From Polyangiaceae bacterium (GTDB lineage: Bacteria; Myxococcota_A; Polyangia; Polyangiales; Polyangiaceae): a DNA stretch of 64,000 bases. The position numbers were made by a program, and so were the translations under genes. Shown here one piece after another: positions 1 through 64,000 of this stretch. The notes below the pieces were generated by a model. The model saw only the letters and a list, made by a program, of their open reading frames with translations, was not told the DNA's origin and ran no database searches. The DNA is taken from the NCBI GenBank assembly GCA_019637295.1, contig JAHBVX010000001.1, forward strand, positions 99,501 through 163,500, given 5' to 3'. Position 1 is the stretch's first letter, and each line of letters opens with the position of its first letter.

Positions 1-1127
1 ACTGGCTGAAACAGGCCCGCGCTCCGACCCTCACGCCGCAGCCGCGCGGTGGCGGCCTTGGCCATGCGGGCCGGTGTCCCCGCGGCGATGATGAGCGTGT
101 GTGCGCCCTCGGCCCGGTACGTGGCGGAGCGCTGCTCGCGCCGCTCCATCTCTCGGTACTTCGCGCTGATGCGCTCGTTGTGTCGCTCGAGCTCGGCCCA
201 GTCCTGCAGGATGGACGTATTCAGGTTGCCTTTGTGCGCCTTGTCTCCCCACACGGCCCAGCCGGGCAGGCCGGGCTCGATCATCGAGTCCGGCAGCGAG
301 ACCCGCCCGGTGATTTGTCCCAGATAGCCGTCGGCCGCGACGACGACGGGGTTTCGGTAGCGGAACGCCAGCTCGAAGGCGGCGAACGTGAGGTCGAGCA
401 TCTCCTGGGGCGAGGTCGGCGCGAGCACGATGGCGTGCGTGTTGCCGTGTCCGAGCCCGCGGCACACCAGCTTGATGTCGGATTGCTCCGGGCCGATGTA
501 GCCGAGCCCGGGTCCTGGGCGCATCACGTTCACGAACACCCCCGGCAGCTCTGCGCCGATCAGGTACGAGATCCCCTCGAGCATCAGGCTGAAGCCGGGA
601 GAGCTGGTGAACGTCATCGTTGGCAGACCCGCGCCTCCGCAGCCGTACATGTGGTTGACGGTGGCGACCTCACTGCACGCTTGCAGGAAAACTCCGCCGA
701 GCTGGGGCAGGAGCCTGGCCATGAGCTCGGCTCCCTCGGTGGACGGGGTGATGGGGTAACCAAAGACGTGCCGGCAACCTGCGAGGATCGCGCCGATGGC
801 CGCCGCATGGTTGCCCTCGAGCACGACCGGCTCGAGCTCGGGCAGCGGGATGCGTCGTGGTGGAACGCTCTCCGGTCGGCTCTGCGCGTCGGCTCTGCGC
901 GTGAAGTCGTACTGGTGGTGTCCGAGCCCGTGTGGTTCCGGACAGGCCGTGATGCACAGACCACAGTGGTTGCACACGCCGTAGTCGATGCCCACGGGAG
1001 ACATGCCCGAGCTCTGGTTGATCTCCGCGCCCAGGGAGATGGCGTGCTTGGGGCACGCGTCGATGCAGCGGCCGCACCCCTTGCACAGCTCCGGGTTGAG
1101 CACGACCTCGGCGCGTTCCTGGGCCAT
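1..1127 (-). CDS. 2-oxoacid:ferredoxin oxidoreductase alpha-type subunit fused to a 2[4Fe-4S] ferredoxin (partial)
   Basis: The gene starts at an ATG at 1127 and runs off the left edge still open, so about 375 N-terminal residues are visible. Residues 15-26 (CKGCGRCIDACP) and 52-63 (CNHCGLCITACP) are two 4Fe-4S cluster motifs. After a short linker comes the pyrimidine-domain type sequence of the KorA/VorB/PorA family, with YPITPSTEG, a GFSLMLEG stretch and RPGPGLG. The family oxidatively decarboxylates 2-oxoacids to acyl-CoA and passes electrons to ferredoxin in the cytoplasm. The fused ferredoxin replaces a separate delta subunit. The TPP-binding beta subunit would be expected downstream, outside the window. 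Whether the substrate is 2-oxoglutarate, pyruvate or a branched-chain oxoacid cannot be decided from this fragment. Confidence 0.88.
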   Translation of the reverse strand, partial: MAQERAEVVLNPELCKGCGRCIDACPKHAISLGAEINQSSGMSPVGIDYGVCNHCGLCITACPEPHGLGHHQYDFTRRADAQSRPESVPPRRIPLPELEPVVLEGNHAAAIGAILAGCRHVFGYPITPSTEGAELMARLLPQLGGVFLQACSEVATVNHMYGCGGAGLPTMTFTSSPGFSLMLEGISYLIGAELPGVFVNVMRPGPGLGYIGPEQSDIKLVCRGLGHGNTHAIVLAPTSPQEMLDLTFAAFELAFRYRNPVVVAADGYLGQITGRVSLPDSMIEPGLPGWAVWGDKAHKGNLNTSILQDWAELERHNERISAKYREMERREQRSATYRAEGAHTLIIAAGTPARMAKAATARLRREGRSAGLFQP

Positions 1128-1249
1128 GTGAGGAGCACTAGCGCACTCGCGGGATGACGCCGTCGCGAACGACCCGAGCGGCGTCGTCGAGTTGACGTCC
1201 GTCAAGCGCGGGACTGGCCGCCCTGCACGTAGCGGCGTATGCGCCGGGG

Positions 1250-2530
1250 ATGACCAGCGAGCGAAGGCGTGGCGGAACCCTCGGCGATCGTCCGCTCCGC
1301 CCCGAGAGCTTGATGCCGAGCTATGGCTATCGACCGGAGTTGTCCGAGGGAGCGCTCAAGTGCCCCATCTTCCAGACCTCGACCTTCGTGTTCGAGAGCG
1401 CCGAGGCGGGCAAGGCGTTCTTCGAGTTGGCGTACGGCCTGCGTGAGCCCGGTCCCGGCGAGAGCATCGGCCTGATCTATTCCCGGCTGAACAACCCGGA
1501 CCTCGAGGTGCTCGAGGATCGCCTGGCGCTATGGGACGAGGCAGAGTCGTGTGCGGTGTTCGTATCGGGCATGGCGGCGATCAGCACGACGGCCATCGCG
1601 CTCTTGCAGCCCGGCGAGCTCGTGCTCTTCAGCGAGCCCTTGTACGGCGGGACCGACTACTTCCTCTCCAAGGTCTTGGCCAAGCTCGGCATCAGGACCG
1701 TCGGCTTCCCCGCGGGTTGCTCCGGCGATGAAATGGAAGCCGTGCTCGAGGCCTCCGGCCGAGCGGACGCTCTGCGCTTGATCTTCGTCGAGACTCCCGC
1801 GAACCCGACGAACGCGCTGGTGGACATCGAAGCGTGCGTCGCCCTCGCGCGTCGCCGAAGCTCGACCGGGCGCCCTGTCTTGGTGGCCGTCGACAACACC
1901 TTTCTAGGCCCGCTGTGGCAGCACCCCTTGAAGCATGGAGCGGATCTCGTCCTCTACTCCGCCACCAAGTACATCGGCGGTCACAGCGACGTCATCGCGG
2001 GCGCGTGCATGGGCTCCCTTGCGTTGATGCAGGAGATCCGCGCGATGCGCACCTTCTTGGGCACCTGCTGCGATCCGTGGACGGGCTGGCTGCTCATGCG
2101 CAGCCTGGAGACGCTGAAGCTGAGGATGACGTCGCAGATGAAGAACGCTCGCTACGTGGCGGACTTCTTGGCGGATCACCCCAAGGTCGAGCGCGTCTAC
2201 TACCTCGGCCGCCTCGCCGAGGGCGATCCGGGCCACGCCGTGTACAAGAAGCAGTGTCTGGCTCCCGGTGGCATGTTGAGCTTCGATTTGGTGGGCGGCG
2301 AAGCCGAAGCGTTCCGGTTGCTGAACGCCCTGCAGCTCGTCAAACTGGCGGTGAGTCTCGGCGGCACCGAGTCCCTCGCGGAGCACCCGGCATCCATGAC
2401 GCACTCGGACATCCCGAGGGAGAGCCGGCTTCGCATGGGGATTGGCGACGCGATGGTGCGCCTGAGCGTCGGCGTCGAGCATCCCGAGGACATCAACGCT
2501 GATCTGGCGCAGGCCCTCGAGCGAGTCTGA
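1250..2530 (+). CDS. Cystathionine gamma-synthase family PLP enzyme
   Basis: This 426-residue protein belongs to the Cys/Met-metabolism PLP-dependent family (cystathionine gamma-synthase, cystathionine gamma-lyase, methionine gamma-lyase). The Schiff-base lysine is K240 in SATKYIGGHSD. Upstream lie the phosphate-site region VSGMAAIS and the cofactor-ring aspartate in VAVDNTF. The N-terminus (GTLGDRPLRPES...MPSYGY) matches long-form members of the family, which supports the start at 1250 over the internal ATG before PSYGY. Family members act on O-acyl-homoserine, cystathionine or methionine. The exact reaction is not readable from the sequence. The gene stands alone, divergent from the oxidoreductase gene and 122 bases from it. 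Confidence 0.88.
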   Translation: MTSERRRGGTLGDRPLRPESLMPSYGYRPELSEGALKCPIFQTSTFVFESAEAGKAFFELAYGLREPGPGESIGLIYSRLNNPDLEVLEDRLALWDEAESCAVFVSGMAAISTTAIALLQPGELVLFSEPLYGGTDYFLSKVLAKLGIRTVGFPAGCSGDEMEAVLEASGRADALRLIFVETPANPTNALVDIEACVALARRRSSTGRPVLVAVDNTFLGPLWQHPLKHGADLVLYSATKYIGGHSDVIAGACMGSLALMQEIRAMRTFLGTCCDPWTGWLLMRSLETLKLRMTSQMKNARYVADFLADHPKVERVYYLGRLAEGDPGHAVYKKQCLAPGGMLSFDLVGGEAEAFRLLNALQLVKLAVSLGGTESLAEHPASMTHSDIPRESRLRMGIGDAMVRLSVGVEHPEDINADLAQALERV

Positions 2531-2610
2531 ACGCGGCTCAGGGTCGCGCACCACGCGTTTCCGCGTCTGACCGGCAAGCAACGCAGTAGAATGGATCCCG
2601 GAGGTACACC

Positions 2611-4218
2611 ATGAGACGTCCGCTATTCGCTCTCGCGATCGCTTCGTGCACGCTGGCGTCCGCGCGCTCGGCCCGCGCGGCAGACTTCTACGTGGATCCG
2701 GCGGGGGGCAGCGCGGCCGGCAACGGCAGCGCTGCCAATCCTTGGAAGACGCTGCAGGAAGTGATCGATGCCGGGCTGTTCGGTTCCACGGTGAAGGCGG
2801 GCGACACGGTGCACCTCCTGTCCGGCTACCACGGCGAGATGATGGTGAGCGGCGGCAGCTACGCGCCAGCCATCAGCGTGGTCGCCGCCTCAGGCCACAG
2901 CCCGCAGCTTCGGCGCGTGCGCTTCAGCAACACCAGCGGCTGGCTACTGCGCGGCGTGTCCGTGAGCCCGTCCCACGGCGGCGCCGCCAGCGGCGCCATG
3001 ACCCTGGTGGAGATCCAGACCAGCTCTTCGAAGATCACGGTGGAGGACTCGCTGGTGTTCAGCGTGCTGGATTCGTCCGCGTGGGGAGTGTCCGAGTGGC
3101 TCGGGGCGCACAGCGGCTTCTCGGTGCGCGGACCCGAGTCCGTGGTCCGCGGCAACACCGTCAAGAACGTGCGCTTCGGCATCAGCGCGGACGCCGCGCA
3201 GGTGATGATTGACGGTAACACCGTCGAGAACTTCTCCGCGGACGGGCTGCGCGGGCTCGGTGACGACCAGACGTTCCAGTACAACCTGGTGAAGAACTCG
3301 TATCTCGACGACTCGCTGGACTCGAATCACGATGACGGTTTCCAGAGCTGGTCCGTGGGCCCTGGGGGCGTCGGGACCGGCGAGGTCAAGAACATGATCC
3401 TGCGCGGCAACGTGATCATCAACTGGGAGGATCCGGCGCAGCCGCTGAAGGGTACGCTGCAAGGGATCGGGTGTTTCGACGGGACCTTCGTGGGCTGGGT
3501 GGTGGAGAACAACGTGGTCATCACCAACCACTGGCACGGCATTTCGCTGTACGGCGCGCGCGACTCTCGCATCGTCAACAACACCGTTATCGACGTGCAG
3601 AGCGGGCAGCCTGGCCCCCCCTGGATCATGGTGAACGACCACAAGAACAGCACGCCGAGCGAGAACGTCGTGGTGCGCAACAACCTGTCCACCAACTACG
3701 ACCTGAAAGGCACGAACGTGACGAGTGACCACAACGTCACCCTCAGCGGGAGCCTGGGCGCCTATTTCGTCGCCCCGACGGCGCCGGCGTGGAACCTGCG
3801 GCTGCTCGAGACCTCACCCGCGGTGGACCAAGGGTCGACCACGCTCGCGCCGGCCCTCGACGCCGACAAGATCCCGCGTCCGCAGGGCGCTGGCGTGGAC
3901 CTGGGCGCGTACGAGTGGCACGACCCGAGCGTGGTCCCCAGCGGCGGCACCGGTGGCGGCGCGGGCGCCTCGAGCGGAGGTAGCTCGAGCGGCGGCACGT
4001 CGAGCGGGGGCGCGCCGAGCGGCGGAACCAGCGGCGGCGGGACTGGCGGCGCGACGACCGGCGGCGCCAGTAGCGGCGGGGCGGCCGCGAACGGCGACAG
4101 CGGTGACGACGGCGGTTGCGGCTGCCGTGTTGCTGGCGCGGAGCACACGCGGCGCGCCTCTCTCCTGCTGGCGGCCCTCGGCGCTGCGCTGACGCTGCGG
4201 CGGCGCAGGCGGCGCTGA
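2611..4218 (+). CDS. Secreted right-handed beta-helix protein with MYXO-CTERM tail
   Basis: The product has 535 residues and a Sec signal peptide (about residues 1-23, ending ARAADFYVD). It has an extended parallel beta-helix of the pectate-lyase/DUF1565 type, seen as repeated short strands with NTV, NNV and NNTV turns at about residues 100-370. A Gly/Ser/Thr-rich linker follows (about 445-500). The last 40 residues form a MYXO-CTERM signal: a GCGCR cysteine motif, a hydrophobic stretch and a terminal run of seven arginines. This tail is known to direct myxobacterial proteins to the cell surface through a myxosortase-type rhombosortase-like enzyme. A GGAGG-type ribosome site precedes the ATG. 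The ligand is probably a polysaccharide, inferred from the fold only. Confidence 0.9.
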   Translation: MRRPLFALAIASCTLASARSARAADFYVDPAGGSAAGNGSAANPWKTLQEVIDAGLFGSTVKAGDTVHLLSGYHGEMMVSGGSYAPAISVVAASGHSPQLRRVRFSNTSGWLLRGVSVSPSHGGAASGAMTLVEIQTSSSKITVEDSLVFSVLDSSAWGVSEWLGAHSGFSVRGPESVVRGNTVKNVRFGISADAAQVMIDGNTVENFSADGLRGLGDDQTFQYNLVKNSYLDDSLDSNHDDGFQSWSVGPGGVGTGEVKNMILRGNVIINWEDPAQPLKGTLQGIGCFDGTFVGWVVENNVVITNHWHGISLYGARDSRIVNNTVIDVQSGQPGPPWIMVNDHKNSTPSENVVVRNNLSTNYDLKGTNVTSDHNVTLSGSLGAYFVAPTAPAWNLRLLETSPAVDQGSTTLAPALDADKIPRPQGAGVDLGAYEWHDPSVVPSGGTGGGAGASSGGSSSGGTSSGGAPSGGTSGGGTGGATTGGASSGGAAANGDSGDDGGCGCRVAGAEHTRRASLLLAALGAALTLRRRRRR

Positions 4219-4290
4219 GCCCGCGAGCGGCGAGTCAGCCCCGTGCTCGGCGCTGGCATCCGCCGCAACGCGTTTTGACTCGCGTCGGCG

Positions 4291-5151
4291 TCAGTCGTCA
4301 TCGGGCAGATAGAAGCCGAGCACGCCGTCTCGTCGCAGGTTCGATACGTGCTCGGGGCACGCCTTGACCAAGAGTCTCTCCACGGGCCGCAGCGCTGCCT
4401 GCTCGACAGCCGGGTGTTTGGGCAAGAGAGCGAAACGGCGCACGCCTTCCGCCGCGTGCTGCCCCACTTCGCAGATCTCGTCCCGCTTCGACCACCGCTG
4501 GTACTCGGTCATGGTGCCCACTTGCACCCAGCTCGGCCAGCCACACGCCTCGCACGGGACCGCGCCTCGATCCATGCCGGCCTCGAGCACGCCGGACGAG
4601 TAAGGCAGCAGCGTGACCTCGCCGCAGGACAGACAGCGAAAGCGCGTGTGCTCGACGGCGTCGCCTCCGCGCACCGGGAGCGGGACGCGAGCGCGCGCGC
4701 CGGTGAACATCACCCGGGACCCACCGCGAAACACGTACACTGAGCCCCACGGGTAGCTCCAGGTCGCGCCTCGGGCGTGGCCGAAGTGCGGCGGGCCCAG
4801 AGACTCCGCGAGCCAAAGGATGTGGCTTCGGTCTCCCTCGAGCGGGTGAGCGTCGCCTGCGAGCTCGAGCGCGACGCCGCGCAGGCGCTGCGCAGTGAAC
4901 AGGAGCGTGACCAAGACAGCGCGGCCATCGGCCAGAGCGAGTGAAGCCTCCAGGTGGTCAGGCAGCCGCTCGCCCGGCTGCCAGCGCACGGACGAGCCGA
5001 CCACGTCCGCTGGCGTCGTGCTCGAACCGAAGCGCTCGCTCCCGACCACGACGTCGCCTCGCTTGGCGTCCACGAAGGGGGAATTCAAGTGATTGCGCCC
5101 AGCGACGAGAGGATGCGCGTGAGCAAGTCCACCTATCGTGCAGTGTACCAC
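4291..5151 (-). CDS. Hypothetical protein with a zinc-ribbon-like CxxC pair
   Basis: The product is about 286 residues and I do not recognise the family. It has no signal peptide or membrane segment. Two cysteine pairs, CLSCGE and CEACGW, separated by about 30 residues, look like a zinc ribbon near the middle of the protein. The N-terminal half is beta-rich with several Trp and Gly residues. The first usable start is a GTG at 5151, only 10 bases after the stop of the upstream lipoprotein gene, so the two are probably cotranscribed. A later TTG start about 60 bases in is also possible. The codon bias and a clean reading frame support a real gene. Confidence 0.7.
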   Translation of the reverse strand: MVHCTIGGLAHAHPLVAGRNHLNSPFVDAKRGDVVVGSERFGSSTTPADVVGSSVRWQPGERLPDHLEASLALADGRAVLVTLLFTAQRLRGVALELAGDAHPLEGDRSHILWLAESLGPPHFGHARGATWSYPWGSVYVFRGGSRVMFTGARARVPLPVRGGDAVEHTRFRCLSCGEVTLLPYSSGVLEAGMDRGAVPCEACGWPSWVQVGTMTEYQRWSKRDEICEVGQHAAEGVRRFALLPKHPAVEQAALRPVERLLVKACPEHVSNLRRDGVLGFYLPDDD

Positions 5152-5161
5152 GCCGCGCGCG

Positions 5162-5839
5162 TCACGGCCCCGGGAAGTCTGCAGTGCGCGGCGGACCGAC
5201 GACGGGCTGCGGTGTCTTGGCGCCCACCACCATGTCGATCTGGAACAGCCGCTTCACCGGTCGTCGAGAGTCGGCGTCCGCGCCGAGCCCCCAGAGGCCG
5301 ACCTCGAGGCGCAGCCGATCACCGCGCCGCAGCGGCTTCTCGCCGGAGCCGTCCGGGAAGTCGCGTCGCAGCACGACGGGATCGGCGGGGGTGAGGAAGC
5401 GCTCGCCGTCGCCGACGCGCTGGTCCGTGAAGCGGGTCGCGTGCTCGCCTCGCTGGAGCGCGCCGGCGAACGCCAGCGGCCCCCCGGCGGGTTCGAGCAG
5501 GGACAGCACCGTGCCCTCGACGGTGACCTCCACCTCGACGCGCACTGCCCAGCCGTCGCCGACGCGCACCGGCTTGGCTCGCGGTACGAACGTCGCGCCC
5601 TCGACCTCCACGCGCAGCCCCTGCGGCCCCGAGATGTAGGCGATCTCGCGCTCGGCCTTGGGCGCGGGCGGGTCGACGACGGGCTCGCTCGCCGTCGGCG
5701 GGCTGGCCTCGACGCGCGGCTCGGGCGCTGGCGGCGTCTCGGCGCTGTGCGTGGGCGCGTGCGCCTCGGGAGCGGCTCGCCCACACCCCCACAGCACGAT
5801 GACCCAGATGCAAGGACGCGCGGACCGGATCGTCGCCAT
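5162..5839 (-). CDS. Putative lipoprotein
   Basis: The product has 225 residues with a short signal peptide and a lipobox VLWGC, so lipidation at Cys19 is likely. A Pro/Ala/Glu-rich linker (about residues 20-60) leads into a beta-rich domain that has no recognisable family. The domain contains alternating charged and hydrophobic strands and a WAVRVEVEVTVEG segment, which suggests an immunoglobulin-like or DUF4352-like fold. That fold guess is weak. It is the first gene of a probable two-gene unit with the zinc-ribbon protein downstream on the same strand. Its promoter would lie in the 190-base gap shared with the divergent gene at 6031, where there is also a long inverted repeat. Confidence 0.72.
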   Translation of the reverse strand: MATIRSARPCIWVIVLWGCGRAAPEAHAPTHSAETPPAPEPRVEASPPTASEPVVDPPAPKAEREIAYISGPQGLRVEVEGATFVPRAKPVRVGDGWAVRVEVEVTVEGTVLSLLEPAGGPLAFAGALQRGEHATRFTDQRVGDGERFLTPADPVVLRRDFPDGSGEKPLRRGDRLRLEVGLWGLGADADSRRPVKRLFQIDMVVGAKTPQPVVGPPRTADFPGP

Positions 5840-5917
5840 GAGTCGCTTGTCGACCTCCAGCGCGGGAGCCTACTCGACCGCGCGCTGAGGTGCACGTCGC
5901 CCGCTGACGCCTGAGGT

Positions 5918-5965
5918 CGGTCCGACGCGGTCACGGTGCTCGCGCGCCGGTTCCGCGTCGGACCG
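5918..5965. repeat. Inverted repeat, 13-base arms, 22-base loop
   Basis: The arms at 5918-5930 and 5953-5965 (core GGTCCGACGCGG / CCGCGTCGGACC) are perfect complements. They lie between the divergent genes starting at 5839 and near 6031. The right arm with flanks (CCGGTTCCGCGTCGGACCG) recurs exactly at 25374-25392, so this is a member of a short dispersed repeat family rather than a simple terminator. Confidence 0.8.
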
Positions 5966-6030
5966 GCAGCCCGAACCTCGACGCGGCGAGCGTCGCGCGC
6001 GATCCGGCGTGCCGTGAGGCCACTCACGTC

Positions 6031-6750
6031 GTGGGGGCGCTCAGCGTCGGTGCGTTCGAGCTGCAGTCGGGCGCGCGTGTCGACGGACGCGCCGGGGTAA
6101 GCGGCGTGGGTGTGGGCGCCGCGCGTGGCGAGGGGGTGCTTCGCAAGGCGGGGGTTCCCACCGCGTGTGGCGAGTCCACCAGCGAAGCGCCGAGCGCCAA
6201 CTGTCGCTCGCCGATCCAGATGTTCCTGCGTCCGCTCGTCACCAGGCCGGCGTCGGCGACCCCGGAGGGAACCATTGCCGTGCGCTTCCAGCCGCCGGAC
6301 GCGGATCGACCCTGGGACCTGGTGGTCGGCGATCGCGTGCTGTGTCGCGCGCCCTGCGATGGCTTCAGCGATCCGAACCTGCCCTACGCATTTCGCACCG
6401 AGGGCGGCTTCCTGCGCTCGGACCCCGTCGAGGAGATCCCGGATCTCCGACCCTTCGAGGAGCAGGCGCCGCTCGAGGTGCGCACCACGCCGCGCGACAC
6501 GGGCAAGACGGCGCTCGGCATCGTCACCACCAGCGTGGCGGGCCTCGGCATCCTGACGGGCACGGTCCTGACGGCGACTGGATGCGGAGGCCGGTCGAGC
6601 GGGCGCTGCACCGCAGGGGTCGTGACGTTGCCGGTTGCCGCGACCGGGCTAGTGTTCGGGCTCGTGTGGATCGTCTCCGCGCGCTCGACCATCGAAGTCG
6701 CGCCGCTGCCGAGCCCCGCGTCCTTCGAGCCGGCCGCCCGCGGGCAGTGA
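6031..6750 (+). CDS. Hypothetical membrane protein, shortened paralog of the gene at 6849
   Basis: This reading frame of about 239 residues resembles the C-terminal two thirds of the product of the downstream gene (6849-8186). Both share ATHV..(G/A)L..GAFE, a Gly-rich stretch, a C...C pair, an LCR..C motif and two C-terminal hydrophobic segments. No signal peptide is present. The similarity to the paralog already begins upstream of the GTG at 6031, back to about 6001 in the same open frame, which is open from 5908. The gene therefore seems to have lost its 5' part, where a dispersed repeat now sits. It may be a degenerate copy, or it may start at a non-standard codon near 5911. The family is not recognised. 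Confidence 0.55.
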   Translation: MGALSVGAFELQSGARVDGRAGVSGVGVGAARGEGVLRKAGVPTACGESTSEAPSANCRSPIQMFLRPLVTRPASATPEGTIAVRFQPPDADRPWDLVVGDRVLCRAPCDGFSDPNLPYAFRTEGGFLRSDPVEEIPDLRPFEEQAPLEVRTTPRDTGKTALGIVTTSVAGLGILTGTVLTATGCGGRSSGRCTAGVVTLPVAATGLVFGLVWIVSARSTIEVAPLPSPASFEPAARGQ

Positions 6751-6848
6751 GGCCGGCGTCTGGGTCGCGCGGCGGGCTCAACCCGCGCTCCCGTAGCGCC
6801 ACCTTCACGCGACTATACAATCGCGCGGCCTTGCGTACACTGCGCGCC

Positions 6849-8186
6849 ATGCCGCCTTGGGCACGCCCGCTGACGTCGCTCGTCGCTCTCTTTGGCTTCG
6901 GGTGCGGCGCCACGGGGGCGCCCGAGCCGCGCGCCCCCGTGTTCGAGCCGGACTCGCAGACCAAGTGCGGTGTGGTCAAGAGCTCGTCTCGTCCGTTGAT
7001 CGTGGAGTGGCCCGCTTCGGACCGCGCTCAGCTCGAGGCCGCTGCGCGTGGTGGGATCATTGCGGTGCGATACCAGGGCTGCGACATGGAGGTGCTCGCG
7101 CGCTGCAAGCTACCGGGCAGCTACCGCTACACGCCCACGACGCGCAAGCTGGAGCGAGTATCGATCCGCGACGCGGATGAGCTTTACGCCGAGCTGCCGG
7201 TGGGCGCTGCCAAGCTCGAAGGCAAGCTCGAGCAGTCGGGTGAGCTCGAGGTCGCGATGCACGTCGTGGGTCGCTACGACGCTGCACCCGAAGAACAGCG
7301 CGGCCTGACGGGGGCGTGCTCCGGAGCTACCCACGTGATCACCGGGCTCACCGCCGGAGCGTTCGAGTTCTCTTCGGCGGCGGGTTCTCGCGCGGGTGGC
7401 GGCGCCGCCGTGATGGGCATGGGAGCGGGCGCGACCAGCGAGAAGAGCAAGTCCCTGATCAGCCGTGACGGACAGCCAGAGGCCTGCGCCGGGTCGAGTA
7501 CGGATGACGAGCGCCCACCCGAGGGCTGCGCCGCGCTCTTGCGGGTGGAGGTTACGCCGGTCGCGGATCTCGCCATCACCCACACGTCACCTGCGGGGAC
7601 TGACGCGCCCGCTGCGAGCGAGCCGCAAGGCGGGCTCGGGGTGGCCGGCGCGGGTCGTCCGGACGTGAAATCAGGCCCCGGCGTGGTGCGCGTGTTCATC
7701 AACAGCCCGAGGCCGCTCGAGCTGCACGGCGTGGGGGTGGCGCGGCTCGAGCCCGTGCCCGGCGGGTTTCGCAGTCTGGGCCCAAGCACCTTGCTCTGCC
7801 GCGGCAGCTGCGAGCAGTACCTCGACATGCGGGTCGGGCAACACTTGGTGGTCGGCAGCTCCGAGATCCCCTTCTCCGCACCGATTCAGATGTACGACCG
7901 CGAAGGCGACGTGCACCTCGACGTCGAGCCGGGTAACGGCACGTCACTTGGTCTCGGCGTCACGAGCCTGAGTCTCGGCGTCGTGGCCGCGGTCACGGGG
8001 CTCAGCCTCGCGGGAACGGGTCTGATCATCAACAGCGCGGACAGCGCCGGGGGTAGCGGCGATGGCTTGACCAAATGGGGGCTCATCACCCTCGGCGGTG
8101 GGGCCGCGCTGATCGGTCTCGGGATCGTGCTCGTCAGCGACGGGAGCACCAAAGTAGAGGTGCGCGCGCCGACCGCGGCGCGGTGA
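6849..8186 (+). CDS. Putative lipoprotein with C-terminal membrane segments
   Basis: The product has 445 residues. The signal sequence (residues 1-20) ends with a lipobox-like FGFGC. A mixed extracytoplasmic region follows, containing several cysteine pairs (CGVV, CDMEVLARC, LLCRGSC). Two hydrophobic segments near the C-terminus (about residues 360-385 and 405-430) may insert in the membrane. I do not recognise the family. The shortened tandem paralog upstream (6031-6750) indicates a local duplication. The ATG at 6849 is chosen because it gives the signal peptide. Long in-frame sequence upstream of it reads in the wrong frame of the preceding gene. Confidence 0.72.
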   Translation: MPPWARPLTSLVALFGFGCGATGAPEPRAPVFEPDSQTKCGVVKSSSRPLIVEWPASDRAQLEAAARGGIIAVRYQGCDMEVLARCKLPGSYRYTPTTRKLERVSIRDADELYAELPVGAAKLEGKLEQSGELEVAMHVVGRYDAAPEEQRGLTGACSGATHVITGLTAGAFEFSSAAGSRAGGGAAVMGMGAGATSEKSKSLISRDGQPEACAGSSTDDERPPEGCAALLRVEVTPVADLAITHTSPAGTDAPAASEPQGGLGVAGAGRPDVKSGPGVVRVFINSPRPLELHGVGVARLEPVPGGFRSLGPSTLLCRGSCEQYLDMRVGQHLVVGSSEIPFSAPIQMYDREGDVHLDVEPGNGTSLGLGVTSLSLGVVAAVTGLSLAGTGLIINSADSAGGSGDGLTKWGLITLGGGAALIGLGIVLVSDGSTKVEVRAPTAAR

Positions 8187-8236
8187 GAGTGTGCCAGGGG
8201 TTGACGTCGCGGCGCTGCACGCGAAAGCCTGCCCGC

Positions 8237-10399
8237 ATGACGTGGAAGACCCTGGTCCGATCGCTCCCCGCCCTGATCGTCGTCGCGTGCGCTCCCGCGC
8301 CCGCGCCGCAGGCGCCGGTCACCTATCCGGCTGCCAAGCCAGTGGCGCCGCCGGCCCCCAAGGCGACCCACCTGGACTTGCTCGCCGAGTGGACGGGGCC
8401 GCACGGCGGCGTGCCGCCCTGGGACAAGGTGCAGACGGAGCTGCTCTTGCCGGCGATAGACGAGGGCGCCAAGCGCTACCTCGCCGAGATCGACGCCATC
8501 GCCAAGTCGACCGAGCCACCGACCTTCGACAACACCCTCGCCGCCCTCGAGCGGGCGGGCAAACCGCTCGATCGGGCCGCGCGGCTGTTCTACGTGCACT
8601 CGGCGAACCTCAACACGCCGGAGATCCAGCAGTTGACCGGCGTGATCCGGCCGAAGCTGTCCAAGATCTCCGACGAGGTGAACTTCAACAGCGCGCTGTT
8701 CGCTCGCGTGAAGGCCGTGTACGACCAGCGCGAGAAGCTCGACTTGAGCAACGAGCAGAAGCGCGTGGTCGAGAAGTCGCACGACGACTTCGTGCGCAGC
8801 GGCGCGAACCTGGATGACACCAAGAAGGCACGACTCGGCGAGATCAACGAGGCGCTCGCCAAGTTGTTCACGGACTTCAGCAACCGCGTCCAGGCGGACG
8901 AAGACACTTGGGTGACGCTGTCCAAGGACGACCTCTCGGGTCTGCCCGAGTCCCTCGTGTCCGGCTACAAGGCGGCCGCCGAGGAGCGCAAGCTCGAGGG
9001 CTACGTCGTAGTCAACACCCGCTCTGCGGTGGACCCGTTCTTGACCTTCTCCGACGAGCGCGCGCTGCGCGAAAAGGTGTGGCGCGCGTTCACCAGTCGC
9101 GGGGACAACGGCAACGCCAACGACACCAACGCGCTCATTCCGCAGATCGTGAAGCTGCGGGCCGAGCGAGCCGCGCTCTTGGGTTACAAGAGCCACGCGC
9201 ACTGGCGCATGAGCGACACCATGGCCAAGGAGCCCGCGGCGGCGCAGAAGCTGATGATGCGCGTGTGGCCCGCGGCCGTGGCGCGCGTGAAGCAAGAAGT
9301 GTCGGACATGCAGAAGCTCGCCGGCAAGCTGGGCGCCAAGCTGACCATCGAGCCGTGGGACTACCGCTACTACATGGAGAAGGTGCGCAAGGAGCGCTAC
9401 GACCTCGATCAGAACGAGTTCAAGAACTACTTCGAGCTCGACAACATGATCGCCGCTTCGTACTACATGGCCGAGCGGCTGTACGGCTTCACCTTCGAAG
9501 AGATCACCGGCAAGGTGCCTGTGTTCCACCCGGACGTGCGCGTGTACCGCGTGACCAACAAGGCCGACGGAAGCCACGTGGGCCTGCTCTACCGCGATGA
9601 CTTCGCCCGGCAGTACAAACGCTCCGGCGCGTGGGCGGCGATCTACCGCGGGCAGCAGAAGTTGGACGGCCCCATCTCTCCCATCGTCTCCAACAACAAC
9701 AATTTCACCAAGGCCGGCGCGGGCAAGCCCGTACTCATCAGCCTGGACGACGCGGAGACGCTGTTTCACGAGTTCGGTCACGCCATCCACGCGCTGGCGA
9801 ACAGCACGACCTATCCGTCGCTGGCCAGCACCCCGTGGGATTTCGTCGAGTTCCCGAGCCAAGTACACGAGAACTGGGTGCTGACCCGTGACGTGCTCGA
9901 CAAGTACGCGCGCCACTACCAGACCAAGGAGGCCATGCCCCAGGCGCTGATCGACAAGATGCGCGCCGCGTCCACCTTCAACCAGGGCTTCGCCACGGTG
10001 GAGTACCTGAGCGCCGCGCTCGTGGACATGGAGCTGCACACGGATCCGAAGGGCGAGGTGGATGCCAAGGCCTTCGAGAAGAAGACGCTGGCGCGACTGG
10101 GCATGCCCAAGCAGATCGTGATGCGGCACCGTATGCCTCAGTTCCTGCACCTGTTCAGCTCGGACTCCTACTCCGCGGGCTACTACTCGTACCTGTGGTC
10201 TGACGTGATGGCCGCGGACGCGTGGACCGCGTTCGAGGAGACGGGCGACCCGTGGCACCCCGAGACCGCCAGGAAGTTCAAAGAGATCATCCTGGCCACC
10301 GGCGACGCCATCGATCGCGCCGAGGCCTATCGACAGTTCCGCGGTCGCGATCCCAAGGTCGAGGCGCTCTTGAAGAACCGTGGGTTTCCGGTGCGCTAG
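8237..10399 (+). CDS. M3-family zinc metallopeptidase lipoprotein (oligopeptidase/Dcp type)
   Basis: The product has 720 residues. The N-terminus is a signal peptide with lipobox IVVAC, followed by an Ala/Pro linker. The rest covers the usual M3 peptidase length (thimet oligopeptidase / peptidyl-dipeptidase Dcp). The zinc site is HEFGH beginning at H511, with the downstream glutamate region WDFVEFPSQVHENW typical of the clan. These enzymes cleave short peptides. The lipobox places this one in the envelope rather than the cytoplasm, unlike Escherichia coli OpdA. It follows the preceding lipoprotein gene by 50 bases. All expected catalytic residues are present, so it should be active. Confidence 0.93.
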   Translation: MTWKTLVRSLPALIVVACAPAPAPQAPVTYPAAKPVAPPAPKATHLDLLAEWTGPHGGVPPWDKVQTELLLPAIDEGAKRYLAEIDAIAKSTEPPTFDNTLAALERAGKPLDRAARLFYVHSANLNTPEIQQLTGVIRPKLSKISDEVNFNSALFARVKAVYDQREKLDLSNEQKRVVEKSHDDFVRSGANLDDTKKARLGEINEALAKLFTDFSNRVQADEDTWVTLSKDDLSGLPESLVSGYKAAAEERKLEGYVVVNTRSAVDPFLTFSDERALREKVWRAFTSRGDNGNANDTNALIPQIVKLRAERAALLGYKSHAHWRMSDTMAKEPAAAQKLMMRVWPAAVARVKQEVSDMQKLAGKLGAKLTIEPWDYRYYMEKVRKERYDLDQNEFKNYFELDNMIAASYYMAERLYGFTFEEITGKVPVFHPDVRVYRVTNKADGSHVGLLYRDDFARQYKRSGAWAAIYRGQQKLDGPISPIVSNNNNFTKAGAGKPVLISLDDAETLFHEFGHAIHALANSTTYPSLASTPWDFVEFPSQVHENWVLTRDVLDKYARHYQTKEAMPQALIDKMRAASTFNQGFATVEYLSAALVDMELHTDPKGEVDAKAFEKKTLARLGMPKQIVMRHRMPQFLHLFSSDSYSAGYYSYLWSDVMAADAWTAFEETGDPWHPETARKFKEIILATGDAIDRAEAYRQFRGRDPKVEALLKNRGFPVR

Positions 10400-10446
10400 C
10401 GCGCCGCAGGGTCGCGTTCGTCGGTTTGGGTTATCCTCGCTGGCGC

Positions 10447-13296
10447 GTGACACCCCGCACTACGACGGCTCGACGCTCCCGCTCGTGGCTCCTCTGGCCG
10501 CTCGCCGTAGTCGCGGCGGGCTGCGGCCGCCCGCCGGCGATGACGCCGACGGAGCTCGACCAGCCCGCGCCCACCGTCAGCGCGACCGCCCCAGCCGCCG
10601 AGCTTCCCGAGTGGGTGCCGAACCAGAGCACTCGCAACAAGGCCCTGGCGGAGGGAGCGGTCGACGGCGTCGTGCTGGACGGCATTCGCGTGTCCTTGGA
10701 TGGGCGCGCCCGAGCGCCGATGGTGGCGAAGCGTGCCCTGTCGGGGTGGCTTCGCGGACCGGGTGGGACCCACTGGTTCTTTGCTCGCGACGCCCTGTAC
10801 CGCGCGCGTGGGTTCTTCGAACCTCTCGAGCCCGTGCTGCGACTACCGAGCGCAGTCAGCCAGCTGAGCGCCGGTCCGGACTTCCTCCTGCTGCACATGA
10901 GTGAGACGGGTGTCCTGGTCGTGGATCAGAAGACGGGCGGCATCGCCCCGCCGCCCGTCTTGGGGCTGTTCGACGTGGCTACGCTTCCCGACGGGCGCGC
11001 ACTGGCGCTCGCGGACCCGGGGCGGGTCTTCTATCGCGCCGCTGCATCTACCTCGTGGAAGGACGTCAGCGCCGCGATCCACGGCGATGATGCGCGCGTC
11101 GAACGGCTTGACGGCAGCTTGTGGATCGTGACCGATACGGACGGCTTCCGCCTGGAGACCGACGGCGAGCTGACGCGGCATGCGCTCCCCCCTCGGAGTC
11201 TCGCGCGCTACCCTGGCTGGCGACACGCCCGCGAGGCGCCGCTGGACCACGCCGTGGCGCGCGGTTGGCGCATCGACTCAACCACGGCGCTCACGATCGC
11301 AGACGGAAGCGTCGTGCGCGTCGCTCTCGGCGACGGACGCATCGTCGAGGCAAGCGAGCCGGTATTTCCTCGGGACTCGCAGTGCGAGCTCACGCTGTCG
11401 GCCGGAGAGTTGGTCGCCGCTTGTCGCACCGGTCGCGGCCTCTTCGTCGCAACCAACCTGCTGGGCACGCCCAAGGTCGAACGAACCTTCGGCAGCACTG
11501 GGTATCTGCTCGGCGGCGAGGGCGTCCCGCTCGCGTTCGCGGGTCCCTGCGGCGACGCGCCGGTCGCGAAGCTTCGAGTGTGCCTGCGAGTTCGCAGCGG
11601 AACCTGGCGCGAGGTAGCGCCCCCCGTGGATCCGACGGCGCCCGACGCGAGCGTCGTGGGAGCGCTGTCGGAGCCCGATCGGGTCAAGCGCATCCTGGTC
11701 GACTCGTCAGGAGCCGCCTTTGGCTTGGTGCCCGGCCCCGAGGCAGGCCTGCTCGACATCGCGAAAGGTCACTTCCAGCCCTTCACGAGCGACGGGTGGA
11801 GGCAGGTCACTGCGCTCTTCAACGTGCCGGGCAACTCCGTCTTGGTAAACGCGGTCACGCTCGAGCGCGATCGCACCGTGCGCGGATACCTAGACCGTCG
11901 CGCCTTCGCCCTGAGCGCGGACGGCGAGCTGCAGAGTGAGCTTCACTCCTTTGGCACGTTGGTGAGCAGCGGCGCCCGCGCGCTGGCGCTCGAGCAAGGG
12001 GGTACGGCGTGGCAGAGCGTGGACCACGGCCGGACGTTCACGGCGGTCCACTCACCGGCGGAGTCCGCGCCACGACCCAGCACCTGCTCCCACGTTGGGT
12101 GCACCTTCACGGGCGGTTGGCATCGCCTGGGCTGGCGTCACCCCAGCGCGCGGGAGGAGCCTGCCATCGCTCCCGAGCCCGCGCCCGTGGCCCTGCCGCG
12201 CTTGCCGCGACTCGCCTGCGCACCGACCGGCGACATGGCCGAGCGGGTGGTGAGCCCTCGGGTCGAGCCCGAGTCCGACGCCGACCTCGACGCGCTCGAG
12301 CTCGGCGCTCGCCGCATACCGATTGGCAGGGCCGAGCTCGAGCTGATCACTTCGGCATTGAGCGCGGACCCGAGCGAGGCCACGCGGGTGGGCTTCATGC
12401 GCAGTCGGGCGGAGCTCGACGATAGAGCCCTCCTAGCCGAGTTCGCTCGCCCCCGCTCACTCCGGTTCGTGCCACCGTTTCAGGCTGCGGCGGTCGTGGA
12501 GCAGGCGTCGTTCTCGTGGCTCGGGCTCGCCAACCGCGTGTTGATCCCGCCGGACAGGCTGCTCGACCACGACGACCCGGAGGTGCTGGTCATCGATGGG
12601 GCCACGCCAGAGCTCGGGTTCGTGATGGACCGCGTGCTCCTGAGTCTCGCTCCCCGGCGACCGCTCGAGGCCCACGTGCTTCCCCTCGACGACGACGTGT
12701 CGCAGGTCGTCGGCCTGGCTCGCAGCGCCGGGACACTTCTGGCGCTGCTCACCGGGAGCGACTGCCTCACGCGGATTCAAGCCCTCAATGGTCGGCTGAG
12801 TCAGACGCGCATGGCGCTGCCCAGTCGTAGCCAGTCCAGCTGTGGCTCGCAGGCGCTAGGCACGCGTGGCTCGGAGTTGGCAGTGATCCGCCTGTCCGGC
12901 TCTCTGCCCCCGTCCGCCAACACGCCGGCCTACGCGCTGTCCGCTGCCGGCATCGAGCGGCTCGCGGACTGGTCGACGCTCACCCCGGCGAGCGCACCCG
13001 AGTGCCAGGCCATGAACGGCTACCGCACGCTGCTCACGATCCCCGAGCGTTGGCTCGACGTGCACCTGGTCGGCAGTCGGTCGCCGAGCGACGACCTGCT
13101 CGTCACGAGCGTGACCTGGAGCGCCGAGCGGCTGTGCGTCCACGCGCTCGAGACGTCCGCGGCGGCGCTGACCATCGCGGAGGAAGAGGTCCCTTCTCGG
13201 GTGGTGGCGCGGTTCTCGGACAAACCCGCCGCGGCGCGGATCGCCGTCGCCCCTGGCGTCGAGGCCCAGCAGGCCTTGTCCTGTCGGCTGCAGTGA
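10447..13296 (+). CDS. Large lipoprotein with a BNR/Asp-box-like repeat
   Basis: The product has 949 residues and starts at a GTG chosen because it is followed directly by an Arg-rich, hydrophobic signal peptide with lipobox VAAGC. The body is beta-rich with many short Gly- and Asp-turns. One segment, SVDHGRTF, fits the Asp-box (BNR) motif of sialidase-like propellers. The C-terminal half contains paired cysteines. A beta-propeller sensor or binding protein is likely, but no catalytic residues are recognisable. It lies 47 bases after the M3 peptidase and 8 bases before the P450 gene, so the three could form one transcript. Confidence 0.72.
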   Translation: MTPRTTTARRSRSWLLWPLAVVAAGCGRPPAMTPTELDQPAPTVSATAPAAELPEWVPNQSTRNKALAEGAVDGVVLDGIRVSLDGRARAPMVAKRALSGWLRGPGGTHWFFARDALYRARGFFEPLEPVLRLPSAVSQLSAGPDFLLLHMSETGVLVVDQKTGGIAPPPVLGLFDVATLPDGRALALADPGRVFYRAAASTSWKDVSAAIHGDDARVERLDGSLWIVTDTDGFRLETDGELTRHALPPRSLARYPGWRHAREAPLDHAVARGWRIDSTTALTIADGSVVRVALGDGRIVEASEPVFPRDSQCELTLSAGELVAACRTGRGLFVATNLLGTPKVERTFGSTGYLLGGEGVPLAFAGPCGDAPVAKLRVCLRVRSGTWREVAPPVDPTAPDASVVGALSEPDRVKRILVDSSGAAFGLVPGPEAGLLDIAKGHFQPFTSDGWRQVTALFNVPGNSVLVNAVTLERDRTVRGYLDRRAFALSADGELQSELHSFGTLVSSGARALALEQGGTAWQSVDHGRTFTAVHSPAESAPRPSTCSHVGCTFTGGWHRLGWRHPSAREEPAIAPEPAPVALPRLPRLACAPTGDMAERVVSPRVEPESDADLDALELGARRIPIGRAELELITSALSADPSEATRVGFMRSRAELDDRALLAEFARPRSLRFVPPFQAAAVVEQASFSWLGLANRVLIPPDRLLDHDDPEVLVIDGATPELGFVMDRVLLSLAPRRPLEAHVLPLDDDVSQVVGLARSAGTLLALLTGSDCLTRIQALNGRLSQTRMALPSRSQSSCGSQALGTRGSELAVIRLSGSLPPSANTPAYALSAAGIERLADWSTLTPASAPECQAMNGYRTLLTIPERWLDVHLVGSRSPSDDLLVTSVTWSAERLCVHALETSAAALTIAEEEVPSRVVARFSDKPAAARIAVAPGVEAQQALSCRLQ

Positions 13297-13304
13297 GTGT
13301 GACC

Positions 13305-14651
13305 ATGGCAGCACCCCTCATGTCACCCGGACCCCCGGACTCCGGCGCGCTCGGCAAGCTCGCTACTGGTGTTCGATTCCTGATCGACGCGCCCGGCACC
13401 GTACACGAGCGATTCGAACGCTACGGCGACCTGTACCGGGTTCGCGGGCGGCCGGATCTGTTCGCGATGCGTCACCCAGACCACCTGTACCAGGTGTTGG
13501 TCGAGCAAGCGTCGGCCTTCGAGAAGAAGCACACGGCCTTCGAGCGGCTCTCTCGCGTGCTGGGCAACGGTCTCTTGACCAGCGATGGAGAGGTGTGGCG
13601 ACGTCACCGGCGCATGATCCAACCGGCCTTCGCGCACGCGAGGCTGTTGGGATACGCGGACGTGATGCGCGACGAGGCCGAGCTGCTGGCGCGGAGCTGG
13701 AACGACGGTGGCCTAGTCGACATGGGTGCTGAGATGATGAAGCTCACCCTGGCCATCGTCTGTCGCACGCTCTTCTCCCACTCCGCGGAAGGGCAGGCTG
13801 ACGGCGTGTCCCGGGCCATGGCCGCGCTGCAAGACACGGCTTCTCGTCCCGATCTCCTGCCGGCGTGGTTTCCGGATCCCGCACGCGCGCGCGCCGATCG
13901 CGCGATCGCGACACTGGACGACATCGTCCTTGGGCTGATTCGCCAGCGGCGCGAGCAGCGCGAGCGCCAGCCCGGCGTCCACGACGATCTTCTCGAGAGG
14001 TTGCTCGCCGCCGAGGACGAGGACGGAGCGCGCTTCGGGGAGCGGGAGATTCGCGACGAGCTCACGACCCTGTTTTTGGCGGGCCACGAGACGACGGCCC
14101 AAGCGCTGACCTGGACTTGGTACTTGCTGGCGCGCCACCCGGAGGCCGAGGCCCAGCTGCACCAGGAGCTCCAGTCGGTGCTCGGCGGCCGGGCTCCTGG
14201 CTTTGCGGATCTCGAACGGCTGCCGGTGACCGAGCAGATCATCGACGAAGCCATGCGCCTGTACCCGCCCGTGTATTTGATGGCGCGGCGCGCCGCGGTC
14301 GACGTTCGCATCGGGGACTACGAAGTACCCGCGGGCAGCGAGGTCGTGATGTGGAGCTACTGGACCCATCGTGACCCGCGCTGGTTCGCCGAGCCCCTGG
14401 CCTTCCGGCCCGAGCGCTTCGCGGGCGACGCGCGGGCGCGGTTGCCTCGCTGCGCCTACCTCCCGTTCGGCGCGGGGCCGCGCATGTGCGTCGGCAAGGT
14501 GTTCGCCACCATCGAGGCGAAAGTTCTGTTGGCCACCCTGGCGCAACACTTCCGCGCCGAGCTGACGAGCAAGCGCCCCATGGGGATCAAACCACGAGTC
14601 ACGCTGACCCCGGCACGCCCCATGTCGATGCGCCTCTCGCGTCGCGGGTGA
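13305..14651 (+). CDS. Cytochrome P450
   Basis: The product has 448 residues with all P450 hallmarks. The I-helix oxygen-activation motif is AGHETT, the K-helix ExxR is EAMR, and the heme loop is FGAGPRMCVG with the thiolate ligand C395. It lacks a membrane anchor, so it is a soluble bacterial form needing separate redox partners, none of which is encoded nearby. The sequence style (CYP102/CYP110-like heme loop and YLPFGAG) resembles P450s active on fatty acids or hydrophobic compounds. The substrate cannot be assigned. The ATG at 13305 follows the upstream lipoprotein stop by 8 bases. Confidence 0.95.
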   Translation: MAAPLMSPGPPDSGALGKLATGVRFLIDAPGTVHERFERYGDLYRVRGRPDLFAMRHPDHLYQVLVEQASAFEKKHTAFERLSRVLGNGLLTSDGEVWRRHRRMIQPAFAHARLLGYADVMRDEAELLARSWNDGGLVDMGAEMMKLTLAIVCRTLFSHSAEGQADGVSRAMAALQDTASRPDLLPAWFPDPARARADRAIATLDDIVLGLIRQRREQRERQPGVHDDLLERLLAAEDEDGARFGEREIRDELTTLFLAGHETTAQALTWTWYLLARHPEAEAQLHQELQSVLGGRAPGFADLERLPVTEQIIDEAMRLYPPVYLMARRAAVDVRIGDYEVPAGSEVVMWSYWTHRDPRWFAEPLAFRPERFAGDARARLPRCAYLPFGAGPRMCVGKVFATIEAKVLLATLAQHFRAELTSKRPMGIKPRVTLTPARPMSMRLSRRG

Positions 14652-14672
14652 GCCCGCTGTCCGCGGCGGCGG

Positions 14673-14903
14673 TCATGCCGGTGCGCCCCGGCGAGCGAGG
14701 CGCACATGGACGGAGCCGGCACCGTGCGCCGTGGGCAGCGAGCCCATGTCGGTTCCCTCGATGGTTACGCGCAATCCGACGATGGTTCTGGGTCCGCCCA
14801 TCGGTGAACCGTCGGTCGCCAGCTGGACGTTGTAGGCCGGTCGGAACCCACCATCGCCCATCTTCATCACACGCGCGCGACTCGAGACGGGGTCTGGCTC
14901 AGC
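14673..14903 (-). pseudogene. IS1182-type transposase remnant
   Basis: On the minus strand the stretch SRARVMKMGDGG followed by FRPAYNVQLATD matches the conserved central region of IS1182-family DDE transposases, continuing to GTDMGSLP. Only about 75 residues survive. A stop codon lies just upstream (14904-14906), and after GTDMGSLP the sequence no longer resembles the family. Neither terminal inverted repeat is seen. It fills most of the 312-base gap between the convergent P450 and IgGFc-binding-like genes and marks an old insertion that has largely eroded. Confidence 0.8.
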
Positions 14904-14920
14904 TCACGACCCCTGGGCCA

Positions 14921-14941
14921 TCCGGCGCAATCCGCGCCGGA
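14921..14941. terminator. Possible bidirectional terminator hairpin
   Basis: TCCGGCGC and GCGCCGGA form a perfect 8-base stem with a five-base loop between two convergent genes. There is no T-run on either side, so intrinsic termination is uncertain. The right arm also overlaps a variant of the dispersed ...CGGACCGACA repeat. Confidence 0.4.
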
Positions 14942-14963
14942 CCGACATCCAGGCACTTCGAGC

Positions 14964-16778
14964 TCAGCGCGGTACGGGTTTGATCACCACGGGGTTGATG
15001 GTGGCGATGCTCTCGCCGGCGGGGTAGCCGTAGCTGACGTCACAGGAGTTGTCGCTCTTGGTGTTGTCGCAGGGCATGGCCTGGCCCGGGCGCGTCTCGG
15101 GGGAGCCCCAGCCCCACACCCACAGCCCAAAGGGCTCGGTGGAGGTCATCTCGCGCCGGCCGTTGTCGCAAGCGCCTTGCGCCTGGAAATTGCCGCGCGA
15201 CAGGTCCACCCGCGTGAACTGGTAGCTGCTCCCGGAGCCGATGGGCTGCCAGCCGTCGAGAGTGCCCTTGCAGTCGAGCTCCACGTTCGCGAAGCCCGTG
15301 GCGCCCTTGCGACGCACGACCACGAGGTTCGTCTCGGGGTAGGTGGGGTCGGTGAAGAACACGTAGCGCTTCAGGTACTGCAGACCCGCCACGACGCGCA
15401 CGAACTCGGGATCGCCATAGCCCGCGGGGCCGCCCGCCTCCGCGATGTTGCCGGACGAGGACATGTAGGTGAAGGCGAGGAACGGATGCTTCTCGTCTTG
15501 GCTGCGCACTACGAAGGGTTGATCGCTTACGAAGCTCGCCACGCTGCCCAGCTCGAGGCTGGTGGGCGCGCCGGGGATCGGTGGATCGAAGCTGAGGAGC
15601 GTGCCGTCGGCCGCCCCGATCAGGCGGTGCACGCGATTCTCGGCGAACCCGGGCACGCGATCGCGATAGCTGGCCACCGCGTACTCGCTGCCCAGCGCTC
15701 GCACCGGTGGGATCTGCTGCTCGGCGTGGTCGCTGTAGTCCACGTCTGCGGGGATGCGCAGCGCGCTGTGCCCGGCGAACACGGCGATGGGCTTGTCGGA
15801 TTGAATCGCGCTGCCGGTGAGCTCTTCCTGCTGGATGAACTCGATGGTCTCGCCGGCGTCGAGCTTGAGCTGACCGACCTGATTCTTGCCGATGCCCGGG
15901 ACGTCGATGCCGCTCTTGATCTCGTTCGTAGGCACGATGGTGACGGTGGTGCCGTCGTGCTGAGCCACGAGCGCCATGCTGGGCGGCAGCGGCAAGCCTT
16001 GGAACAGCGCGGCGCTCCAGGCCTGCACGGCGATGTAGTTGGTGTCCCACGCGCTGGTGGGGATGAGCAGCGTCGCGCCCGAGGTGGTGGAGTGCGCGGC
16101 GTTGTAGGGCAGCATCTGATAGGCGACCACCGGCGCGTCGGTGGTGATGTGGAACGCTCTGCCTCGGCCCGTGTTGATGCTCAGGCCCCAGTGGACGTGC
16201 GCGTCGAGGCCGACGGCCGCGGGGACCGGACAGGCCGCGGGCGCTTGCCAGGTGCCGTGTGGGACCGGATCGTTGGCGAGAAACAGGATCGCCACCTCGC
16301 CTGGTGGCACGCCATTGACCGCGTCGTACGGGAGATAGGTGAGCGACGGTCCCGAGCCCTTGGGGATGGCGGCGTGAGCGCCCAGGTCGAGGGTCTTGCC
16401 TGCGAAGCTGGCGCTGATCTTGACCGGCTTGTTCCAGGTATTGGCGACGAAGGCGACGAAGCAGCCCCCGAAGCCCGCGCCCACCGTGGCCATCGCGGTG
16501 GCGTAATAGTCGCAGCCAACCGAGGACTGGGTCACCCGGGCCGCCTCGCAGGCCGCCAGGCACTCGCCCGCGACGCAGACCTGATCCGCGGCGCAGGCGC
16601 CGCAGTCATCGCCGCCCTCGTGGCTGATGGAGCCGGCGTCGAAATTGAACGGCGGCGCGCCCGCCGAGCCGCTGCCGGCCGCGCCGTCGGGCCCGTAGCC
16701 CAGAGATCCGGACGCTTCCGCGCACGCCACGCCCGCCAACAGCAGCGACAGGCAACCGAGTGTTTCGTATCCACGCAT
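14964..16778 (-). CDS. IgGFc-binding-like surface lipoprotein
   Basis: The product has 604 residues. The ATG at 16778 is preferred over the in-frame GTG seven codons upstream because AGGAGG lies 7 bases before it. The signal peptide ends in lipobox LAGVAC. A Gly/Ser/Ala linker and a Cys-rich knot (CGACAADQVC...C) follow. The long C-terminal region (about residues 100-590) resembles the IgGFc-binding N-terminal domain common in myxobacterial surface proteins, with motifs such as APVVAYQMLPY, DGTTVT and SDKPIAVFAGH. The name comes from human FcGBP, and no immunoglobulin binding should be assumed. The role is probably adhesion or cell-surface structure. Confidence 0.82.
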   Translation of the reverse strand: MRGYETLGCLSLLLAGVACAEASGSLGYGPDGAAGSGSAGAPPFNFDAGSISHEGGDDCGACAADQVCVAGECLAACEAARVTQSSVGCDYYATAMATVGAGFGGCFVAFVANTWNKPVKISASFAGKTLDLGAHAAIPKGSGPSLTYLPYDAVNGVPPGEVAILFLANDPVPHGTWQAPAACPVPAAVGLDAHVHWGLSINTGRGRAFHITTDAPVVAYQMLPYNAAHSTTSGATLLIPTSAWDTNYIAVQAWSAALFQGLPLPPSMALVAQHDGTTVTIVPTNEIKSGIDVPGIGKNQVGQLKLDAGETIEFIQQEELTGSAIQSDKPIAVFAGHSALRIPADVDYSDHAEQQIPPVRALGSEYAVASYRDRVPGFAENRVHRLIGAADGTLLSFDPPIPGAPTSLELGSVASFVSDQPFVVRSQDEKHPFLAFTYMSSSGNIAEAGGPAGYGDPEFVRVVAGLQYLKRYVFFTDPTYPETNLVVVRRKGATGFANVELDCKGTLDGWQPIGSGSSYQFTRVDLSRGNFQAQGACDNGRREMTSTEPFGLWVWGWGSPETRPGQAMPCDNTKSDNSCDVSYGYPAGESIATINPVVIKPVPR

Positions 16779-16843
16779 GTTCACGCCTCCTGTCCGCACT
16801 CATACCCTCCTCGCTGGGGTCGTGCGCGCCGCGCGCCGCGCGA

Positions 16844-16860
16844 TTAAGAGTATTTAAGAG
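16844..16860. promoter_or_regulatory. TTAAGAG direct repeat, ten-base phasing
   Basis: TTAAGAG occurs at 16844-16850 and 16854-16860, one helical turn apart. This is the most AT-rich patch in the divergent gap between the IgGFc-binding-like lipoprotein and the ATPase regulator. It could be an operator or part of a promoter. This is inferred from spacing only. Confidence 0.4.
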
Positions 16861-16884
16861 CGCGTGTTACGCTCCAAGCGGCGG

Positions 16885-19380
16885 ATGAAGACGCTGATCG
16901 GTCGCGCAGGAGAGCTCGCTCTGCTCGCGGGGAAACTCGAGAGCGAGCGGCTGGTGACGCTGGTGGGGCCCGCCGGGATCGGCAAGACCAGCCTCGCGCG
17001 CGCCGCGATCGCCGAGCAGCAGGAGGCGCTGTTCGTCGATCTGACGCGTGTGGACACCGGAGCCCGGGTCGTGCAGGCGCTGTGTGCGGCGCTGGGGTTG
17101 GTCGCGGAGGGGGGCGGCGCCGCGCAGACTTCACGCGTGGCCGACGCACTGAGGCTGCGCCACGCGCCGTTGGTAGTGCTGGACAACATCGAGGGTGTGG
17201 GCCGCGACGCGACTTCGGCCATCGCCGTGTGGCTCGCCGAAGCCCCGAACGCGCGCTTCTTGCTGACCAGTCGCAGCGCGCTCGGCGCGCCGGGCGAGGT
17301 GGCGATCGAGGTGGGGCCGTTGGCCGTGCCGGAGCGGGACTCGCGCGAGACGACCGCCGCGGTGGAGCTGTTCATCCGCGAGGCGCAGCGCGTGCGACCC
17401 GACTATGAGGGTGACCTGCCGGTCGTGGCGGAGATCGTGCGCCGCTTGGAGGGCAACCCCTTCGCCGTGACGCTGGCCGCCTCTCGGATGGGTTTGCTCA
17501 GTACCCGCGCGCTCTTGGAGACGTTGCCCCAGGCCACGGGTGGTTCCTTGGCGGCGGCCATCGAGTGGTCCTGGGAGCTGCTCAGCTCGACCGAGCGCGC
17601 TGTGCTCGCGCGCTCGGCGGTGCTCGACGGCAGCTTTGGACTCGACACGGCCACGGCCGTGTTTGGCGAGGACGTGAGCGAGGTGATCGACTCGCTGCGC
17701 GCCAAGTCTCTGCTTCGCGTGGAGACGTCGCGCTTGCCTCCGGGGGAGCCGCGCTTCAGCGCGCATCTGGGCGTGAGGGAGTTCGCCCTCGCCCGACTCG
17801 ACGACGCGGATAGGCTCGATGCCGAACAACGACTCGCCGCCCACTTCGCTCGTCGCTTCGGGGACGTCCTCGGACCGAGCGCCCACAAGCCGACGCAGAT
17901 CGAGCTGCTCGCGCGGGTGCAGGAGTGGTCGCACCTGGTGAGCGCCTCCCAGTATGCGATGCGCGCGTCGGCGAGCGCCCAAGAGCATGAGTGGGCGGCG
18001 CGCTTGTTGCTCGCCGAGGAGCCGCTCACCGCGGCGCTCGGCAGTCGGGACGACTACGTCGAGCGCCTCACGCGACTCATCGAGGGCTCGAGTGAGGCCG
18101 AGATCGATTCCCGCATCGCGACGCGCCTCTGCATCGCGCGTGCGCGCATCGGCATCTACACGGGGCAGTTCGCCGAGAGCCTGAGCGACGCTCGCCGCGC
18201 GCTCGAGCAGGCCCGCGCGCTCGCGGACGAGGGCGAGCAGGTCTTGGCGCTCGACGCCCTGGGCACGGCTGCGTTCTACGCGGGGGAGCTCGGCGCCGCG
18301 CAGGACGCGTTCCAAGACGCCCACGAGCTGGCTCGCCGCATCGATCACGCCATCCTGGGGGACACACTGCACGGTCTGACCTGGGTGCATCTCGAGCGAG
18401 GCGAGCTCGACGCCGCGGAGCAAACCCTCGCGCAAACGGCCGAGCTCACGCGACGACACGGGCCCACGGCTCTGACCATGCTGCTGCTCGAGGCGCGCGG
18501 CTGGCTCGCGCTGGAGCGTGGCCGAAGCTCCGAAGCGATGGACCACCTGGAGTACGCGAGGCGCGTCGCCGAGTCGATCGAGAACCGACGCGGGGCGGCC
18601 TATCTGCTCGGCTGTCGCGCGCTGTTCGCGCTTCAAGCGGGGGAGACCGCCGGAGCGGCGGACGCGCTCGGCCGCGCCGCGGCGGAGCTGCGGCGCCAGG
18701 GAGCGCAGCGCAGCGTGGCGCTGTTTCGCCTGGGTCACGGCGTGCTCGTCCTGCTCGAGGGGCGCCTGCAGGAGGCGCGCGCGCTGCTCGATCGCGCGGC
18801 CCGTCCGCCGGTGAGCGCGGACGTCGACCGCGCCGGCGACGCGCTCGAGGGCCTGATCGAGCTCGAACTCGCCGGGCGCGAGCGTGGCGCGTTGGCCCTG
18901 GAGCTCTCGCGGCGCGCCGAAGAGCGACGGGACCGCGCCGCCGGCGACACCTCGGTGGTGGTGCGCTGGGCCGCGCGGCTGCTCACGGCCGCGCTCAGCC
19001 GCGCCCGGGCCAAAGCCGGGGAGCCCGACCCGGCGGCTCTGGTCGTGCATCCGCGAGCCGACTGGTTCGTGCCGCCCCACGACTCGCGCGCCGTCGCCAT
19101 CGGCCGTCGAGCGGCGCTCAGGCGCATCTTGGCGGCTTGCCTGGAGAGCCGCGGGCACGACGCGACGCTCTCGGTGACGGAGCTGGCCGAGGCAGGGTGG
19201 CCCGGTGAGCGCATGCTCGCGGCGGCGGCGACGAATCGCGTCCACGTGGCCATCGCCACCCTGCGTCGCTTGGGGCTTCGGGACGCGCTGGTGCATCGTG
19301 ACGGGGGCTACGGACTCGATCCGGCGTTGACCGTCGTCGTGTGCGAAGAGCCGCCCGCACGGGCGCGCGGCGCGCGGTGA
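16885..19380 (+). CDS. Large ATPase transcription regulator with TPR repeats (AfsR/MalT-like)
   Basis: The product has 831 residues. A P-loop (GPAGIGKTS) lies about 30 residues from the start. A Walker B-like VVLDNIE and an LLTSRS sensor region follow, all typical of STAND/NB-ARC-type regulators. The middle (about residues 330-650) is helical with TPR-like repeats. The last 80 residues look like a winged helix (SVTELAEAGWPGER...TNRVHVAIATLRRLG), comparable to OmpR-type DNA-binding ends. The ATG at 16885 starts at the conserved family N-terminus; a GTG seven codons upstream is possible. Next come a histidine kinase and a response regulator on the same strand, so a signalling role is likely. 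The ligand is unknown. Confidence 0.78.
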   Translation: MKTLIGRAGELALLAGKLESERLVTLVGPAGIGKTSLARAAIAEQQEALFVDLTRVDTGARVVQALCAALGLVAEGGGAAQTSRVADALRLRHAPLVVLDNIEGVGRDATSAIAVWLAEAPNARFLLTSRSALGAPGEVAIEVGPLAVPERDSRETTAAVELFIREAQRVRPDYEGDLPVVAEIVRRLEGNPFAVTLAASRMGLLSTRALLETLPQATGGSLAAAIEWSWELLSSTERAVLARSAVLDGSFGLDTATAVFGEDVSEVIDSLRAKSLLRVETSRLPPGEPRFSAHLGVREFALARLDDADRLDAEQRLAAHFARRFGDVLGPSAHKPTQIELLARVQEWSHLVSASQYAMRASASAQEHEWAARLLLAEEPLTAALGSRDDYVERLTRLIEGSSEAEIDSRIATRLCIARARIGIYTGQFAESLSDARRALEQARALADEGEQVLALDALGTAAFYAGELGAAQDAFQDAHELARRIDHAILGDTLHGLTWVHLERGELDAAEQTLAQTAELTRRHGPTALTMLLLEARGWLALERGRSSEAMDHLEYARRVAESIENRRGAAYLLGCRALFALQAGETAGAADALGRAAAELRRQGAQRSVALFRLGHGVLVLLEGRLQEARALLDRAARPPVSADVDRAGDALEGLIELELAGRERGALALELSRRAEERRDRAAGDTSVVVRWAARLLTAALSRARAKAGEPDPAALVVHPRADWFVPPHDSRAVAIGRRAALRRILAACLESRGHDATLSVTELAEAGWPGERMLAAAATNRVHVAIATLRRLGLRDALVHRDGGYGLDPALTVVVCEEPPARARGAR

Positions 19381-19419
19381 GCTTGAGCTTTTCGCCGAAT
19401 CGCCCCATCCTGAGCTCGA

Positions 19420-21288
19420 TTGACCGCCGAATCGCAGTGGGCCTGGGCACGTCACGTCGCGCCGATCCTGGTGGTCGTCCTCGCCGCCATCGCGCTTGGG
19501 TTCTTGCCGCCCCGCCCGCGGGGAAACATCGACTTGCTCACGGACTGGCAGTACCGGCTCTCGGATCGCGCATCGACGACGGAGCTCGGAGAACCCTGGG
19601 AGAGCCCACGCTTCGCGCCGCTCGCGCTGCCGGCCCACCCGGGAGGTGAGGGCCGGGTGCTGTGGCTGCGCACCCGGCTGCCTCCCGCACAGCCGGCTGA
19701 CGCTGTCGTCGCCATCGACGCGGTCACGGGGCCCTTCGAGGCGTACATCGGCGAAGCTCGGGCGTTCGTGTATCCGGAGCCGGCTGGTCTCGATGCGCGC
19801 GGCCCGGTGGGCGTGCCGTGGCAAGTGATCCCGATCCCACCAGGGAGTGAGGGCAAGGTCTTCACGCTGCGGATCGCTGCGGAGTATCGGCCCATGGGAG
19901 TGAAGGGGACTCCGCTGCACGGCAGTCGCGCCGACCTGCTCCGTTGGACGCTGGATCGAGACGTCTCGCGCTTGGTCGTCGGGCTCGTGGCGATGCTGAT
20001 GGGGCTGCTCGGCCTGCTGTCCTTCACACGTCGCGAGAGCTGGCGCGTCCCGCTGGGCTTCTTCATCTGGAGCACCAGCATCGGGGTCTACGTCGTGCAC
20101 TACACGCACCTGAAGGACCTGCTCGTGGACATGCCACGCGTCTCGTTCTTCGCGTGGATGGTCGCGTTGCCGCTGATGTGCATCGGCGCGCTGCTATTTC
20201 TAGGAGAGCTATTCCCCCACAGTCGGCGCAGGACGTTCCGGGTCTTGCTGCGGCTCAACCTCGTGGCAGCCGGCATCTACGCGGTGGGCATGGCCGTCGC
20301 GTTCGCCCTGTCCCTCTCGTCGGATCAGCTGCCCCGCGCGGTTTGGTTGTTCGCGGCGGTGGGCAACGGCTTGAGGATCGTGATCCTGGTCTCGTCCCTG
20401 CTGGTGCTGGTCGAGATCCTCCGCCTCTCCGTCGCAGGCAACTGGGATGCTCGAATTTACCTGGTGGGGTACGTGCTGATGCTCGCGTTCATCATTCGCG
20501 ACGTGATGGCCGCCTTCGGAGCGGCGCTCTTGTCGTGGAAGTCGCAGCTGCACGTCGGAGTGCTCGCCTGCGGCCTGGCCATGGCCATTTTGCTGCAGCG
20601 TCGGCACGTCGCGGTGCACGAGCAGGCCCGGCGTTACGCGGAACAAGCAGCCGAACGCGCCAGAGAGAAGGAGCTGCTCCTGCGCGACCTGCACGATGGC
20701 ATCGGCGCGCTCAGCAGCAACATCCTGATGCTCGCCGAGGTTGGACGCAAGAGCGACGTCCGCGCGCGTCAGGCCCTCTCGACCATCGGTGAGCTGGCGC
20801 GCAAGAGTCTGGCGGAGCTACGCGCGTTCGTTCAGACGCTGGACGACGACACCATCAGCTGGGAGAGCCACGCGGCCGAGCTGCGCCGCTTCGGAGCGAC
20901 CCTGGTCGAGGCCCACGGTAGGACCTTCGAGATGGAGGTGGACCTCGACACCGCGTCCCACCCGCCCACGCTCTTGAGCCTGCACATGCTCCGGATCTTC
21001 AACGAGGCCCTGACCAACGCCCTGAAGCGGCCCGACGGCAGCTACGTCAAGGTATCGCTCGAGGTTCGGTCGCACGAGCTGCGGTTCTCGGTGAAGAACG
21101 ACGGCGAGGTGGAGCCCGGCTCGGGGCGAGGCATCGGCGCCGGGCGCGGCATCGAGAACCTCCGCGCTCGCGCGCGGGAGCTCGGCGGAGACCTCTCGGT
21201 GGACATTGGCGAGGTTACCTGTCTGGTGCTTCGGGTCCCCCTCCCCCTGAAATCCCCCGACGCCGCCGCGCCGGCTCTCGTAGCCTAG
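19420..21288 (+). CDS. Membrane sensor histidine kinase (NarL-partner, HisKA_3 type)
   Basis: The product has 622 residues and starts at a TTG. One N-terminal membrane segment is followed by an extracytoplasmic domain of about 150 residues that resembles a 7TMR-DISM-type sensor. About seven transmembrane helices (residues 185-395) come next, then a cytoplasmic kinase core. The phosphoacceptor motif is LRDLHDGIGALSSN, characteristic of HisKA_3 kinases that pair with NarL/FixJ regulators. The ATPase domain has N-box FNEALTNALK and a GRGIENLRARA G-box. The cognate regulator starts 5 bases after the stop, so the pair is translationally close. The signal is not evident. Confidence 0.9.
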   Translation: MTAESQWAWARHVAPILVVVLAAIALGFLPPRPRGNIDLLTDWQYRLSDRASTTELGEPWESPRFAPLALPAHPGGEGRVLWLRTRLPPAQPADAVVAIDAVTGPFEAYIGEARAFVYPEPAGLDARGPVGVPWQVIPIPPGSEGKVFTLRIAAEYRPMGVKGTPLHGSRADLLRWTLDRDVSRLVVGLVAMLMGLLGLLSFTRRESWRVPLGFFIWSTSIGVYVVHYTHLKDLLVDMPRVSFFAWMVALPLMCIGALLFLGELFPHSRRRTFRVLLRLNLVAAGIYAVGMAVAFALSLSSDQLPRAVWLFAAVGNGLRIVILVSSLLVLVEILRLSVAGNWDARIYLVGYVLMLAFIIRDVMAAFGAALLSWKSQLHVGVLACGLAMAILLQRRHVAVHEQARRYAEQAAERAREKELLLRDLHDGIGALSSNILMLAEVGRKSDVRARQALSTIGELARKSLAELRAFVQTLDDDTISWESHAAELRRFGATLVEAHGRTFEMEVDLDTASHPPTLLSLHMLRIFNEALTNALKRPDGSYVKVSLEVRSHELRFSVKNDGEVEPGSGRGIGAGRGIENLRARARELGGDLSVDIGEVTCLVLRVPLPLKSPDAAAPALVA

Positions 21289-21292
21289 AGGC

Positions 21293-21937
21293 GTGAACTC
21301 CATGGCATTGGCACTAGGGAAACTCAGCGTGTTCGTGGTCGAGGACGACGACCTGTTGCGGGAGATGGTCTCGGAGGTCTTGTCCGACGCGGCGGACATC
21401 GAGGTGGCGGGCACGGCGTCCAACCCCAGAGATGCCCTCGCCGCCATCGACGGCTCCGTCGACGTGGCCATCGTGGATCTAGGGTTGGGCGAAGAGTCGG
21501 GCATCGACCTGATCGCCGCGCTCAAGCATCGCTTCCCGACGCTGCAGCTGATGGCTCACACGGTGTTCGACGACCGCGACAGCGTGTTCCGCGCGCTTCG
21601 CTCGGGCGCGACGAGCTACCTGCTCAAGGGGGACACCCCGACCTCGCTCGTGGACGCGGTCCGGCAGGTCGCTTCGGGTGGCGCCCCGATGAATCCACGC
21701 ATCGCACGCCTGGTCGTGGAGCAGCTGCGCGCCGCTGCGGAGCCGGATCTGCTCAGCCCTCGGGAGCGACAGATCCTGAAGTGTATCGACCGCGGGCTGA
21801 CCTACAAGGAGATCGCCATCGAGCTGTCGATCAGCACGCACACGGTGCACAGCCACATCAAGAACATCTACGAGCGCCTGCAGGCCACCGACAAGCGGGA
21901 CGCCCTCGCCCGAGCCCGGAGCCGGGGACTCTTGTGA
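21293..21937 (+). CDS. NarL/FixJ-type response regulator
   Basis: The product has 214 residues. The N-terminal receiver domain has the acidic cluster VVEDDD, phosphoacceptor D62 (VAIVDLGLG), a conserved Thr in AHTVF and Lys in YLLKGD. The C-terminal LuxR-type helix-turn-helix reads LSPRERQILKCI...YKEIAIELSISTHTVHSHI. It should bind DNA when phosphorylated by the kinase encoded 5 bases upstream. The GTG at 21293 is used because it sits best behind the kinase stop; an ATG three codons later is equally plausible. Target genes are not known, though the adjacent surface-protein genes are candidates. Confidence 0.93.
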   Translation: MNSMALALGKLSVFVVEDDDLLREMVSEVLSDAADIEVAGTASNPRDALAAIDGSVDVAIVDLGLGEESGIDLIAALKHRFPTLQLMAHTVFDDRDSVFRALRSGATSYLLKGDTPTSLVDAVRQVASGGAPMNPRIARLVVEQLRAAAEPDLLSPRERQILKCIDRGLTYKEIAIELSISTHTVHSHIKNIYERLQATDKRDALARARSRGLL

Positions 21938-22495
21938 CGCTCGCCGAACATCCAGCACGCGACCAGCGCTAGGGGAGGGCCGTCGGTCAAAGGCGGAGGT
22001 TCGGCGGGGTAGGACTGGGCGTCGAGGGGGCTCCAGATCACTTCTCGCGTCGCTTGGCGCGGAAGTCCTTCAGCGCTTCGTGCTGGTCGGGCCGCTGGAC
22101 GAAGGGCGCGAGGCGCGCGAGGTCGAGCTCCGGGAGTACGCCGCTCTCCAGGCGTTTCACCCACGGGCCGGACACGCAAACTGCCGAGACCGCGCGAGTC
22201 GCGGGCGACTGCTGTTCGACCAACCGGGAAACAAGAGCGGCAACCCGCGGGCTCGACGCGTCGGCGTACGGTGCGGGCGGCTGAGTCAGCTCGACGAGCC
22301 GGCGTCCTCCTCGGCGCGGCGTGCTTCCTCGCAGCGGGCGTCCGCTGTCGGTGAGGCGCGGGCTGCGCGCGCAGCGCGGCGCCCCTTGCGTTCGTCGATG
22401 CAGACCGTGTCGACCGCTCCTCCAGAGCGAGCTGGATCACGGTGGCTCCGTCACCGAGCGGAGCTTCCGTGCTAAGCTCATCGAGGAGGATGGTC
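21938..22495. other. 558-base gap without a convincing gene
   Basis: I find no complete gene here. The minus strand carries a possible gene tail (stop at 22038) whose last residues, ending ALKDFRAKRREK, look like a protein C-terminus. It is cut at 22154-22190 by a dispersed repeat that also occurs at 24464-24500. The last bases (AGGAGGATGGTC before 22496) are the ribosome-binding region of the next gene. The rest shows no RNA gene or hairpin I can support. Confidence 0.5.
22154..22190. repeat. Dispersed repeat B, copy 1
   Basis: This 37-base element begins GTTTCACCCACGGGCCGGAC and ends near GCCGAGAC. It matches 24464-24500 with only one or two differences. It lies in the gene-free gap downstream of the response regulator. 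Confidence 0.85.
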
Positions 22496-22927
22496 ATGAC
22501 GTTGGTGCCTTGTGTGGAGTGTCGTCGGCATGTACGAGCGGACGAGCGGTGCCCCTTCTGTGGGGGCGCGCCGCAGTCAGCACGAACCGTCTCGGTCGAG
22601 TTCCGGGGTCTGTCGCGCGGTGAGCGCGTCGCGGTGAGCCTTGCGCTGGCGGCGTCCCTGGGCGTGACGGCCTGCAGCAGCTCGGACAGTGATCAGTCCG
22701 CCGCCTACGGCTCTCCCCCAATGGGAGGCACGGGTGGGACTGGCGCGACCGGCGGCGCGAGCACGGGCGGTACCGGCGGCGCGAACACCGGTGGCGCGTC
22801 TGGCGCGTCCGGCGCGTCCGGCGCGTCCGGCGCGTCTGGCGCGTCTGGCGCGTCTGGCGCCTCCGGCGCGTCCGGTGCATCCGGCGCGTCCGGCGCCGGC
22901 GGCGTCGGCGACGCCGGCAGCGACTAG
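22496..22927 (+). CDS. Orphan zinc-ribbon/Gly-Ala-Ser-rich protein with YGSPP motif
   Basis: The product has 143 residues and belongs to the same family as the four tandem genes at 61.7-63.5 kb. It has an N-terminal ribbon (CVECRRHV, then CPFCGG), a hydrophobic segment (SLALAASLGVTAC) with a lipobox-like cysteine, and the motif AAYGSPP soon after that cysteine. It then has GTGG/GASGAS low complexity, with about eleven nine-base units at 22793-22891. GAGGAGG precedes the ATG. Unlike the others, its YG motif is next to the cysteine rather than at the C-terminus, and no radical SAM gene is adjacent. The function is unknown. It may be a substrate of the distant maturase or a divergent relic. Confidence 0.8.
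   Translation: MTLVPCVECRRHVRADERCPFCGGAPQSARTVSVEFRGLSRGERVAVSLALAASLGVTACSSSDSDQSAAYGSPPMGGTGGTGATGGASTGGTGGANTGGASGASGASGASGASGASGASGASGASGASGASGAGGVGDAGSD
22793..22891 (+). repeat. Nine-base tandem repeat encoding (Gly-Ala-Ser)n
   Basis: Eleven units of GGCGCGTC[C/T] are seen, with variants only in units 8 and 10. They lie inside the orphan zinc-ribbon gene. The unit is a multiple of three, so copy-number change alters length but not frame. Confidence 0.9.
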
Positions 22928-22963
22928 TCGACACCTCGAAGCGACCGGCGCGGCCAGCCCGCC

Positions 22964-24454
22964 TCAGCGTGAGCCCGTGCAGTCGACTCGCGCGGCGTAG
23001 GTGACGTCGAACCCGGTCGTCATGGAGCGCGCGCCCCACACCACGAGCCACGAGCCCAAGGCTCCGCGACCCACGACGAAGGGCGGCCCGTAGCTGTGAA
23101 ATAGCGTGGAGGGGAGCTGTGCGCCGAACACGGCGCCGCTGTCATCTTGCACGCGCAGCTCGATGCGGCTGCGTCCGAGCTGATCGTGGCTCAGCGACGG
23201 ATCGCCACCCTCTGCCCACACCAACGCGACGAACGCCGCGTCGGTGTTCGAGGTCACTCGACTCTGCGGGTCGGAGTCCGTCTCGAGCAGCACGCCGCCC
23301 GCGAGCGGGTTCCCATTGGCAGCGAGCGTCCACAGGTTGACCCGCGCCGGTGAGCCGGGCAGCTCTGGCCGCTCGACCCAGGCGACGCGAACGAGGTCGC
23401 CCTGGCGCGACAGCGTTGGTCTCGCGGGGACGTAGCCCGGGGCCGCGCCGAGCGCGGACACCAGCTCGACGCCGGCCTTGGGCCGCAGGCGCGAGATGGT
23501 CACCGCGTCGTTCACACACGGCGGGTCTCCGGCAGCGCACTCCTTCGCGGCGGTGGCGAGCAAGTAGGTGCTACCCGACCAGACGATGCTCGGCGAGCGC
23601 CCCGGATACGTCGAGGGTGGTGACACCTCGTGCGGTCCGATCACCACGGTCCCGGCGACGTCGACCACCGCGGCGACCGGGTACGTCGCGTTTCCCGACG
23701 GGCCCTCGACCCGACGCCACACGACACCGTAGCCTTGCCCGCCATACTCGCCCCCGGGGTTCGTCGCGGCGCCCGCCGCGAGCGCGAGCACGGCCTCACC
23801 GGTGCCGGGCGGAGCGAGGTTGGCCGCCGGGGTCGGAGTCCAGCTCTCCGCGGGGATCGCGCGAAACATCGGGCGACTCGCCCCACCCGGATCACCGTGC
23901 CACGCCAGCGCGACCCCGCTGACGCCAGGCGGCGCTAGCGACAGGTTGCCCCACCCGTGCGAGTCGAGGCCCACGAGCGTGGGTCCGAGCTCGAGCGCGA
24001 TGCCGGCTGGCGCGGTGGCGTCGAGCGTGAAGCGCAGCAGGCGGATGTCATCGTGCAGCGGGCTCGAGCCTCCCGACGCGAACGCTTGCAGCGCGATGCG
24101 CGGCGGGCTCATGGTGTCCAGCGTCACCGCCGACGGCGCGGTCGCGTGTCGATCGGGGAACGACAAGACCTCCGTCGCCGGTCCGGCGACGAGCGAGCCG
24201 CAGTCGAAGGGCACGCCGCCGGCTCCAGCGCTCCCGCCCGCGCCGCCGCTCGCGCCGCCGGTCCCTGCGCTGCCGCCCGTGGCGAGGCCTCCGCTGCCGC
24301 TCGCGCCACCGCCCGCGCCGCCGCTGCCCGCCGCCGCGTCTACCGACTCGGATGCGCGAAGCGCCGAGCGCGAGCCGCAACCCGACGCTGCCGCGCCCAG
24401 CAGCGCGCCGTACAGCGCCGCCCATAGCCACGGTGGACGAGCTCGACCCTGCAT
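22964..24454 (-). CDS. Putative secreted lipoprotein, beta-rich
   Basis: The product has 496 residues. The signal peptide ends with lipobox AAASGC. A long Gly/Ser/Ala/Thr linker (about residues 40-85) leads to a beta-rich domain with many WRR, VAW and VVW strands typical of a beta-propeller. No enzyme motif is recognised. Cysteines are few (CAAGDPPC near the middle, one at the C-terminus). Repeat B (24464-24500) lies just upstream of the start codon, so it is in the 5' untranslated region or promoter. The gene is convergent with the orphan zinc-ribbon gene. Confidence 0.75.
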   Translation of the reverse strand: MQGRARPPWLWAALYGALLGAAASGCGSRSALRASESVDAAAGSGGAGGGASGSGGLATGGSAGTGGASGGAGGSAGAGGVPFDCGSLVAGPATEVLSFPDRHATAPSAVTLDTMSPPRIALQAFASGGSSPLHDDIRLLRFTLDATAPAGIALELGPTLVGLDSHGWGNLSLAPPGVSGVALAWHGDPGGASRPMFRAIPAESWTPTPAANLAPPGTGEAVLALAAGAATNPGGEYGGQGYGVVWRRVEGPSGNATYPVAAVVDVAGTVVIGPHEVSPPSTYPGRSPSIVWSGSTYLLATAAKECAAGDPPCVNDAVTISRLRPKAGVELVSALGAAPGYVPARPTLSRQGDLVRVAWVERPELPGSPARVNLWTLAANGNPLAGGVLLETDSDPQSRVTSNTDAAFVALVWAEGGDPSLSHDQLGRSRIELRVQDDSGAVFGAQLPSTLFHSYGPPFVVGRGALGSWLVVWGARSMTTGFDVTYAARVDCTGSR

Positions 24455-24463
24455 GCGGGGTAG

Positions 24464-24500
24464 GGTTTCACCCACGGGCCGGACACGCAAACCGCCGAGA
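24464..24500. repeat. Dispersed repeat B, copy 2
   Basis: This copy is nearly identical to 22154-22190. It ends ten bases upstream of the start codon of the minus-strand lipoprotein gene. Both copies have the same orientation relative to the window. Confidence 0.85.
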
Positions 24501-24571
24501 CGGGCGGCGTCGGCAGATGGGTTCTGCGCACTCGTCTTGACTAGCCAACATGTACAGGCCATGCTTTCCGG

Positions 24572-24811
24572 GTGCGCATAGTCAACGTTTATGAGGCGAG
24601 GGGGCAGTTCTCGAAGCTGCTCGACGATGCCGAGGCGGGCGAAGAGATCGTAATCGCGCGCAACGGCCGCCCGATCGTGAAGCTCGTCGCGGTGACGCCG
24701 CCCCGCCGCGTGCTCGGTCGCTACGCCGCTCGCGTTCCGCCGGTCTCCGACGACGCATGGGCCGAGTCCGACGCCGCGGTTGCGGAGCTCTTCACGAAGG
24801 CGGCCGGGTGA
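24572..24811 (+). CDS. Phd/YefM-type antitoxin
   Basis: The product has 79 residues and starts at a GTG. The N-terminus (VNVYEARGQFSKLLDDAEAGEEIVIARNG as a family pattern, with RPIVKL after it) is the Phd/YefM DNA-binding fold. The C-terminal 30 residues, acidic and unstructured-looking, would wrap the toxin. The stop codon overlaps the toxin's GTG start (GTGA), the usual coupling in type II systems. The antitoxin should repress its own promoter in the roughly 110 bases separating it from the divergent lipoprotein gene. Confidence 0.92.
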   Translation: MRIVNVYEARGQFSKLLDDAEAGEEIVIARNGRPIVKLVAVTPPRRVLGRYAARVPPVSDDAWAESDAAVAELFTKAAG

Positions 24812-25194
24812 AGCTCCTGGTCGACACCGTCGTACTCTATCGTGCGGCGACCGCACCGGGGTTGCTCTCGAAGTCCGCGCACGACGCGTTGGAGGACGAA
24901 TCGAACACGCTGTTCGTGTCCCTCGTCTCGGCGTGGGAGCTCGCGATCAAAGCGTCACTCGGTAGGCTCGCACTGCCCGTGCCCATCGAGACGTTCTTCC
25001 CCACGATCACGAGAGATCTCCTGGCCCGTGTGCTAGGGCTCGAGCTGGCCGCGATTGCGCGAATCGCCGAGCTACCGCATCATCACGGCGATCCATTCGA
25101 TCGCCTCCTCATCGCGCAAGCGCTCGTCGAGGAGTGCGCGGTGCTCACGACGGACGCCCGATTCACCGACTACGGTATCCCGGTGGTCGGGTAG
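24808..25194 (+). CDS. PIN-domain toxin (VapC family)
   Basis: The product has 128 residues. PIN-domain acidic residues are visible in LLVDTVVLY, SAWELAIK, HHGDPFDRLLIAQA and TTDARF, the last two being signature segments of VapC ribonucleases. VapC toxins cleave structured RNA such as tRNA or rRNA, using Mg2+ held by the acidic residues. The N-terminal motif is DTVVLY rather than the common DTHxxLW, a modest deviation. The start overlaps the antitoxin stop. The pair is likely functional; the RNA target is not predictable. Confidence 0.92.
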   Translation: MKLLVDTVVLYRAATAPGLLSKSAHDALEDESNTLFVSLVSAWELAIKASLGRLALPVPIETFFPTITRDLLARVLGLELAAIARIAELPHHHGDPFDRLLIAQALVEECAVLTTDARFTDYGIPVVG

Positions 25195-25373
25195 CACAAC
25201 TAGGGCCTCCCGCGAGCCTCCCCGGCCTCGAGGTCGAGGACTGGTCGCACTGCGTGCCGCAGCGGCGCGTCGAGCGCATGCGTCAAGCTCCAGCCCACCT
25301 CGCTCTGATGGCAGTTCAGTCCGAGCCGAAGGGTCGTTCACGCGCGTCGCCGCCGCTGCCGGAGCGGCGCAGC

Positions 25374-25392
25374 CGGTTCCGCGTCGGACCGA
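25374..25392. repeat. Dispersed repeat A copy
   Basis: CCGGTTCCGCGTCGGACCG is identical to 5947-5965. It lies in the 213-base gap between the toxin and sulfatase genes, which otherwise shows nothing. Looser variants sit at about 2558-2575 and 14931-14948, also between genes. Confidence 0.8.
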
Positions 25393-25407
25393 CATCGGGG
25401 CGCTACA

Positions 25408-26739
25408 TCAATGGCGCTGTGACGGGTGCACGCCCTTGAGGGGGACGCCGCCGACCACGGGCTCGATCGGGATGTCCGCCGAGAGCTTGGCGTACAGGGC
25501 CTTCATCTCGGCGAGCTTCTCGGGCTGCTCGGCGGACAGATCGCGCTCCTCTTTCGGATCGCGCGCGACGTCGAAGAGCATGAAGCTCTTGTCGTCGCCG
25601 AACGCGACGAGCTTGCTGTCGCCGACCACCATCGCGCGACGTCGATCCATCAGATCGCAGCGCGGAAGATCCGCGATCACCGGGCGAGGCGCCGCCTCGG
25701 CGCCGAACACCTCGCCGACCAGGCTCTGGCCACGAAAGGCCGGTTCGGGTCGGAGCCCCATCAGCTCCGCGATGGTGGGGGCCAGATCGATGTGACCGCG
25801 CGGCACCTCGATTCGCCGCGGCTCCGCGCCTGGAACGTAGATGAAGAGCGGCACGCGGATCAGGCTCTCCCACAGCTCGTAGGCGTGTCGGTACTGGCCC
25901 CGCTCGCCGAAGCCCTCGCCGTGATCGGCGCTGATGATCACCGCGGTGTCCTTGCCCCAGGGCTGCCCGAGCGCAAAATCCACGAGATCCCCGACCCACT
26001 TGTCCGTGAAATGAACCTCGTTGTCATACAGATCCCGCCGGCCGTTGCCGAAGTCGGGGTGCTCGGGGTGACGAATGTAGGTGTAGTGGGGATCCAAGAA
26101 GTGGAAGTAGGCGAAGAAGCGCTTGTCCCCGAGGCTCGTGTTCTTGGGGTCACCGAGCATCTCTTTGGCCAGCGCGTTCAGGCGGTCGCTCGTGATGTCG
26201 GCCACGCCCTTGACGTCCAGGAACGTGCCCGGCAACAGCCGGTACTCGTCGAAGCCCTGATTGACGCCCAGCGAAGGCAGAAAGTAGCCGTGCCCCTGCC
26301 CCGACAGGGTGCGATGTCCCGCCTGCTGCGCGCGCTCGGTCACGAGCAAGTTGTCGTCGTACCACTTGGTGAAGAAGTAGCCGTCGCGCTTCATCTCGCT
26401 CGGGTACTTGCCGACCAGCGCCGGTACCACGCTCTTGGCGGTGTAGCTCGACAGCGAGTAGGCCCGCGGATAGAGCGTCGCGCGCTTCGCGAAGGCCGTG
26501 AGCCAGGGCGCGATGGGTCGCTCGTAGCCCGTCCAGGGCATGTCCGCGCGCAGGCTGTCGATCAGAATGAACAGCACGTTGTACGGCGGACGCGGGCTCG
26601 GCTTCGCGGGCGGGGCGGCGGTAGCGACGCTGGCGGACACCGTCGGGACCGACGCCTGGGGCTCGTCTTCTCGGTGAGCCTGCTTGCAGCTGGGCGCGCA
26701 GCAGAGCGCGAGCAGGCACGACATGAGCAATCGGCGCAT
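25408..26739 (-). CDS. Sulfatase/alkaline-phosphatase-fold lipoprotein
   Basis: The product has 443 residues. The signal peptide ends with APSC (possible lipidation), followed by a Ser/Ala/Pro linker. The sulfatase N-terminal metal motif is present (NVLFILIDSLRAD), and the second metal site is AVIISADHGEGFGE. The position of the usual Cys/Ser-x-Pro-x-Arg nucleophile reads SLSSYTAKS, so the formylglycine motif is absent and a Thr or Ser nucleophile is likely. That is more like phosphoglycerol or phosphoethanolamine transferases and atypical hydrolases than a classical sulfatase. The substrate is unknown. The start at 26739 is chosen for the signal peptide, although an ATG five codons later is possible. 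Confidence 0.85.
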   Translation of the reverse strand: MRRLLMSCLLALCCAPSCKQAHREDEPQASVPTVSASVATAAPPAKPSPRPPYNVLFILIDSLRADMPWTGYERPIAPWLTAFAKRATLYPRAYSLSSYTAKSVVPALVGKYPSEMKRDGYFFTKWYDDNLLVTERAQQAGHRTLSGQGHGYFLPSLGVNQGFDEYRLLPGTFLDVKGVADITSDRLNALAKEMLGDPKNTSLGDKRFFAYFHFLDPHYTYIRHPEHPDFGNGRRDLYDNEVHFTDKWVGDLVDFALGQPWGKDTAVIISADHGEGFGERGQYRHAYELWESLIRVPLFIYVPGAEPRRIEVPRGHIDLAPTIAELMGLRPEPAFRGQSLVGEVFGAEAAPRPVIADLPRCDLMDRRRAMVVGDSKLVAFGDDKSFMLFDVARDPKEERDLSAEQPEKLAEMKALYAKLSADIPIEPVVGGVPLKGVHPSQRH

Positions 26740-26776
26740 GAGCCCACGATTACTCCGGCGTGGGGTGGGAGGGCAA

Positions 26777-26799
26777 ACGCACGCGCTGCACGCGTGCGT
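26777..26799. promoter_or_regulatory. Palindrome in the sulfatase/mntA divergent gap
   Basis: ACGCACGCG and CGCGTGCGT form perfect nine-base arms around a five-base loop, between the divergent sulfatase and mntA-like genes. It may be an operator for the toxin-antitoxin unit, but could also act as RNA. Confidence 0.45.
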
Positions 26800-26830
26800 C
26801 ATGCTCCTCGCCATTCGCCGGCATCGCGGG

Positions 26831-26850
26831 GTTCCGCACGGTTCCGCACG
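26831..26850. repeat. Ten-base direct repeat upstream of mntA
   Basis: GTTCCGCACG occurs twice in tandem, exactly ten bases apart. It lies 34 bases before the mntA-like start codon, where a promoter or operator is expected. Confidence 0.6.
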
Positions 26851-26884
26851 GCGAGAAGGGCGGGAACATGGTACGCTGGCGGCG

Positions 26885-27373
26885 ATGGTGTCCTCCGTGC
26901 AGCACAACGCGCGCAACGAGCGACTCTACGACGACCTCGGAGAGGTGTTCGCCCGACATCCAAGCGTCGCCGCTGCGTACGTGTTCGGGTCGGTGGCCCG
27001 CGGAGACGATCGGGCCGACAGTGATCTGGACATCGGCGTGGTCCATACCTCCCGAACGAGCGACGACCACGCCGCGCTGGCGCTGCGGCTCGCGCACGAG
27101 ATCTCACGGGCCAGCGGCTTCGAGACGGTCGACCTCATCGACCTCGAAGCCCAGGGGCCGGTGTTCTGCCATCGGGTCTTGTGCGAGGGGCGGCGCATCT
27201 ACGAGGGGGACCGCGCGCGGCGGATCGACTTCGAGTCCGACACCATCGTCCGTGCGCTCGACTTTCGCCCCACCTACGACCTCGCTATACACGACAAGCC
27301 GGCAATGCTCCGTCGCTGGCTGAGGAAGCGCCGCGATGACGTTCGACCGTCCAGACGAAGCTGGACGTACTGA
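26885..27373 (+). CDS. mntA: MntA-like nucleotidyltransferase (antitoxin)
   Basis: The product has 162 residues. The minimal nucleotidyltransferase signature is clear (FGSVARGDDRADSDLDIGV, the GSx10DxD motif), with a third acidic residue in VDLIDLE. In MntA/HepT systems the nucleotidyltransferase AMPylates the HEPN toxin on a tyrosine and so inactivates it. The neighbouring frame encodes just such a toxin. The last 20 or so residues (after LRRWLRKRRDD) run past the expected end and overlap the toxin's natural start region, which suggests a one-base frame problem close to 27330. Confidence 0.82.
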   Translation: MVSSVQHNARNERLYDDLGEVFARHPSVAAAYVFGSVARGDDRADSDLDIGVVHTSRTSDDHAALALRLAHEISRASGFETVDLIDLEAQGPVFCHRVLCEGRRIYEGDRARRIDFESDTIVRALDFRPTYDLAIHDKPAMLRRWLRKRRDDVRPSRRSWTY

Positions 27374-27825
27374 GAGATAACCTCGAGAACCTCGACGCGA
27401 TCCCGCAGTCCACGTTCGACGAGTTCGCTCGAGACTTCCGCAACGTGTGGGCAACGCTGCACTTGCTCCAGACGTCCATCCGGGCGCTGATCGACCTGGC
27501 GAGCTATCTTGTCGCGCGCCATGCGCTGCCCGCGCCGCGTACCAGCCACGAGCTGTTCGAGCGCCTGGAGAACGCAGGCTTGGTGCCGCCAGGGACCGCA
27601 GTCCGCTTCGGTCCCATCGTGGGTTTTCGGAACCGGGTCGTACACCTCTACGACAAGGTCGACGAGCGCCGGGTATACGAGATACTCACGGAGCACCGCG
27701 GTGACCTGGCGGAGCTATTCGACTTGCTGCTCGCGGTCCTGGAACAGGACACCCCTTGGAAGCGAAGGGCACCGAGCCCCAACCCCCTGAGGTCATGGGA
27801 GCCGGGTCGGCGTGGGGGTGAGCGC
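27340..27825 (+). pseudogene. hepT: HepT-like HEPN toxin, start codon and stop codon both missing
   Basis: The frame carries the HepT ribonuclease motif RNRVVHLY (RX4HXY, the AMPylated Tyr included) and a typical helical HEPN body (LDVLRDNLENL...). Recognisable homology begins right after an in-frame TGA at 27337-27339, but the first legal start codon in frame is the GTG at 27445, about 35 codons into the domain. An ATG at 27336 followed by TFDRP looks like the genuine start but is in a different frame. At the 3' end there is no stop: the frame runs into the following lipoprotein gene (27826). Either an indel has broken the gene or the assembly carries errors here. Confidence 0.7.
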
Positions 27826-28218
27826 ATGGTGAAGATCGCAGGGCTCTCGGTCGCGATGATCGGCGTGGGCCTCGGCAGCGTCGGTTGCGACAAGGTCCTG
27901 AGCGCGGTCAAGAAGAGCCAGAAGCACGCGGCCATCGCCTACGACGAGAAGACGGGAGGATGGGGCTACAGCCACGATCACCTGACCCCGGACCTCGCCG
28001 CGAAGGCCGCGACCCAGAAGTGCTCGACGTGCACCGTGCGTCTCACCTGGAACCAGGGCTGCGGTGCGCTCGCGCAGTCGGAGAGCAACAAGGAGATCAT
28101 GACCACGGCGCTGGGGAGCAACCGCCCCGCCGCCGAGAGCGCCGCCAAGAAGGACTGCGCCGACAAGGGTGGCGGCACCTGCAAGGTGCTCGTCTACGCC
28201 TGCAACAGCACCAATTGA
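27826..28218 (+). CDS. DUF4189-like small lipoprotein
   Basis: The product has 130 residues. The signal peptide ends in lipobox GSVGC. The mature part has two halves of a repeated pattern, with WGYSHD...CSTCTVRLTWNQGCGALA and the C-terminal GGTCKVLVYACN, which fit the DUF4189 domain (paired cysteines, a GCxALA core). The function of that family is unknown. The ATG at 27826 is preferred as start because it gives the signal peptide. The same frame is open upstream through the HepT-like gene, so a fusion product is formally possible but would bury a signal peptide internally. Confidence 0.78.
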   Translation: MVKIAGLSVAMIGVGLGSVGCDKVLSAVKKSQKHAAIAYDEKTGGWGYSHDHLTPDLAAKAATQKCSTCTVRLTWNQGCGALAQSESNKEIMTTALGSNRPAAESAAKKDCADKGGGTCKVLVYACNSTN

Positions 28219-28240
28219 GCCCGCTGGGACCGCGCTCGAG

Positions 28241-29056
28241 CTACTCCGCTGTCAGAAGCACCACGTACTCGGCCTCCGACGCGAGGAAGCCGCCGGGCTC
28301 CGGCGTGAATCCGACCGCGGGCGGGTAGAGCAGCACCAGCGCTGTCGTGAGTTCTCGCTCCTTGGCCAGGGCGCCGGGCATCGCGGTTCGCTGCGCGCGC
28401 TGCGCGACGGCTTGCACCTCGGCGACCGGGAGCGGCTCCGCCGGTTGGCGGCTGAGATCGATGCCGCGTGCGTCCGGCAAGTCCGGCCCCATGCAGCTCT
28501 GTCCAAGGTCGTCTTGCTCGAAGCTGGGCGGGTAGGTCACCTCGCCACCGCCGGTGACCACGATGCCGCCGCCGAACACGGTCAGGCCGTGGCGGGCACC
28601 GACCGCGACCACGCCCCCGAAGTCCAGGGGTGGCACGTTGAACACCCAGGCGTCCGGAGGTGCGCTGCCGGACACGAGCGCGCCGTGCCCGTAGCCGGTG
28701 TCCGCTTGCGCCACGGCGCGAGCGCTCGCCTCGTCCACCACGGCCACGGGACCGCAGATCGCGACATGCCCGACCACCTGCAGAGACTGGTACGCGAGCC
28801 GGATCACCGCCGTGCACACCGGATCCGACGGGAGCTTGGCTGCGAGGGAGTTCACCAGCGGCGAGCAATCCACCAGCGCGCCCGCGTCGCCCCCCGAGCC
28901 CGCGCCCCCCGCGCCTCCGGGCCCAACGCCTCCCGCGCCGGCGCTCGCACCCCCAGTGGCCGCGTCGCTGCCCGGCGCTTCGCTCTCGCTCCGTGCGTTG
29001 CAGGCCGACGTGGCCACGAGCCCCAGCACTCCCAGCGACCATCCTAGCGCGCGCAT
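28241..29056 (-). CDS. Putative lipoprotein
   Basis: The product has 271 residues. The signal peptide ends with lipobox ATSAC, followed by a Gly/Ala/Ser linker (about residues 25-60). The folded part has two or three cysteines and alternating short strands; I do not recognise the family. The start codon shares its first base with the stop of the upstream subtilase gene (TGATG), so it is translationally coupled to it. The protein may therefore be a partner or inhibitor of that protease, which is an inference from position only. Confidence 0.72.
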   Translation of the reverse strand: MRALGWSLGVLGLVATSACNARSESEAPGSDAATGGASAGAGGVGPGGAGGAGSGGDAGALVDCSPLVNSLAAKLPSDPVCTAVIRLAYQSLQVVGHVAICGPVAVVDEASARAVAQADTGYGHGALVSGSAPPDAWVFNVPPLDFGGVVAVGARHGLTVFGGGIVVTGGGEVTYPPSFEQDDLGQSCMGPDLPDARGIDLSRQPAEPLPVAEVQAVAQRAQRTAMPGALAKERELTTALVLLYPPAVGFTPEPGGFLASEAEYVVLLTAE

Positions 29057-30529
29057 CAGTACGAACTCCATGCCATTCCGAACGTCGTCGACGTCAGGCC
29101 GTTCCAGCCGATCAAGTACATCTTCAGGACATAGTCCTTCTGAGTGCCGGACGTGTTGGTGAATGCCACGTACGAGTAGTTCGTGTTTGTGTTCCACGCC
29201 AGCCCCACGATGTTCGCGCCGTCGTAGACGACAGTCGCGATGTGTGGGTACGGGTTCGGCGAGCAAGACCACGAGCCCGGGTTGGACGGACAGGTGGGTC
29301 GGGTCTGCGCGAAGAACGCCGATCTGAGTTGCTTGCCGTTTGGCACTCGAGCGTTGTACTGCTCAGAATAGAAGCTCTGTGCGGGCGTCCCTCCGGACGT
29401 CAGACTCCCGTAGTCGTGTCCAGCCCTGATGGGACTGTTTCCCCCGTTGACCTTCGCTCCCGCGATCAGCACCTCCGCCGCGCGCCATGCACTCACCAGG
29501 CCCGCTCCGTCGCGGTCATCGGTAGAGTCATTGAGATTCAGGACCGTACCGTCGGTGTCTTCATCCGCGGCGACCATCATCCCGGGGACCAAGACTTCAG
29601 GCCATGACTCAAGCGCTGTGTTCGCCTCGTGGAGTGACGCGACGATTCCCGCGACTTGGGGTGCTGCTGCGCTGGTGCCACCCCAGTTTACGAAGGTGGT
29701 GCCCGGGGTGTACCCCGCAGTGTCCACGTTCTCGGAAATCGCAGTCAGGTGTGGGACCTCGTACCCCGCCTCGTCTGATGTCCCATTCTTCCACGACTTG
29801 TTGTCGACAAAAGCAAGCGCGCGCTGACTGCTCCCGTTCAGCTCGAGGGTGCCGCCGACCGATAGCCCGTTCCGGAGCTTGTTGCAGACGTTGTTCTGGA
29901 AGCCATTGCCGGCTGAGGCAGCCACGAGCGGATAGGGCGACACGCGCGCCTTGTAGTCGAAGAAGATGTCATGAGCGTTCGGGTCGGGGCCGGTTCCGGT
30001 GCAATAGCTGTGGTTGATGATCCGAGCGCCATTGGAAGTGGCCCAGTTCAGCGCGCTCGCGAAGATGTCCGGGCCATGTGTGGTGCAGTTGCCGGTGTAA
30101 TTGGCCATGATCGTAGTCGCGTCCCGCGCCATCCCCCCGCCTCGGCCGTGTCGAACCTGCCACGCAATTCTGCGCTGATCGAGGAATGTGCGATCTTGAA
30201 TGCGACCCTATCGGCTTCTTCGATCTCGGCTAGCTCGACGACACTTCCGGTCTGGTCCCGAGACAGAAACCGCAACTCCCCAGGCTTGCTGGGCCTGCAG
30301 ACGGTCGTGGTCACCCACGCCCCAACATTCTCGAAGTGGTGCTTGTGCGCGACGATGGGATCACAGTCGAGCGAGGCCGACGAGACTGCGCCAAGCGTGA
30401 TGGATCCTTCTTCGCTATCAGCCCCACACCCAACCACGAAGAACGAACAACAGACCGTGAGTGAGTGAGTGAGTGAGTGAGTGAGTGAGTGAGTGCGTGA
30501 GTGCGTGAGTGCGTGAGTGCGTGAGTCAT
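29056..30529 (-). pseudogene. Subtilase-type serine protease lipoprotein, frame broken at two places
   Basis: The C-terminal 358 residues (frame ending at 29056) have the subtilisin-family catalytic serine motif GTSAAAPQVAG and SAGNGF. The N-terminal part lies in another frame and has a lipoprotein signal (CCSFFVVGC) and a propeptide-like stretch up to about 30140. The frames meet at a six-base C/G run (30133-30138); one extra base would join them. The best start is the ATG at 30529, preceded by AGGGAGG. It is separated from the lipobox by a 68-base tetranucleotide tract (30457-30524) that leaves it out of frame. Eighteen or fifteen units instead of seventeen would restore frame. The gene could be inactive, phase-variable or misassembled. 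Confidence 0.68.
30457..30524. repeat. Tetranucleotide tract of 17 units (GTGA/GTGC)
   Basis: Nine perfect GTGA units (30457-30492) are followed by four GTGC-GTGA pairs (30493-30524). On the coding strand this reads TCAC/GCAC and encodes THSL/THAL repeats. It starts three bases inside the first codons of the subtilase gene, between a strong ribosome site plus ATG and the lipoprotein signal core. Confidence 0.95.
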
Positions 30530-30703
30530 GCGTCCTCCCTGGCCTCGCCCATGTGCCCTTGGAAGCGTGAGGTGAACTCGCGCGTCTGTCAAACATCGGG
30601 CTGGGCGTTGAAAGGCTCGCCTCGCACGCGCCCGCGGTCCGCCGCAAACGTCGGGACTGCGGCTCCGGTGGTGCGAACGGGGCAAGGGGGCTAGATTGAT
30701 CGC

Positions 30704-31282
30704 GTGAGCGTCGCCATCCCCGCCGCGCGCCTGTCAGCGGCTGAGTTCCTCGCCTGGGAGCGTCTGCAAGAAGCGCGTCACGAGTTCCACCATGGCGAGG
30801 TGTTCGCGATGGCTGGTGGAAGCTTGCGCCACAACGCCGTCGCCGCGGCGCTGATCCGGGATCTGGGCGTGGCGCTGCGCGGCGGCTCTTACCGTGTGCT
30901 GACCAGCGATCAGCGCATCGCCGCTCCGCCAGGCGACCGCTACGCCTACCCTGACGTCGCCGTGGTGTGCGGGCGCGTCGAGCTCGAGGCGGGCACGACC
31001 GATGTGCTCTTGAACCCCAGCGTGATCGTCGAGGTGCTCTCCAAGGCGACCGAGGCCTACGATCGCGGCGCCAAGTGGGAGGGCTACCGGGGCCTGCCCT
31101 CGGTGCAGGACTACCTCTTGGTCTCGCAGGGCGAGGCGCACATCGAGCACTTCCAGCGGCAGCCCGACGGCTCGTGGCGGTACGCGGTGGCCGAGGTCGG
31201 CGGTAGCGTGCGGCTCACCAGCGGCGTGCTGGTGCAACTCGACTCGGTCTTCGCCGGAGTGTTCGAGCTCGCGGGGGAGTAG
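30704..31282 (+). CDS. Uma2-family (DUF820) putative endonuclease
   Basis: The product has 192 residues and starts at a GTG. It shows the Uma2/DUF820 restriction-like fold: HEFHHGEVFAMAGGS near the N-terminus, the acidic YPDVAVVC strand, then PSVIVEVLS with the catalytic glutamate and KWEGYRGLPSVQDYLLV. The family belongs to the PD-(D/E)XK nuclease superfamily and is abundant in cyanobacteria and myxobacteria. Its biological role is mostly unknown. It stands alone next to the tetranucleotide tract and is followed directly by the AgmX-type genes. All active-site positions appear to be kept. Confidence 0.88.
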   Translation: MSVAIPAARLSAAEFLAWERLQEARHEFHHGEVFAMAGGSLRHNAVAAALIRDLGVALRGGSYRVLTSDQRIAAPPGDRYAYPDVAVVCGRVELEAGTTDVLLNPSVIVEVLSKATEAYDRGAKWEGYRGLPSVQDYLLVSQGEAHIEHFQRQPDGSWRYAVAEVGGSVRLTSGVLVQLDSVFAGVFELAGE

Positions 31283-31322
31283 CGTGACCCGAGTCGGGAA
31301 ATCCGCTACCGTCTGGGTACCC

Positions 31323-31781
31323 ATGCGACTGGCTCGAAACCTCCTTCTCGCGGTGCTGCTCGGCGGGCTCGCCGTCGCGGCGCCGGCGAGCGACGCGAGC
31401 GCGCAGGCCAAGAAGCCCGCCGCGAAGGCAGCCGCCAAGAAGCCCACCAAGAAGGGCGCCAAGCCTCCGCCCGAGGAAGAAGCGCCGGAGGTGACCGAGG
31501 CCGCCGAGAAGGCGGAGGTCGGCAAGGGCAAGGGCGAGGGGCAGGTGAAGTCGGCAGAGACCGGCGCGGGCGGTCCCAAGGTCACCGAGACCAAGGGAAC
31601 GGAAGATGGCGGCGTCAAGACGTACACCTTCGGCCCGGTCGAGGTGGAGGGTCGCCTCAAGTCGCCGCAGGTCATCTACTTCTTGCGCCGGGTGCGCGCC
31701 GAGTTCGCCGCGGGGGATCTGGGGCATCGCTCGTTCCTCCGGGAAATGAGCGACACCCGGCGAAACCCAGCGATCCGCTGA
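31323..31781 (+). CDS. Secreted Lys/Ala/Glu-rich protein
   Basis: The product has 152 residues when started at the ATG at 31323, which gives a clear Sec signal peptide ending ASAQA. A Lys/Ala/Pro-rich, low-complexity linker (AKKPAAKAAAKKP and similar) spans about residues 27-60. A compact C-terminal region follows (VKTYTFGPVEVEGRLKSPQ...FLRRVRAEF) ending with basic residues. The C-terminal sequence resembles short proteins encoded next to AgmX/PglI-type genes in myxobacteria, and here it indeed precedes one by 32 bases. I cannot name its function. A linker between inner membrane and periplasm is plausible. Confidence 0.7.
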   Translation: MRLARNLLLAVLLGGLAVAAPASDASAQAKKPAAKAAAKKPTKKGAKPPPEEEAPEVTEAAEKAEVGKGKGEGQVKSAETGAGGPKVTETKGTEDGGVKTYTFGPVEVEGRLKSPQVIYFLRRVRAEFAAGDLGHRSFLREMSDTRRNPAIR

Positions 31782-31813
31782 CGGCTGCCCGCGACGCGGT
31801 ATACTGGGCGGAC

Positions 31814-33223
31814 ATGGCCAAGACACAGCCAGCGCTTCCCATCGTCCTGCGGGCCGCAGCCGTCTGGGGCACCACCGTGCTCGGGCTTCGCCACTTGTCC
31901 GGCGGACAGTCGTTTCTACTCGGCGACGCGGCGGGCAGCGTGTTGCCCAAGCCTGACGGCAATCCCGTCTCGGACTCGCCGCTGCGCGCGACCGGCAACG
32001 GCTGGGAGCTCGACGCGCGCGGCGCGACCGGCGGCACGCTGTTTCTGCGCGGACGCCAAGAGGATCCCGCGGAGCTCGCACGCAGCGGTGCGCCCATCCC
32101 GATCGTCGCTGGGGACTACGGCCTCGTGCGCTATGGGCCGAGCTTCAGCGTGTTCTTTCAGTTCGCGCACGCGCCCCTGGCGATCCGCACGCGGCGGCGC
32201 ATCGACTGGGCGCTCGTGCTCGCGTTCCTGTTCTCGGTCGTCGCGGTCGGCGGTGGTCTCGCGCTGATCTGGGCGATCACTACGCCTCTGGGCATCCCCA
32301 AGCCGCTCGAGCTGACGAGTCAGCGCGAGTTGGCGCTGCGCTACAACCTCAAGGAGGAGCCGCAGGAGCCCCCGAAGGCGCAGACCTCGGATGACGCCGA
32401 CAAGGGGCAGGGCGTCAAAGATCCGGGCGCCAAGGACAAGAAGGAGCAGGGCGGGGGCAAGAAGATCAAAGGGGCCGAAGGCGCGCTCGGTCGCCAGGGC
32501 CAGGCGGAGAAGACGGAGCTCCGGGGCGAGATCAAGAGCGGCCTCGGCGGCATGGCCGAGGCGCTCTCGAGTGACGTCGGCGACGAGGTGCGCAAGACCC
32601 TCGGCACCATCAGCTCGGTCGCCGACGCTCTCGGTGGTCTGCGCAGCGACAACATCGTGCTCGGTCAAGGTAGCGGTACGGGATTGAAAGGCGCCGGTCC
32701 GGGTGGTGGCGGTACCGGAGAGGGTGTTCCGTTCGGCGCGGGAACGCTGGATACGGGCTGGGGCCCCGGTCGCGGTGGTGGCTACGGCTCGGGGCGCGGT
32801 GGTCCTGGAGGAGCCGGGCAGGGTGGCTTCGGTAAGGGTGGCAAGGGCGGAGGCGAAGGCTCCGGCGCGGGCGAAGGCACCGGCAGCGGGGAGCGCAAGG
32901 TGGTGGGCAAGGACGCGCCCAAGGCCGGGCAAGGGCTGTCGCCAAGTCAGATCTCACGCGTCGTGATGTCGCGCTTCGGTGCGTTCCGGGCCTGCTACGA
33001 GTCGGCAGCGGCGAGCGATCCCAGCCTGCAGGGCAGCGTGGGTGTGAGCTTCAGCATCACGCCGGGTGGCTCCGTCGCGGCGGCGAACATCGGCGGCTCG
33101 TCGCTGAGCAACCCGCGCGTCGAGGGCTGCATCAAGCGCCAGTTCATGCGCCTCAGCTTCCCGGCCGCCGACAAAGGCACCAACGCGAGCTGGACCTTCT
33201 CGTTCCGTCCGAGCAAGAAGTGA
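31814..33223 (+). CDS. AgmX/PglI C-terminal domain protein
   Basis: The product has 469 residues. The N-terminal third is a soluble, FHA-like or beta-rich domain. A single membrane helix (about residues 138-160, WALVLAFLFSVVAVGGG) follows, then a charged Lys/Asp/Gly stretch and a long Gly-rich linker. The C-terminal 90 residues (SRVVMSRFGAFRACYE...GSVGVSFSITPGGSV...C) are the AgmX/PglI C-terminal domain, a TonB-like fold with two conserved cysteines. In Myxococcus, AgmX and PglI belong to the adventurous gliding and glideosome-linked proteins. That link is from family knowledge; this gene may serve another envelope-spanning machine. Confidence 0.85.
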   Translation: MAKTQPALPIVLRAAAVWGTTVLGLRHLSGGQSFLLGDAAGSVLPKPDGNPVSDSPLRATGNGWELDARGATGGTLFLRGRQEDPAELARSGAPIPIVAGDYGLVRYGPSFSVFFQFAHAPLAIRTRRRIDWALVLAFLFSVVAVGGGLALIWAITTPLGIPKPLELTSQRELALRYNLKEEPQEPPKAQTSDDADKGQGVKDPGAKDKKEQGGGKKIKGAEGALGRQGQAEKTELRGEIKSGLGGMAEALSSDVGDEVRKTLGTISSVADALGGLRSDNIVLGQGSGTGLKGAGPGGGGTGEGVPFGAGTLDTGWGPGRGGGYGSGRGGPGGAGQGGFGKGGKGGGEGSGAGEGTGSGERKVVGKDAPKAGQGLSPSQISRVVMSRFGAFRACYESAAASDPSLQGSVGVSFSITPGGSVAAANIGGSSLSNPRVEGCIKRQFMRLSFPAADKGTNASWTFSFRPSKK

Positions 33224-33358
33224 GCGGCCCTCGCCCGGGCACGATCATGGCATGGTGCTAGAGTCAGTCGCTCACGAGGTTGATAAATGCGCGGGAACGC
33301 TGGATCGATGACGCCGTGGTTGGGGGTGAGTGCCCCCAGGTCGAGGGAGGTTACCCCC

Positions 33359-34213
33359 ATGCGCACGTTGATGATCGGCCTGCTGGCCCTGGGACTAGCG
33401 GGCTGCTCGGACGATGAAGAGACGCGGACGCTGGAGCCGGTCAGCGTCGCCATGAACGATCAGGTGGCGGCGTTCTACGAGGACGGCGAGACGAGCCTGT
33501 TCGAGGTCAAGGCGCCGCTCGCCTTCCCGATCAAGGCGCCGACCGCGGCGGAGCAGTCCGCGCTCAACGGCTCTCCCGTCGCGCCGTTCCCGTCGAAGCC
33601 CTGGCTCACCACGAGCGACGTGAAGGTGCAGCTCACCTGGACCCTCACCAACCTGGACGCCGCGACTCACTCCGTCGAGATCCTGATCGATCCGTGGAAC
33701 GAGTTCGGACGGTACTGGCCGGGACTCGCGCTCGTGGACGCGGACGACGGCGAGTTCCAGCCGAATCTCAGCGGTATCGACATCTTGCTCGAACTGCCGG
33801 GGACGGGCAGCGGCCGGCCCTCGCGGCGCCGCGGCACCTTCACCTTCCAGGACATGGAAGAGCTGGCCATCGACTTCGCGACGGTGATGAACATCATCGA
33901 CCAGGCGCCGCCGCCGGATCCCACCTCGGACTCGGATCCGACCGTGACTTACGTGAACCACGCGTTCGCGATCGAGAACAAGTCCTACAAGAGCCCCCTG
34001 GTCGCGCCCTTCAAGCCATCGGTCATCCCCGGTCTCACGGGCGTGGACATCGGCCTGCGCACGCGTGCGGCGGCCAACATCGCCCTCGAAGTCGTGGTCG
34101 AGCTGGTGGACCGGGGCAGCGGTCGCGTGCTCGCACGGGACAGCACGAGCGCCGCCATCCCGGAGCCGACGAACTTCATCACCGCCGGCTACGGCGGTGG
34201 CGCCATGCCCTGA
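33359..34213 (+). CDS. Putative lipoprotein
   Basis: The product has 284 residues. The ATG at 33359 is chosen because GAGGGAGG lies about 9 bases upstream and because it begins a standard lipoprotein signal (GLLALGLAGC). The mature protein is beta-rich with no recognisable domain; acidic residues follow the lipidated cysteine (SDDEE). No cysteine other than the lipidated one stands out. It is separated from the AgmX-type gene by 135 bases and from the following hybrid kinase by 51 bases. The function is unknown. Confidence 0.75.
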   Translation: MRTLMIGLLALGLAGCSDDEETRTLEPVSVAMNDQVAAFYEDGETSLFEVKAPLAFPIKAPTAAEQSALNGSPVAPFPSKPWLTTSDVKVQLTWTLTNLDAATHSVEILIDPWNEFGRYWPGLALVDADDGEFQPNLSGIDILLELPGTGSGRPSRRRGTFTFQDMEELAIDFATVMNIIDQAPPPDPTSDSDPTVTYVNHAFAIENKSYKSPLVAPFKPSVIPGLTGVDIGLRTRAAANIALEVVVELVDRGSGRVLARDSTSAAIPEPTNFITAGYGGGAMP

Positions 34214-34264
34214 CTCGCCGGCGCGCTTGCTCGCGCTCGCGCGTTCGTCCAGAGTCCATGCTCG

Positions 34265-36157
34265 GTGGGTACGAGCGAGACAGTGGACGGTGGGGAGGTG
34301 TTCGACGCGCTCGTAGGTGCGCTCGGAGACGCTGGGTGGGGAGTGCTGGTCGCCGATGCCTTCACGACCAGCACGAGACTCCACTTCGTCAGCGACGGCG
34401 CCTGCGCGATACTGGCGCGCAGTAGAGCCGAGCTCATGGGCAGCAACGGGCTCGACCTCATCGCGCCAGAGGAGCTGCCCCGGATGGAGCGCTTCGCGTC
34501 GGAGAGCACCCTCGATGCGATGCCGCCGCGGCGCCTCGAGACCGTCTTCCGGCGCGACAACGGTGAGCGCCTGCCCGTCGACATCGTGCTGGATGTCACC
34601 TTGCGCAGCGATGCTGCGCTGGTGGTCGCGCTGTTCTGCGACACATCAGAGCGGCAGCGCGCCTTTCGCGCGTTGGAGGAGTCCGAGCGACGCTTCCGGC
34701 TCGTGGTCGAGTCCGCGCCAGAGGCGGTCTGGATCCTCGACGAGCGGCGGGTCTTGTATGCGAACCCCGCCGCGCTGCAGCTCCTGGGCTTCGACTCGGC
34801 GAGTCCCCCAGTGGAGCCCGACCCGAGGTCCTTCTTGCCGGACGACGACCACCCGACCTTCGAGGCGCGCATACAGCGGCTGCTGACGACTCGCGCCAAG
34901 TTGCCACCACAGGAGTATCGCATTCAGCGCCGAGATGGCGACGCGGTGGTCGTGGAGGTCAGCTCGATCACGATCGACTACGACGGCCGCCCGGCGGTGC
35001 TGTCTTTCGGGCGGGACGTCACCGAGCGCAGGCGCATCGAGCTCCGCCTGCTGCAGGCGGATCGGCTCGCGGCGCTAGGACTGCTGGCGGGCGGCATGGC
35101 GCACTCGATCAACAATCCGCTCACGTTCGTGCTCCTCGAGCTCGACCACCTCGAGCACACACTGAGTGACGTGCTCGACGGAGCGACCACGCCCGAGCTC
35201 GCGTCGACGCAGCTCGCGGACGCCTACCAAGGGGCGGAGCGCATCGCGGAGGTGGTTCGGCGCATGCGCGCGTTCTCTCGTGTCGAAGAGCGCGCGCGCA
35301 GCGCGGTGGACATTCGTCGAGTCCTCGACTCAGCGCTGCAGCTGGTTGGGCACGAGCTCTCCCACCGAGCGCACTTGGTCAAGGACTACGCGGAGGTCCC
35401 GTCGGTGAACGCCAGCGCGGCGCATCTGGAGCAGCTCTTCCTGCACTTGCTGGTGAGCTCGGTGCGCTTCCTGTCCGGCGAGAGGCCCGGGACGGTGCGC
35501 TTGTCGGTAGCGCAGCACAGCGAGGCCAACGTGGACGTCGATCTCGTGCTCGACTCGGTGGTGCTCGACCGCGCGGCGCTCGACCAGGTGTTCGAGCCCT
35601 TCTTCAGCAGCGCACGCAGCGACTTGGGAATGGGGCTGCCCTTCTGTCACGCGGTCGTCAGCGCCTTGGGCGGTGAGCTCATCGCGGAGAGCGATCCGTC
35701 GAGCGGGACGCTGCTGCGCGTGCGACTGCCCATTGGCAGTCCGCTGTCGGCGCCCCCGGAGAGCGGACAGGTCGGTCCGCGGAGCTTGCGCGTCCTGATC
35801 GTGGAGAACGACTACGCCGTCGGGCGCGCGATCGCCGCCGCCCTCGCGCACCGCCATGATGCGGTGCACTCGGCTCGCGCGCTCGAGGCGCGGGATCGGC
35901 TGATCGCGGGCGAGTACTTCGATGTCGTCCTGTGTGCAGCCAGTCTCCCGGATCTGGACGGACCAACCTTGTGGCACACGGTGAGCAGAGTTCGCCCCGC
36001 TCAGGCGGCCCGGTTCGCGTTCCTGCTGTCCGCTCAGGAGGCGGCGGAGCACGTGACGTTGGTCGAGCGCACGCGGCTACCAGTGTTGAGCAAGCCGTTC
36101 AAGGTCGAGGACGTGCTCGCGCTGGTGCACCGCGTGGGCGACCCGCGCGGGGTTTGA
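34265..36157 (+). CDS. Hybrid PAS histidine kinase with degenerate ATPase and receiver domains
   Basis: The product has 630 residues: two PAS-like domains (about 15-125 and 138-260), a HisKA domain with H280 in GMAHSINNPL, an ATPase-like domain (about 385-490) and a receiver-like domain (about 510-625). No membrane segment or signal peptide is present. Several key residues are gone. The N-box reads FLHLLVSS where two Asn are expected, the G1 box reads DSVVLD, and the receiver has Ala558 (VVLCAAS) in place of the phosphoacceptor Asp, with ENDY for the acidic pair. The receiver Lys (LSKPF) is kept. ATP use and phosphotransfer are therefore doubtful, and it may act as a scaffold or sensor. Confidence 0.85.
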   Translation: MGTSETVDGGEVFDALVGALGDAGWGVLVADAFTTSTRLHFVSDGACAILARSRAELMGSNGLDLIAPEELPRMERFASESTLDAMPPRRLETVFRRDNGERLPVDIVLDVTLRSDAALVVALFCDTSERQRAFRALEESERRFRLVVESAPEAVWILDERRVLYANPAALQLLGFDSASPPVEPDPRSFLPDDDHPTFEARIQRLLTTRAKLPPQEYRIQRRDGDAVVVEVSSITIDYDGRPAVLSFGRDVTERRRIELRLLQADRLAALGLLAGGMAHSINNPLTFVLLELDHLEHTLSDVLDGATTPELASTQLADAYQGAERIAEVVRRMRAFSRVEERARSAVDIRRVLDSALQLVGHELSHRAHLVKDYAEVPSVNASAAHLEQLFLHLLVSSVRFLSGERPGTVRLSVAQHSEANVDVDLVLDSVVLDRAALDQVFEPFFSSARSDLGMGLPFCHAVVSALGGELIAESDPSSGTLLRVRLPIGSPLSAPPESGQVGPRSLRVLIVENDYAVGRAIAAALAHRHDAVHSARALEARDRLIAGEYFDVVLCAASLPDLDGPTLWHTVSRVRPAQAARFAFLLSAQEAAEHVTLVERTRLPVLSKPFKVEDVLALVHRVGDPRGV

Positions 36158-36188
36158 GGCCAGGCCGTCGCAGTGTATCGTGCCGCGG

Positions 36189-36458
36189 ATGAAGCGGGAC
36201 CAGGCGAGGCGCGCCTACTGGAGTCAGAACCTCCGGTACCTGGCCGGGCTCTTGCTGGTGTGGTTCGCGGTCTCCTTCGGCGCCGGCATCCTGCTGGTGG
36301 AGGAGCTCGACCAGCTGCGGGTCTTTGGGTTCAAGCTCGGCTTCTGGTTCGCGCAGCAAGGGGCCATCTACGCCTTCGTCGTGCTCATCCTCGTGTACGT
36401 GGTGCTCATGAATCGCCTGGACCGGCGCTACTCACGAGACGAGGAGGACCCTGCTTGA
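36189..36458 (+). CDS. Sodium/solute symporter small subunit (DUF4212)
   Basis: The product has 89 residues and two membrane helices. The N-terminal YWSQNLRYL and the FGFKLGFWFAQQG segment are the DUF4212 signature. The family forms the small subunit of acetate/solute symporters of the VC_2705 type. GAGGAGG near the end serves as ribosome site for the large subunit, whose TTG start overlaps this gene's TGA. The ATG at 36189 is favoured, with a GTG three codons upstream as alternative. Confidence 0.93.
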   Translation: MKRDQARRAYWSQNLRYLAGLLLVWFAVSFGAGILLVEELDQLRVFGFKLGFWFAQQGAIYAFVVLILVYVVLMNRLDRRYSRDEEDPA

Positions 36459-38128
36459 GCGCGCAAGGCTGGACCTTCCTGATCGTAGGGCTCTCGTTCT
36501 CCCTCTACATCGCCATCGCCATTGGGTCCCGCGCGTCATCGACGGGCGAGTTCTACGTCGCGGGCGGGCGCGTGCCGCCCGTGGTCAACGGCATGGCCAC
36601 CGCTGCGGACTGGATGAGCGCCGCGTCGTTCATCTCCATGGCCGGCGCGATCTCGTTCATGGGTCGTGATGGCTCGGTGTACCTGATGGGCTGGACCGGG
36701 GGCTACGTCCTGCTCGCGCTCCTGCTGGCGCCCTACCTCCGAAAGTTCGGCAAGTACACCGTGCCGGACTTCATCGGCGACCGCTACTACTCTCAGCTCG
36801 CGCGCTTGGTGGCGGTGGTGTGCGCCGTGTTCGTATCGTTCACCTACGTCGCGGGACAGATGCGCGGGGTGGGCATCGTCTTCTCGCGATTCCTGGGGGT
36901 GGGCGTGGAAGCGGGCGTGGGGGTGGGCATGGCCATCGTCTTCTTCTACGCGGTGCTCGGCGGTATGAAGGGCATCACTTACACGCAGGTGGCGCAGTAC
37001 TGCGTGTTGATCTTCGCGTACCTGGTGCCAGCCATCTTCATCTCGCTGATGATGACGGGTAACCCCGTGCCTCAGCTCGGGTTTGGAGGCTCGCTCCTCG
37101 ATGGCTCGGGACACCTGCTCGATCGCCTCGATGGGCTGTCCGAGCAGCTAGGCTTCGCCGCCTATACGTCCGGCGGCAAGAGCACCATCGACGTGCTGTT
37201 CATCACCGCGGCGCTCATGGTCGGAACAGCGGGCCTGCCGCACGTGATCGTGCGCTTCTACACGGTGCCAAAGGTGAGCGCCGCGCGCAGCTCGGCCGGC
37301 TGGGCGCTGCTCTTCATCGCGCTGCTCTACACGACGGCTCCCGCTGTCGCGGCGTTTGCAAGAACCAATCTGCTCTCGACCATCAGCGGCGCCGAGTACG
37401 CGAAGGTGCCGGGTTGGTTCAAGAACTGGGAGGCCACCGGCTTGATCCGCTTCGAGGACAAGAACGGGGACGGCCTGATTCAGTACGTGGGCCCGAACGC
37501 CAGCGTCGCGAACGAGCTGACCATCGACCGCGACATCATGGTGCTCGCCAACCCGGAGATCGCCGAGCTCCCGGGCTGGGTCATCGGCCTGGTGGCGGCG
37601 GGCGGGCTCGCTGCCGCGCTCAGCACCGCCGCGGGTCTGCTGCTCGTGATCAGCACGTCCATCGCGCACGATTTGGTGCGCCGCGGTCTGCGGGCGGACA
37701 TGACCGAGCGCGGGGAGCTCAACGTGGCGCGCCTGTCCGCGGCGGTCGCCGTGCTGGTGGCGGGCTACTTCGGCATCCGGCCGCCGGGGTTCGTCGCCGA
37801 GGTGGTCGCCTTCGCCTTCGGGCTGGCCGCGGCCTCCTTCTTCCCAGCCATCATCCTGGGCATCTTCACCAAGCGCATGAACAAGCAGGGCGCCATCAGC
37901 GGGATGATCGTGGGGCTCTGCTTCACGGCCGCGTACATCGTGTACTTCAAGTTCATCAACCCGGCGCTGAACACGCCTGCGCACTGGTGGTTCGGTGTTT
38001 CGCCAGAGGGCATCGGCACCGTGGGCATGTTGCTCAACTTCGCCGTCGCTTCGCTGGTCGCCGCGTTCACGCCGGCGCCGCCCGCTGACGTCCAAGAGAT
38101 GGTGGAGAACATTCGCGAGCCGGGCTGA
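36455..38128 (+). CDS. Sodium/solute symporter large subunit (SSF family, ActP-like)
   Basis: The product has 557 residues and about 13 transmembrane helices, as expected for the SSS family. Recognisable segments are SSTGEFYVAGGRVP, AADWMSAASFISMAG, YTVPDFIGDRYYS and the late ALSTAAGLLLVIS. It pairs with the DUF4212 subunit encoded just before, which identifies the VC_2705-type two-component symporter rather than stand-alone ActP. The substrate is likely a short monocarboxylate such as acetate, driven by Na+; this is from family knowledge only. The TTG start overlaps the upstream stop (TTGA), so translation is coupled. Confidence 0.93.
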   Translation: MSAQGWTFLIVGLSFSLYIAIAIGSRASSTGEFYVAGGRVPPVVNGMATAADWMSAASFISMAGAISFMGRDGSVYLMGWTGGYVLLALLLAPYLRKFGKYTVPDFIGDRYYSQLARLVAVVCAVFVSFTYVAGQMRGVGIVFSRFLGVGVEAGVGVGMAIVFFYAVLGGMKGITYTQVAQYCVLIFAYLVPAIFISLMMTGNPVPQLGFGGSLLDGSGHLLDRLDGLSEQLGFAAYTSGGKSTIDVLFITAALMVGTAGLPHVIVRFYTVPKVSAARSSAGWALLFIALLYTTAPAVAAFARTNLLSTISGAEYAKVPGWFKNWEATGLIRFEDKNGDGLIQYVGPNASVANELTIDRDIMVLANPEIAELPGWVIGLVAAGGLAAALSTAAGLLLVISTSIAHDLVRRGLRADMTERGELNVARLSAAVAVLVAGYFGIRPPGFVAEVVAFAFGLAAASFFPAIILGIFTKRMNKQGAISGMIVGLCFTAAYIVYFKFINPALNTPAHWWFGVSPEGIGTVGMLLNFAVASLVAAFTPAPPADVQEMVENIREPG

Positions 38129-38138
38129 CGGCGAACAT

Positions 38139-39134
38139 TCACTCGCTGAGCAGCGCTGCTGCCACGCGTGCCGCGCGGGCTTCGTCGAGCCCGAGCTCGA
38201 CGAACACCAGCCGGCCCCGAGCCGTGATGGCCGCGTCTCGGAGCACGTCATCGCCGAGGGAGCGGGTGAGCTCGGGCGAGAGCTCCTTCCTCAGCTCGGC
38301 GAGCACGTCGGCGACGGCGCGGGCGTCCGGCTCCGTCTCGCAGCCGAGCACGACGGTGGCGGCGACCCTGGGTACGAAGTTCACGCGCAGCGCCGCGGCG
38401 CGCACTCGATCGAGCGGGCTCGCCTCGGTGAACGGGAGGTCCGTGGCGGAGGCCAAGAATCCCTGCGGGATCGCCGCGCTGACGACGATGGCGCCCGCGC
38501 CGACCGCGCGCCGCAGACCGGAGTGCAGGGCGTCGCGCCGCACGCTCCCGAGGCGCCCCTCGGCGGTGTCCACCAAGTCTCGGAGCAGGTGGGAGTCCGC
38601 GAGCAAGAGCAGCCCATCGTCGCGGATGGCGTACTCACCCACGTCTGGGGTGCGCTCTCGCGCGCGCACGCTCTGAAAGCCACCCAGCGGCGCGGCTATG
38701 GGGGCCTTGCCGGTGCGCTCCATGGCCAGCGTGAGGCACGCCATGACGACGCTCGCTCGGAAGTCGCCGCGAGCCACGAGTCCAAAGGACATGGCCTCGT
38801 CACCCTTCAGCTTGGGGATGAACAGGCCAACCTCGCGCACTTGATCGACGGCGTCCCGGGCGCAGTCTTGCGTGAGACTCCCGGCTCCGTGCGACGCGGT
38901 TCCGCGCGAGAGTAGCCGACGCCCAAGCTCGGTCTGTCTCAGCGCGTCGGCGTTCAAGGTGAGCACGACCGCGGCCGTCTCCGGCAGGGCTTCGAGCACC
39001 GACGAGAGGGGCGTTGGCGCAGGGGTTCGGACTGGCGCCGGGCGCAGGAGCCAGACCACGAGCCCAGCGACCAGCATCGCGAGCAGCACCAGCTCGCCGC
39101 GGGCACGGCCGGTCACGCGAGTGCCCCGTCGCAC
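38139..39134 (-). CDS. Membrane-anchored hypothetical protein
   Basis: The product has 331 residues. One N-terminal membrane helix (about residues 14-32, LVLLAMLVAGLVVWLL) is followed by a Pro/Thr linker and a large extracytoplasmic domain. The domain has alpha/beta character with strands such as AAVVLTLNAD and ATVVLGCETE, reminiscent of DUF3352-like proteins, but the match is loose. It starts 12 bases after the small cysteine-containing gene upstream on the same strand, and that gene follows glutathione synthase. The three may form one operon. It is convergent with the symporter gene and 10 bases from it. Confidence 0.72.
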   Translation of the reverse strand: MRRGTRVTGRARGELVLLAMLVAGLVVWLLRPAPVRTPAPTPLSSVLEALPETAAVVLTLNADALRQTELGRRLLSRGTASHGAGSLTQDCARDAVDQVREVGLFIPKLKGDEAMSFGLVARGDFRASVVMACLTLAMERTGKAPIAAPLGGFQSVRARERTPDVGEYAIRDDGLLLLADSHLLRDLVDTAEGRLGSVRRDALHSGLRRAVGAGAIVVSAAIPQGFLASATDLPFTEASPLDRVRAAALRVNFVPRVAATVVLGCETEPDARAVADVLAELRKELSPELTRSLGDDVLRDAAITARGRLVFVELGLDEARAARVAAALLSE

Positions 39135-39146
39135 GAGGTGGCCGGG

Positions 39147-39440
39147 TCAGGCGTCTTCGGCGCGCCGCCCGAGCCCGCGCCGGCGCCCCTCCGGGCGAGC
39201 GGGGAAGACGCGACGGTCGAGGGGCGCTCGCTGCGGCACGAGGGAGCGCTGGCCCGTCTCCTCAGGGAACAACTGGCGCAAGGCGACGACGTCGGAGGGC
39301 GGCTGTGCCCGCGCGAGCGCGGCGTGCTCCTCACACAGCGCCACGATCCGCTCCGCGACCAGGATCCGGCGCACTCGCTGGCGTCGGGGCCTGCCCAGGC
39401 TGAAACACACCTCGCAGCTTCGGGACATCCCCTGACCCAT
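39147..39440 (-). CDS. Small protein with CEVC motif
   Basis: The product has about 97 residues. The N-terminus contains SRSCEVCF and a further CEEHAA, giving a C-x2-C...C-x2-H pattern that could bind a metal. The middle is basic (RPRRQRVRRI). The C-terminal third is low-complexity and Arg-rich. The family is not recognised, though short CxVC...LC(D/E)EHA proteins recur in myxobacteria. The start could be 39440 or the ATG at 39428. It lies between gshB and a membrane-anchored protein gene in the same orientation. Confidence 0.6.
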   Translation of the reverse strand: MGQGMSRSCEVCFSLGRPRRQRVRRILVAERIVALCEEHAALARAQPPSDVVALRQLFPEETGQRSLVPQRAPLDRRVFPARPEGRRRGLGRRAEDA

Positions 39441-39483
39441 GCCAAACCCGAGGCTCGGGGGCCAAATTCTCGGTGCTCGGGCG

Positions 39484-40428
39484 TCAGCCCCGCGCTGCGA
39501 CGCGCTGCTCTGCCCACGCGATGACGTCCTGTTCCGTCGGGCGACCCTGAAACCGCCCGAGCTCCTGAATGCCCGTCGGGCTCGTCACGTTCACCTCGAT
39601 CAGGTGTTCGGCGATCAAGTCGAGTCCAACGAAGTACAGGCCATGCTCGCGCAGGCGCGGTCCAACGGCGTGCACCAGCGCGGTCTCCTTGGGTGTGAGC
39701 TCGGTGGGCCGTACCGAGCCGCCCACATGGATGTTCGCGCGGAAGTCATCGTCGCGCGGGACACGCAAGATGGCGCCGAGGGGCTCGCCGTCGAGCATGA
39801 TCACGCGCTTGTCACCGGTGCGCACGTCCGGCAGAAAGCGCTGGACGAGCGCGAGCTCTTTGCCCTCTCGGGTGAGCAGATCGACGAGCGCGCGCGTGTT
39901 CGCGTCTCCCGTCGTCAGCGCGACCACGCCGCTGCCGCCGGCTCCGTCGAGGGGCTTGAGTACCGCGCGTCCGCCGACCTGTGCCACGAAGTCGAGGATC
40001 CGCGCGGGTGAGCTGGTGACGAGTGAGTCCGGCATGAACTCGGCGAAGTGAAAGGTCAAGAGCTTCTCGTTCGCGTCCCGGAGGCCACGCGGGTCGTTGA
40101 TGACCAGGGTCTGGTCCTTGACCAGATCGAGCTGCTGCGTGAGATGCGCGTAGGCCGAGTCGAAGGGTGGATCCTTACGAATGAACACCGCGTCGAGCTC
40201 GGCCAGGGCATGGTCGGCGGTGGCGCCGAGCGTGACGTGTGGGGCGGCGTCGCTCACCCGGATCTCCCGCGCTTGGGCGAACACCTCGCGGCCGCGATTG
40301 AACACGTCGATGGGCCGGGAGTGAAGCGTCTGGTGGCCGCGCGCGAGCGCGCCGCGCATCAACGCGAAGCTTGTGTCCTTGTCGGGCAGCATGGATTCTG
40401 CCGGATCCATCACGAACAGCACACGCAC
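39484..40428 (-). CDS. gshB: Glutathione synthase
   Basis: The product has 314 residues, the normal length for bacterial GshB. It has the expected N-terminal VLFVMDP, the substrate segment RKDPPFD, ATP-grasp residues in VLKPLDGAGGSGV, GDKRVIMLDGEP, and a C-terminal EVNVTSPTG. It joins gamma-glutamylcysteine and glycine using ATP in the cytoplasm. The start is a GTG at 40428. No gshA is present in the window. It is divergent from a gamma-glutamyltransferase gene 61 bases away, a sensible pairing of glutathione synthesis and breakdown. Confidence 0.96.
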   Translation of the reverse strand: MRVLFVMDPAESMLPDKDTSFALMRGALARGHQTLHSRPIDVFNRGREVFAQAREIRVSDAAPHVTLGATADHALAELDAVFIRKDPPFDSAYAHLTQQLDLVKDQTLVINDPRGLRDANEKLLTFHFAEFMPDSLVTSSPARILDFVAQVGGRAVLKPLDGAGGSGVVALTTGDANTRALVDLLTREGKELALVQRFLPDVRTGDKRVIMLDGEPLGAILRVPRDDDFRANIHVGGSVRPTELTPKETALVHAVGPRLREHGLYFVGLDLIAEHLIEVNVTSPTGIQELGRFQGRPTEQDVIAWAEQRVAARG

Positions 40429-40489
40429 GGGCGGGGTCCTCTTTTCAAACGGGAAGCGAAGCGTAACACTGCTTGTCCGGAACCCGCGC

Positions 40490-42142
40490 ATGCGACGACA
40501 GAAATACACCCCGCTCTTCGCCTTCTTGCTCATCGCGCTGACGCTCCTGCTCGTCGCGCCGGGGGTCACGGCCCAGCAGGCGGGACGGCGCGCGGCGGCG
40601 ACGGAGAACGAGCTGGCTTCGCGCGCCGCCATCGCGGTCATGCAGGCGGGTGGGAACGCCGTCGACGGCGCCGTGGCAGCGGCGTTCATGGCGGGGGTGG
40701 TCAGCCCGCAGTCGAGCGGGATCGGCGGCGGCGGTTTCGCCCTGGTCTGGCTGGCAGAGGCCCAGCGCGGCTACCTGCTCGACTTCCGCGAGACTGCACC
40801 CCAGGGTGTGGACGCGGCGGCGTTCGAGCGACGCCCCCTCGGCGACGCCGAGCGGGGCAAGTACGTCGGTGTCCCCGGCGAGGTCGCCGGGCTGTTCGAG
40901 CTGCATCGGGCCCACGGCAAGCGGCCCTGGAAGGACGTCGTGGAGCCGGCCCGGAGCGCCGCGAAGCTCGGCTTCCCCCTGGGCAAGTTCCTCGCCAGCT
41001 CCCTGGCCTCCCAAGAGAAACGGCTGAAGGTCGACGCGACCCTCGCCTCCGTCTTCTTTCCGGGCGGCAAGCCGGCCGTGGCGGGCGCGAGGGTGCAGCG
41101 ACCCCTGCTCGGCGCGACCCTCGAGCGCATCGCGGCGGAGGGACCGAAGGCGCTGTACGAGGGACCCATCGCGCAGGACATCGTGGATACGGCGCGCGCG
41201 GCCGGCGGCGCGCTCACGCTGGAGGAGCTGCGGAGCTACCGACCCATCGAACGCAAGCCCATCGAGGTGTCCTGGGAGGGCTACCGGGTGCTCACCATGC
41301 CGCTGCCTTCCGCCGGCGGCATGATGGTAGCCCAGACGTTGCGGTTGTTCTCGAAGCAGGAGCTCGCCAAGCTCGGTCGCGAGAGCGGCGCTTACCAGCA
41401 CCTGATCGCGGAGGCGATGCGCGGGTCGCTGGCGGATCGCATGCGGCACCTCGGTGACGGCGATCACCAGAAGGTCGACATGGATGCGCTCGTCGCCGAG
41501 GGTCGCATGGCTCAGCGCAGGAAGACGATCGCCATCGATCGCACCCACGCGCTCCCGCGTTTCGGACTGGAAGGACAGGGTACCCACCACCTAGTGACCA
41601 TGGACGAGGCCGGCAACATGGTCAGCCTCACCACGACGGTGAACCGCTCCTTCGGCGCGAAGCTGGTCACCAAGAGCGGCATCGTGCTCAATGACGAGCT
41701 GGACGACTTCACGGCGCAGAAGGACGTGGCACCTTTCGCTCTCGCGCAGAGCCCGAACCGCCCGCGCCCTGGCGCGCGCCCGTTGTCCAGCATGACCCCG
41801 ACCATCGTGCTGCGGGACGGCAAGGCCGTGCTCGGGCTCGGCGGCTCGGGCGGCCCGACCATCGCGACCAACGTGACGCAGCTCCTGCTCGACAATCTGG
41901 TGTTCGGGCTCTCGCCAGCCGAGGCCGTCAAGGCGCGGCGCTTCTACGTCCCGTCGTCACGCGCCACCATCTTGTTGGAGGACGGCGCGTCGGAGGCGCT
42001 GAAGAAGGACCTCGCGTGGCGCGGTGAGATCGTCGCGACCATGCCCTTCAAGTCCAGCGCCGTGCAGATGATCGCGGTGCACCAGGGTCGTGTCTTGGCT
42101 GCTTCGGACCCGCGCAAGCTCGGTGGCGCGATCGTGAAGTAA
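40490..42142 (+). CDS. ggt: Gamma-glutamyltransferase
   Basis: The product has 550 residues. A signal peptide (residues 1-28) targets it outside the cytoplasm. The autoprocessing threonine is T365 in GQGTHHLVTMD; the second residue after the nucleophile is His where Thr is usual. The large subunit has the SGIGGGGFALVW pattern. The small subunit contains GKAVLGLGGSGGPTI and RPLSSMTPT, which hold the substrate. The enzyme hydrolyses or transfers the gamma-glutamyl group of glutathione in the periplasm. It is divergent from gshB, and the 61-base gap probably holds both promoters. Confidence 0.95.
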   Translation: MRRQKYTPLFAFLLIALTLLLVAPGVTAQQAGRRAAATENELASRAAIAVMQAGGNAVDGAVAAAFMAGVVSPQSSGIGGGGFALVWLAEAQRGYLLDFRETAPQGVDAAAFERRPLGDAERGKYVGVPGEVAGLFELHRAHGKRPWKDVVEPARSAAKLGFPLGKFLASSLASQEKRLKVDATLASVFFPGGKPAVAGARVQRPLLGATLERIAAEGPKALYEGPIAQDIVDTARAAGGALTLEELRSYRPIERKPIEVSWEGYRVLTMPLPSAGGMMVAQTLRLFSKQELAKLGRESGAYQHLIAEAMRGSLADRMRHLGDGDHQKVDMDALVAEGRMAQRRKTIAIDRTHALPRFGLEGQGTHHLVTMDEAGNMVSLTTTVNRSFGAKLVTKSGIVLNDELDDFTAQKDVAPFALAQSPNRPRPGARPLSSMTPTIVLRDGKAVLGLGGSGGPTIATNVTQLLLDNLVFGLSPAEAVKARRFYVPSSRATILLEDGASEALKKDLAWRGEIVATMPFKSSAVQMIAVHQGRVLAASDPRKLGGAIVK

Positions 42143-42192
42143 GGAGCCCGGCCGACATTACTTGGCTTTCGAGCGCCGCTGCAGCCGCCGGC

Positions 42193-42660
42193 TCAGCGGC
42201 GCCGGAACGAGAGCTCGTGCGCTCCGATCCGGATCACGTCGCCGTCCATCACTGCCTTGCGCTCGATGCGCTGTCCCCGCCACCAGACGCCAGCTTGCGA
42301 GCCCGGATCCGTGATGAACGCCCGCCCCGCAAACTGCTCAACCAGAGCGTGGGTGGGCGCGACGTCGTCACCGTCCAACACCAGGTCGCTGTTCGGATCG
42401 CTGCCGATGCGGAAGCGGGACGCCGTCAACACGTGCTCCACGTTCCGGTACCGCAGCGTCAGCCGCTGCGCCGGGGCCTCGGTCATCGGGATGGACAGAC
42501 ACGCCCTCGGCACTTCGCCATCCTCCGCGTCCGCGACGTAGTTCGCGAGCGCGAGCAGCACCAACGCCTCGAGCGAGGTCCCGCGTTGCTGGGCGAGGGC
42601 GAGCAGCCGCGCGTGCAACTCCTCGGGCAGCGTTAGCGTGCGGGTAGTCGGCACCGACAT
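42193..42660 (-). CDS. FHA-domain protein with ribbon-helix-helix-like N-terminus
   Basis: The product has 155 residues from the ATG at 42660. The first 50 residues (RTLTLPEELHARLLALAQQRGTS) resemble a ribbon-helix-helix DNA-binding or antitoxin N-terminus. The C-terminal 90 residues form an FHA domain (SRFRIGSDPNSDLVLDGDDVAPTHALV, later GDVIRIG), which recognises phosphothreonine or acts as a protein-binding module. An FHA joined to such an N-terminus is unusual. The gene is last in a run of minus-strand genes after the sigma/anti-sigma pair. Confidence 0.82.
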   Translation of the reverse strand: MSVPTTRTLTLPEELHARLLALAQQRGTSLEALVLLALANYVADAEDGEVPRACLSIPMTEAPAQRLTLRYRNVEHVLTASRFRIGSDPNSDLVLDGDDVAPTHALVEQFAGRAFITDPGSQAGVWWRGQRIERKAVMDGDVIRIGAHELSFRRR

Positions 42661-42715
42661 GGAGACGACCTGCAATAGAGGCGAATCGCCCCGGCGCCAA
42701 GGGCGCGCTCGTTGC

Positions 42716-43582
42716 TCAGTGCAAGGACGCGACGACGAGCTCGGCGCTCTCGCTGTCGTTCAGATCCGTGGCCACCGCGTAGCCCACGCCTCGCCGCTCC
42801 ACCGCGGCGATGGAGTAGCCGCGGCGCTCTCCGACATAGACTGGCGTGTTGTAGACGACCCGCGGCTCGAGCGTGGCGCGGAGGGGTACGTTTGCGGAAT
42901 TGTAGACGTAAAGGGTGACCCGGTGGCCGCCGACGCTGTAGCGCAGCGAGGCGGCTCGCTGGTTGCGCATGGCCTTGACCGGCAACACGCTGGCACCTTC
43001 CCAGCGCGCGCCGTACAGGCTCGGGAGGCGAACCGGCACGCCGACCTCGGGTTCGAGCTGCTCGAGCAGCGCCGCCTCGGTCACGTTCGGGTGCGAACCC
43101 TGCTGGTGATGGGTGACGAGCTCGTCGATGAGCTGCTCCACGGTGGCGGTGACGCTGGCGGCGTTGCTCTGCATGGAGGAGGAGCTGGGCGAGTGGCCCA
43201 TCAGGCTGGCTCGCGCCGCACCAGCGACGGCGCCCATGGTGTCCGGCTTGGGCCGAGCGGCGGCGAACGCGAGGGCCACCGACGCGGCCACGGCGATGGG
43301 CGCGATGGTGCGCCAAGAGAGGGGGCGGCCGATACGCTCGCTGGGATGCTCTTCGCGCTGTCGCTCGGCGGCGAGCGCTGCGCACAGCCGCGCCTTGAAG
43401 GCGGCCGAGGGCACTGGTGCCGCGCGCTTCATGCTCACACGCACGGCCTCGTTCAGGCGGATGCGCTCGGTGCAGTGGCCGCAGTCGACCAAGTGCTGTT
43501 CGACCTGCAACGACTGGTCGGCAGACAACTCGCCATCGCCGAAGGCGTCGAGCAAGGGCAGCATGCGTCGACAGGGGCTCAT
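42716..43582 (-). CDS. Anti-sigma factor with zinc finger
   Basis: The product has 288 residues. The N-terminus carries the zinc-finger anti-sigma motif (HLVDCGHCTE, with Cys4 and the histidine at the front). One transmembrane helix (about residues 96-112) separates it from an extracytoplasmic domain with GYAVATDL and similar strands. It should hold the sigma factor encoded immediately upstream, whose stop overlaps this start (ATGA). Release would follow an envelope signal. The signal is unknown. Confidence 0.88.
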   Translation of the reverse strand: MSPCRRMLPLLDAFGDGELSADQSLQVEQHLVDCGHCTERIRLNEAVRVSMKRAAPVPSAAFKARLCAALAAERQREEHPSERIGRPLSWRTIAPIAVAASVALAFAAARPKPDTMGAVAGAARASLMGHSPSSSSMQSNAASVTATVEQLIDELVTHHQQGSHPNVTEAALLEQLEPEVGVPVRLPSLYGARWEGASVLPVKAMRNQRAASLRYSVGGHRVTLYVYNSANVPLRATLEPRVVYNTPVYVGERRGYSIAAVERRGVGYAVATDLNDSESAELVVASLH

Positions 43583-44229
43583 CCGACCTTCACCCTTCGC
43601 GCGCGATACTGCGCGAGATCGACGGTGTTGGTCGAAGCGGGCTCGTGCCCGACCACCTTCTCCGGTCCGACGATGCCCATCTCGAGGGCGTGCTCGTAGA
43701 GACGAGACTTCAGCATGCGGCGCCCACGATGGAGGCGACTCATCACGGTACCGACGGGACAACCCATGACGTCTGCGATTTCCTTGTACGACAGCTCTTC
43801 CACATCTGCGAGAACCACTGCCAGGCGAAACTCTTCCGGGAGTTCGCGCAACGCCTCTCCGATTTCGCGCTCGAGCACCGGTCGAAGTGCGGTCGTCTCG
43901 GGATCGCGGAGCGCCGCCATGGACGATGAGCTGACCCACCCGTCTGCCAGCGGATCAGCGTCCGGTCCGTCGAGCACGGCGCGCTCCAGGCCACCGCGGC
44001 GATAGCGGTTGATGAACGTGTTGGTCAAGATGCGCAGCATCCACGCCCGCATGTTGGTGCCGGGAGTGAACTGCTCTCGTGCTCGGAACGCTTTGACCAG
44101 CGTGTCTTGGACGAGGTCTTCGGCCTCGGCACCGTTCCGAGTCAGGCGGGTGGCCACGGCGAGCAACGACGAGAGATGCTCGAGGGCGAGCTGCTCGAAG
44201 TCGTCCGGCGGCGATGGGCGTCTAGTCAT
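43579..44229 (-). CDS. ECF-family RNA polymerase sigma factor
   Basis: The product has 216 residues. Region 2 is recognisable in AEDLVQDTLVKAFRARE and NMRAWMLRILTNTFINRYRR. Region 4 is in LPEEFRLAVVLADVEELSYKEIADVMGCPVGTVMSRLHRGR. It resembles RpoE/SigR-type ECF factors controlled by zinc-binding anti-sigma proteins, and one follows directly with an ATGA overlap. The ATG at 44229 is used. It probably activates its own operon and a stress regulon. Confidence 0.94.
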   Translation of the reverse strand: MTRRPSPPDDFEQLALEHLSSLLAVATRLTRNGAEAEDLVQDTLVKAFRAREQFTPGTNMRAWMLRILTNTFINRYRRGGLERAVLDGPDADPLADGWVSSSSMAALRDPETTALRPVLEREIGEALRELPEEFRLAVVLADVEELSYKEIADVMGCPVGTVMSRLHRGRRMLKSRLYEHALEMGIVGPEKVVGHEPASTNTVDLAQYRARRVKVG

Positions 44230-44275
44230 CAAGGAGATTCTCGCGAATACCTGCGAAACTCTCGAAGTTTGACGT

Positions 44276-44896
44276 TTATTCCGGGTCTTGTCCCGCGGGT
44301 GGTCTGCGCTTCTCCAGTTCATCGAGCCGGTCCGACAGCCGCCGGACCTCCTGCTGCAGCTCCCGGAAAGCAGAAAAGTTCGGCAATACCGCGCGGATGC
44401 GCTCGTCTATGGCGTTCTGCCACTGTTCGATCGTGGCGCGCAGGCCCTTCTGTGAGGGGACGTTTTCCTTTCCGGGCGGCTCGGACAATGCTTCCTCCAG
44501 GGGTGGGATGGGGATGGTCTCCGGCTCGTCGTCCTCCGCGCCGTGCCCCTCGGCGGCGTCCCGCGGCATCAAGCGGCCCAGGGGGGTCTCCCTCAGGGAG
44601 GACAGCAGCTTCTCCCCGCGGTGGCGGATGAGGGCCTTGAGGGTGATGAGCGGAATGCCGCGAGGGCGGGCCTTGAGCTCCTCGGAGATGATCAGCGCCA
44701 GGGTGACGTCGGTCTTGTCTTCCTTGGTCGCATTGTCGATGATCTGCACTTCTTCCCCGGAGCGGACCATCTCGGCGATCTGCAGCAGCGTGACGTAGCG
44801 GCTGTCCTTGGTGTCATACAGCTTTCGGTTGGAGTAGCGCTTGATGACGCGCCGCTCCGCGAGGCCGCTTTCGTCCCGCTCTTCGGTCGTGGACAT
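44276..44896 (-). CDS. PhaR-like polyhydroxyalkanoate regulator
   Basis: The product has 206 residues. The N-terminal segment (RVIKRYSNRKLYDTKDSRYVTL) is the PHB/PHA accumulation regulator DNA-binding domain, followed by the second conserved block (VQIIDNATKEDKTDVTLALII). The C-terminal part is an acidic Pro/Glu linker and a coiled coil (about residues 150-195). PhaR represses phasin and PHA genes in other bacteria. Here no PHA gene is nearby. Its length and coiled-coil end suggest a variant role. Confidence 0.9.
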   Translation of the reverse strand: MSTTEERDESGLAERRVIKRYSNRKLYDTKDSRYVTLLQIAEMVRSGEEVQIIDNATKEDKTDVTLALIISEELKARPRGIPLITLKALIRHRGEKLLSSLRETPLGRLMPRDAAEGHGAEDDEPETIPIPPLEEALSEPPGKENVPSQKGLRATIEQWQNAIDERIRAVLPNFSAFRELQQEVRRLSDRLDELEKRRPPAGQDPE

Positions 44897-44993
44897 GGTG
44901 CTCTTGGGGGCGCGCGCAGCGCCGGCCCAGCGCCATGACACCAGGAATGATGCGGAGCGTCAAGCGCTGAAAGCGGCTCGCCTCACCCCCCAA

Positions 44994-45539
44994 TCAGAGG
45001 GTCAGGCCGCTCTGGGCGTCACTCGCCAGTTCCGCGTCGCACAGCTCCCCGATCATCTCCAGGAACGACGGGAACGAGCTGCGGCGGATGCCCAGCTCGT
45101 TGATCCACGCGATGACCTCGTATTCGCCGGAAGCGTCGCACACCGCGGGATTGAACACGAACAGCGTCATCGCCTGCACGTCGATTCCGAACGGGATGAG
45201 CACCCGCGGCTTGAAGCGAGACGGCGGACCGACGTCGGGCACGGGGGTCTCGGCGGCGTCGAACGTCGCTCGGGCCAAATCGTCGTACTGGCGCAGGCCC
45301 AGCGTCGCCGTACCGAGCAGCGCGGCGCCATCGTAGAAGCGAGACCAACCGTCGTGCAGCCGCAGAAACGCGCGATAGCTCGGTGGCAGCGCGCGGCCGA
45401 TGCGCTGCTCGGCCGTGGCGAGGGCCGTCTCTGATGCGCCGAGCCGCGCTGGCGACCCGAAGTCGCGGAATGGCATCGTGCCGAGCATCTGCTCTTGGGC
45501 GTCCTGAATGTGTGCGAGAAGATCCGCTAGCGGCTGCAT
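44994..45539 (-). CDS. SMI1/KNR4-family protein
   Basis: The product has 181 residues from the ATG at 45539, with GGAGGG nearby upstream. The SMI1/KNR4 (SUKH) fold is visible: IGRALPPSYRAFLRLHDGWSRF, the beta hairpin and PFGIDVQAMTLFVFN. SUKH proteins often serve as immunity proteins to nuclease or other polymorphic toxins, though many are of unknown role. No toxin gene is adjacent, so the immunity role is uncertain here. Confidence 0.82.
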   Translation of the reverse strand: MQPLADLLAHIQDAQEQMLGTMPFRDFGSPARLGASETALATAEQRIGRALPPSYRAFLRLHDGWSRFYDGAALLGTATLGLRQYDDLARATFDAAETPVPDVGPPSRFKPRVLIPFGIDVQAMTLFVFNPAVCDASGEYEVIAWINELGIRRSSFPSFLEMIGELCDAELASDAQSGLTL

Positions 45540-45648
45540 CAAATCATCCCTCCGGCGACTCGGCTCGACCGTAAGCGCCCGGGCCGGCATGGGCCAAGAA
45601 AGCAAGGTCAGCCCGTCGAGCCGGGTGCTACGCTGATTCGACCGAGGC

Positions 45649-46443
45649 ATGGAAGCCAAGCCCGTGGCCATCGAGGCGGAGCGAGTCACCGCTGGCTACG
45701 GCGAGCCGGTCCTGCGTGAGGTCGGGCTGCGGGCGCGGGCGGGCGAGCTGCTGGCCGTCGTGGGCGCCAACGGTGCCGGCAAGTCCACCTTGTTGAAGGT
45801 GCTCGCGGGCACCCTGTTGCCCACGAACGGGGTCGTCCGAGTGTTCGGCGAGCCGCTGAGCGGGCTCGGTCGGCAGCAGATCGCTCGCTGCCTGGCGGTG
45901 GTGCCGCAGGAGACGGACGTTGCCTTCGGCTTCAGCGTGGGGGACGTCGTGATGATGGGTCGCGCGCCGCATCAGGGCGGGCTACTGCTGCCCTCGGCGG
46001 CCGATCGGGCGGCGGTCGCCCGAGCGCTCGAAGAGTGCGATCTCGCAGAGCTGAGCACCCGCTCGGTTGCGGAGCTCAGCGGCGGCGAGCGCCGGCGTGT
46101 GACGATCGCCCGTGCGCTGGCGCAGGAGCCCCGGATCTTGCTGTTGGACGAGCCGGCTGCGTACCTGGACATCGGCCACTCGCTGGCGCTGTTCGAGCTG
46201 ATTCGCCGTCAAACCCGCCAGCGCGACGTCGCCGTCGTGGCCGTCGTTCACGACTTGTCCCAAGTCGCCCGCTGGGCGGACACGGTGGTGCTCCTCAAGC
46301 AGGGCAGCCTCCACGCGGAAGGTCCCGTGGGCGACGTGATGCGGGCTGATCTGCTCGCAGAAGTGCTGGGCGCGGAGCTGGTCACGGGCGCCGACCCGGA
46401 CACTGGGCTCCGCTATTTCCTCCCGGTTTTTCGCCCAAAGTGA
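45649..46443 (+). CDS. ABC transporter ATP-binding protein (iron/heme uptake type)
   Basis: The product has 264 residues. It has a Walker A GANGAGKST, Q-loop VVPQETD, signature LSGGERRR, Walker B ILLLDEP and switch VVHD. It resembles the HmuV/FecE/BtuD group that energises siderophore, heme or cobalamin import. No permease or binding protein is encoded nearby, so the partners are elsewhere. It is followed by the complex I-like genes, with no sign of functional linkage. Confidence 0.9.
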   Translation: MEAKPVAIEAERVTAGYGEPVLREVGLRARAGELLAVVGANGAGKSTLLKVLAGTLLPTNGVVRVFGEPLSGLGRQQIARCLAVVPQETDVAFGFSVGDVVMMGRAPHQGGLLLPSAADRAAVARALEECDLAELSTRSVAELSGGERRRVTIARALAQEPRILLLDEPAAYLDIGHSLALFELIRRQTRQRDVAVVAVVHDLSQVARWADTVVLLKQGSLHAEGPVGDVMRADLLAEVLGAELVTGADPDTGLRYFLPVFRPK

Positions 46444-46470
46444 GCACCCTCGCTAAGCTGGGCAGTGCCC

Positions 46471-48309
46471 ATGCGGCGTCTCTCGGTGCTCCTCTTCACC
46501 CTGCTCGCTCTGGTCGGCTGCCGTCCGGACGAGACGGGACCCGGGCTCATCACGTTGGTGGAGCTGACGCCCAACCGCGTCGAGGTGGGCGATCGCGTGG
46601 AGCTCGCCGGGGTCGGATTCCCGGAGGGCAGGAGCGCGACCCTCACGTTTCGGGGCGACCTGTACCGACCCGGACGCGACCCGCTGCGACGTGTGGAGGT
46701 CGTCGTCAAGGCCACCGCGACGTCGTCGTCACGGCTCGGCTTCACGCTCGGCGACGCCACCGAGGAGGAGCTGTGTGGCCGCGGCGAGGACGCGGACCAC
46801 ACCACGTTCCGCGGTGATGTGGTCGCCGCCTTCGCGCCGCGTTCGCCGGGCGCACCGCCGGTCGCAGGGGTGCTACGCGACGTCGTGCTCGACTTCGCCG
46901 GGCCGAGCGTGTCTCCGACCGCGGTTGCCTCACGAGAGGCAGAGGGACGCAAGACCGCAGAGGTCCTCGGGCTCTCGTTCGAGCCGGACACCCTCACGGT
47001 GTCAGCGATCGAGCCACGCAGCCGGGCCGAGCGTGCCGCACTGCAAGTCGGCGATGCGTTGTACGACGTCGATGGCGTTCGCGTCGCGTCGATCGCGGAT
47101 CTGCGCGTCAGCGGGAAGAGCCCGGTAGCCAGCGTGTGGGTTCGGCGACCGAACGTGCGCGAACCGCGCGAACACTTCATCGACGTGCAGGGTGTGCGCC
47201 CCTCTGCGCCCCGGGATTTGCTCGGCGCGTTCGCCATCGTGGGCGCCTTCGTGTTGTTGCTCGGGGCGCTGTTCTTCCCTGGAGCTCGCCTGGTGGGCTT
47301 CGTGGAACGCGGGCTCGCGGAGCGACTACGCCAGCGTCGCGCCTCACGCGCGAGGCGCGCCGAGCCGACCTGGCGACCTGCCTCGGTGAGCCGCCCCGGC
47401 AGCGAGCCCATCGCCGTGCGGCTGCTGCCCGCCCTCGTGTTCCTGGCCGTCAGCGCAGCCGGCGCGGGGCTGGCCTTCGGACGTCCGCTCGTCGCCGCCG
47501 AGCTGGATCTCGCCCTCGCGCTCCTCGTGTACGTCACGGTCTCCCTGGTCGGTGGTCTGGTCGTCAGCGGCTGGAGCGAGTGTGGCCGCTGGGCGCTCGG
47601 ACGCGGTCTGCTCGGAGCGCTGTGCGCGCTCTGGGCGCGTCTGCCGCTCCTCGGCGGGGTAGCCGCCGCGGTGCAGGCCAGCGGGAGCGTGCGCTTCTCG
47701 GATCACGTTCGCGCGCAGGACGCGCTGCCCTGGGGATTCGCCGCGTTCTCGAGTCCCGTACTGTTCCTGGCGCTTCTGCTGGTGCTGGTCGTGTCGGTGC
47801 CGCGGGTCGAGCCCAGGCTCGCGACCTTCGACGCTGCAGCGGGGGAGCACGCACCGACCGAGGCGGGTCGAGGCATGCGGACGGCGGCCGTCGTCGACGC
47901 GGTCCACCTGATCATCGTGGGACAGTTGGTCGCCATTCTGCTCTTGGGTGGCTGGCGGTTGCCCTGGGCGGCAACCACGGGATGGACCATCGCCGGTGCG
48001 GTGCTGTTGCAGCTCAAGGCCTGGCTGGTGGTCGCGGTGATCCTCGGGCTGCGCGCTGGCCTGCCGCGCGTTTCCACCCGGCAGATCCCGGGCGTGTGGG
48101 GTCGCTCGGTGTTGCCGCTCACGGTCGGGCTGGTGGTCTTGGGCGCGGTGCACGGCGTGGGTGCGCGTCTCTTGTTCGCCGACTCGCCCGAGCCGCTGTT
48201 CGGGATGGTCCTGTTCGCTGCGACGCTCGGACTCGGAGCCTGGTTCCTCGTGCGGGTGAGCCGCCAAGCGCGCGGGCCGTCGCCAGCCCACGTCAGCCCC
48301 TGGCTCTGA
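46471..48309 (+). CDS. NuoH-like membrane protein with lipobox, IPT-like and PDZ domains
   Basis: The product has 612 residues. It begins with a lipoprotein signal (ALVGC, Cys17), then an IPT/TIG-like beta domain (about 27-145), a PDZ-like domain (about 165-235) and a NuoH-like membrane region (about 250-605, some eight helices). The NuoH resemblance is seen in VVSGWSECGRWALGR, VAILLLGGWRLPW and RAGLPRVSTRQIPGVW. Canonical NuoH glutamates and the quinone-pocket residues are largely replaced. It is the first of three consecutive genes of complex I character. No NuoA-G, I, J, K or N gene is present. The role is unknown; a Na+/H+ translocating or scaffold module is possible. Confidence 0.7.
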   Translation: MRRLSVLLFTLLALVGCRPDETGPGLITLVELTPNRVEVGDRVELAGVGFPEGRSATLTFRGDLYRPGRDPLRRVEVVVKATATSSSRLGFTLGDATEEELCGRGEDADHTTFRGDVVAAFAPRSPGAPPVAGVLRDVVLDFAGPSVSPTAVASREAEGRKTAEVLGLSFEPDTLTVSAIEPRSRAERAALQVGDALYDVDGVRVASIADLRVSGKSPVASVWVRRPNVREPREHFIDVQGVRPSAPRDLLGAFAIVGAFVLLLGALFFPGARLVGFVERGLAERLRQRRASRARRAEPTWRPASVSRPGSEPIAVRLLPALVFLAVSAAGAGLAFGRPLVAAELDLALALLVYVTVSLVGGLVVSGWSECGRWALGRGLLGALCALWARLPLLGGVAAAVQASGSVRFSDHVRAQDALPWGFAAFSSPVLFLALLLVLVVSVPRVEPRLATFDAAAGEHAPTEAGRGMRTAAVVDAVHLIIVGQLVAILLLGGWRLPWAATTGWTIAGAVLLQLKAWLVVAVILGLRAGLPRVSTRQIPGVWGRSVLPLTVGLVVLGAVHGVGARLLFADSPEPLFGMVLFAATLGLGAWFLVRVSRQARGPSPAHVSPWL

Positions 48310-48388
48310 ATTCGGCGGGCCGCCCGGCCGCGAGTCCTTGTGGCGCGCCGTCACGCCACGCTACGGTGCGCCGGGCCAGACCAGAGTG

Positions 48389-50602
48389 ATGTTCGACTAT
48401 TCAGGATCCCTCGACGGCGCGCAGCTGGACTGGACGCTCTGGTCGTGCGTGGCGTTGCCGTGGTTGGCGGCGTTGCTCGCGCTGCGCGCGGCCCTCGCGT
48501 CCGACGCGCAGGAGCGTGAGCGCCTGAGCAGATTGGCCCGACAGGCGTCTTGGGTCTGCGCGGCGCTCGTGGTGGGCGTCCTCGTTCTGGCTGCAGTACG
48601 CCTTGGCACCGCGGCTCCCGAGGTTCGTCGCGCCCTCGCGCCCGGTTGGACGGTGCTCAGCATAGGCACGCTCGACGTGAACACCGCGCTGGTGCTCACG
48701 GCGTTCTCGCTGCCGCTCGCGCTGGCGGCGGCCGTCGCGGGAGCGCTGTTCATCGTCCGAGCCCAGAGGGCGAGCCTGCGCCGGCTGGGCGGCGGCTCGG
48801 CCGCGCTCGGCTCGGTCATGCTCGGCGTGCTGGCGGACGACGTGGTCATCGCGGTGATGGGAGCCGCGCTCGCGCATTGCCTGCTCCTGGTGTGCCTTGC
48901 GCCGGAGCCGGGTGCGCGCTCGGCCCTGTCGTTCGGCCTCGGCCGGCTGGGCGAGCTCTGCCTGATCGCGGCGATGGCTCTCGGCGCGTGGGCCGTTGGT
49001 GGCAACTGGGTGGCGGGCGGCGGCTACGTCCCGGGCTTCTTGCCGCGCGTGGTCGGCGTCGAGCATGCGCTCGAGTCGGCCACCCCGGTGACGGCCGGGA
49101 GCGTACCGAGCGATCCAAACGGACGGCTCACCTTCACGGCGTTGCCAGGCGCGACCCTGCGGGTGGGCAGCGCGGTCTTGTGCGCGGTCGACGCAGATGG
49201 ACGCGACGGCGGCGTGGGCGTGGTGTCGCGCCCCTGCCGGCGCGTGGCGACCTCGCCGTTCACCGAGCTGCCAGCGCCCGCGGCGCTGCACGAGGTAGTC
49301 ATCGTGACCGGTCCGGGCACCTACGATCTGGCCGTGGAGAAGGTGCGCATCCGTCCGGGGGTGACGACGGATCTGGTGCTCCTGGGTCCCACCACCTCGC
49401 TGACGCGGCTCGCGGATCAAGCTCGGCTGCGGGACGCCTCCGGTGCATTCCCGGCGAAGTCGGCGCTGTCCGCTGCGCGCGTGCTCGGCGTCCCCGCGCC
49501 GACGGGCATCGCCGTTCTGCTGCTCATCGGGTTGCTCTCGAGCATGACCGCGCTGCTCGCGCGTCGGGAGTCCGCGCCGGACGATCCGGTCGACGACGAT
49601 CTTGCACTCGCGCTGGGTGGCGTGTTGGTGGCGGCCAAGATCGTCGCGGGGCTCGGCTTCGTGGTCGCGCTGAGCGGGCTCGGCACCGTGCTCGCGATCC
49701 TGGTCTCGGTGTTGGTCGCCGCGTGGCTAGCGCTGCGTGCCGCGTACGCTCGCAACACGGCGCGGGCCCTCGGCCTGCTCGCATCGGCGAGCGCGGCGAC
49801 GGGTGCGGCGTGCGTGTTCGCAGGCGCGCCCGTTCACGGCGTCGTCCACGTCGCGGTGGTGTGTCTCGGGTTGGTCGGGCTCGGCGCGGCCAGCGGTTGG
49901 CCGTCGCTGGAGAAGGCCGCGGGCTCGGCGTCGGGTTCGCCGGGACTCTGGCTCTCGGCGCAGGTGGCTGCTGGCGCGCCCCTCCCGCTGATCGGCGCTG
50001 GGGTGACCCTGGACGGCGGCGTGCGCGCGCTGTCGAGCCTGGACGCTGGCAGCGTGCCGCCGTGGCTGCTGGGCCTGCTGCTGTGCGTCGGCGCGTCGTT
50101 CACGTCGTTCGCGTGTTGGCGGATCGCGTTCGTCGCTGCTCGCGGCAAACGCGTGGAGACGCTCGAGGGCGCTGCCGGCTCGCTACCGCTCGCGCCGCCG
50201 GTCCTCGGCGCAGTCCTCGCGCTGCTCGCAGCCTCGGGTCCGCTGCTCGCGCCGCTGGAGACGATGCTGCGTGCGTGGTGGGTTCCCGCCGCGGAGATCG
50301 CGCCACCCTCGCAACCGCTCTTGGGAGACGTCGCTCTCGGCTTCGTCGTCCTCGGCTTTGCCGCCGCGGTCATCGGCTTCGTGTTCGCGCGCCGCCGCTA
50401 TGCGCGCGATGACTGGGCGACTGCCGAGTCGAGCCGAGTCTTTGGCGGCCGACTCTCCGGCGAGACGCCGGAGCTAACGCCCATCGTGTCGAAGTTCTTG
50501 TTCGCGGAGGTCAGCGTCGTGGCCGCGCCGCTCACGGCCAAAGAACCCGCTGAGCCGTCGGTCGAGCCCGCCCGCTCGAAGCGAAAGGGGAAGCGTCGAT
50601 GA
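48389..50602 (+). CDS. NuoL-like membrane protein with extracytoplasmic insertion
   Basis: The product has 737 residues and about 14 predicted helices. The first part has NuoL-type features (SIGTLDVNTALVLTAFSL, then SALSFGLGRLGELCLIAAMALG matching the NuoL NRVGDxGLLL region). A beta-rich insertion of about 140 residues (about 220-365) lies between helices and would face outside. Conserved NuoL lysines and the TM7 glutamate are not found. The C-terminus ends in Lys/Arg-rich residues. The ATG at 48389 is favoured over the TTG at 48338. The stop overlaps the next start (ATGA). The function is unknown. Confidence 0.7.
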   Translation: MFDYSGSLDGAQLDWTLWSCVALPWLAALLALRAALASDAQERERLSRLARQASWVCAALVVGVLVLAAVRLGTAAPEVRRALAPGWTVLSIGTLDVNTALVLTAFSLPLALAAAVAGALFIVRAQRASLRRLGGGSAALGSVMLGVLADDVVIAVMGAALAHCLLLVCLAPEPGARSALSFGLGRLGELCLIAAMALGAWAVGGNWVAGGGYVPGFLPRVVGVEHALESATPVTAGSVPSDPNGRLTFTALPGATLRVGSAVLCAVDADGRDGGVGVVSRPCRRVATSPFTELPAPAALHEVVIVTGPGTYDLAVEKVRIRPGVTTDLVLLGPTTSLTRLADQARLRDASGAFPAKSALSAARVLGVPAPTGIAVLLLIGLLSSMTALLARRESAPDDPVDDDLALALGGVLVAAKIVAGLGFVVALSGLGTVLAILVSVLVAAWLALRAAYARNTARALGLLASASAATGAACVFAGAPVHGVVHVAVVCLGLVGLGAASGWPSLEKAAGSASGSPGLWLSAQVAAGAPLPLIGAGVTLDGGVRALSSLDAGSVPPWLLGLLLCVGASFTSFACWRIAFVAARGKRVETLEGAAGSLPLAPPVLGAVLALLAASGPLLAPLETMLRAWWVPAAEIAPPSQPLLGDVALGFVVLGFAAAVIGFVFARRRYARDDWATAESSRVFGGRLSGETPELTPIVSKFLFAEVSVVAAPLTAKEPAEPSVEPARSKRKGKRR

Positions 50603-52638
50603 CCCGCGCGCTGCTGGGGGCGCTGCTCGCCGTCGTGTCGCTGCTCGTGTCGCTGCCCGCCAGCGCAGCGCCCCTCGCGCTACGCGCCGACAATGGCGCG
50701 CGGATGCTCGAGCTGACCGAGACCAGCGGTGACCTGGTCGGGCGGTTCACAATCGAGAACTCGACGAGCGACCGCGTCCAGATCACGGGTCTGTCGCTGC
50801 GTCGCGGCGCGGAGCAAGATGGGTTCGCTCCGCGCGACATGACGGTGCAGCTCGAAGAGGGCACCTCGGCCGCCACCCTCGAGCCGGGAACGAAGAGGGT
50901 CGGGGTCGTCCGCTGGACCAAGCCCCGCGGGATCGCCTTCGAACGCGGCTATGCGATGGTGCTCGTGCACACCGCCGACAGCGAGGCGCCCGTCGCGCTC
51001 GGCGTCCGCTACCGGTCGCTGGGTACCGGCGATCCGGCGTTGCCGTGGATCCCCGTCGGTCTGGTGCTCGTGCCGCTCCTCGGGGCGCTCGGCGTCTTGG
51101 GCGCGGCTCGTCGCCGCGATGGTGCGAAGCGCGCCGTCAGGACGGTCGTTGGCGCGAGCGCTGGCGTGTCGTTGCTGCTCGCGCTCTACGCGCTCCTGCG
51201 CTTCGATCCGGCGCTGACCCGGTTCGACGGCAGCGAGGGCTTCTTCGTGCTCTACCGCCGTCTGGTTGGCGGAGTCGAGCTCGGCTTTGGGCTCGACGGC
51301 CTCTCGCTGAGCTTCGCGCTGCTCTTGCCGCTGCTCGTCCTGGCCGCGGTGGGCAGCGGTCGCTTGGCGGAGGATCATCGCGAGTGGACCTCGCTGTCAC
51401 TCGCGCACGCGGGCTTGGCGTTGGTTGTGGTGAGTCTCGACGTGGTGAGTGCGAGCGTGGGTCTGGCCCTGGTCGGCGCGGTGATCGCGACCTCTGGCGC
51501 CTTCGCTGAGGCGCCAAAGTGGACGCGCTGGACGGCACCGGCGGGAGCGGCGCTCGTGGTGGCTGGCCTGTTGTTGCTTCCGCTTGGCGTCGCTGGCTTC
51601 ACGGTCGAAGGCGACGCGACCCGCTACCCCACGGCCATGCTGGAGCTCAGCCGGGTGCTGGCGGGTGACACGACGCTCCTCGGCGGCGTACACCGCGCGG
51701 TCGTCGTGTGGCCGCTGCTCGTGCTCGGAACCGGCGCCCTCTTGGGGCTGCCGCTGCTGGGCGCGTGGGCGCGTCCGCTCGCGAGCTCGCGCGCGGCGCT
51801 CGCGGTCGTGGTGGTTGGAGGGCTCGGTGCCGTGGGCGGCTACCTGCTGCTGCGGACGGGGGCGCTGGTCTTTCCGATGGCGCTCGCTTGGTCCACGCCT
51901 GCGCTGGCGGTGTTCGGGGCAGTGGCAGCCCTGGTCGCCGCGCTCGAGGCGTGTCGCTCCTCGCGCTGGTCCCAGGGCCTGGTCCCGCTCGCGTCGGTCA
52001 GCGGTGGCCTGGCGTTCGTCGCGATCGGTTCGCTCACGGCCATCGGCCTGCAGGCCGCGGTGGTCTTGCTCGTGGGTCGTGCGCTGGGTCTTGCCGGCGC
52101 GCTCGGCGTGCGCTCTGCCCTCGCCGAGCGGGTTGGACGGGAAGGGGTGGATCGGGTCTCGGGACTCGCGCGCGAGCACCCGCTCCTGGCCCTGGTGGCT
52201 GCCGTGGCTGCGGCGAGCTTGGCGGGTCTACCGGGTGGCGCGCTCTTCGTCGGCGTCGCTGAGACGGTGGTCGGCTCGCTTCCGAGCGCACCTGGCGCGA
52301 CGCTGATCACCCTGCTGGCGCTCGGTCTGGCGACCGCGGCGGCGGCGCGTGCCTGGCTGGCGCTCGGGCTCGGCAAGTTCCCGGAGGAGCTGCGGGGCTC
52401 GAGCCGGCTGGTGCCCTTCGCCGGCAAGCTCCCGCCTCTGCGGGGTGCCGAGAAGCTCGGGCTACTCGGCTTTGCCGCGCTCACCATCCTGCTCGGCGTC
52501 GTGCCCCGAGGGTGGCTGCTGCGCGTGGACGGCGCCGCCCTAGACCACGGCGGGCGGGTCAATCCTCCTGGGGCGCTCGAGGTCGTTCAGACGCCGGCCG
52601 AGCCGGTGAACCCAGAAGCGCCCCACGCGCGCGCCTGA
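50599..52638 (+). CDS. NuoM-like membrane protein with N-terminal beta domain
   Basis: The product has 679 residues. A Sec signal peptide (to about residue 25) is followed by an extracytoplasmic beta-sandwich-like domain (about 26-145) and then about 14 helices. NuoM-like segments are ELGFGLDGLSLSFALLLPL, LVPLASVSGGLAFVAIGS and GLAREHPLLALVAAVAAASLAGLPG. The conserved His and Lys that carry protons in NuoM are missing at the matching places (SVSHMGF becomes SVSGGLAF). It overlaps the NuoL-like gene by four bases. It completes a three-gene module. Confidence 0.7.
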   Translation: MTRALLGALLAVVSLLVSLPASAAPLALRADNGARMLELTETSGDLVGRFTIENSTSDRVQITGLSLRRGAEQDGFAPRDMTVQLEEGTSAATLEPGTKRVGVVRWTKPRGIAFERGYAMVLVHTADSEAPVALGVRYRSLGTGDPALPWIPVGLVLVPLLGALGVLGAARRRDGAKRAVRTVVGASAGVSLLLALYALLRFDPALTRFDGSEGFFVLYRRLVGGVELGFGLDGLSLSFALLLPLLVLAAVGSGRLAEDHREWTSLSLAHAGLALVVVSLDVVSASVGLALVGAVIATSGAFAEAPKWTRWTAPAGAALVVAGLLLLPLGVAGFTVEGDATRYPTAMLELSRVLAGDTTLLGGVHRAVVVWPLLVLGTGALLGLPLLGAWARPLASSRAALAVVVVGGLGAVGGYLLLRTGALVFPMALAWSTPALAVFGAVAALVAALEACRSSRWSQGLVPLASVSGGLAFVAIGSLTAIGLQAAVVLLVGRALGLAGALGVRSALAERVGREGVDRVSGLAREHPLLALVAAVAAASLAGLPGGALFVGVAETVVGSLPSAPGATLITLLALGLATAAAARAWLALGLGKFPEELRGSSRLVPFAGKLPPLRGAEKLGLLGFAALTILLGVVPRGWLLRVDGAALDHGGRVNPPGALEVVQTPAEPVNPEAPHARA

Positions 52639-52648
52639 GCCGCTCGGG

Positions 52649-53476
52649 TCACGTTCGGTCTTGCTGCTCGCGGAGCTGCCGCTCTTCCTGGCCAAGTCGC
52701 GAGATCGCGGTCATGCATCGCTCCGAGATGGCCCGGTAGACGCGTGGGCTGTGGGGCTGAGCCTGCAAGTCCGACAGCTCGATGGGTTCGCCGAAGACGA
52801 CGTTGATCACGCGCCCCGTGCCGTCGAAATTGCTGCGTACCTGGCGACCGAGGTCGTTGATCAGACCGTTGATGAACACGGGCAAGACGACGGCCCCCGA
52901 CCCGTGCACGACCTTTCCAACGCCGGTCTGCGCCGGCAAGAACGTATACGGGTCGTCGTCCGTCTTGCGCGTGCCCTCCGGGTGAATGCCGACGAACACG
53001 CCGCCGCGCTGCAGCAGCCAGCGGACCTCCTCCAGGCTCGCGACGTTGAGCGCCGCGCGGCTCCGCTCCCGGAAGATGGGCGGGTACATGGCGAAGAAAC
53101 TCATGACGCCATTGACGACGAACCCCGACGCGCGATCGTAGAAGAAGTTCGAACGCACCGGGAACACGATGCGATGGCTCAGACCACGGCGCACCAGCTC
53201 TGCGGTCACGACGTACAGATCGAAGAAGCTGCGATGATTGGACACCAGCACATAGCTCCTCGCGGGCTGGAGAGGCGGCACTCGCTCGAGCCCGTGGACT
53301 CGACGTAGGTGCTTCGTGCAGTGGTGTATCCAGGTGGAGCCGAAGGTGCGCTGCAGGAAGCGGATGCCGCGGTCCACGGTGCCCGGCTCGAAGCTCGCGC
53401 GGATCAGGCGGATCTGAACGCGCTCGGTGCGAGAGAGCTTGCCACCCCCTGCCGCCACGAGGTCCGGTCGTATCAT
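52649..53476 (-). CDS. PlsC-like 1-acyl-glycerol-phosphate acyltransferase
   Basis: The product has 275 residues. The PlsC signature is complete: the catalytic HX4D motif NHRSFFD and the glycerol-phosphate binding HPEGTRK, with an FxxxYP-type spacing between. It should acylate lysophosphatidate or a related acceptor on the inner face of the membrane. The start lies 1 base after the stop of the SseB-like gene, indicating an operon. The N-terminus is longer than PlsC core proteins and resembles plant-type or phospholipid-remodelling forms. Confidence 0.9.
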   Translation of the reverse strand: MIRPDLVAAGGGKLSRTERVQIRLIRASFEPGTVDRGIRFLQRTFGSTWIHHCTKHLRRVHGLERVPPLQPARSYVLVSNHRSFFDLYVVTAELVRRGLSHRIVFPVRSNFFYDRASGFVVNGVMSFFAMYPPIFRERSRAALNVASLEEVRWLLQRGGVFVGIHPEGTRKTDDDPYTFLPAQTGVGKVVHGSGAVVLPVFINGLINDLGRQVRSNFDGTGRVINVVFGEPIELSDLQAQPHSPRVYRAISERCMTAISRLGQEERQLREQQDRT

Positions 53477-53477
53477 C

Positions 53478-54263
53478 TCAGTTTGCGTTCTCGAACAGCA
53501 CGTCGATGTACCCGGGGGGTGGGACGTGATCCTTCACCGCCTCCACCACCGTCTCGGCCAGCGACGGCCACTCCGCCTCCGGCCGCGAGGTTCGGAGCTT
53601 CAGCGTGGCGTGCGGCTCGAGGTCGCGCTCGGCGTTGAAGGTCTGCAGCAGCTCGAAGCCGCTGACGCCCGTGAGGCCCTTCACGCACTCCGCCACGGCT
53701 GCGACCAGCGCCGCAGGCGGCTCGGCCTCCGCGACCAGGGTCTCCTCGAACTCCTGCTCCGGGATGTCGGACACGTAACCGACCAAGGGTATCGCCTTGC
53801 CAGCGAGGATCGACGTCAGCTCGTCGCGTCGCAGCATCAGCTCGGTGTCGTCCATCGCGTTGAGCACGAGCGCGGTCACGTCATGTTCGTCGATGGCGTC
53901 CTGCGCCATCTCGAGGGCGATGCGCGCAGGGACGGTGGCGTACTCGAGAGCCTGGCCCTCCGTGTCCCAGTTCAGCGCCTCGATCAGCGGTTCGAGCATG
54001 TCTGGGTTGGTGAACAACACCGCATACACGTTCTCCTCGTCGTCCACCAGCATGTGGGGCGAGAGCGTGAAGCCCGGATCGACCTCGATCTCCTTGCCGT
54101 CCTCCGCGCCGGCGATGGACTTCGCCAGCGGCACGAACAGTTGGCCAGCGTCGAGCAGCTCGACCAGGAGCGCGACGTCCCGCCGGAAACCACGCCGCGC
54201 CGTGCGCACGGCCTCAGTCAGATCCGCGCTGTCGACGCTGCCGTTTCCACCGTGCTGAGACAT
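53478..54263 (-). CDS. SseB-like family protein
   Basis: The product has 261 residues. The N-terminal SseB-like domain is recognised in VALLVELLDAGQLFVPLAK and the later DDEENVYAVLFTN segment. The C-terminal domain (PHATLKLRTSRPEAEW...) resembles the SseB C-terminal region. SseB proteins are often of unknown function; some act with enhancers of stress tolerance. The gene is adjacent (1-base gap) to the PlsC-like acyltransferase, but a common process is not evident. Confidence 0.82.
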   Translation of the reverse strand: MSQHGGNGSVDSADLTEAVRTARRGFRRDVALLVELLDAGQLFVPLAKSIAGAEDGKEIEVDPGFTLSPHMLVDDEENVYAVLFTNPDMLEPLIEALNWDTEGQALEYATVPARIALEMAQDAIDEHDVTALVLNAMDDTELMLRRDELTSILAGKAIPLVGYVSDIPEQEFEETLVAEAEPPAALVAAVAECVKGLTGVSGFELLQTFNAERDLEPHATLKLRTSRPEAEWPSLAETVVEAVKDHVPPPGYIDVLFENAN

Positions 54264-54347
54264 GAGCGCCAGCGTCTAGCACAGCCTTCCGCTGGACGTC
54301 GACAGCGCGCCCTGGCGCCCCGCGGCGATCACCCGTATCGTTGTTGG

Positions 54348-58016
<3,669 letters not shown>

Positions 58017-58069
58017 GCATTGGGGCTAGCGTCCCGTCAGGAGCTGGTCGATAACCTCTCGCGAGCAAC

Positions 58070-59275
58070 ATGGCTGAGGGCGGCTCCGGACTCGCGATCG
58101 TCAAGGGGGTGGTGAAGGCGATCGCGCTGGCGGTCGGCTTGGTCACGACGCTCGTCTGCCTGATGGCGACGGTTGGGCGCTTCACCGACAACGGCTGGAT
58201 CCGGCTGGGTGTCGCCTTGGTCGTGGCCATCGCGGTGCCGGCGGTGCTCAGCGATCGACTGCTCCCTGACGACGAGGCGCCCAAGGCCAACGGCCTCGTG
58301 GGCGACGTGTTCGCGCTCACCTGGCTCGGCTTCGGCGTCGCCTTCGCGGTCGGGCTCGGCAGCGTGACCGCAGGGTTGCTGGTCAAGGAGGGTGATCGGC
58401 TGGTGTCGTCGGGCCTGCCCGCGCTCGGCAGGGTCGCCTACGGGCTCGGCGGCGTGACCGCCGCCGCGCCCGCGGCAGCGCCCGAGCTGCCCAGCGGCGC
58501 GGCCTCCGCGTCCGCCGCGGGGGCCCCGAGCGCGGCGCCCCCGCCCTCGGCCTCGGAGGCCTCGAGCGCGGCCCCGCCCCCGTCCGCGGCGCCGCCCGAG
58601 CCCAAGCCCAAACCCAGCGGAGAGCTCACGCCAGCCGAGCTGTTCAAGAAGCTAGCGCCCGCGGTGGTGTCCATCGCCATCAAGGTGGACAAGGAGCAGG
58701 AAGTGGGCGGCGGGACGGGCTTTCTGATCGACACGGCCGGCACCATCGTGACCAATCATCACGTCATCCGTGGAGCCGAGGCGCTGCGCATCAAGTTCAT
58801 CAACGGCGCGGTGTACGAAGAGATCGAGTTGCTCATGGCGGACCCCGCGCTCGATCTCGCGCTCCTCGCCATCTCGCTGAGCAAGCCTGCGCGCGGGGAC
58901 AGGCCGAAGGACCTCAAGCCCGTCGACCTCGGCGACTCGGAGACCATCGAGGTGGGTGAGCGCGCCATCAGCATCGGCAATCCGCTCGGCCTCGATCACA
59001 CGCTGACGGACGGCCTGGTGTCGGCGCGGCGCTTGTACGAGGGCCGGCAGTGGATTCAGATGTCCGTTCCCGTCAGCCCGGGCAACTCCGGCGGTCCGCT
59101 CTTCAACATGAAGGGGAAGGTCATCGGCGTGACCACAGCGCAGATCGGCGGCTTCATGGGTCGCGCCCAGAACTTGAACCTCGCGATTCCGGTCAACGTG
59201 CTGAAGCAACAGCTCAAGCCCAGCTATCCGGACCGCCGAAAGTTCGGCGAGTCGGGGCGTTCCACCCACTGGTGA
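58070..59275 (+). CDS. Trypsin-like (HtrA-type) serine protease, membrane-bound, no PDZ
   Basis: The product has 401 residues. Three hydrophobic segments in the first 125 residues anchor it. A long Ala/Pro/Ser linker (about 128-185) leads to a trypsin-2 domain with H231 (TNHHVI), Asp in ALDLALL and S340 (GNSGGPL). The PDZ domain usual in DegP/HtrA is absent, so it is a reduced, membrane-tethered form. It precedes a substrate-binding-like protein gene by 3 bases, suggesting an operon, perhaps in envelope quality control or signalling. Confidence 0.87.
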   Translation: MAEGGSGLAIVKGVVKAIALAVGLVTTLVCLMATVGRFTDNGWIRLGVALVVAIAVPAVLSDRLLPDDEAPKANGLVGDVFALTWLGFGVAFAVGLGSVTAGLLVKEGDRLVSSGLPALGRVAYGLGGVTAAAPAAAPELPSGAASASAAGAPSAAPPPSASEASSAAPPPSAAPPEPKPKPSGELTPAELFKKLAPAVVSIAIKVDKEQEVGGGTGFLIDTAGTIVTNHHVIRGAEALRIKFINGAVYEEIELLMADPALDLALLAISLSKPARGDRPKDLKPVDLGDSETIEVGERAISIGNPLGLDHTLTDGLVSARRLYEGRQWIQMSVPVSPGNSGGPLFNMKGKVIGVTTAQIGGFMGRAQNLNLAIPVNVLKQQLKPSYPDRRKFGESGRSTHW

Positions 59276-59278
59276 GTC

Positions 59279-60730
<1,452 letters not shown>

Positions 60731-60743
60731 CTCGGGGGTTCGG

Positions 60744-61163
60744 GTGAGCCGCTCCGCGCGGCGGGTCGTCCTCGCGGTCGTGTCGCTCAACGTGATGATC
60801 GCGTTGCTCGAGTTCGGCTTCGCCGCGTTATCCTTTCCGGGTGTCGTGCTGGTCGGGACGCTGGCGCTCGCGGCGAAGAACCTCGCGCTCTCGGGCGGGT
60901 TGGTCGCCGTCGGCCTAGGGGTGGCCCTGCTCGCGACCCTGCGCCTGATCGCCGCGTTCGGTCTGCTCCGTCGTCCCGCGCGGGCTCGACGGCTGCTCAT
61001 CGGGGTGGCCGCGGTGGACTCCGTCGGGCACCTGGTACTCGGTGGCCTGGCCTACCCGCGCGACGGTGGGCTCGCCGCCATGGTCGCGGCGCCCGTGGTG
61101 CTGAACCTACTGACCGTCGCGCTGCTGTTCACGCCCGCGCTTCGGCATCCCCGCGCCGACTGA
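60744..61163 (+). CDS. Hypothetical integral membrane protein
   Basis: The product has 139 residues and four predicted transmembrane helices. It starts at a GTG 13 bases after the upstream stop. No family is recognised and no catalytic residues stand out. Basic residues cluster on the presumed cytoplasmic loop (RRPARARR). It converges with the minus-strand YHS-type gene, with the two stop codons nearly touching at 61163/61165. Confidence 0.7.
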   Translation: MSRSARRVVLAVVSLNVMIALLEFGFAALSFPGVVLVGTLALAAKNLALSGGLVAVGLGVALLATLRLIAAFGLLRRPARARRLLIGVAAVDSVGHLVLGGLAYPRDGGLAAMVAAPVVLNLLTVALLFTPALRHPRAD

Positions 61164-61164
61164 C

Positions 61165-61641
61165 TCACACGTCGAGGAACTTGCTCGGGTCGGCCTTGAA
61201 GCGCGCCGCGCAACCGGGGCAGCACACGGGGTAAGTCTTGCCGTCGTGCGAGACCCACGGAGTGTTCGCGTCCACCTGGAACACGCCGCCGCTCACCGGA
61301 CACTTCGTGAGATCGCCGACCTTCGCGTTGGTCGCAGGGACGATGGGGCCGAGCGCCTGCTGCGCCTTGGCGGCGGAGCCGCACCCGCAGCTGCCGGTGC
61401 CTTCGCCGGCGCACGCGCCGCCGCAGTCGCCGACCTTCTGACCGCAGCCCCCTGCCTTCGCCGCGCTGCCACAACCACAGCCTGCTGCTTGCGGCTGAGC
61501 GACCGCCACCGGAGTGGCGGCTGCCGGGGCGACGGGTGACGCCGCCGCGGGACGCGCGGGCTCGGGACTGACCTCCTCGGGGGCGGGACAGCCGGCGAGG
61601 AGCGCGAGAGCGAGCGGGACGGATAGGCGCAGGGCAGTCAT
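61165..61641 (-). CDS. Cys-rich lipoprotein with YHS/TRASH-like metal-binding domain
   Basis: The product has 158 residues from the ATG at 61641. The lipobox is LLAGC. A Cys/Gly-rich middle (two CGCGSAAK units, with CGGAC between) precedes a YHS-like C-terminal domain (CPVSGGVFQV...YPVCCPGCAARFKADPSKFLD) that in related proteins binds transition metals. It lies 45 bases downstream of the last gene of the radical SAM cluster and in the same orientation, so it may be part of that operon. A metal-donor or copper/iron-handling role is conceivable but unproven. Confidence 0.8.
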   Translation of the reverse strand: MTALRLSVPLALALLAGCPAPEEVSPEPARPAAASPVAPAAATPVAVAQPQAAGCGCGSAAKAGGCGQKVGDCGGACAGEGTGSCGCGSAAKAQQALGPIVPATNAKVGDLTKCPVSGGVFQVDANTPWVSHDGKTYPVCCPGCAARFKADPSKFLDV

Positions 61642-61686
61642 GACGCGGTAACCTAGCGCCAAACCCTGCCCGGCGCATCCGGGGAC

Positions 61687-62184
61687 TCAACTCGGCGGTA
61701 GACCGTAGGCCGGAGCCGCCCCGGCGCTGCCGCCGCTGCTCGCGCCGGCTGAACCGGCGCTGCCCGCGGCACCCGCGCTGCCCGCGGCACCCGCGCTGCC
61801 CGCGGAACCGGCGCTGCCGCCGAGCCCCGAGTCGATGGGCAAGCCATACGCCGGCGCGATCCCGCCGTCGTCGCCCGCGAATCCGCCGCTGCCTCCGGTG
61901 GCGCTGCCGCCCGAGCCGCCGCTGCCGCCGCTACCTCCGCTACCTGAGGACGCACCCGTCCCGCCGGCGCCGCCGTTGCCCGAGCCGCCGTCATCCGAGC
62001 CGCAGCCCGTCGCCGCGAGGCTCGCGGCGAGGGTGGCCCCGAAGGCGACCAGGGCCGCGCGGCTCATGCGCCGCCCGGGAGCAGGGACCTGCGGTGCAGT
62101 GCTCAACGCACCACCACAAAAGGGACACGCGTCGTCCGCGCTCCAAACATGCCGACTGCACTGTGCACAAGGAATCAAGCTCAT
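61687..62184 (-). CDS. Tandem array member 1: zinc-ribbon/Gly-rich protein with YGLP motifs
   Basis: The product has 165 residues from the ATG at 62184 (GGAG seven bases upstream). The ribbon is CAQCSRHV...CPFCGG (about residues 6-28). A hydrophobic segment ends with a lipobox-like LAATGC near residue 60. Gly/Ser/Ala low complexity with GSAG repeats follows, and two motifs PAYGLP appear, one internal (before IDSG) and one at the very C-terminus (AYGLPPS). It is the last of four homologous genes following the radical SAM gene. The function is unknown; it is a candidate substrate. Confidence 0.82.
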   Translation of the reverse strand: MSLIPCAQCSRHVWSADDACPFCGGALSTAPQVPAPGRRMSRAALVAFGATLAASLAATGCGSDDGGSGNGGAGGTGASSGSGGSGGSGGSGGSATGGSGGFAGDDGGIAPAYGLPIDSGLGGSAGSAGSAGAAGSAGAAGSAGSAGASSGGSAGAAPAYGLPPS

Positions 62185-62212
62185 CATCCATCTCCGTTCT
62201 TCTGTCAGATCT

Positions 62213-62575
62213 TCAGCCGCCGTCCGGCGGGATACCGTAGGGCGGCGCGATGCTGCCGCCTGAGCCACCCTCGCCGGCACTGCCCGCCGAGCCCCCGGAG
62301 CCCGCGTCGGTTCCGCCGCTTCCCTGTCCGCCGGAAGACGAGCCGCCGGACGCGCCCGCGCCGCCGGTCCCGCCGCCGTCGTCATCCGAGCCGCACGCGG
62401 TGGTGGCTACGCTGGCCGCCAAGGTCGCGCCAAACGCGACGAGCGCCGCGCGGCTCAAGCGCCGGGCTGGCTGGGCGGGCGCGGCAGCCGACGTGAGGGC
62501 GCCGCCGCAGAACGGGCACGCCGGGTCTTCGCCACGCACATGGCGATTGCACTCCGAACAAGGCTTCAAGGTCAT
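62213..62575 (-). CDS. Tandem array member 2: zinc-ribbon/Gly-rich protein with YGIPP motif
   Basis: The product has 120 residues, the shortest of the family. Order: CSECNRHV...CPFCGG ribbon, RLSRAALVAFGATLAASVATTAC segment (the cysteine ends a lipobox-like sequence), GSDDDGG acidic run, Gly/Ser-rich linker, and PPYGIPPDGG at the C-terminus. The ATG at 62575 is 16 bases after the stop of member 3. Reading frame and composition match its neighbours closely, indicating recent duplication. Confidence 0.82.
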   Translation of the reverse strand: MTLKPCSECNRHVRGEDPACPFCGGALTSAAAPAQPARRLSRAALVAFGATLAASVATTACGSDDDGGGTGGAGASGGSSSGGQGSGGTDAGSGGSAGSAGEGGSGGSIAPPYGIPPDGG

Positions 62576-62591
62576 GCGGCCTCCTTCTCCC

Positions 62592-63034
62592 TCACGGGGG
62601 CAGACCATACGGCGGGGCGAACCCACCCCCGCCCGACGCGCCCGCGCTGCCGCGCTCCCGCCCGCGCCCGCGCTCCGCTCGCGCCCGCAGCTCCCGCTCG
62701 CGCCCGCGCTCCCGCTCGCGCCCGCGCTCCGCCCGCGCCCGCGCTCGCGCGCCACCGCTCCGCCGCCGCTTCCGCCCGCGCCGCCGCTTCCGCCCGCGCC
62801 GCCGCTTCCGCCCGCGCCGCCGCCCCCGTCACTGCTCGAGCCGCCGCAACCCGCCGCAACGCTGGCAGCGAAGGTAGCGCCGAACGCCAAGATCGCGGCG
62901 CGACTCAGGCGCCGCGTGGCGCTCGGGATCTGCGGCGTCGTCGACGGTAAGCCGCCGCAGAACGGACAGCGGGCCTCGCTCGCGCGCACGTGGCGCGAGC
63001 ACTCGGCGCACGGAACGAGCGTGAACTCACTCAT
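62592..63034 (-). pseudogene. Tandem array member 3: same family, frame lost inside GC repeats
   Basis: The start at 63034 (ATGA overlap with member 4) encodes a normal ribbon (CAECSRHV...CPFCGG), the RAAILAFGATFAASVAAGC segment and Gly-rich repeats. After about 62780 the sequence falls out of frame and reads as Arg/Ala-rich residues, while the expected C-terminus FAPPYGLPP with stop at 62592-62594 is in another frame. The repeat region shows several single-base losses and gains. Without frameshift the frame would run into member 2. It is either a decayed copy or a region of sequencing error. Confidence 0.7.
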
Positions 63035-63471
63035 GGCTGCGGTGGTCCGCCGTACAGCGAGGCGGCACCCGCGCTGCCCGAGTCCTCATCGCCGCCGTCC
63101 ACGGGCGGTCCGCCGTAGAGCGGCCCCGCCGCCCCGATCCCGCCGTTGCCCGCTTCCCCTGCCGCGCCCGCGTTGCCGCCGCTCGACGCGCCGCCGCTCG
63201 ACGCGCCGCCGCTCGACGCGCCGCCGCTCGACGCGCCGCCGCTCGACGCGCCGCCCGTGCCGCCTCCGCCGTCGTCGTCCGAGCCACACGCCGTGGTCGC
63301 CAGGCTGGCGGCCAGGGTCGCGCCGAACGCGACCAACGCGGCACGACCGAGCCGGCGGCCGGGTAGCGGTACTACCGGCGCCGTGGACAGCGCTCCGCCA
63401 CAAAACGGACAGGCGGGCTCGTGGCTGCGAACGTGACGACTGCACTCACCACACGGGACGAGACTCGGCAT
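63031..63471 (-). CDS. Tandem array member 4: zinc-ribbon/Gly-rich protein with YGGPP motifs
   Basis: The product has 146 residues. It starts 3 bases after the radical SAM stop and ends in an ATGA overlap with member 3. Order: CGECSRHV...CPFCGG, RAALVAFGATLAASLATTAC, GSDDDGG, five copies of GGASS (15-base DNA repeats at 63181-63255), then PLYGGPPVDGG and a terminal SLYGGPPQP. Position directly behind the maturase makes it the prime candidate substrate. Lipobox-like cysteine suggests export and lipidation after the ribbon leader. Confidence 0.85.
   Translation of the reverse strand: MPSLVPCGECSRHVRSHEPACPFCGGALSTAPVVPLPGRRLGRAALVAFGATLAASLATTACGSDDDGGGGTGGASSGGASSGGASSGGASSGGASSGGNAGAAGEAGNGGIGAAGPLYGGPPVDGGDEDSGSAGAASLYGGPPQP
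63181..63255 (-). repeat. Five perfect 15-base tandem units
   Basis: GCTCGACGCGCCGCC (plus-strand reading) is repeated five times without change. It encodes GGASS repeats in array member 4. The perfect identity points to recent slippage or gene conversion. Confidence 0.95.
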
Positions 63472-63474
63472 GAC

Positions 63475-64000
63475 TCACTGCTCCTGTTTCGCGTTGGGAT
63501 CGTCCTCGAGCACGAGCTCGAAGTTTCCATGGTCGAAGGGCTCCCCGGGCGCGGCCAGCTTCTGCACGATGCGCTCGCGCTTGCCCTCCCGCTGCATCTC
63601 GAGGGCGCGGTGATGGCAATACGGGTTGTTGCCCGCCTTGCCGAACAGCGTGAAGCCCGTCCAGGTGCACCCGGCGCGGCACACATCGGCGTAGTAGCAG
63701 GTCCGGCAGTACCCCCAGAGATCATCCACGGTGCGGTCCCGCGTGTAGCGCAGCGGCGTCGAGCGCTCCCAGATGTCCTTCAGCCTCGCGTCCCGGATGT
63801 TGCCCCCCGTCCAGGCGTTCGTCGGCAGCGACGGGCAGCCCTTGATGGAGCCATCGGCCTCGATGCCGAGCGTCGAGCGGCCCGCGCCGCAGCTGGCCAT
63901 GTGGCCTCGCGGCATCTTGCCGCGCAGCGCGGTCTCGTAGGGGCCGAAGTAGCCGATGTTGTTGCCCGGCCAGATGCGCACCTTCAGCTCGTCCGCGCGC
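63475..64000 (-). CDS. Radical SAM/SPASM maturase (C-terminal part only)
   Basis: About 174 C-terminal residues are visible; the N-terminus with the CxxxCxxC radical SAM motif lies beyond the window. The SPASM domain is complete: CX12GX4C (CGAGRSTLGIEADG then SIKGC), CX2CX5CX3C (CRTCYYADVCRAGC) and a final C (PYCHHR). These ligate two auxiliary 4Fe-4S clusters in peptide-modifying enzymes. The C-terminal tail is charged and ends EDDPNAKQEQ. The stop is 3 bases from the start of array member 4, so enzyme and presumed substrates are in one operon. The radical chemistry cannot be predicted. Confidence 0.88.
   Translation of the reverse strand, partial: RADELKVRIWPGNNIGYFGPYETALRGKMPRGHMASCGAGRSTLGIEADGSIKGCPSLPTNAWTGGNIRDARLKDIWERSTPLRYTRDRTVDDLWGYCRTCYYADVCRAGCTWTGFTLFGKAGNNPYCHHRALEMQREGKRERIVQKLAAPGEPFDHGNFELVLEDDPNAKQEQ

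Follow-up and report, generated by a model that had tools for sequence, protein, structure and literature searches.

A tetranucleotide array at the start of a subtilase-like lipoprotein pseudogene and a set of probable slippage-switched secreted-protein genes in Polyangiaceae

The 64,000-nucleotide stretch of Polyangiaceae DNA considered here (the window) contains a tetranucleotide array that, judging from its sequence context, is very probably the switch at the 5' end of a pseudogene for a subtilase-like lipoprotein and one member of a set of loci encoding slippage-switched secreted proteins. The position of the repeats, the sizes of their units, the frame relations, the recurrence of the layout and the differences in unit number and frame between paralogues and orthologues were all observed directly. 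A Shine-Dalgarno-like GGGAGG (30534..30539, minus strand of the window), read directly from the letters and scored together with the start, stands 4 nt 5' of an ATG start codon (30527..30529, minus strand, frame a) that was assigned by frame computation together with the start score. The ATG is followed by the array (30457..30526, minus strand), which spans 70 bases or 17.5 units and reads ACTC/CTCA on the coding strand. Tandem Repeats Finder reported it as GTGA x17.5 at 30457-30526, with 87% matches and no indels. It is made of two parts, a perfect GTGA x9.75 (30457-30495) and an alternating GTGAGTGC x4.75 (30489-30526); on the coding strand, the alternating part, ACTCACGC, adjoins the ATG and the perfect part, CACT x9.75, adjoins the signal core. 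The signal-peptide core with its lipobox, VCCSFFVVGC (30426..30455, minus strand), is in frame b, another frame than the ATG. It starts 74 nt past the A of the ATG, in phase 2, and the ATG is thus out of frame with the signal core; one unit more or two units less would place both in one frame. A preliminary description of this DNA had reported a strong ribosome site and ATG followed by 17 four-base units and a signal core, with the ATG out of frame at 17 units and in frame at 18 or 15, and our computation bears out both points. The lipoprotein signal was recognised by eye from its hydrophobic core and lipobox Cys, and the window gene also passed a hydrophobicity test. A sigma-70 scan of the region 5' of the gene returned no promoter match. 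A pattern search for (GTGA)5 across the 7.65-Mb genome found one array alone, that of the window. On the opposite strand, about 175 bases past the ATG of the switch gene, starts a Uma2-family endonuclease-like gene (window 30704-31282, plus strand, Pfam 107.7 bits).

The gene behind this array is broken. To delimit its parts we used a family profile of 668 positions built from nine relatives, which was matched frame by frame. A remnant of the N-terminal domain of a subtilase-like lipoprotein (30138..30425, minus strand, frame b) covers profile positions 5-119, and the C-terminal part of the subtilase body (29056..30132, minus strand, frame c) covers positions 308-668. At the deletion junction between them (30138..30144, minus strand), about 188 residues are gone (profile 119 to 308) and the reading passes to frame c; the gene therefore changes frame twice, from a to b at the signal core and from b to c at about 30140. 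The body matches Pfam Peptidase_S8 with 39.2 bits (cut-off 21.8). The window copy is a deletion pseudogene, with no intact frame behind the repeat: since profile positions 120-307 are absent and the frame changes, no array length gives a protease. A working protease at this site had been considered and was ruled out, as the middle part of the copy is deleted. Past the junction, frame b is open as far as a stop at 30048, and the gene, if "on", would be predicted to yield a fragment of about 160 residues ending there. What had been called a "secreted protease" gene is thus better described as the remnant of a subtilase-like lipoprotein; neither the protease body in the third frame (29056-30132) nor the loss of the gene's middle had been part of the preliminary description. 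Elsewhere in the window, an ORF at 27445-28218 (plus strand) combines an N-terminal HepT-like and a C-terminal DUF4189 match in Pfam, as a fusion or a misjoined frame.

Protein searches identified three larger paralogues of the window protease in its own genome, and three such searches found relatives of the family in 8 of 59, 12 of 183 and 12 of 317 genomes, among them Sorangium cellulosum So ce26 and several Polyangiaceae or Myxococcales MAGs. The family profile matches solved subtilases (best E 1.6e-11); the paralogue L014 taken alone scores 18.6 bits against Peptidase_S8, which is under the cut-off. In the family alignment E267, H303 and S473 are invariant and stand where a subtilase triad would be expected, and a Glu seems to take the place of the Asp. 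The Asp/His region is entirely absent from the window copy, which has thus lost the first two of these positions. Structure prediction for the family with AlphaFold (A3, 8 rows) gave a poor model, with a mean pLDDT of 49, which was set aside for fold searching. Comparison with the profile revealed intact bodies behind the repeat in L014, L128, L135 and L130, and broken bodies in the window gene, L017, L019 and L136; three of the four protease copies of the own genome are broken. Short C-terminal fragments of the family, which point to decay or to the sharing of a domain, occur as L020 (G000:C1:1171786-1171899) in the own genome and as L011, L015 and L018 in G001, the one same-genus genome.

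The members of the family have in common the site of the repeat, immediately 5' of the lipobox, and differ in its unit. At this signal-peptide site, the own genome has CTCA x17.5 in the window, GCAC x9.5 in L014 and CAAGC x8.2 in L017, and other genomes have GGTTC x19.8 (L128), AGCACGC x5.3 (L135), GCATCTC x11.3 (L130), GCATCTC x3.3 (L136) and G x13 (L116). The units are thus of 4, 5, 7 or 1 nt, none of them a multiple of three. Lipobox cores were recognised by eye as ALVAATATGC in L014 and SVLLFATAC in L128, and the start codon of L017 is a GTG in phase 1. In a 20-row tree, the repeat-bearing rows all fall inside one clade of 13 rows (support 100/99), where 8 of the 12 rows that have an N-terminus carry a repeat and the other four have a signal peptide without one; the sequence closest to the window copy, 62% identical to it, has a different repeat unit. 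A constant offset from ATG to signal peptide in all paralogues, suspected by eye, was ruled out by the computed offsets. In So ce26, an 8-nt unit, (GCGTGCCA)6.1, lies at L113:5754-5802, directly after another ATG and some 200 nt 5' of where the protease homologue starts; given this distance, it was left out of the signal-peptide switches.

The same layout is encountered at genes unrelated to the protease, as other secreted-protein genes also carry out-of-frame repeats at their 5' end. A pattern search found (GCAC)6 in 9 of the 108 family genomes and in 14 of the 317 class genomes. In four of these genomes (G000, the own genome, G014, G114 and G115), all 14 (GCAC) arrays of at least six units stand, as judged by eye, at the 5' end of a gene whose product is secreted, one of these genes being decayed. 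An automatic test, which asked for a ribosome site and a start codon at most 45 nt upstream, a 100-codon open frame and a hydrophobic stretch in the first 30 codons of that frame, was passed by 13 of the 14 arrays, compared with 245 of 20,000 random positions (1.2%). For the five other family genomes with (GCAC)6, the test was passed in none and two looked similar by eye. The test is strict, and the switch loci L017 (as L071), L128 (as L176), L130 and L191 fail it. Most of the other switched proteins received no name from Pfam searches. Matches below the threshold were Exo_endo_phos in L210 and a thrombospondin repeat in L208, and the significant PDB matches of L208 were to thrombospondin-type repeats alone. 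By eye, HELGH was noticed in L203 and TARHC/GHGDSGGG in L208. The contingency-gene layout put forward in the preliminary description is therefore real and recurs in paralogues and in unrelated secreted-protein genes, but the copy in the window is a deletion pseudogene.

Repeats in prokaryotes were reportedly the subject of a general survey by Mrazek in 2007. We listed the perfect repeats in 2,055,481 bases of the own genome (about 27%), a census in which three stretches (parts of C8 and C19) were chosen because they hold or flank paralogues, one of them containing the L014 array. Eight perfect 4-, 5- or 7-nt repeats exceeded the thresholds. Three are 4-nt repeats of at least 16 nt, namely those of the window, of L014 and of L203, the last at the beginning of a different lipoprotein gene; one is a 5-nt repeat of at least 20 nt (L017); and four are 7-nt repeats of at least 21 nt, of which L191 begins a secreted-protein gene and the other three lie elsewhere. 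Five of the eight are signal-peptide switches by eye, and three by the automatic test. Five order-5 Markov simulations of the same size gave 0, 0, 0, 0 and 1 four-nt repeats, 0-1 five-nt repeats and no seven-nt repeats, and the 4-nt array of the window is accordingly more than a chance feature. In G114, the 5-nt and 7-nt matches within 334,261 bases near its two family members were those two members, and the stretch also has one 8-nt repeat. Two copies of (GGGCAGT)6.9 are found about 600 bases apart in L092 (4624-4671 and 5232-5279), each directly following a small ORF, the two ORFs being similar.

At 23 loci the repeat, with units of 1, 4, 5 or 7 nt, lies between the start codon and the body of the ORF. 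With the best-scored start codon, five of them are in the signal-peptide frame (on) and the others are split into 9 and 9 between the two remaining frames. The count leaves out L244, which is decayed, L019, whose N-terminus is lost, and the three (GCAC) arrays L206, L213 and L214, where no signal peptide is clear. The signal peptides, and also several of the start codons, were assigned by eye, and the starts of L116, L128, L208 and L258 are uncertain. In 12 of the 18 off loci, the sequence from the last stop to the array lacks an ATG, GTG or TTG in frame; three loci, L207, L249 and L209, are in frame and stay open as far as the locus reaches. The number of units varies, and sets the frame, between paralogues and between species, as compared with one genome per species. 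L203, with 7.25 units, is off and L207, with 11.75 units, is on, the two being 77% identical and from one genome. Likewise, L130 (11.3 units) is off and L136 (3.3 units) is on, with a frameshift in the body of L136. Finally, the orthologue-like L210 (15.75 units) and L211 (12.25 units) are 92% identical, each coming from a different genome of one genus.

Both the 5/9/9 split and the differences within pairs are explained by free drift of the repeat length, and are explained neither by a fixed start codon nor by a one-way programmed frameshift. We accordingly give next to no credence to programmed ribosomal frameshifting on the repeat, which would join the ATG to the signal-peptide frame with the DNA unchanged: it would account for an ATG with a strong ribosome site lying out of frame at most loci, but a single direction would be expected where the off loci split evenly, five loci require no shift, and the units vary from locus to locus. 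It is also very improbable that intact genes were pushed out of frame by errors of sequencing or assembly in low-complexity DNA. Several loci do come from metagenome-assembled genomes, in which repeat lengths are open to miscounting, but counting errors would not create arrays or their placement, and the on/off differences are found in several assemblies, one of 5 contigs. A miscount could alter the state of single loci. The arrays might instead be relics of dead genes, with repeats building up in untranslated sequence, as the broken bodies of the window gene, L017, L019 and L136 and the 18 of 23 loci out of frame could indicate. We regard this as unlikely, because the four bodies listed above as intact and the three loci open to their end would have no place in it, and neutral repeats are not expected at one site between start and signal core, where the automatic test found 13 of 14 arrays against 1.2% of random positions. 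The predominance of off over on loci (18 to 5) also fits, together with the three broken proteases of the own genome, with loci in decay.

Under slippage switching, which we favour, short repeats with a unit length not divisible by three would act through their position after the start codon and ahead of the hydrophobic signal-peptide core. Slipped-strand replication would alter the number of units, as the layout and the loci of Haemophilus and Neisseria lead us to infer. In one frame of three, the ribosome would read into the signal peptide and the protein would be exported (on), while in the two other frames it would meet an early stop (off), and each cell lineage would thus come to have a random, heritable subset of exported proteins. 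In the window gene, the switch would have been retained and the enzyme behind it deleted. The own genome carries MutS-type genes and hence no repair defect is evident; tetranucleotide tracts are able to vary in repair-proficient cells.

Similar leaders precede different genes. L014 and L249 are 92.5% identical over 40 bases around the ribosome site and start and encode proteins that show no relation, and about 27 bases, ending at the array, are common to L209, L210 and L242. This suggests that leader and repeat may travel together to the 5' side of different genes. We tentatively raise, as a serious possibility, that some Polyangiaceae have a phase-variable secretome, in which a cassette of leader plus repeat (ribosome site, ATG, short peptide and out-of-frame repeat) would have spread to the 5' side of genes that are unrelated to one another and encode exported proteins, several of these proteins looking like hydrolases. 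If so, switching would amount to bet-hedging, or to a division of labour in making costly exoenzymes, and not to immune evasion, in a setting of social, predatory soil bacteria.

Among the closest known systems are the tetranucleotide contingency loci of Haemophilus influenzae, a host-adapted pathogen (PMC2651432); here, by contrast, the genome is of Polyangiaceae type, the switches are at signal peptides, and there are several unit sizes per gene family. In Neisseria, the opa genes have CTCTT repeats in the leader peptide (PMC3960869) and PilC has a poly-G in the signal-peptide region (PMC13190605). As at our loci, the repeat lies within the region coding for the signal peptide and, as we propose for them, the frame sets the on or off state, whereas here the unit differs between paralogues and the site is kept. 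NalP of Neisseria meningitidis is a phase-variable subtilisin-like lipoprotein protease, an autotransporter with a poly-C tract (PMC5472700); the present family would share with it a subtilisin-like protease, a predicted lipid anchor and switching through a repeat within coding sequence, but here the repeat is 5' of the signal core and the Pfam search gave no autotransporter domain. The yellow/tan phase variation of Myxococcus xanthus, also a reversible variation in a myxobacterium, involves transcriptional programmes and a regulator, and a repeat mechanism is not mentioned in the passages on it in two articles (PMC4880591, PMC8538405). This switch alone turned up, and no repeat-driven one, for myxobacteria in the open-access literature as far as its text was available, in agreement with the earlier remark that such a layout would be unusual in a myxobacterium. 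Slippage contingency genes are described mostly from host-adapted bacteria, and a 2025 review points to a gap in knowledge for the bacteria of soil and ocean (PMC11868660). The signal-peptide repeat design is now seen in relatives of Sorangium with large genomes, where exported proteins carry it. Should switching be confirmed, myxobacteria would have a mutational route, with known sites, to cell-to-cell differences in their exported enzymes.

Two further observations concern other repeats. First, the window has at 63175-63255 a perfect tandem repeat of 15 nt in 5.4 copies, whose unit is a multiple of three. Second, a family of secreted-looking proteins of about 190 amino acids (L165, L166, L167) was found in one of 59 genomes searched, the own genome. 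All three full-length members have a run of G or C, 9-14 nt in length, 5' of the gene (L044:1028-1041, L055:9502-9510 and L090:16259-16271, respectively), with a TTGAC-like hexamer nearby in two of them. Such runs could possibly be variable promoter spacers, and thereby a transcriptional counterpart of repeat switching.

Follow-up and report, generated by a model that had tools for sequence, protein, structure and literature searches.

A NuoH-, NuoL- and NuoM-like gene trio in Polyangiaceae: probable remnant of a second, periplasm-decorated complex I

Why would a bacterium keep three genes for complex I membrane subunits apart from the remainder of the enzyme? This question is raised by a locus in a 64,000 nucleotide stretch of Polyangiaceae DNA (hereafter the window), in which NuoH-, NuoL- and NuoM-type genes lie adjacent to each other at positions 46471-52638, all on the plus strand like every window feature given below. 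The likely start of the first gene, NuoH' (46471..48309), is ATG 46471, in a reading frame that opens at GTG 46465. NuoL' (48389..50602) most likely starts at ATG 48389, where a Met is conserved; its frame opens at TTG 48338. NuoM' (50599..52638) follows with a four-base ATGA overlap of the NuoL' stop and its own start (50599..50602), from which translational coupling of the two genes may be inferred. A gene for an ABC-type ATPase (45649..46443), which is also frequently found upstream of NuoH' in relatives, ends 21 bases before the NuoH' reading frame. The ORF calls agree with the original prediction of three adjacent genes, the last two overlapping by four bases, that lack nearby genes for NuoA, J, K, N or the hydrophilic arm: neither these nor NuoB/C/D/I-like redox subunits appear in the set of ORFs called for the window.

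Each of the three proteins carries an added non-membrane domain. Specifically, NuoH' is predicted to be a lipoprotein consisting of a beta-rich domain, a PDZ domain and a NuoH-like membrane domain. The Cys of its lipobox (LVGC; 46519..46521) is invariant across an alignment of 22 sequences (column C19). The beta-rich domain beside the lipid anchor (46552..46899) resembles IPT/TIG domains by eye, with no support from Pfam. The PDZ domain (46966..47184) is matched weakly by Pfam in the window (E 1e-4) and more clearly in the orthologue from genome G136 (E 1.7e-9). The membrane domain (47215..48273) matches Pfam NADHdh (PF00146, 2.4e-16); PDZ and NADHdh were the sole Pfam matches of this protein, which showed no trypsin-like domain. 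It has kept the LGGW motif and a Lys/Arg within the membrane and has lost most acidic residues of the quinone loop.

For NuoL' no match was found in Pfam or NCBIfam at E<=10. It was, however, scored at 1.2e-164 by its own family profile, which was built from relatives including clear NuoL orthologues, and structural alignment of its AlphaFold model with solved NuoL chains gave a Z score of 34.5 over 522 residues (the structure alignments covered mainly membrane domains, not the added domains). Between predicted TM6 and TM7 lies a beta-rich insert (49010..49393) that is PEGA-like by eye and had no Pfam match. NuoM' matches Proton_antipo_M (7.3e-08) and the NCBIfam NuoM model TIGR01972 (2.1e-21), and consists of a signal-peptide-like start, an added N-terminal domain (50680..51048, delimited by family profile A5) and a NuoM-like membrane domain. 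The N-terminal domain is Ig-like by eye; two orthologous copies had no Pfam match. Judged by the lipobox, the signal sequence and the way in which NuoH, NuoL and NuoM are known to sit in the membrane, the added domains of all three proteins, among them the NuoL' insert and the NuoM' N-terminal domain, are predicted to be periplasmic. The likeness to complex I membrane subunits that had been claimed for the trio is thus backed by profiles for NuoH' and NuoM' and by predicted structure and orthologues for NuoL'; the profile searches proposed as a check gave significant matches for the former two, but NuoL' needed a profile based on orthologues. The PDZ lipoprotein part, the two other added domains and the intact residues of certain orthologues described below had been missed.

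Could the trio serve one of the other Nuo-type systems of the same genome? Twelve matches to PF00361 were found there, and all but NuoM' belong to other systems, namely two ordinary complex I sets, an Mrp antiporter at C8, separate from the trio, and a locus at C1:725-729k that we take to be DabAB-like. Among the matches listed, NuoD occurs only in the two ordinary sets, and all NuoK-type matches lie in sets other than that of the trio. Judged by NuoD, the trio's set therefore has no redox arm (NuoB, C, D, I) in this genome and, judged by the NuoK-type and PF00361 matches, no NuoA, J, K or N either, as far as these genome-wide matches and the window ORFs reach. The presence of two ordinary sets, and the match of the folds to NuoH, L and M, would fit the idea that one of these enzymes uses the trio as alternative or accessory subunits. 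We consider this very unlikely, since both sets carry their own NuoH, L, M and N, no genomic link connects them with the trio, and missing key residues together with a shortened NuoL' tail (see below) make a replacement hardly possible. That the trio completes a resident complex I was likewise rejected on account of these own H, L, M and N subunits.

A related-locus scan of genome contigs revealed no relative, and a genome search was used instead. Among the matches listed, 10 of 144 genomes of the order encode a second NuoD (NuoD') that is 69-83% identical to the query, any other match listed reaching at most 46%. In six of these genomes, which were opened, the clusters A'B'C'D', I'J'K' and L'M'N', scattered over the genome, and a PDZ-NuoH' gene standing on its own together amount to a second complex I. 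The A'B'C'D' cluster was present in five of six NuoD' loci (at the sixth, L141, NuoD' was the one subunit called), I'J'K' in three of four NuoK' loci (J'K' in the fourth), and at locus L118 I'J'K'L'M'N' are found in one place. The Fe-S cysteines were present in all five NuoB' and four NuoI' checked, and no NADH module of this enzyme was found in the six genomes. NuoH' scores 373-385 bits against PF00146 in all six NuoD'-encoding genomes compared; the other 20, of which 14 gave a NuoH' match, reach no more than 166 bits. Furthermore, manC orthologues sharing 50-60% identity are found close to A'B'C'D' in four of the six loci and close to NuoH' in ten. The subunits missing at the window locus, whose discovery elsewhere had been named as evidence against a reduced module, are thus encoded at other loci in relatives but, as far as the genome-wide matches above reach, not in the window's genome.

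On a tree of 53 of the 79 NuoH' rows, chosen by hand from families f1 and f8, the 10 rows with NuoD' need five label changes, three of them forced by starred branches, and losses of the second complex I therefore look repeated. Two genomes without NuoD' among the matches listed, G090 and G114, account for part of the five changes. Their NuoH' has nevertheless kept 23 of 23 checked residues, and since they share a genus with the NuoD'-encoding G069, NuoD' may have been lost recently or fall into a gap of the assembly. In some genomes a lone NuoH' is accompanied by L'M'N' elsewhere (among the matches listed). That every lone NuoH' is so accompanied was rejected, as the profile of the NuoM' N-terminal domain finds nothing in, for example, G038, G117, G110 and G119.

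Presence or absence of NuoD' goes along with the state of the proton residues in NuoL' and NuoM'. The key residues of NuoL and NuoM are, according to PMC10212512, Glu in TM5, Lys in TM7, Lys/His in TM8 and Lys/Glu in TM12. We counted them in profile-recovered ORFs from fetched loci (26 NuoM', 27 of 30 NuoL' at >200 bits, and 79 NuoH'; G143 and G084 encode NuoD' and stand outside the L'/M' counts, and G200 is a truncated NuoH' row without letters at the checked positions). All were kept in the eight genomes with NuoD', both in NuoM' (32/32) and in NuoL' (40/40). In the 18 NuoM' from genomes without NuoD' the TM5 Glu was kept once, the TM8 Lys once, the TM12 Glu four times and the TM7 Lys never, although an ordinary reference, NuoM_2, has Leu in the TM7 column, which is therefore either not perfectly aligned or not universal. 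The 19 corresponding NuoL' rows kept TM5 Glu in 0/19, TM7 Lys in 1/18, TM8 His in 0/18 and TM12 Lys in 0/15 with a letter. The window proteins agree with the replacement of ion-pathway residues in the original prediction, with 0/4 key residues kept in NuoM', 0/4 alignable ones in NuoL', and 10 of the 23 positions checked in NuoH', which concern acidic residues of the quinone site and the E-channel. The C-terminal coupling-helix region of NuoL' is also shortened, with 66 residues past a conserved motif versus 128-133 in the six sequences from NuoD'-encoding genomes in which the motif was found. As far as sequence comparison goes, these data show that the trio originated from a second complex I and lost such residues.

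The trio might also be a working transporter that relies on other residues, acts as an antiporter or channel, and links the passage of ions to a process in the periplasm which its PDZ and other added domains detect. In our estimate this is unlikely. The antiporter-like folds are retained, the TM7 Lys of NuoL' is replaced by Arg in 9 of 18 alignable sequences from genomes without NuoD', with which ion coupling might survive, and a membrane Lys (60/69) and Arg (55/69) of NuoH' persist in such genomes. The overall helix charge of NuoL' also shows no drop (4.8-9.4 versus 5.7-7.5 per 100; window 9.2). However, membrane charge in NuoM' goes down from 5-6 to 3-4 in most cases (range 1-6), and NuoH', which has no antiporter fold, occurs in many genomes without L'/M' neighbours. 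Of the two options originally raised for a reduced module, which does stand alone here, the structural one fits better, and coupling to ion flow has less in its favour, as almost none of the checked proton residues of NuoL and NuoM (TM5 Glu, TM8 His/Lys, TM12 Lys/Glu) is left.

The loss of catalytic residues and the low identity of the trio proteins between genera (among the matches listed) might also be expected of a decaying leftover without function. This is improbable, as the frames are open, the lipobox Cys is invariant and the added domains are conserved. The degenerate proteins are under purifying selection in relatives, since dN/dS was 0.08-0.33 for NuoH' (ten pairs), 0.16-0.53 for NuoL' (six pairs) and 0.19-0.50 for NuoM' (three pairs), all from relatives without NuoD', the wider pairs being rough owing to saturation and the nearest relative of the window strain being about 46% identical in NuoH'. 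Retention across the class is, moreover, wide.

Many relatives encode PDZ-NuoH' alone, without neighbouring L' or M', and the lipid-anchored domain and the PDZ domain are the most widely retained parts; profile A1 finds them even in members of the class with a membrane domain of little likeness to NuoH. Bacterial PDZ domains are tied to proteases and stress according to the abstract of PMC6411480. The PDZ lipoprotein part might accordingly be a periplasmic protein-quality or protease adaptor with the membrane parts as a mere anchor, a possibility that we hold to be somewhat doubtful: NuoL' and NuoM' would then serve no purpose, although they are under constraint wherever they are retained, and no protease gene was noticed beside the window trio.

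We therefore favour the view that the trio is probably the remnant of a periplasm-decorated, 11-subunit-like complex I that was retained as a membrane scaffold which no longer pumps. An ancestor within the order would have had a second, unusual complex I, seemingly without an NADH module, with a lipid anchor, beta-rich domain and PDZ on NuoH, a beta-rich insert in NuoL and an N-terminal domain on NuoM. The lineage of the window would have discarded A, I, J, K and N along with the electron-carrying subunits; H', L' and M' would have survived but lost their quinone-binding and proton-carrying residues, and may now present the periplasmic domains. The scaffold role, the absence of ion transport and the formation of a complex are what we infer. 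The PDZ lipoprotein NuoH' would be the core, because it is often retained alone. In known complex I, NuoA, J, K and N separate NuoH from NuoM-NuoL, and H' and the L'M' pair may therefore be two units or adopt a new arrangement. All this suggests that parts of a respiratory pump found a second use at the cell envelope. More tentatively, the pump subunits of a decorated complex I might repeatedly have become an envelope platform without redox function and with a disarmed core, whose functional part is the lipid-anchored PDZ module, sometimes with L'M' and their outer domains. If true, such a platform would represent a new type of machine derived from complex I.

In textbooks, the subunits of complex I stand for strict conservation. 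Here a natural series leads from an intact decorated complex I over H'L'M' trios to a lone NuoH', along which redox arm and proton residues vanish together and the proteins persist. Such natural loss-of-pump variants could separate the structural from the catalytic parts of the membrane arm, and they point to an unexplored envelope role for the PDZ-lipoprotein NuoH in this order.

No description of PDZ-NuoH or of such a decorated, disarmed trio was found in print, most subscription papers lying outside the reach of the search. The trio shares the NuoH, NuoL and NuoM folds with respiratory complex I and the 11-subunit forms without NuoEFG, and the A'-D', H' and I'-N' proteins of relatives have canonical residues as in complex I. 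It differs in the absence of B, C, D, I, A, J, K and N partners of its set from the window, in its lost pump and quinone-loop residues, and in the extra domains on all three proteins. The Mrp Na+/H+ antiporter likewise has NuoL/NuoM-like antiporter proteins without a redox arm; it has small partner subunits, no NuoH and intact ion residues, whereas the trio includes a NuoH-like gene and no small antiporter subunits were among the ORFs called nearby. Group 4 membrane hydrogenases, formate hydrogenlyase and Ehr combine NuoH-like and NuoL/M-like membrane subunits with NuoB-, C-, D- and I-like redox subunits, none of which lies near the trio, the NuoD-type matches being located elsewhere. The inorganic carbon transporter DabAB pairs a NuoL-like protein with a partner foreign to complex I, but no DabA-like gene was seen among the ORFs adjoining the trio. 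With HtrA/DegP and other bacterial PDZ proteins, finally, NuoH' has the PDZ domain in common; it has no protease domain, and its PDZ is joined instead to the membrane domain of a NuoH and to a lipoprotein anchor.

The trio lies on the forward strand at 46471-52638 and encodes diverged relatives of three complex I membrane subunits, NuoH', NuoL' and NuoM'. NuoH' (46471-48309) combines a lipobox, a beta-rich domain and a PDZ domain with a NuoH-like membrane domain. The lipobox Cys is invariant in an alignment of 22 relatives, and the predicted model (pLDDT 87.1, pTM 0.80) aligns to NuoH/ND1 chains with Z 16.5 over 220 residues. NuoL' (48389-50602), which was unmatched by profiles, was recognized by structure comparison of its AlphaFold model (pLDDT 80.0, pTM 0.84) with NuoL (Z 34.5 across 522 residues). 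TM6 and TM7 are separated by a beta-rich insert, whose position is clearest in an intact orthologue from a relative (locus L118), where the alignment with solved NuoL chains is interrupted by it and falls into two parts. A large part of the C-terminal region with the coupling helix is missing from the window protein. NuoM' (50599-52638) has an added N-terminal domain. An ABC-type ATPase gene (45649-46443), with no permease gene noticed adjoining it, ends 21 bases upstream of the NuoH' ORF and occupies the same place in several relatives.

The window genome (stated completeness 98.47%) holds two ordinary complex I sets, to both of which the trio is extra: one is split between contig positions C23:143-150k and C23:390-399k, the other is on C21. 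All matches to NuoD, NuoK and PF00361 fall in these sets, in an Mrp set (C8) or in a DabAB-like locus (C1:725-729k), with NuoM' as the sole exception. ARAGORN also predicted a tRNA-Ala (tgc) at 6595-6690 of the window.

Ten of the 144 genomes of the order encode an extra NuoD (NuoD'; 69-83% identity, 625-742 bits, query excluded; next match listed 294 bits). Its loci were opened in the six genomes scoring highest for NuoH'; five contained an A'B'C'D' cluster and for the sixth, L141, the gene caller gave NuoD' alone. Opened NuoK' loci comprised I'J'K' (three of four) or J'K', and in L118 I'J'K'L'M'N' lie together. Fe-S cysteines are retained in the sequences checked of NuoB' (n=5) and NuoI' (n=4). 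In two NuoD'-bearing genomes, G133 and G069, the single NuoF adjoins the ordinary set, so that the second enzyme lacks its own NuoF in those two; further NuoF-type matches are present in other NuoD'-bearing genomes. Judging by these loci, the cysteines and the lone NuoF, the enzyme of origin appears to be an 11-subunit complex I encoded by dispersed genes. Across L118-L123 and L138-L147, genes of this second complex I occur at several genome places and the NADH module was not found, which is unusual in itself. Orthologous genes (50-60% identity), which we take from a sequence motif to be manC, stand beside A'B'C'D' in four of the six loci opened, and ten further loci have one close to NuoH', which suggests that A'B'C'D' and NuoH' were once in one ancestral gene cluster.

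Proton-pathway residues follow the presence of NuoD', which was called independently of residue state. In genomes with NuoD', all key residues are kept in NuoM' (32/32) and NuoL' (40/40; eight genomes each), as are all 23 positions checked in NuoH' (10/10), save one Lys for Arg. In genomes without NuoD', by contrast, NuoM' (18 genomes) retains TM5 Glu in one, TM7 Lys in none, TM8 Lys in one and TM12 Glu in four. NuoL' (19 rows) has lost TM5 Glu (0/19) and TM8 His (0/18), and Lys is found in 1/18 at TM7 (Arg in nine) and 0/15 at TM12 (Arg in four). NuoH' (69 rows) largely keeps the LGGW Gly (67) and Trp (55), the membrane Lys (60) and Arg (55), while acidic residues of the quinone loop fade. 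Exceptions are G090 and G114, in which NuoD' was not found yet every checked NuoH' position is kept. In the lipoprotein-PDZ tree, NuoD'-bearing genomes fall in more than one group and g17 genomes, without NuoD', are nested in a clade containing NuoD'-bearing ones; the labels change five times on the tree, and starred branches make three of these changes necessary, a count that depends partly on G090 and G114, where the absence of NuoD' may reflect assembly gaps. For NuoH', dN/dS was 0.08-0.33 between genomes without NuoD' (n=10 pairs) and 0.09-0.30 in one NuoD'-bearing and two mixed pairs from a single genus; values were 0.16-0.53 for NuoL' (six pairs) and 0.19-0.50 for NuoM' (three pairs).

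NuoH' relatives occur throughout the order (at least 121/144 genomes at E<=0.001, ordinary NuoH counted in). The lipoprotein-PDZ profile gave long matches in the order and in class families f16, f20 and f27, with a weaker one in f13; in the phylum sample, among the matches listed outside the class, starts were at position 118 or later, i.e. toward the PDZ part. In f20, the genome G218 (95% complete) was unmatched by PF00146 and PF00346 and yet encodes a highly diverged lipoprotein-PDZ relative. The added NuoM' domain was detected in 34/240 class genomes, 33 in order families f1 and f8 and one, weakly, in f29 (3.6e-7). A number of these genomes have linked trios, and other genomes encode NuoH' without adjoining NuoL' or NuoM'; its membrane part is constrained even when NuoH' stands alone. 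Several arrangements were observed besides. NuoL' and NuoM' are fused in a single frame (~1250-1280 aa) in two separate lineages (L060:8941-12705; L124, 7527-11363). Four genera encode two proteins after NuoH', the first of ~570-600 aa and the second of ~390 aa; the domain scan is that of L049 (8840-11781), with L050, L051 and L053 assigned by length and order, and gave a weak zinc-ribbon match for the former and Trypsin_2 (1.3e-11), with no obvious signal peptide, for the latter. In several genera (L055, L127, L129, L131, L135, L137), L'M' or H'L'M' lie beside or near a convergent operon, presumably of atpG-atpA type.

No account of a PDZ-NuoH, of the trio or of the dispersed enzyme was found in the open-access library searched. 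A complex I genome survey reports, in general terms, incomplete and split sets, and its main text contains no word starting with Myxococc or Polyang (PMC12361115). We infer, for role and topology alike, that the trio probably forms a membrane scaffold without pumping, bearing PDZ and other domains in the periplasm. The antiporter-like subunits of complex I are arranged in the order N-M-L. As described in part of a published account, NuoH is followed in known complex I by NuoA, J and K and then by the antiporter-like subunits (PMC10212512), so that NuoH', NuoL' and NuoM' would have to adopt a new arrangement or work as two separate units.

Follow-up and report, generated by a model that had tools for sequence, protein, structure and literature searches.

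At one edge of the stretch of DNA analysed here (64,000 nt, hereafter the window; G000:C1:99501-163500 in its own genome), a radical SAM/SPASM gene is followed by a run of small homologous genes. The organism, a soil-type bacterium of the order Polyangiales, thus carries both an enzyme and a family of candidate substrates, and the locus raises the question of whether the enzyme modifies these proteins and, if so, by which chemistry.

The enzyme and the genes behind it

The following features of the window bear on this question:

63475-64000, minus strand: C-terminal 174 codons of a splicease-like radical SAM/SPASM enzyme (PF04055, PF13186, TIGR04103)
63031-63471, minus strand: candidate substrate 1, 146 aa; zinc ribbon, hydrophobic segment, Cys, Gly/Ser-rich tail with two LYGGPP
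62592-63034, minus strand: candidate substrate 2; intact head, frameshifted Gly-rich repeat, tail in another frame ending GGGFAPPYGLPP-stop
62213-62575, minus strand: candidate substrate 3, 120 aa; same design as substrate 1, tail with APPYGIPP
61687-62187, minus strand: candidate substrate 4, 166 aa; same design as substrate 1, tail with APAYGLPI and APAYGLPP
22496-22927, plus strand: dispersed paralogue with no enzyme of this kind beside it; zinc ribbon, lipobox VTAC, Gly/Ser/Ala repeat tail

The enzyme gene is cut by the window edge and complete in the genome (G000:C1:162975-164276, 433 aa). Reading the full gene bore out the preliminary description of a SPASM enzyme, with a Radical_SAM domain (PF04055, 1.6e-23) and a SPASM domain (PF13186, 9.1e-8). 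That description had named a full-length maturase lacking CxxxCxxC as a finding that would speak against it; the motif is present in the full-length protein as WEITLACDLACRHCG. Among NCBIfam models, TIGR04103 ranked first with 524.6 bits over residues 53-424, below its equivalog cut-off of 725 bits, so that the enzyme is formally no member. TIGR03913 came second (468 bits, below its cut-off of 591.75) and TIGR04133 third (171 bits, below 425). The closest solved chain is SkfB (6efn), and the AlphaFold model of an orthologue 77% identical to the enzyme has a RiPP-maturase fold matching SkfB, PqqE and SuiB. An N-terminal extension of ~50 residues, absent from the cyanobacterial TIGR04103 enzymes, is modelled at low quality in this orthologue except for short helices.

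Substrate 1 begins 3 bp behind the stop codon of the enzyme gene, and substrates 1 and 2 overlap by ATGA. The heads of the array are 61-78% identical to copy 1, and the proteins share one order of parts, namely a zinc ribbon (PCxxCxRHV...CPFCGG), a hydrophobic segment ending in Cys, and a Gly/Ser/Ala tail containing YGxPP or YGxPI. The tail sites of the array in the window are PLYGGPP, PPYGLPP, PPYGIPP and AYGLPI. Searches of the substrates against Pfam and NCBIfam gave no covering family and no match to a Nif11- or NHLP-type leader. The preliminary description of four homologous genes of this design directly behind the enzyme was thus confirmed for coordinates and heads. It holds less well for copy 2, which is not intact as assembled: its ATG-to-YGLPP-stop span of 443 nt is not divisible by 3, and its open frame extends into copy 3. 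The frame change sits inside the Gly-rich repeat and leaves the head and the YGLPP tail in different frames, either through an assembly error in a high-GC repeat or through a genuine frameshift.

Behind the array lies a Cys/Gly-rich lipoprotein gene (61165-61662, minus strand) with a weak C-terminal match to YHS/TRASH (PF04945, 2.4e-4, below the cut-off). We rejected this YHS-type lipoprotein as a part of the system since the other loci fetched have no counterpart of it close to the enzyme. The system originally delimited at 61165-64000 therefore keeps the enzyme and the four substrates and loses 61165-61662 as an unrelated gene.

A zinc-ribbon family that accompanies the enzyme

The consistent pairing of the array family with the radical SAM gene, which the preliminary description had proposed to look for, was found in two samples. 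Among 59 relatives, the array head occurred in 31 genomes, all 31 of which encode the enzyme, and in none of the 19 enzyme-less genomes (Fisher p=5e-9, uncorrected for the relatedness of the genomes). In a phylum sample of 112 genomes, the seven with the head, two of which fall outside the order, all have the enzyme, and each has a head gene no more than ~2 kb away from it. The only recurrent genes near the enzyme are the enzyme itself and the zinc-ribbon genes; kinases and RND pumps, present in few loci, were rejected as a third component and taken as chance. In the 40 fetched loci, zinc-ribbon YGxP proteins adjoin most enzyme copies, with wholly different linkers (Gly-rich, DAG-rich or Pro/Glu-rich). 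The enzyme and the substrate family are a real, conserved and functionally linked pair.

This pairing extends well beyond tandem arrays. The genome of the window contains ten array heads for one such enzyme, and up to 19 heads are recognisable per Polyangiales genome. Of 150 heads listed, 56 have an enzyme gene within 5 kb, against ~0.4 expected, and 94 do not. Conversely, 37 of 71 enzyme matches have a head within 5 kb, a fraction lowered in part by contig ends and by the divergence of heads. The notion of a substrate array thus applies to the four tandem copies, while most substrates are scattered in the genome. Whether homologs of the array occur mostly without a SPASM gene, as the preliminary description had asked, depends on the scale: the picture is mixed by locus, given the 94 heads that are not adjacent, and the answer is no by genome, all array-positive genomes having the enzyme.

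The tails are marked by their tyrosines. In the pooled Polyangiales tails, 198 of 220 Tyr (~90%) are in YG, and YGxP occurs 169 times versus ~4.4 in residue shuffles. The 46 proteins from enzyme loci (100/110 Tyr in YG; 77 YGxP; shuffles mean 2.3, max 8) and the 50 proteins away from the enzyme (98/110; 92 YGxP; shuffles mean 2.0, max 7) are alike in this, and 47 of the latter 50 contain YGxP. The tails are of low complexity and typically have one to five Xaa-Tyr-Gly-x-Pro sites, and the residue before Tyr includes A, P, E, D and V. A loose lipobox pattern was found in 72 of 96 family members and a Cys after the hydrophobic segment in 23 more; TTAC, the lipobox of two of the four window copies, falls outside this pattern. 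In the paralogue at 22496-22927, AYGSPP directly follows the lipobox VTAC.

Predicted splicing of surface lipoproteins

The family ranked first for the enzyme, TIGR04103, corresponds to an InterPro entry that we take to be IPR026482. PlpX, assigned to IPR026482, excises tyramine from Xaa-Tyr-Gly together with PlpY (PMC11002830; PMC10533398). Such a reaction removes the larger part of a tyrosine and seals the protein chain again. The splicease tags are RP(G/L)YGLPI and AVAAGYGVVFPG, and the native PlpXY sites are MYG and LYG (PMC10533398). We found that the Nif11 precursors beside cyanobacterial TIGR04103 enzymes carry ALYGLPPELF, AIYGLPPKLF, RPMYGLPPDRF, PMYGIPP, AYGIPP, LYGVV and MYGVV, which match the PlpXY tags RPGYGLPI and AVAAGYGVVFPG. 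These cyanobacterial enzymes score 802-867 bits, above the TIGR04103 cut-off, and are 53-58% identical to the window enzyme; the PlpX locus of Pleurocapsa PCC 7319 was not found among the cyanobacterial genomes searched, so that this identity refers to other TIGR04103 members. The radical SAM and SPASM cysteines (C65, C69, C72, C296, C314, C357, C360, C366, C370 and C387) are invariant in the alignment with the cyanobacterial enzymes, which in a quick tree are nested among the zinc-ribbon-associated ones.

Since the enzyme is closely related to PlpX-type spliceases, the likely chemistry is already known, and judging from sequence it is probably that of the splicease. We consider it likely, with some room for doubt, that the protein is a splicease-type radical SAM/SPASM enzyme acting on a genome-wide family of zinc-ribbon lipoproteins with YGxP tails. 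Co-occurrence, proximity, the conservation of the motif and its identity with splicease sites lend good support to the earlier idea of a SPASM maturase that modifies neighbouring proteins at YGxP.

How such an enzyme would find its scattered targets is suggested by the GDL-type enzymes (TIGR03913). In Acidobacteriota, Azospirillum, Aureibacter and one myxobacterium, these bear a C-terminal zinc ribbon with the pattern of the substrate heads, and the ribbon is part of the enzyme itself in loci L152, L163, L166, L176 and L185. Profile comparison of the substrate heads with this sister-enzyme ribbon gave a probability of 97.3 over 33 columns, a short profile, and single-sequence zinc-ribbon matches to TIGR03913 were no better than those to generic zinc ribbons. 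A search of the Polyangiales loci with a profile of three PlpY-like proteins revealed no such partner there. Because the loci have neither a PlpY gene nor a third recurrent gene, the simplest reading is that the zinc ribbon would serve as the recognition module, carried by the substrate in Polyangiales and by the enzyme in the GDL type.

We therefore propose the following sequence of events for the lipoproteins. In the cytoplasm, the zinc ribbon would act as a leader and bring the substrate to the enzyme, and the tail may then be spliced at its Xaa-Tyr-Gly-x-Pro sites, a reaction for which the literature evidence is limited to PlpXY-type enzymes. After export, signal peptidase II would cut before the lipidated Cys and remove the zinc ribbon, and the lipid-anchored, flexible tail would display reactive ketoamides outside the cytoplasmic membrane. 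The displayed tails would most likely be tethered protease inhibitors or reactive groups; we favour tethered inhibition because protease inhibition has been reported for spliceotides, and a single precursor can be spliced several times (PMC11117315; PMC10373908). To the whole scheme we give slightly less than even weight: a dispersed, trans-acting splicing of surface lipoproteins, in which a portable zinc-ribbon leader (on the substrate in Polyangiales, on the enzyme in GDL systems) would replace PlpY and the Nif11 leader and be cut off by signal peptidase II, so that tails held by their lipid anchor would expose multiple reactive ketoamides of beta-amino acids at the cell surface.

Three other explanations were weighed. 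The enzyme could have diverged from PlpX and modify the YGxP tails by other SPASM chemistry, such as a cross-link, an epimerisation or another change of Tyr, Gly or Pro. The modest identity to the cyanobacterial enzymes, the score below the equivalog cut-off, the absence of PlpY and the extra N-terminal segment all speak for this, but YGxPP is identical in the TIGR04103 precursors and the cyanobacterial enzymes branch inside the zinc-ribbon-associated diversity, and we think such a divergence unlikely. It is a good deal less probable still that YGxP stays unmodified and serves the lipoproteins as a structural or sorting motif, with another target for the enzyme. Most family members do lie away from the enzyme, as this reading would have it; yet neither sample contained a genome with the family and without the enzyme, and carriers unrelated to this family also have YGxP next to related enzymes (Nif11 precursors, Parabacteroides and Treponema lipoproteins, short Acidobacterial and Azospirillum peptides). 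The counts of co-occurrence and proximity refute a mere coincidence, in which an unrelated SPASM gene happens to lie beside ordinary Gly-rich lipoproteins. Such tails are common in this genome, and many DNA matches are of low complexity (for instance the gene upstream of the enzyme), but the zinc-ribbon head and YGxP are conserved despite otherwise unrelated linkers.

If splicing of these lipoproteins is true, backbone-edited proteins with beta-amino acids would be a standing class of surface lipoproteins across a bacterial order, not rare natural products, and whole sets of surface lipoproteins would probably be rebuilt with unusual, reactive amino acids by one enzyme with many native targets. 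It would also provide a PlpY-free splicease for protein labelling, a testable leader role for the zinc ribbon and, with tethered protease inhibitors, a concrete hypothesis for the cellular use of ribosomal beta-amino acids.

Comparison with known systems

Three known systems resemble the locus. Bacteroidota and Treponema have radical SAM/SPASM enzymes of TIGR04133 that adjoin a lipoprotein (TIGR04134) whose YGxP lies at the lipobox Cys or close to it, as in CEYGSPH and CYGMPEN of the Parabacteroides and Treponema proteins. They differ in that the enzyme is ~28% identical and the lipoproteins are longer, non-repetitive and without a zinc ribbon. A TIGR04134 search of the window's own genome gave no match, with the controls likewise silent, and a literature search for TIGR04133 found nothing. 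Other lipoproteins, beside more distant enzymes of ~40% identity (L095:7690-8595 and L096:4647-5888), alternate Asp-rich, calcium-binding-like repeats (DNDGDGKIDCADEDC) with YGIPVE.

The GDL system shares with the window multiple paralogous substrate genes, several peptides with PYG near the N-terminus, and the resemblance of its enzyme's C-terminal zinc ribbon to that of the window substrates. It differs in carrying the ribbon on the enzyme and in its short DUF1843-type peptides, to which the window substrates do not belong, without a lipoprotein signal and, in some copies, without YG. Short peptides of Acidobacteriota containing PYG(x)AI..AI..GD adjoin enzymes with the C-terminal zinc ribbon in L163, L152, L166 and L176.

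Variants of the zinc-ribbon proteins were also seen. In a sister Polyangiales clade (L080, L084, L136) they end in PPYGCVFPDxAC, not YGxPP, which is near the second splicease tag, AVAAGYGVVFPG. A planctomycete protein directly behind its enzyme (L175:4812-5585) has a zinc ribbon, three YGxP/YGxPx sites and a C-terminal hydrophobic segment, and is possibly tail-anchored. One protein of L100 (~5238) has a zinc ribbon and IYG followed by an OmpA-type-looking domain.

With PlpX/PlpY the locus has in common a radical SAM/SPASM enzyme and precursors with several Xaa-Tyr-Gly sites, often YGLPP. The carrier is a zinc-ribbon lipoprotein here and a Nif11/NHLP leader peptide there; the Polyangiales loci have no PlpY gene and their substrates are dispersed over the genome; the window enzyme is extended at its N-terminus and falls short of the TIGR04103 cut-off; and native PlpXY sites have M or L before Tyr, whereas the Polyangiales sites are wider. 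A prior description in a published splicease survey is possible. The arrangement had at first appeared unrecognised; the enzyme proves close to known PlpX-type spliceases.
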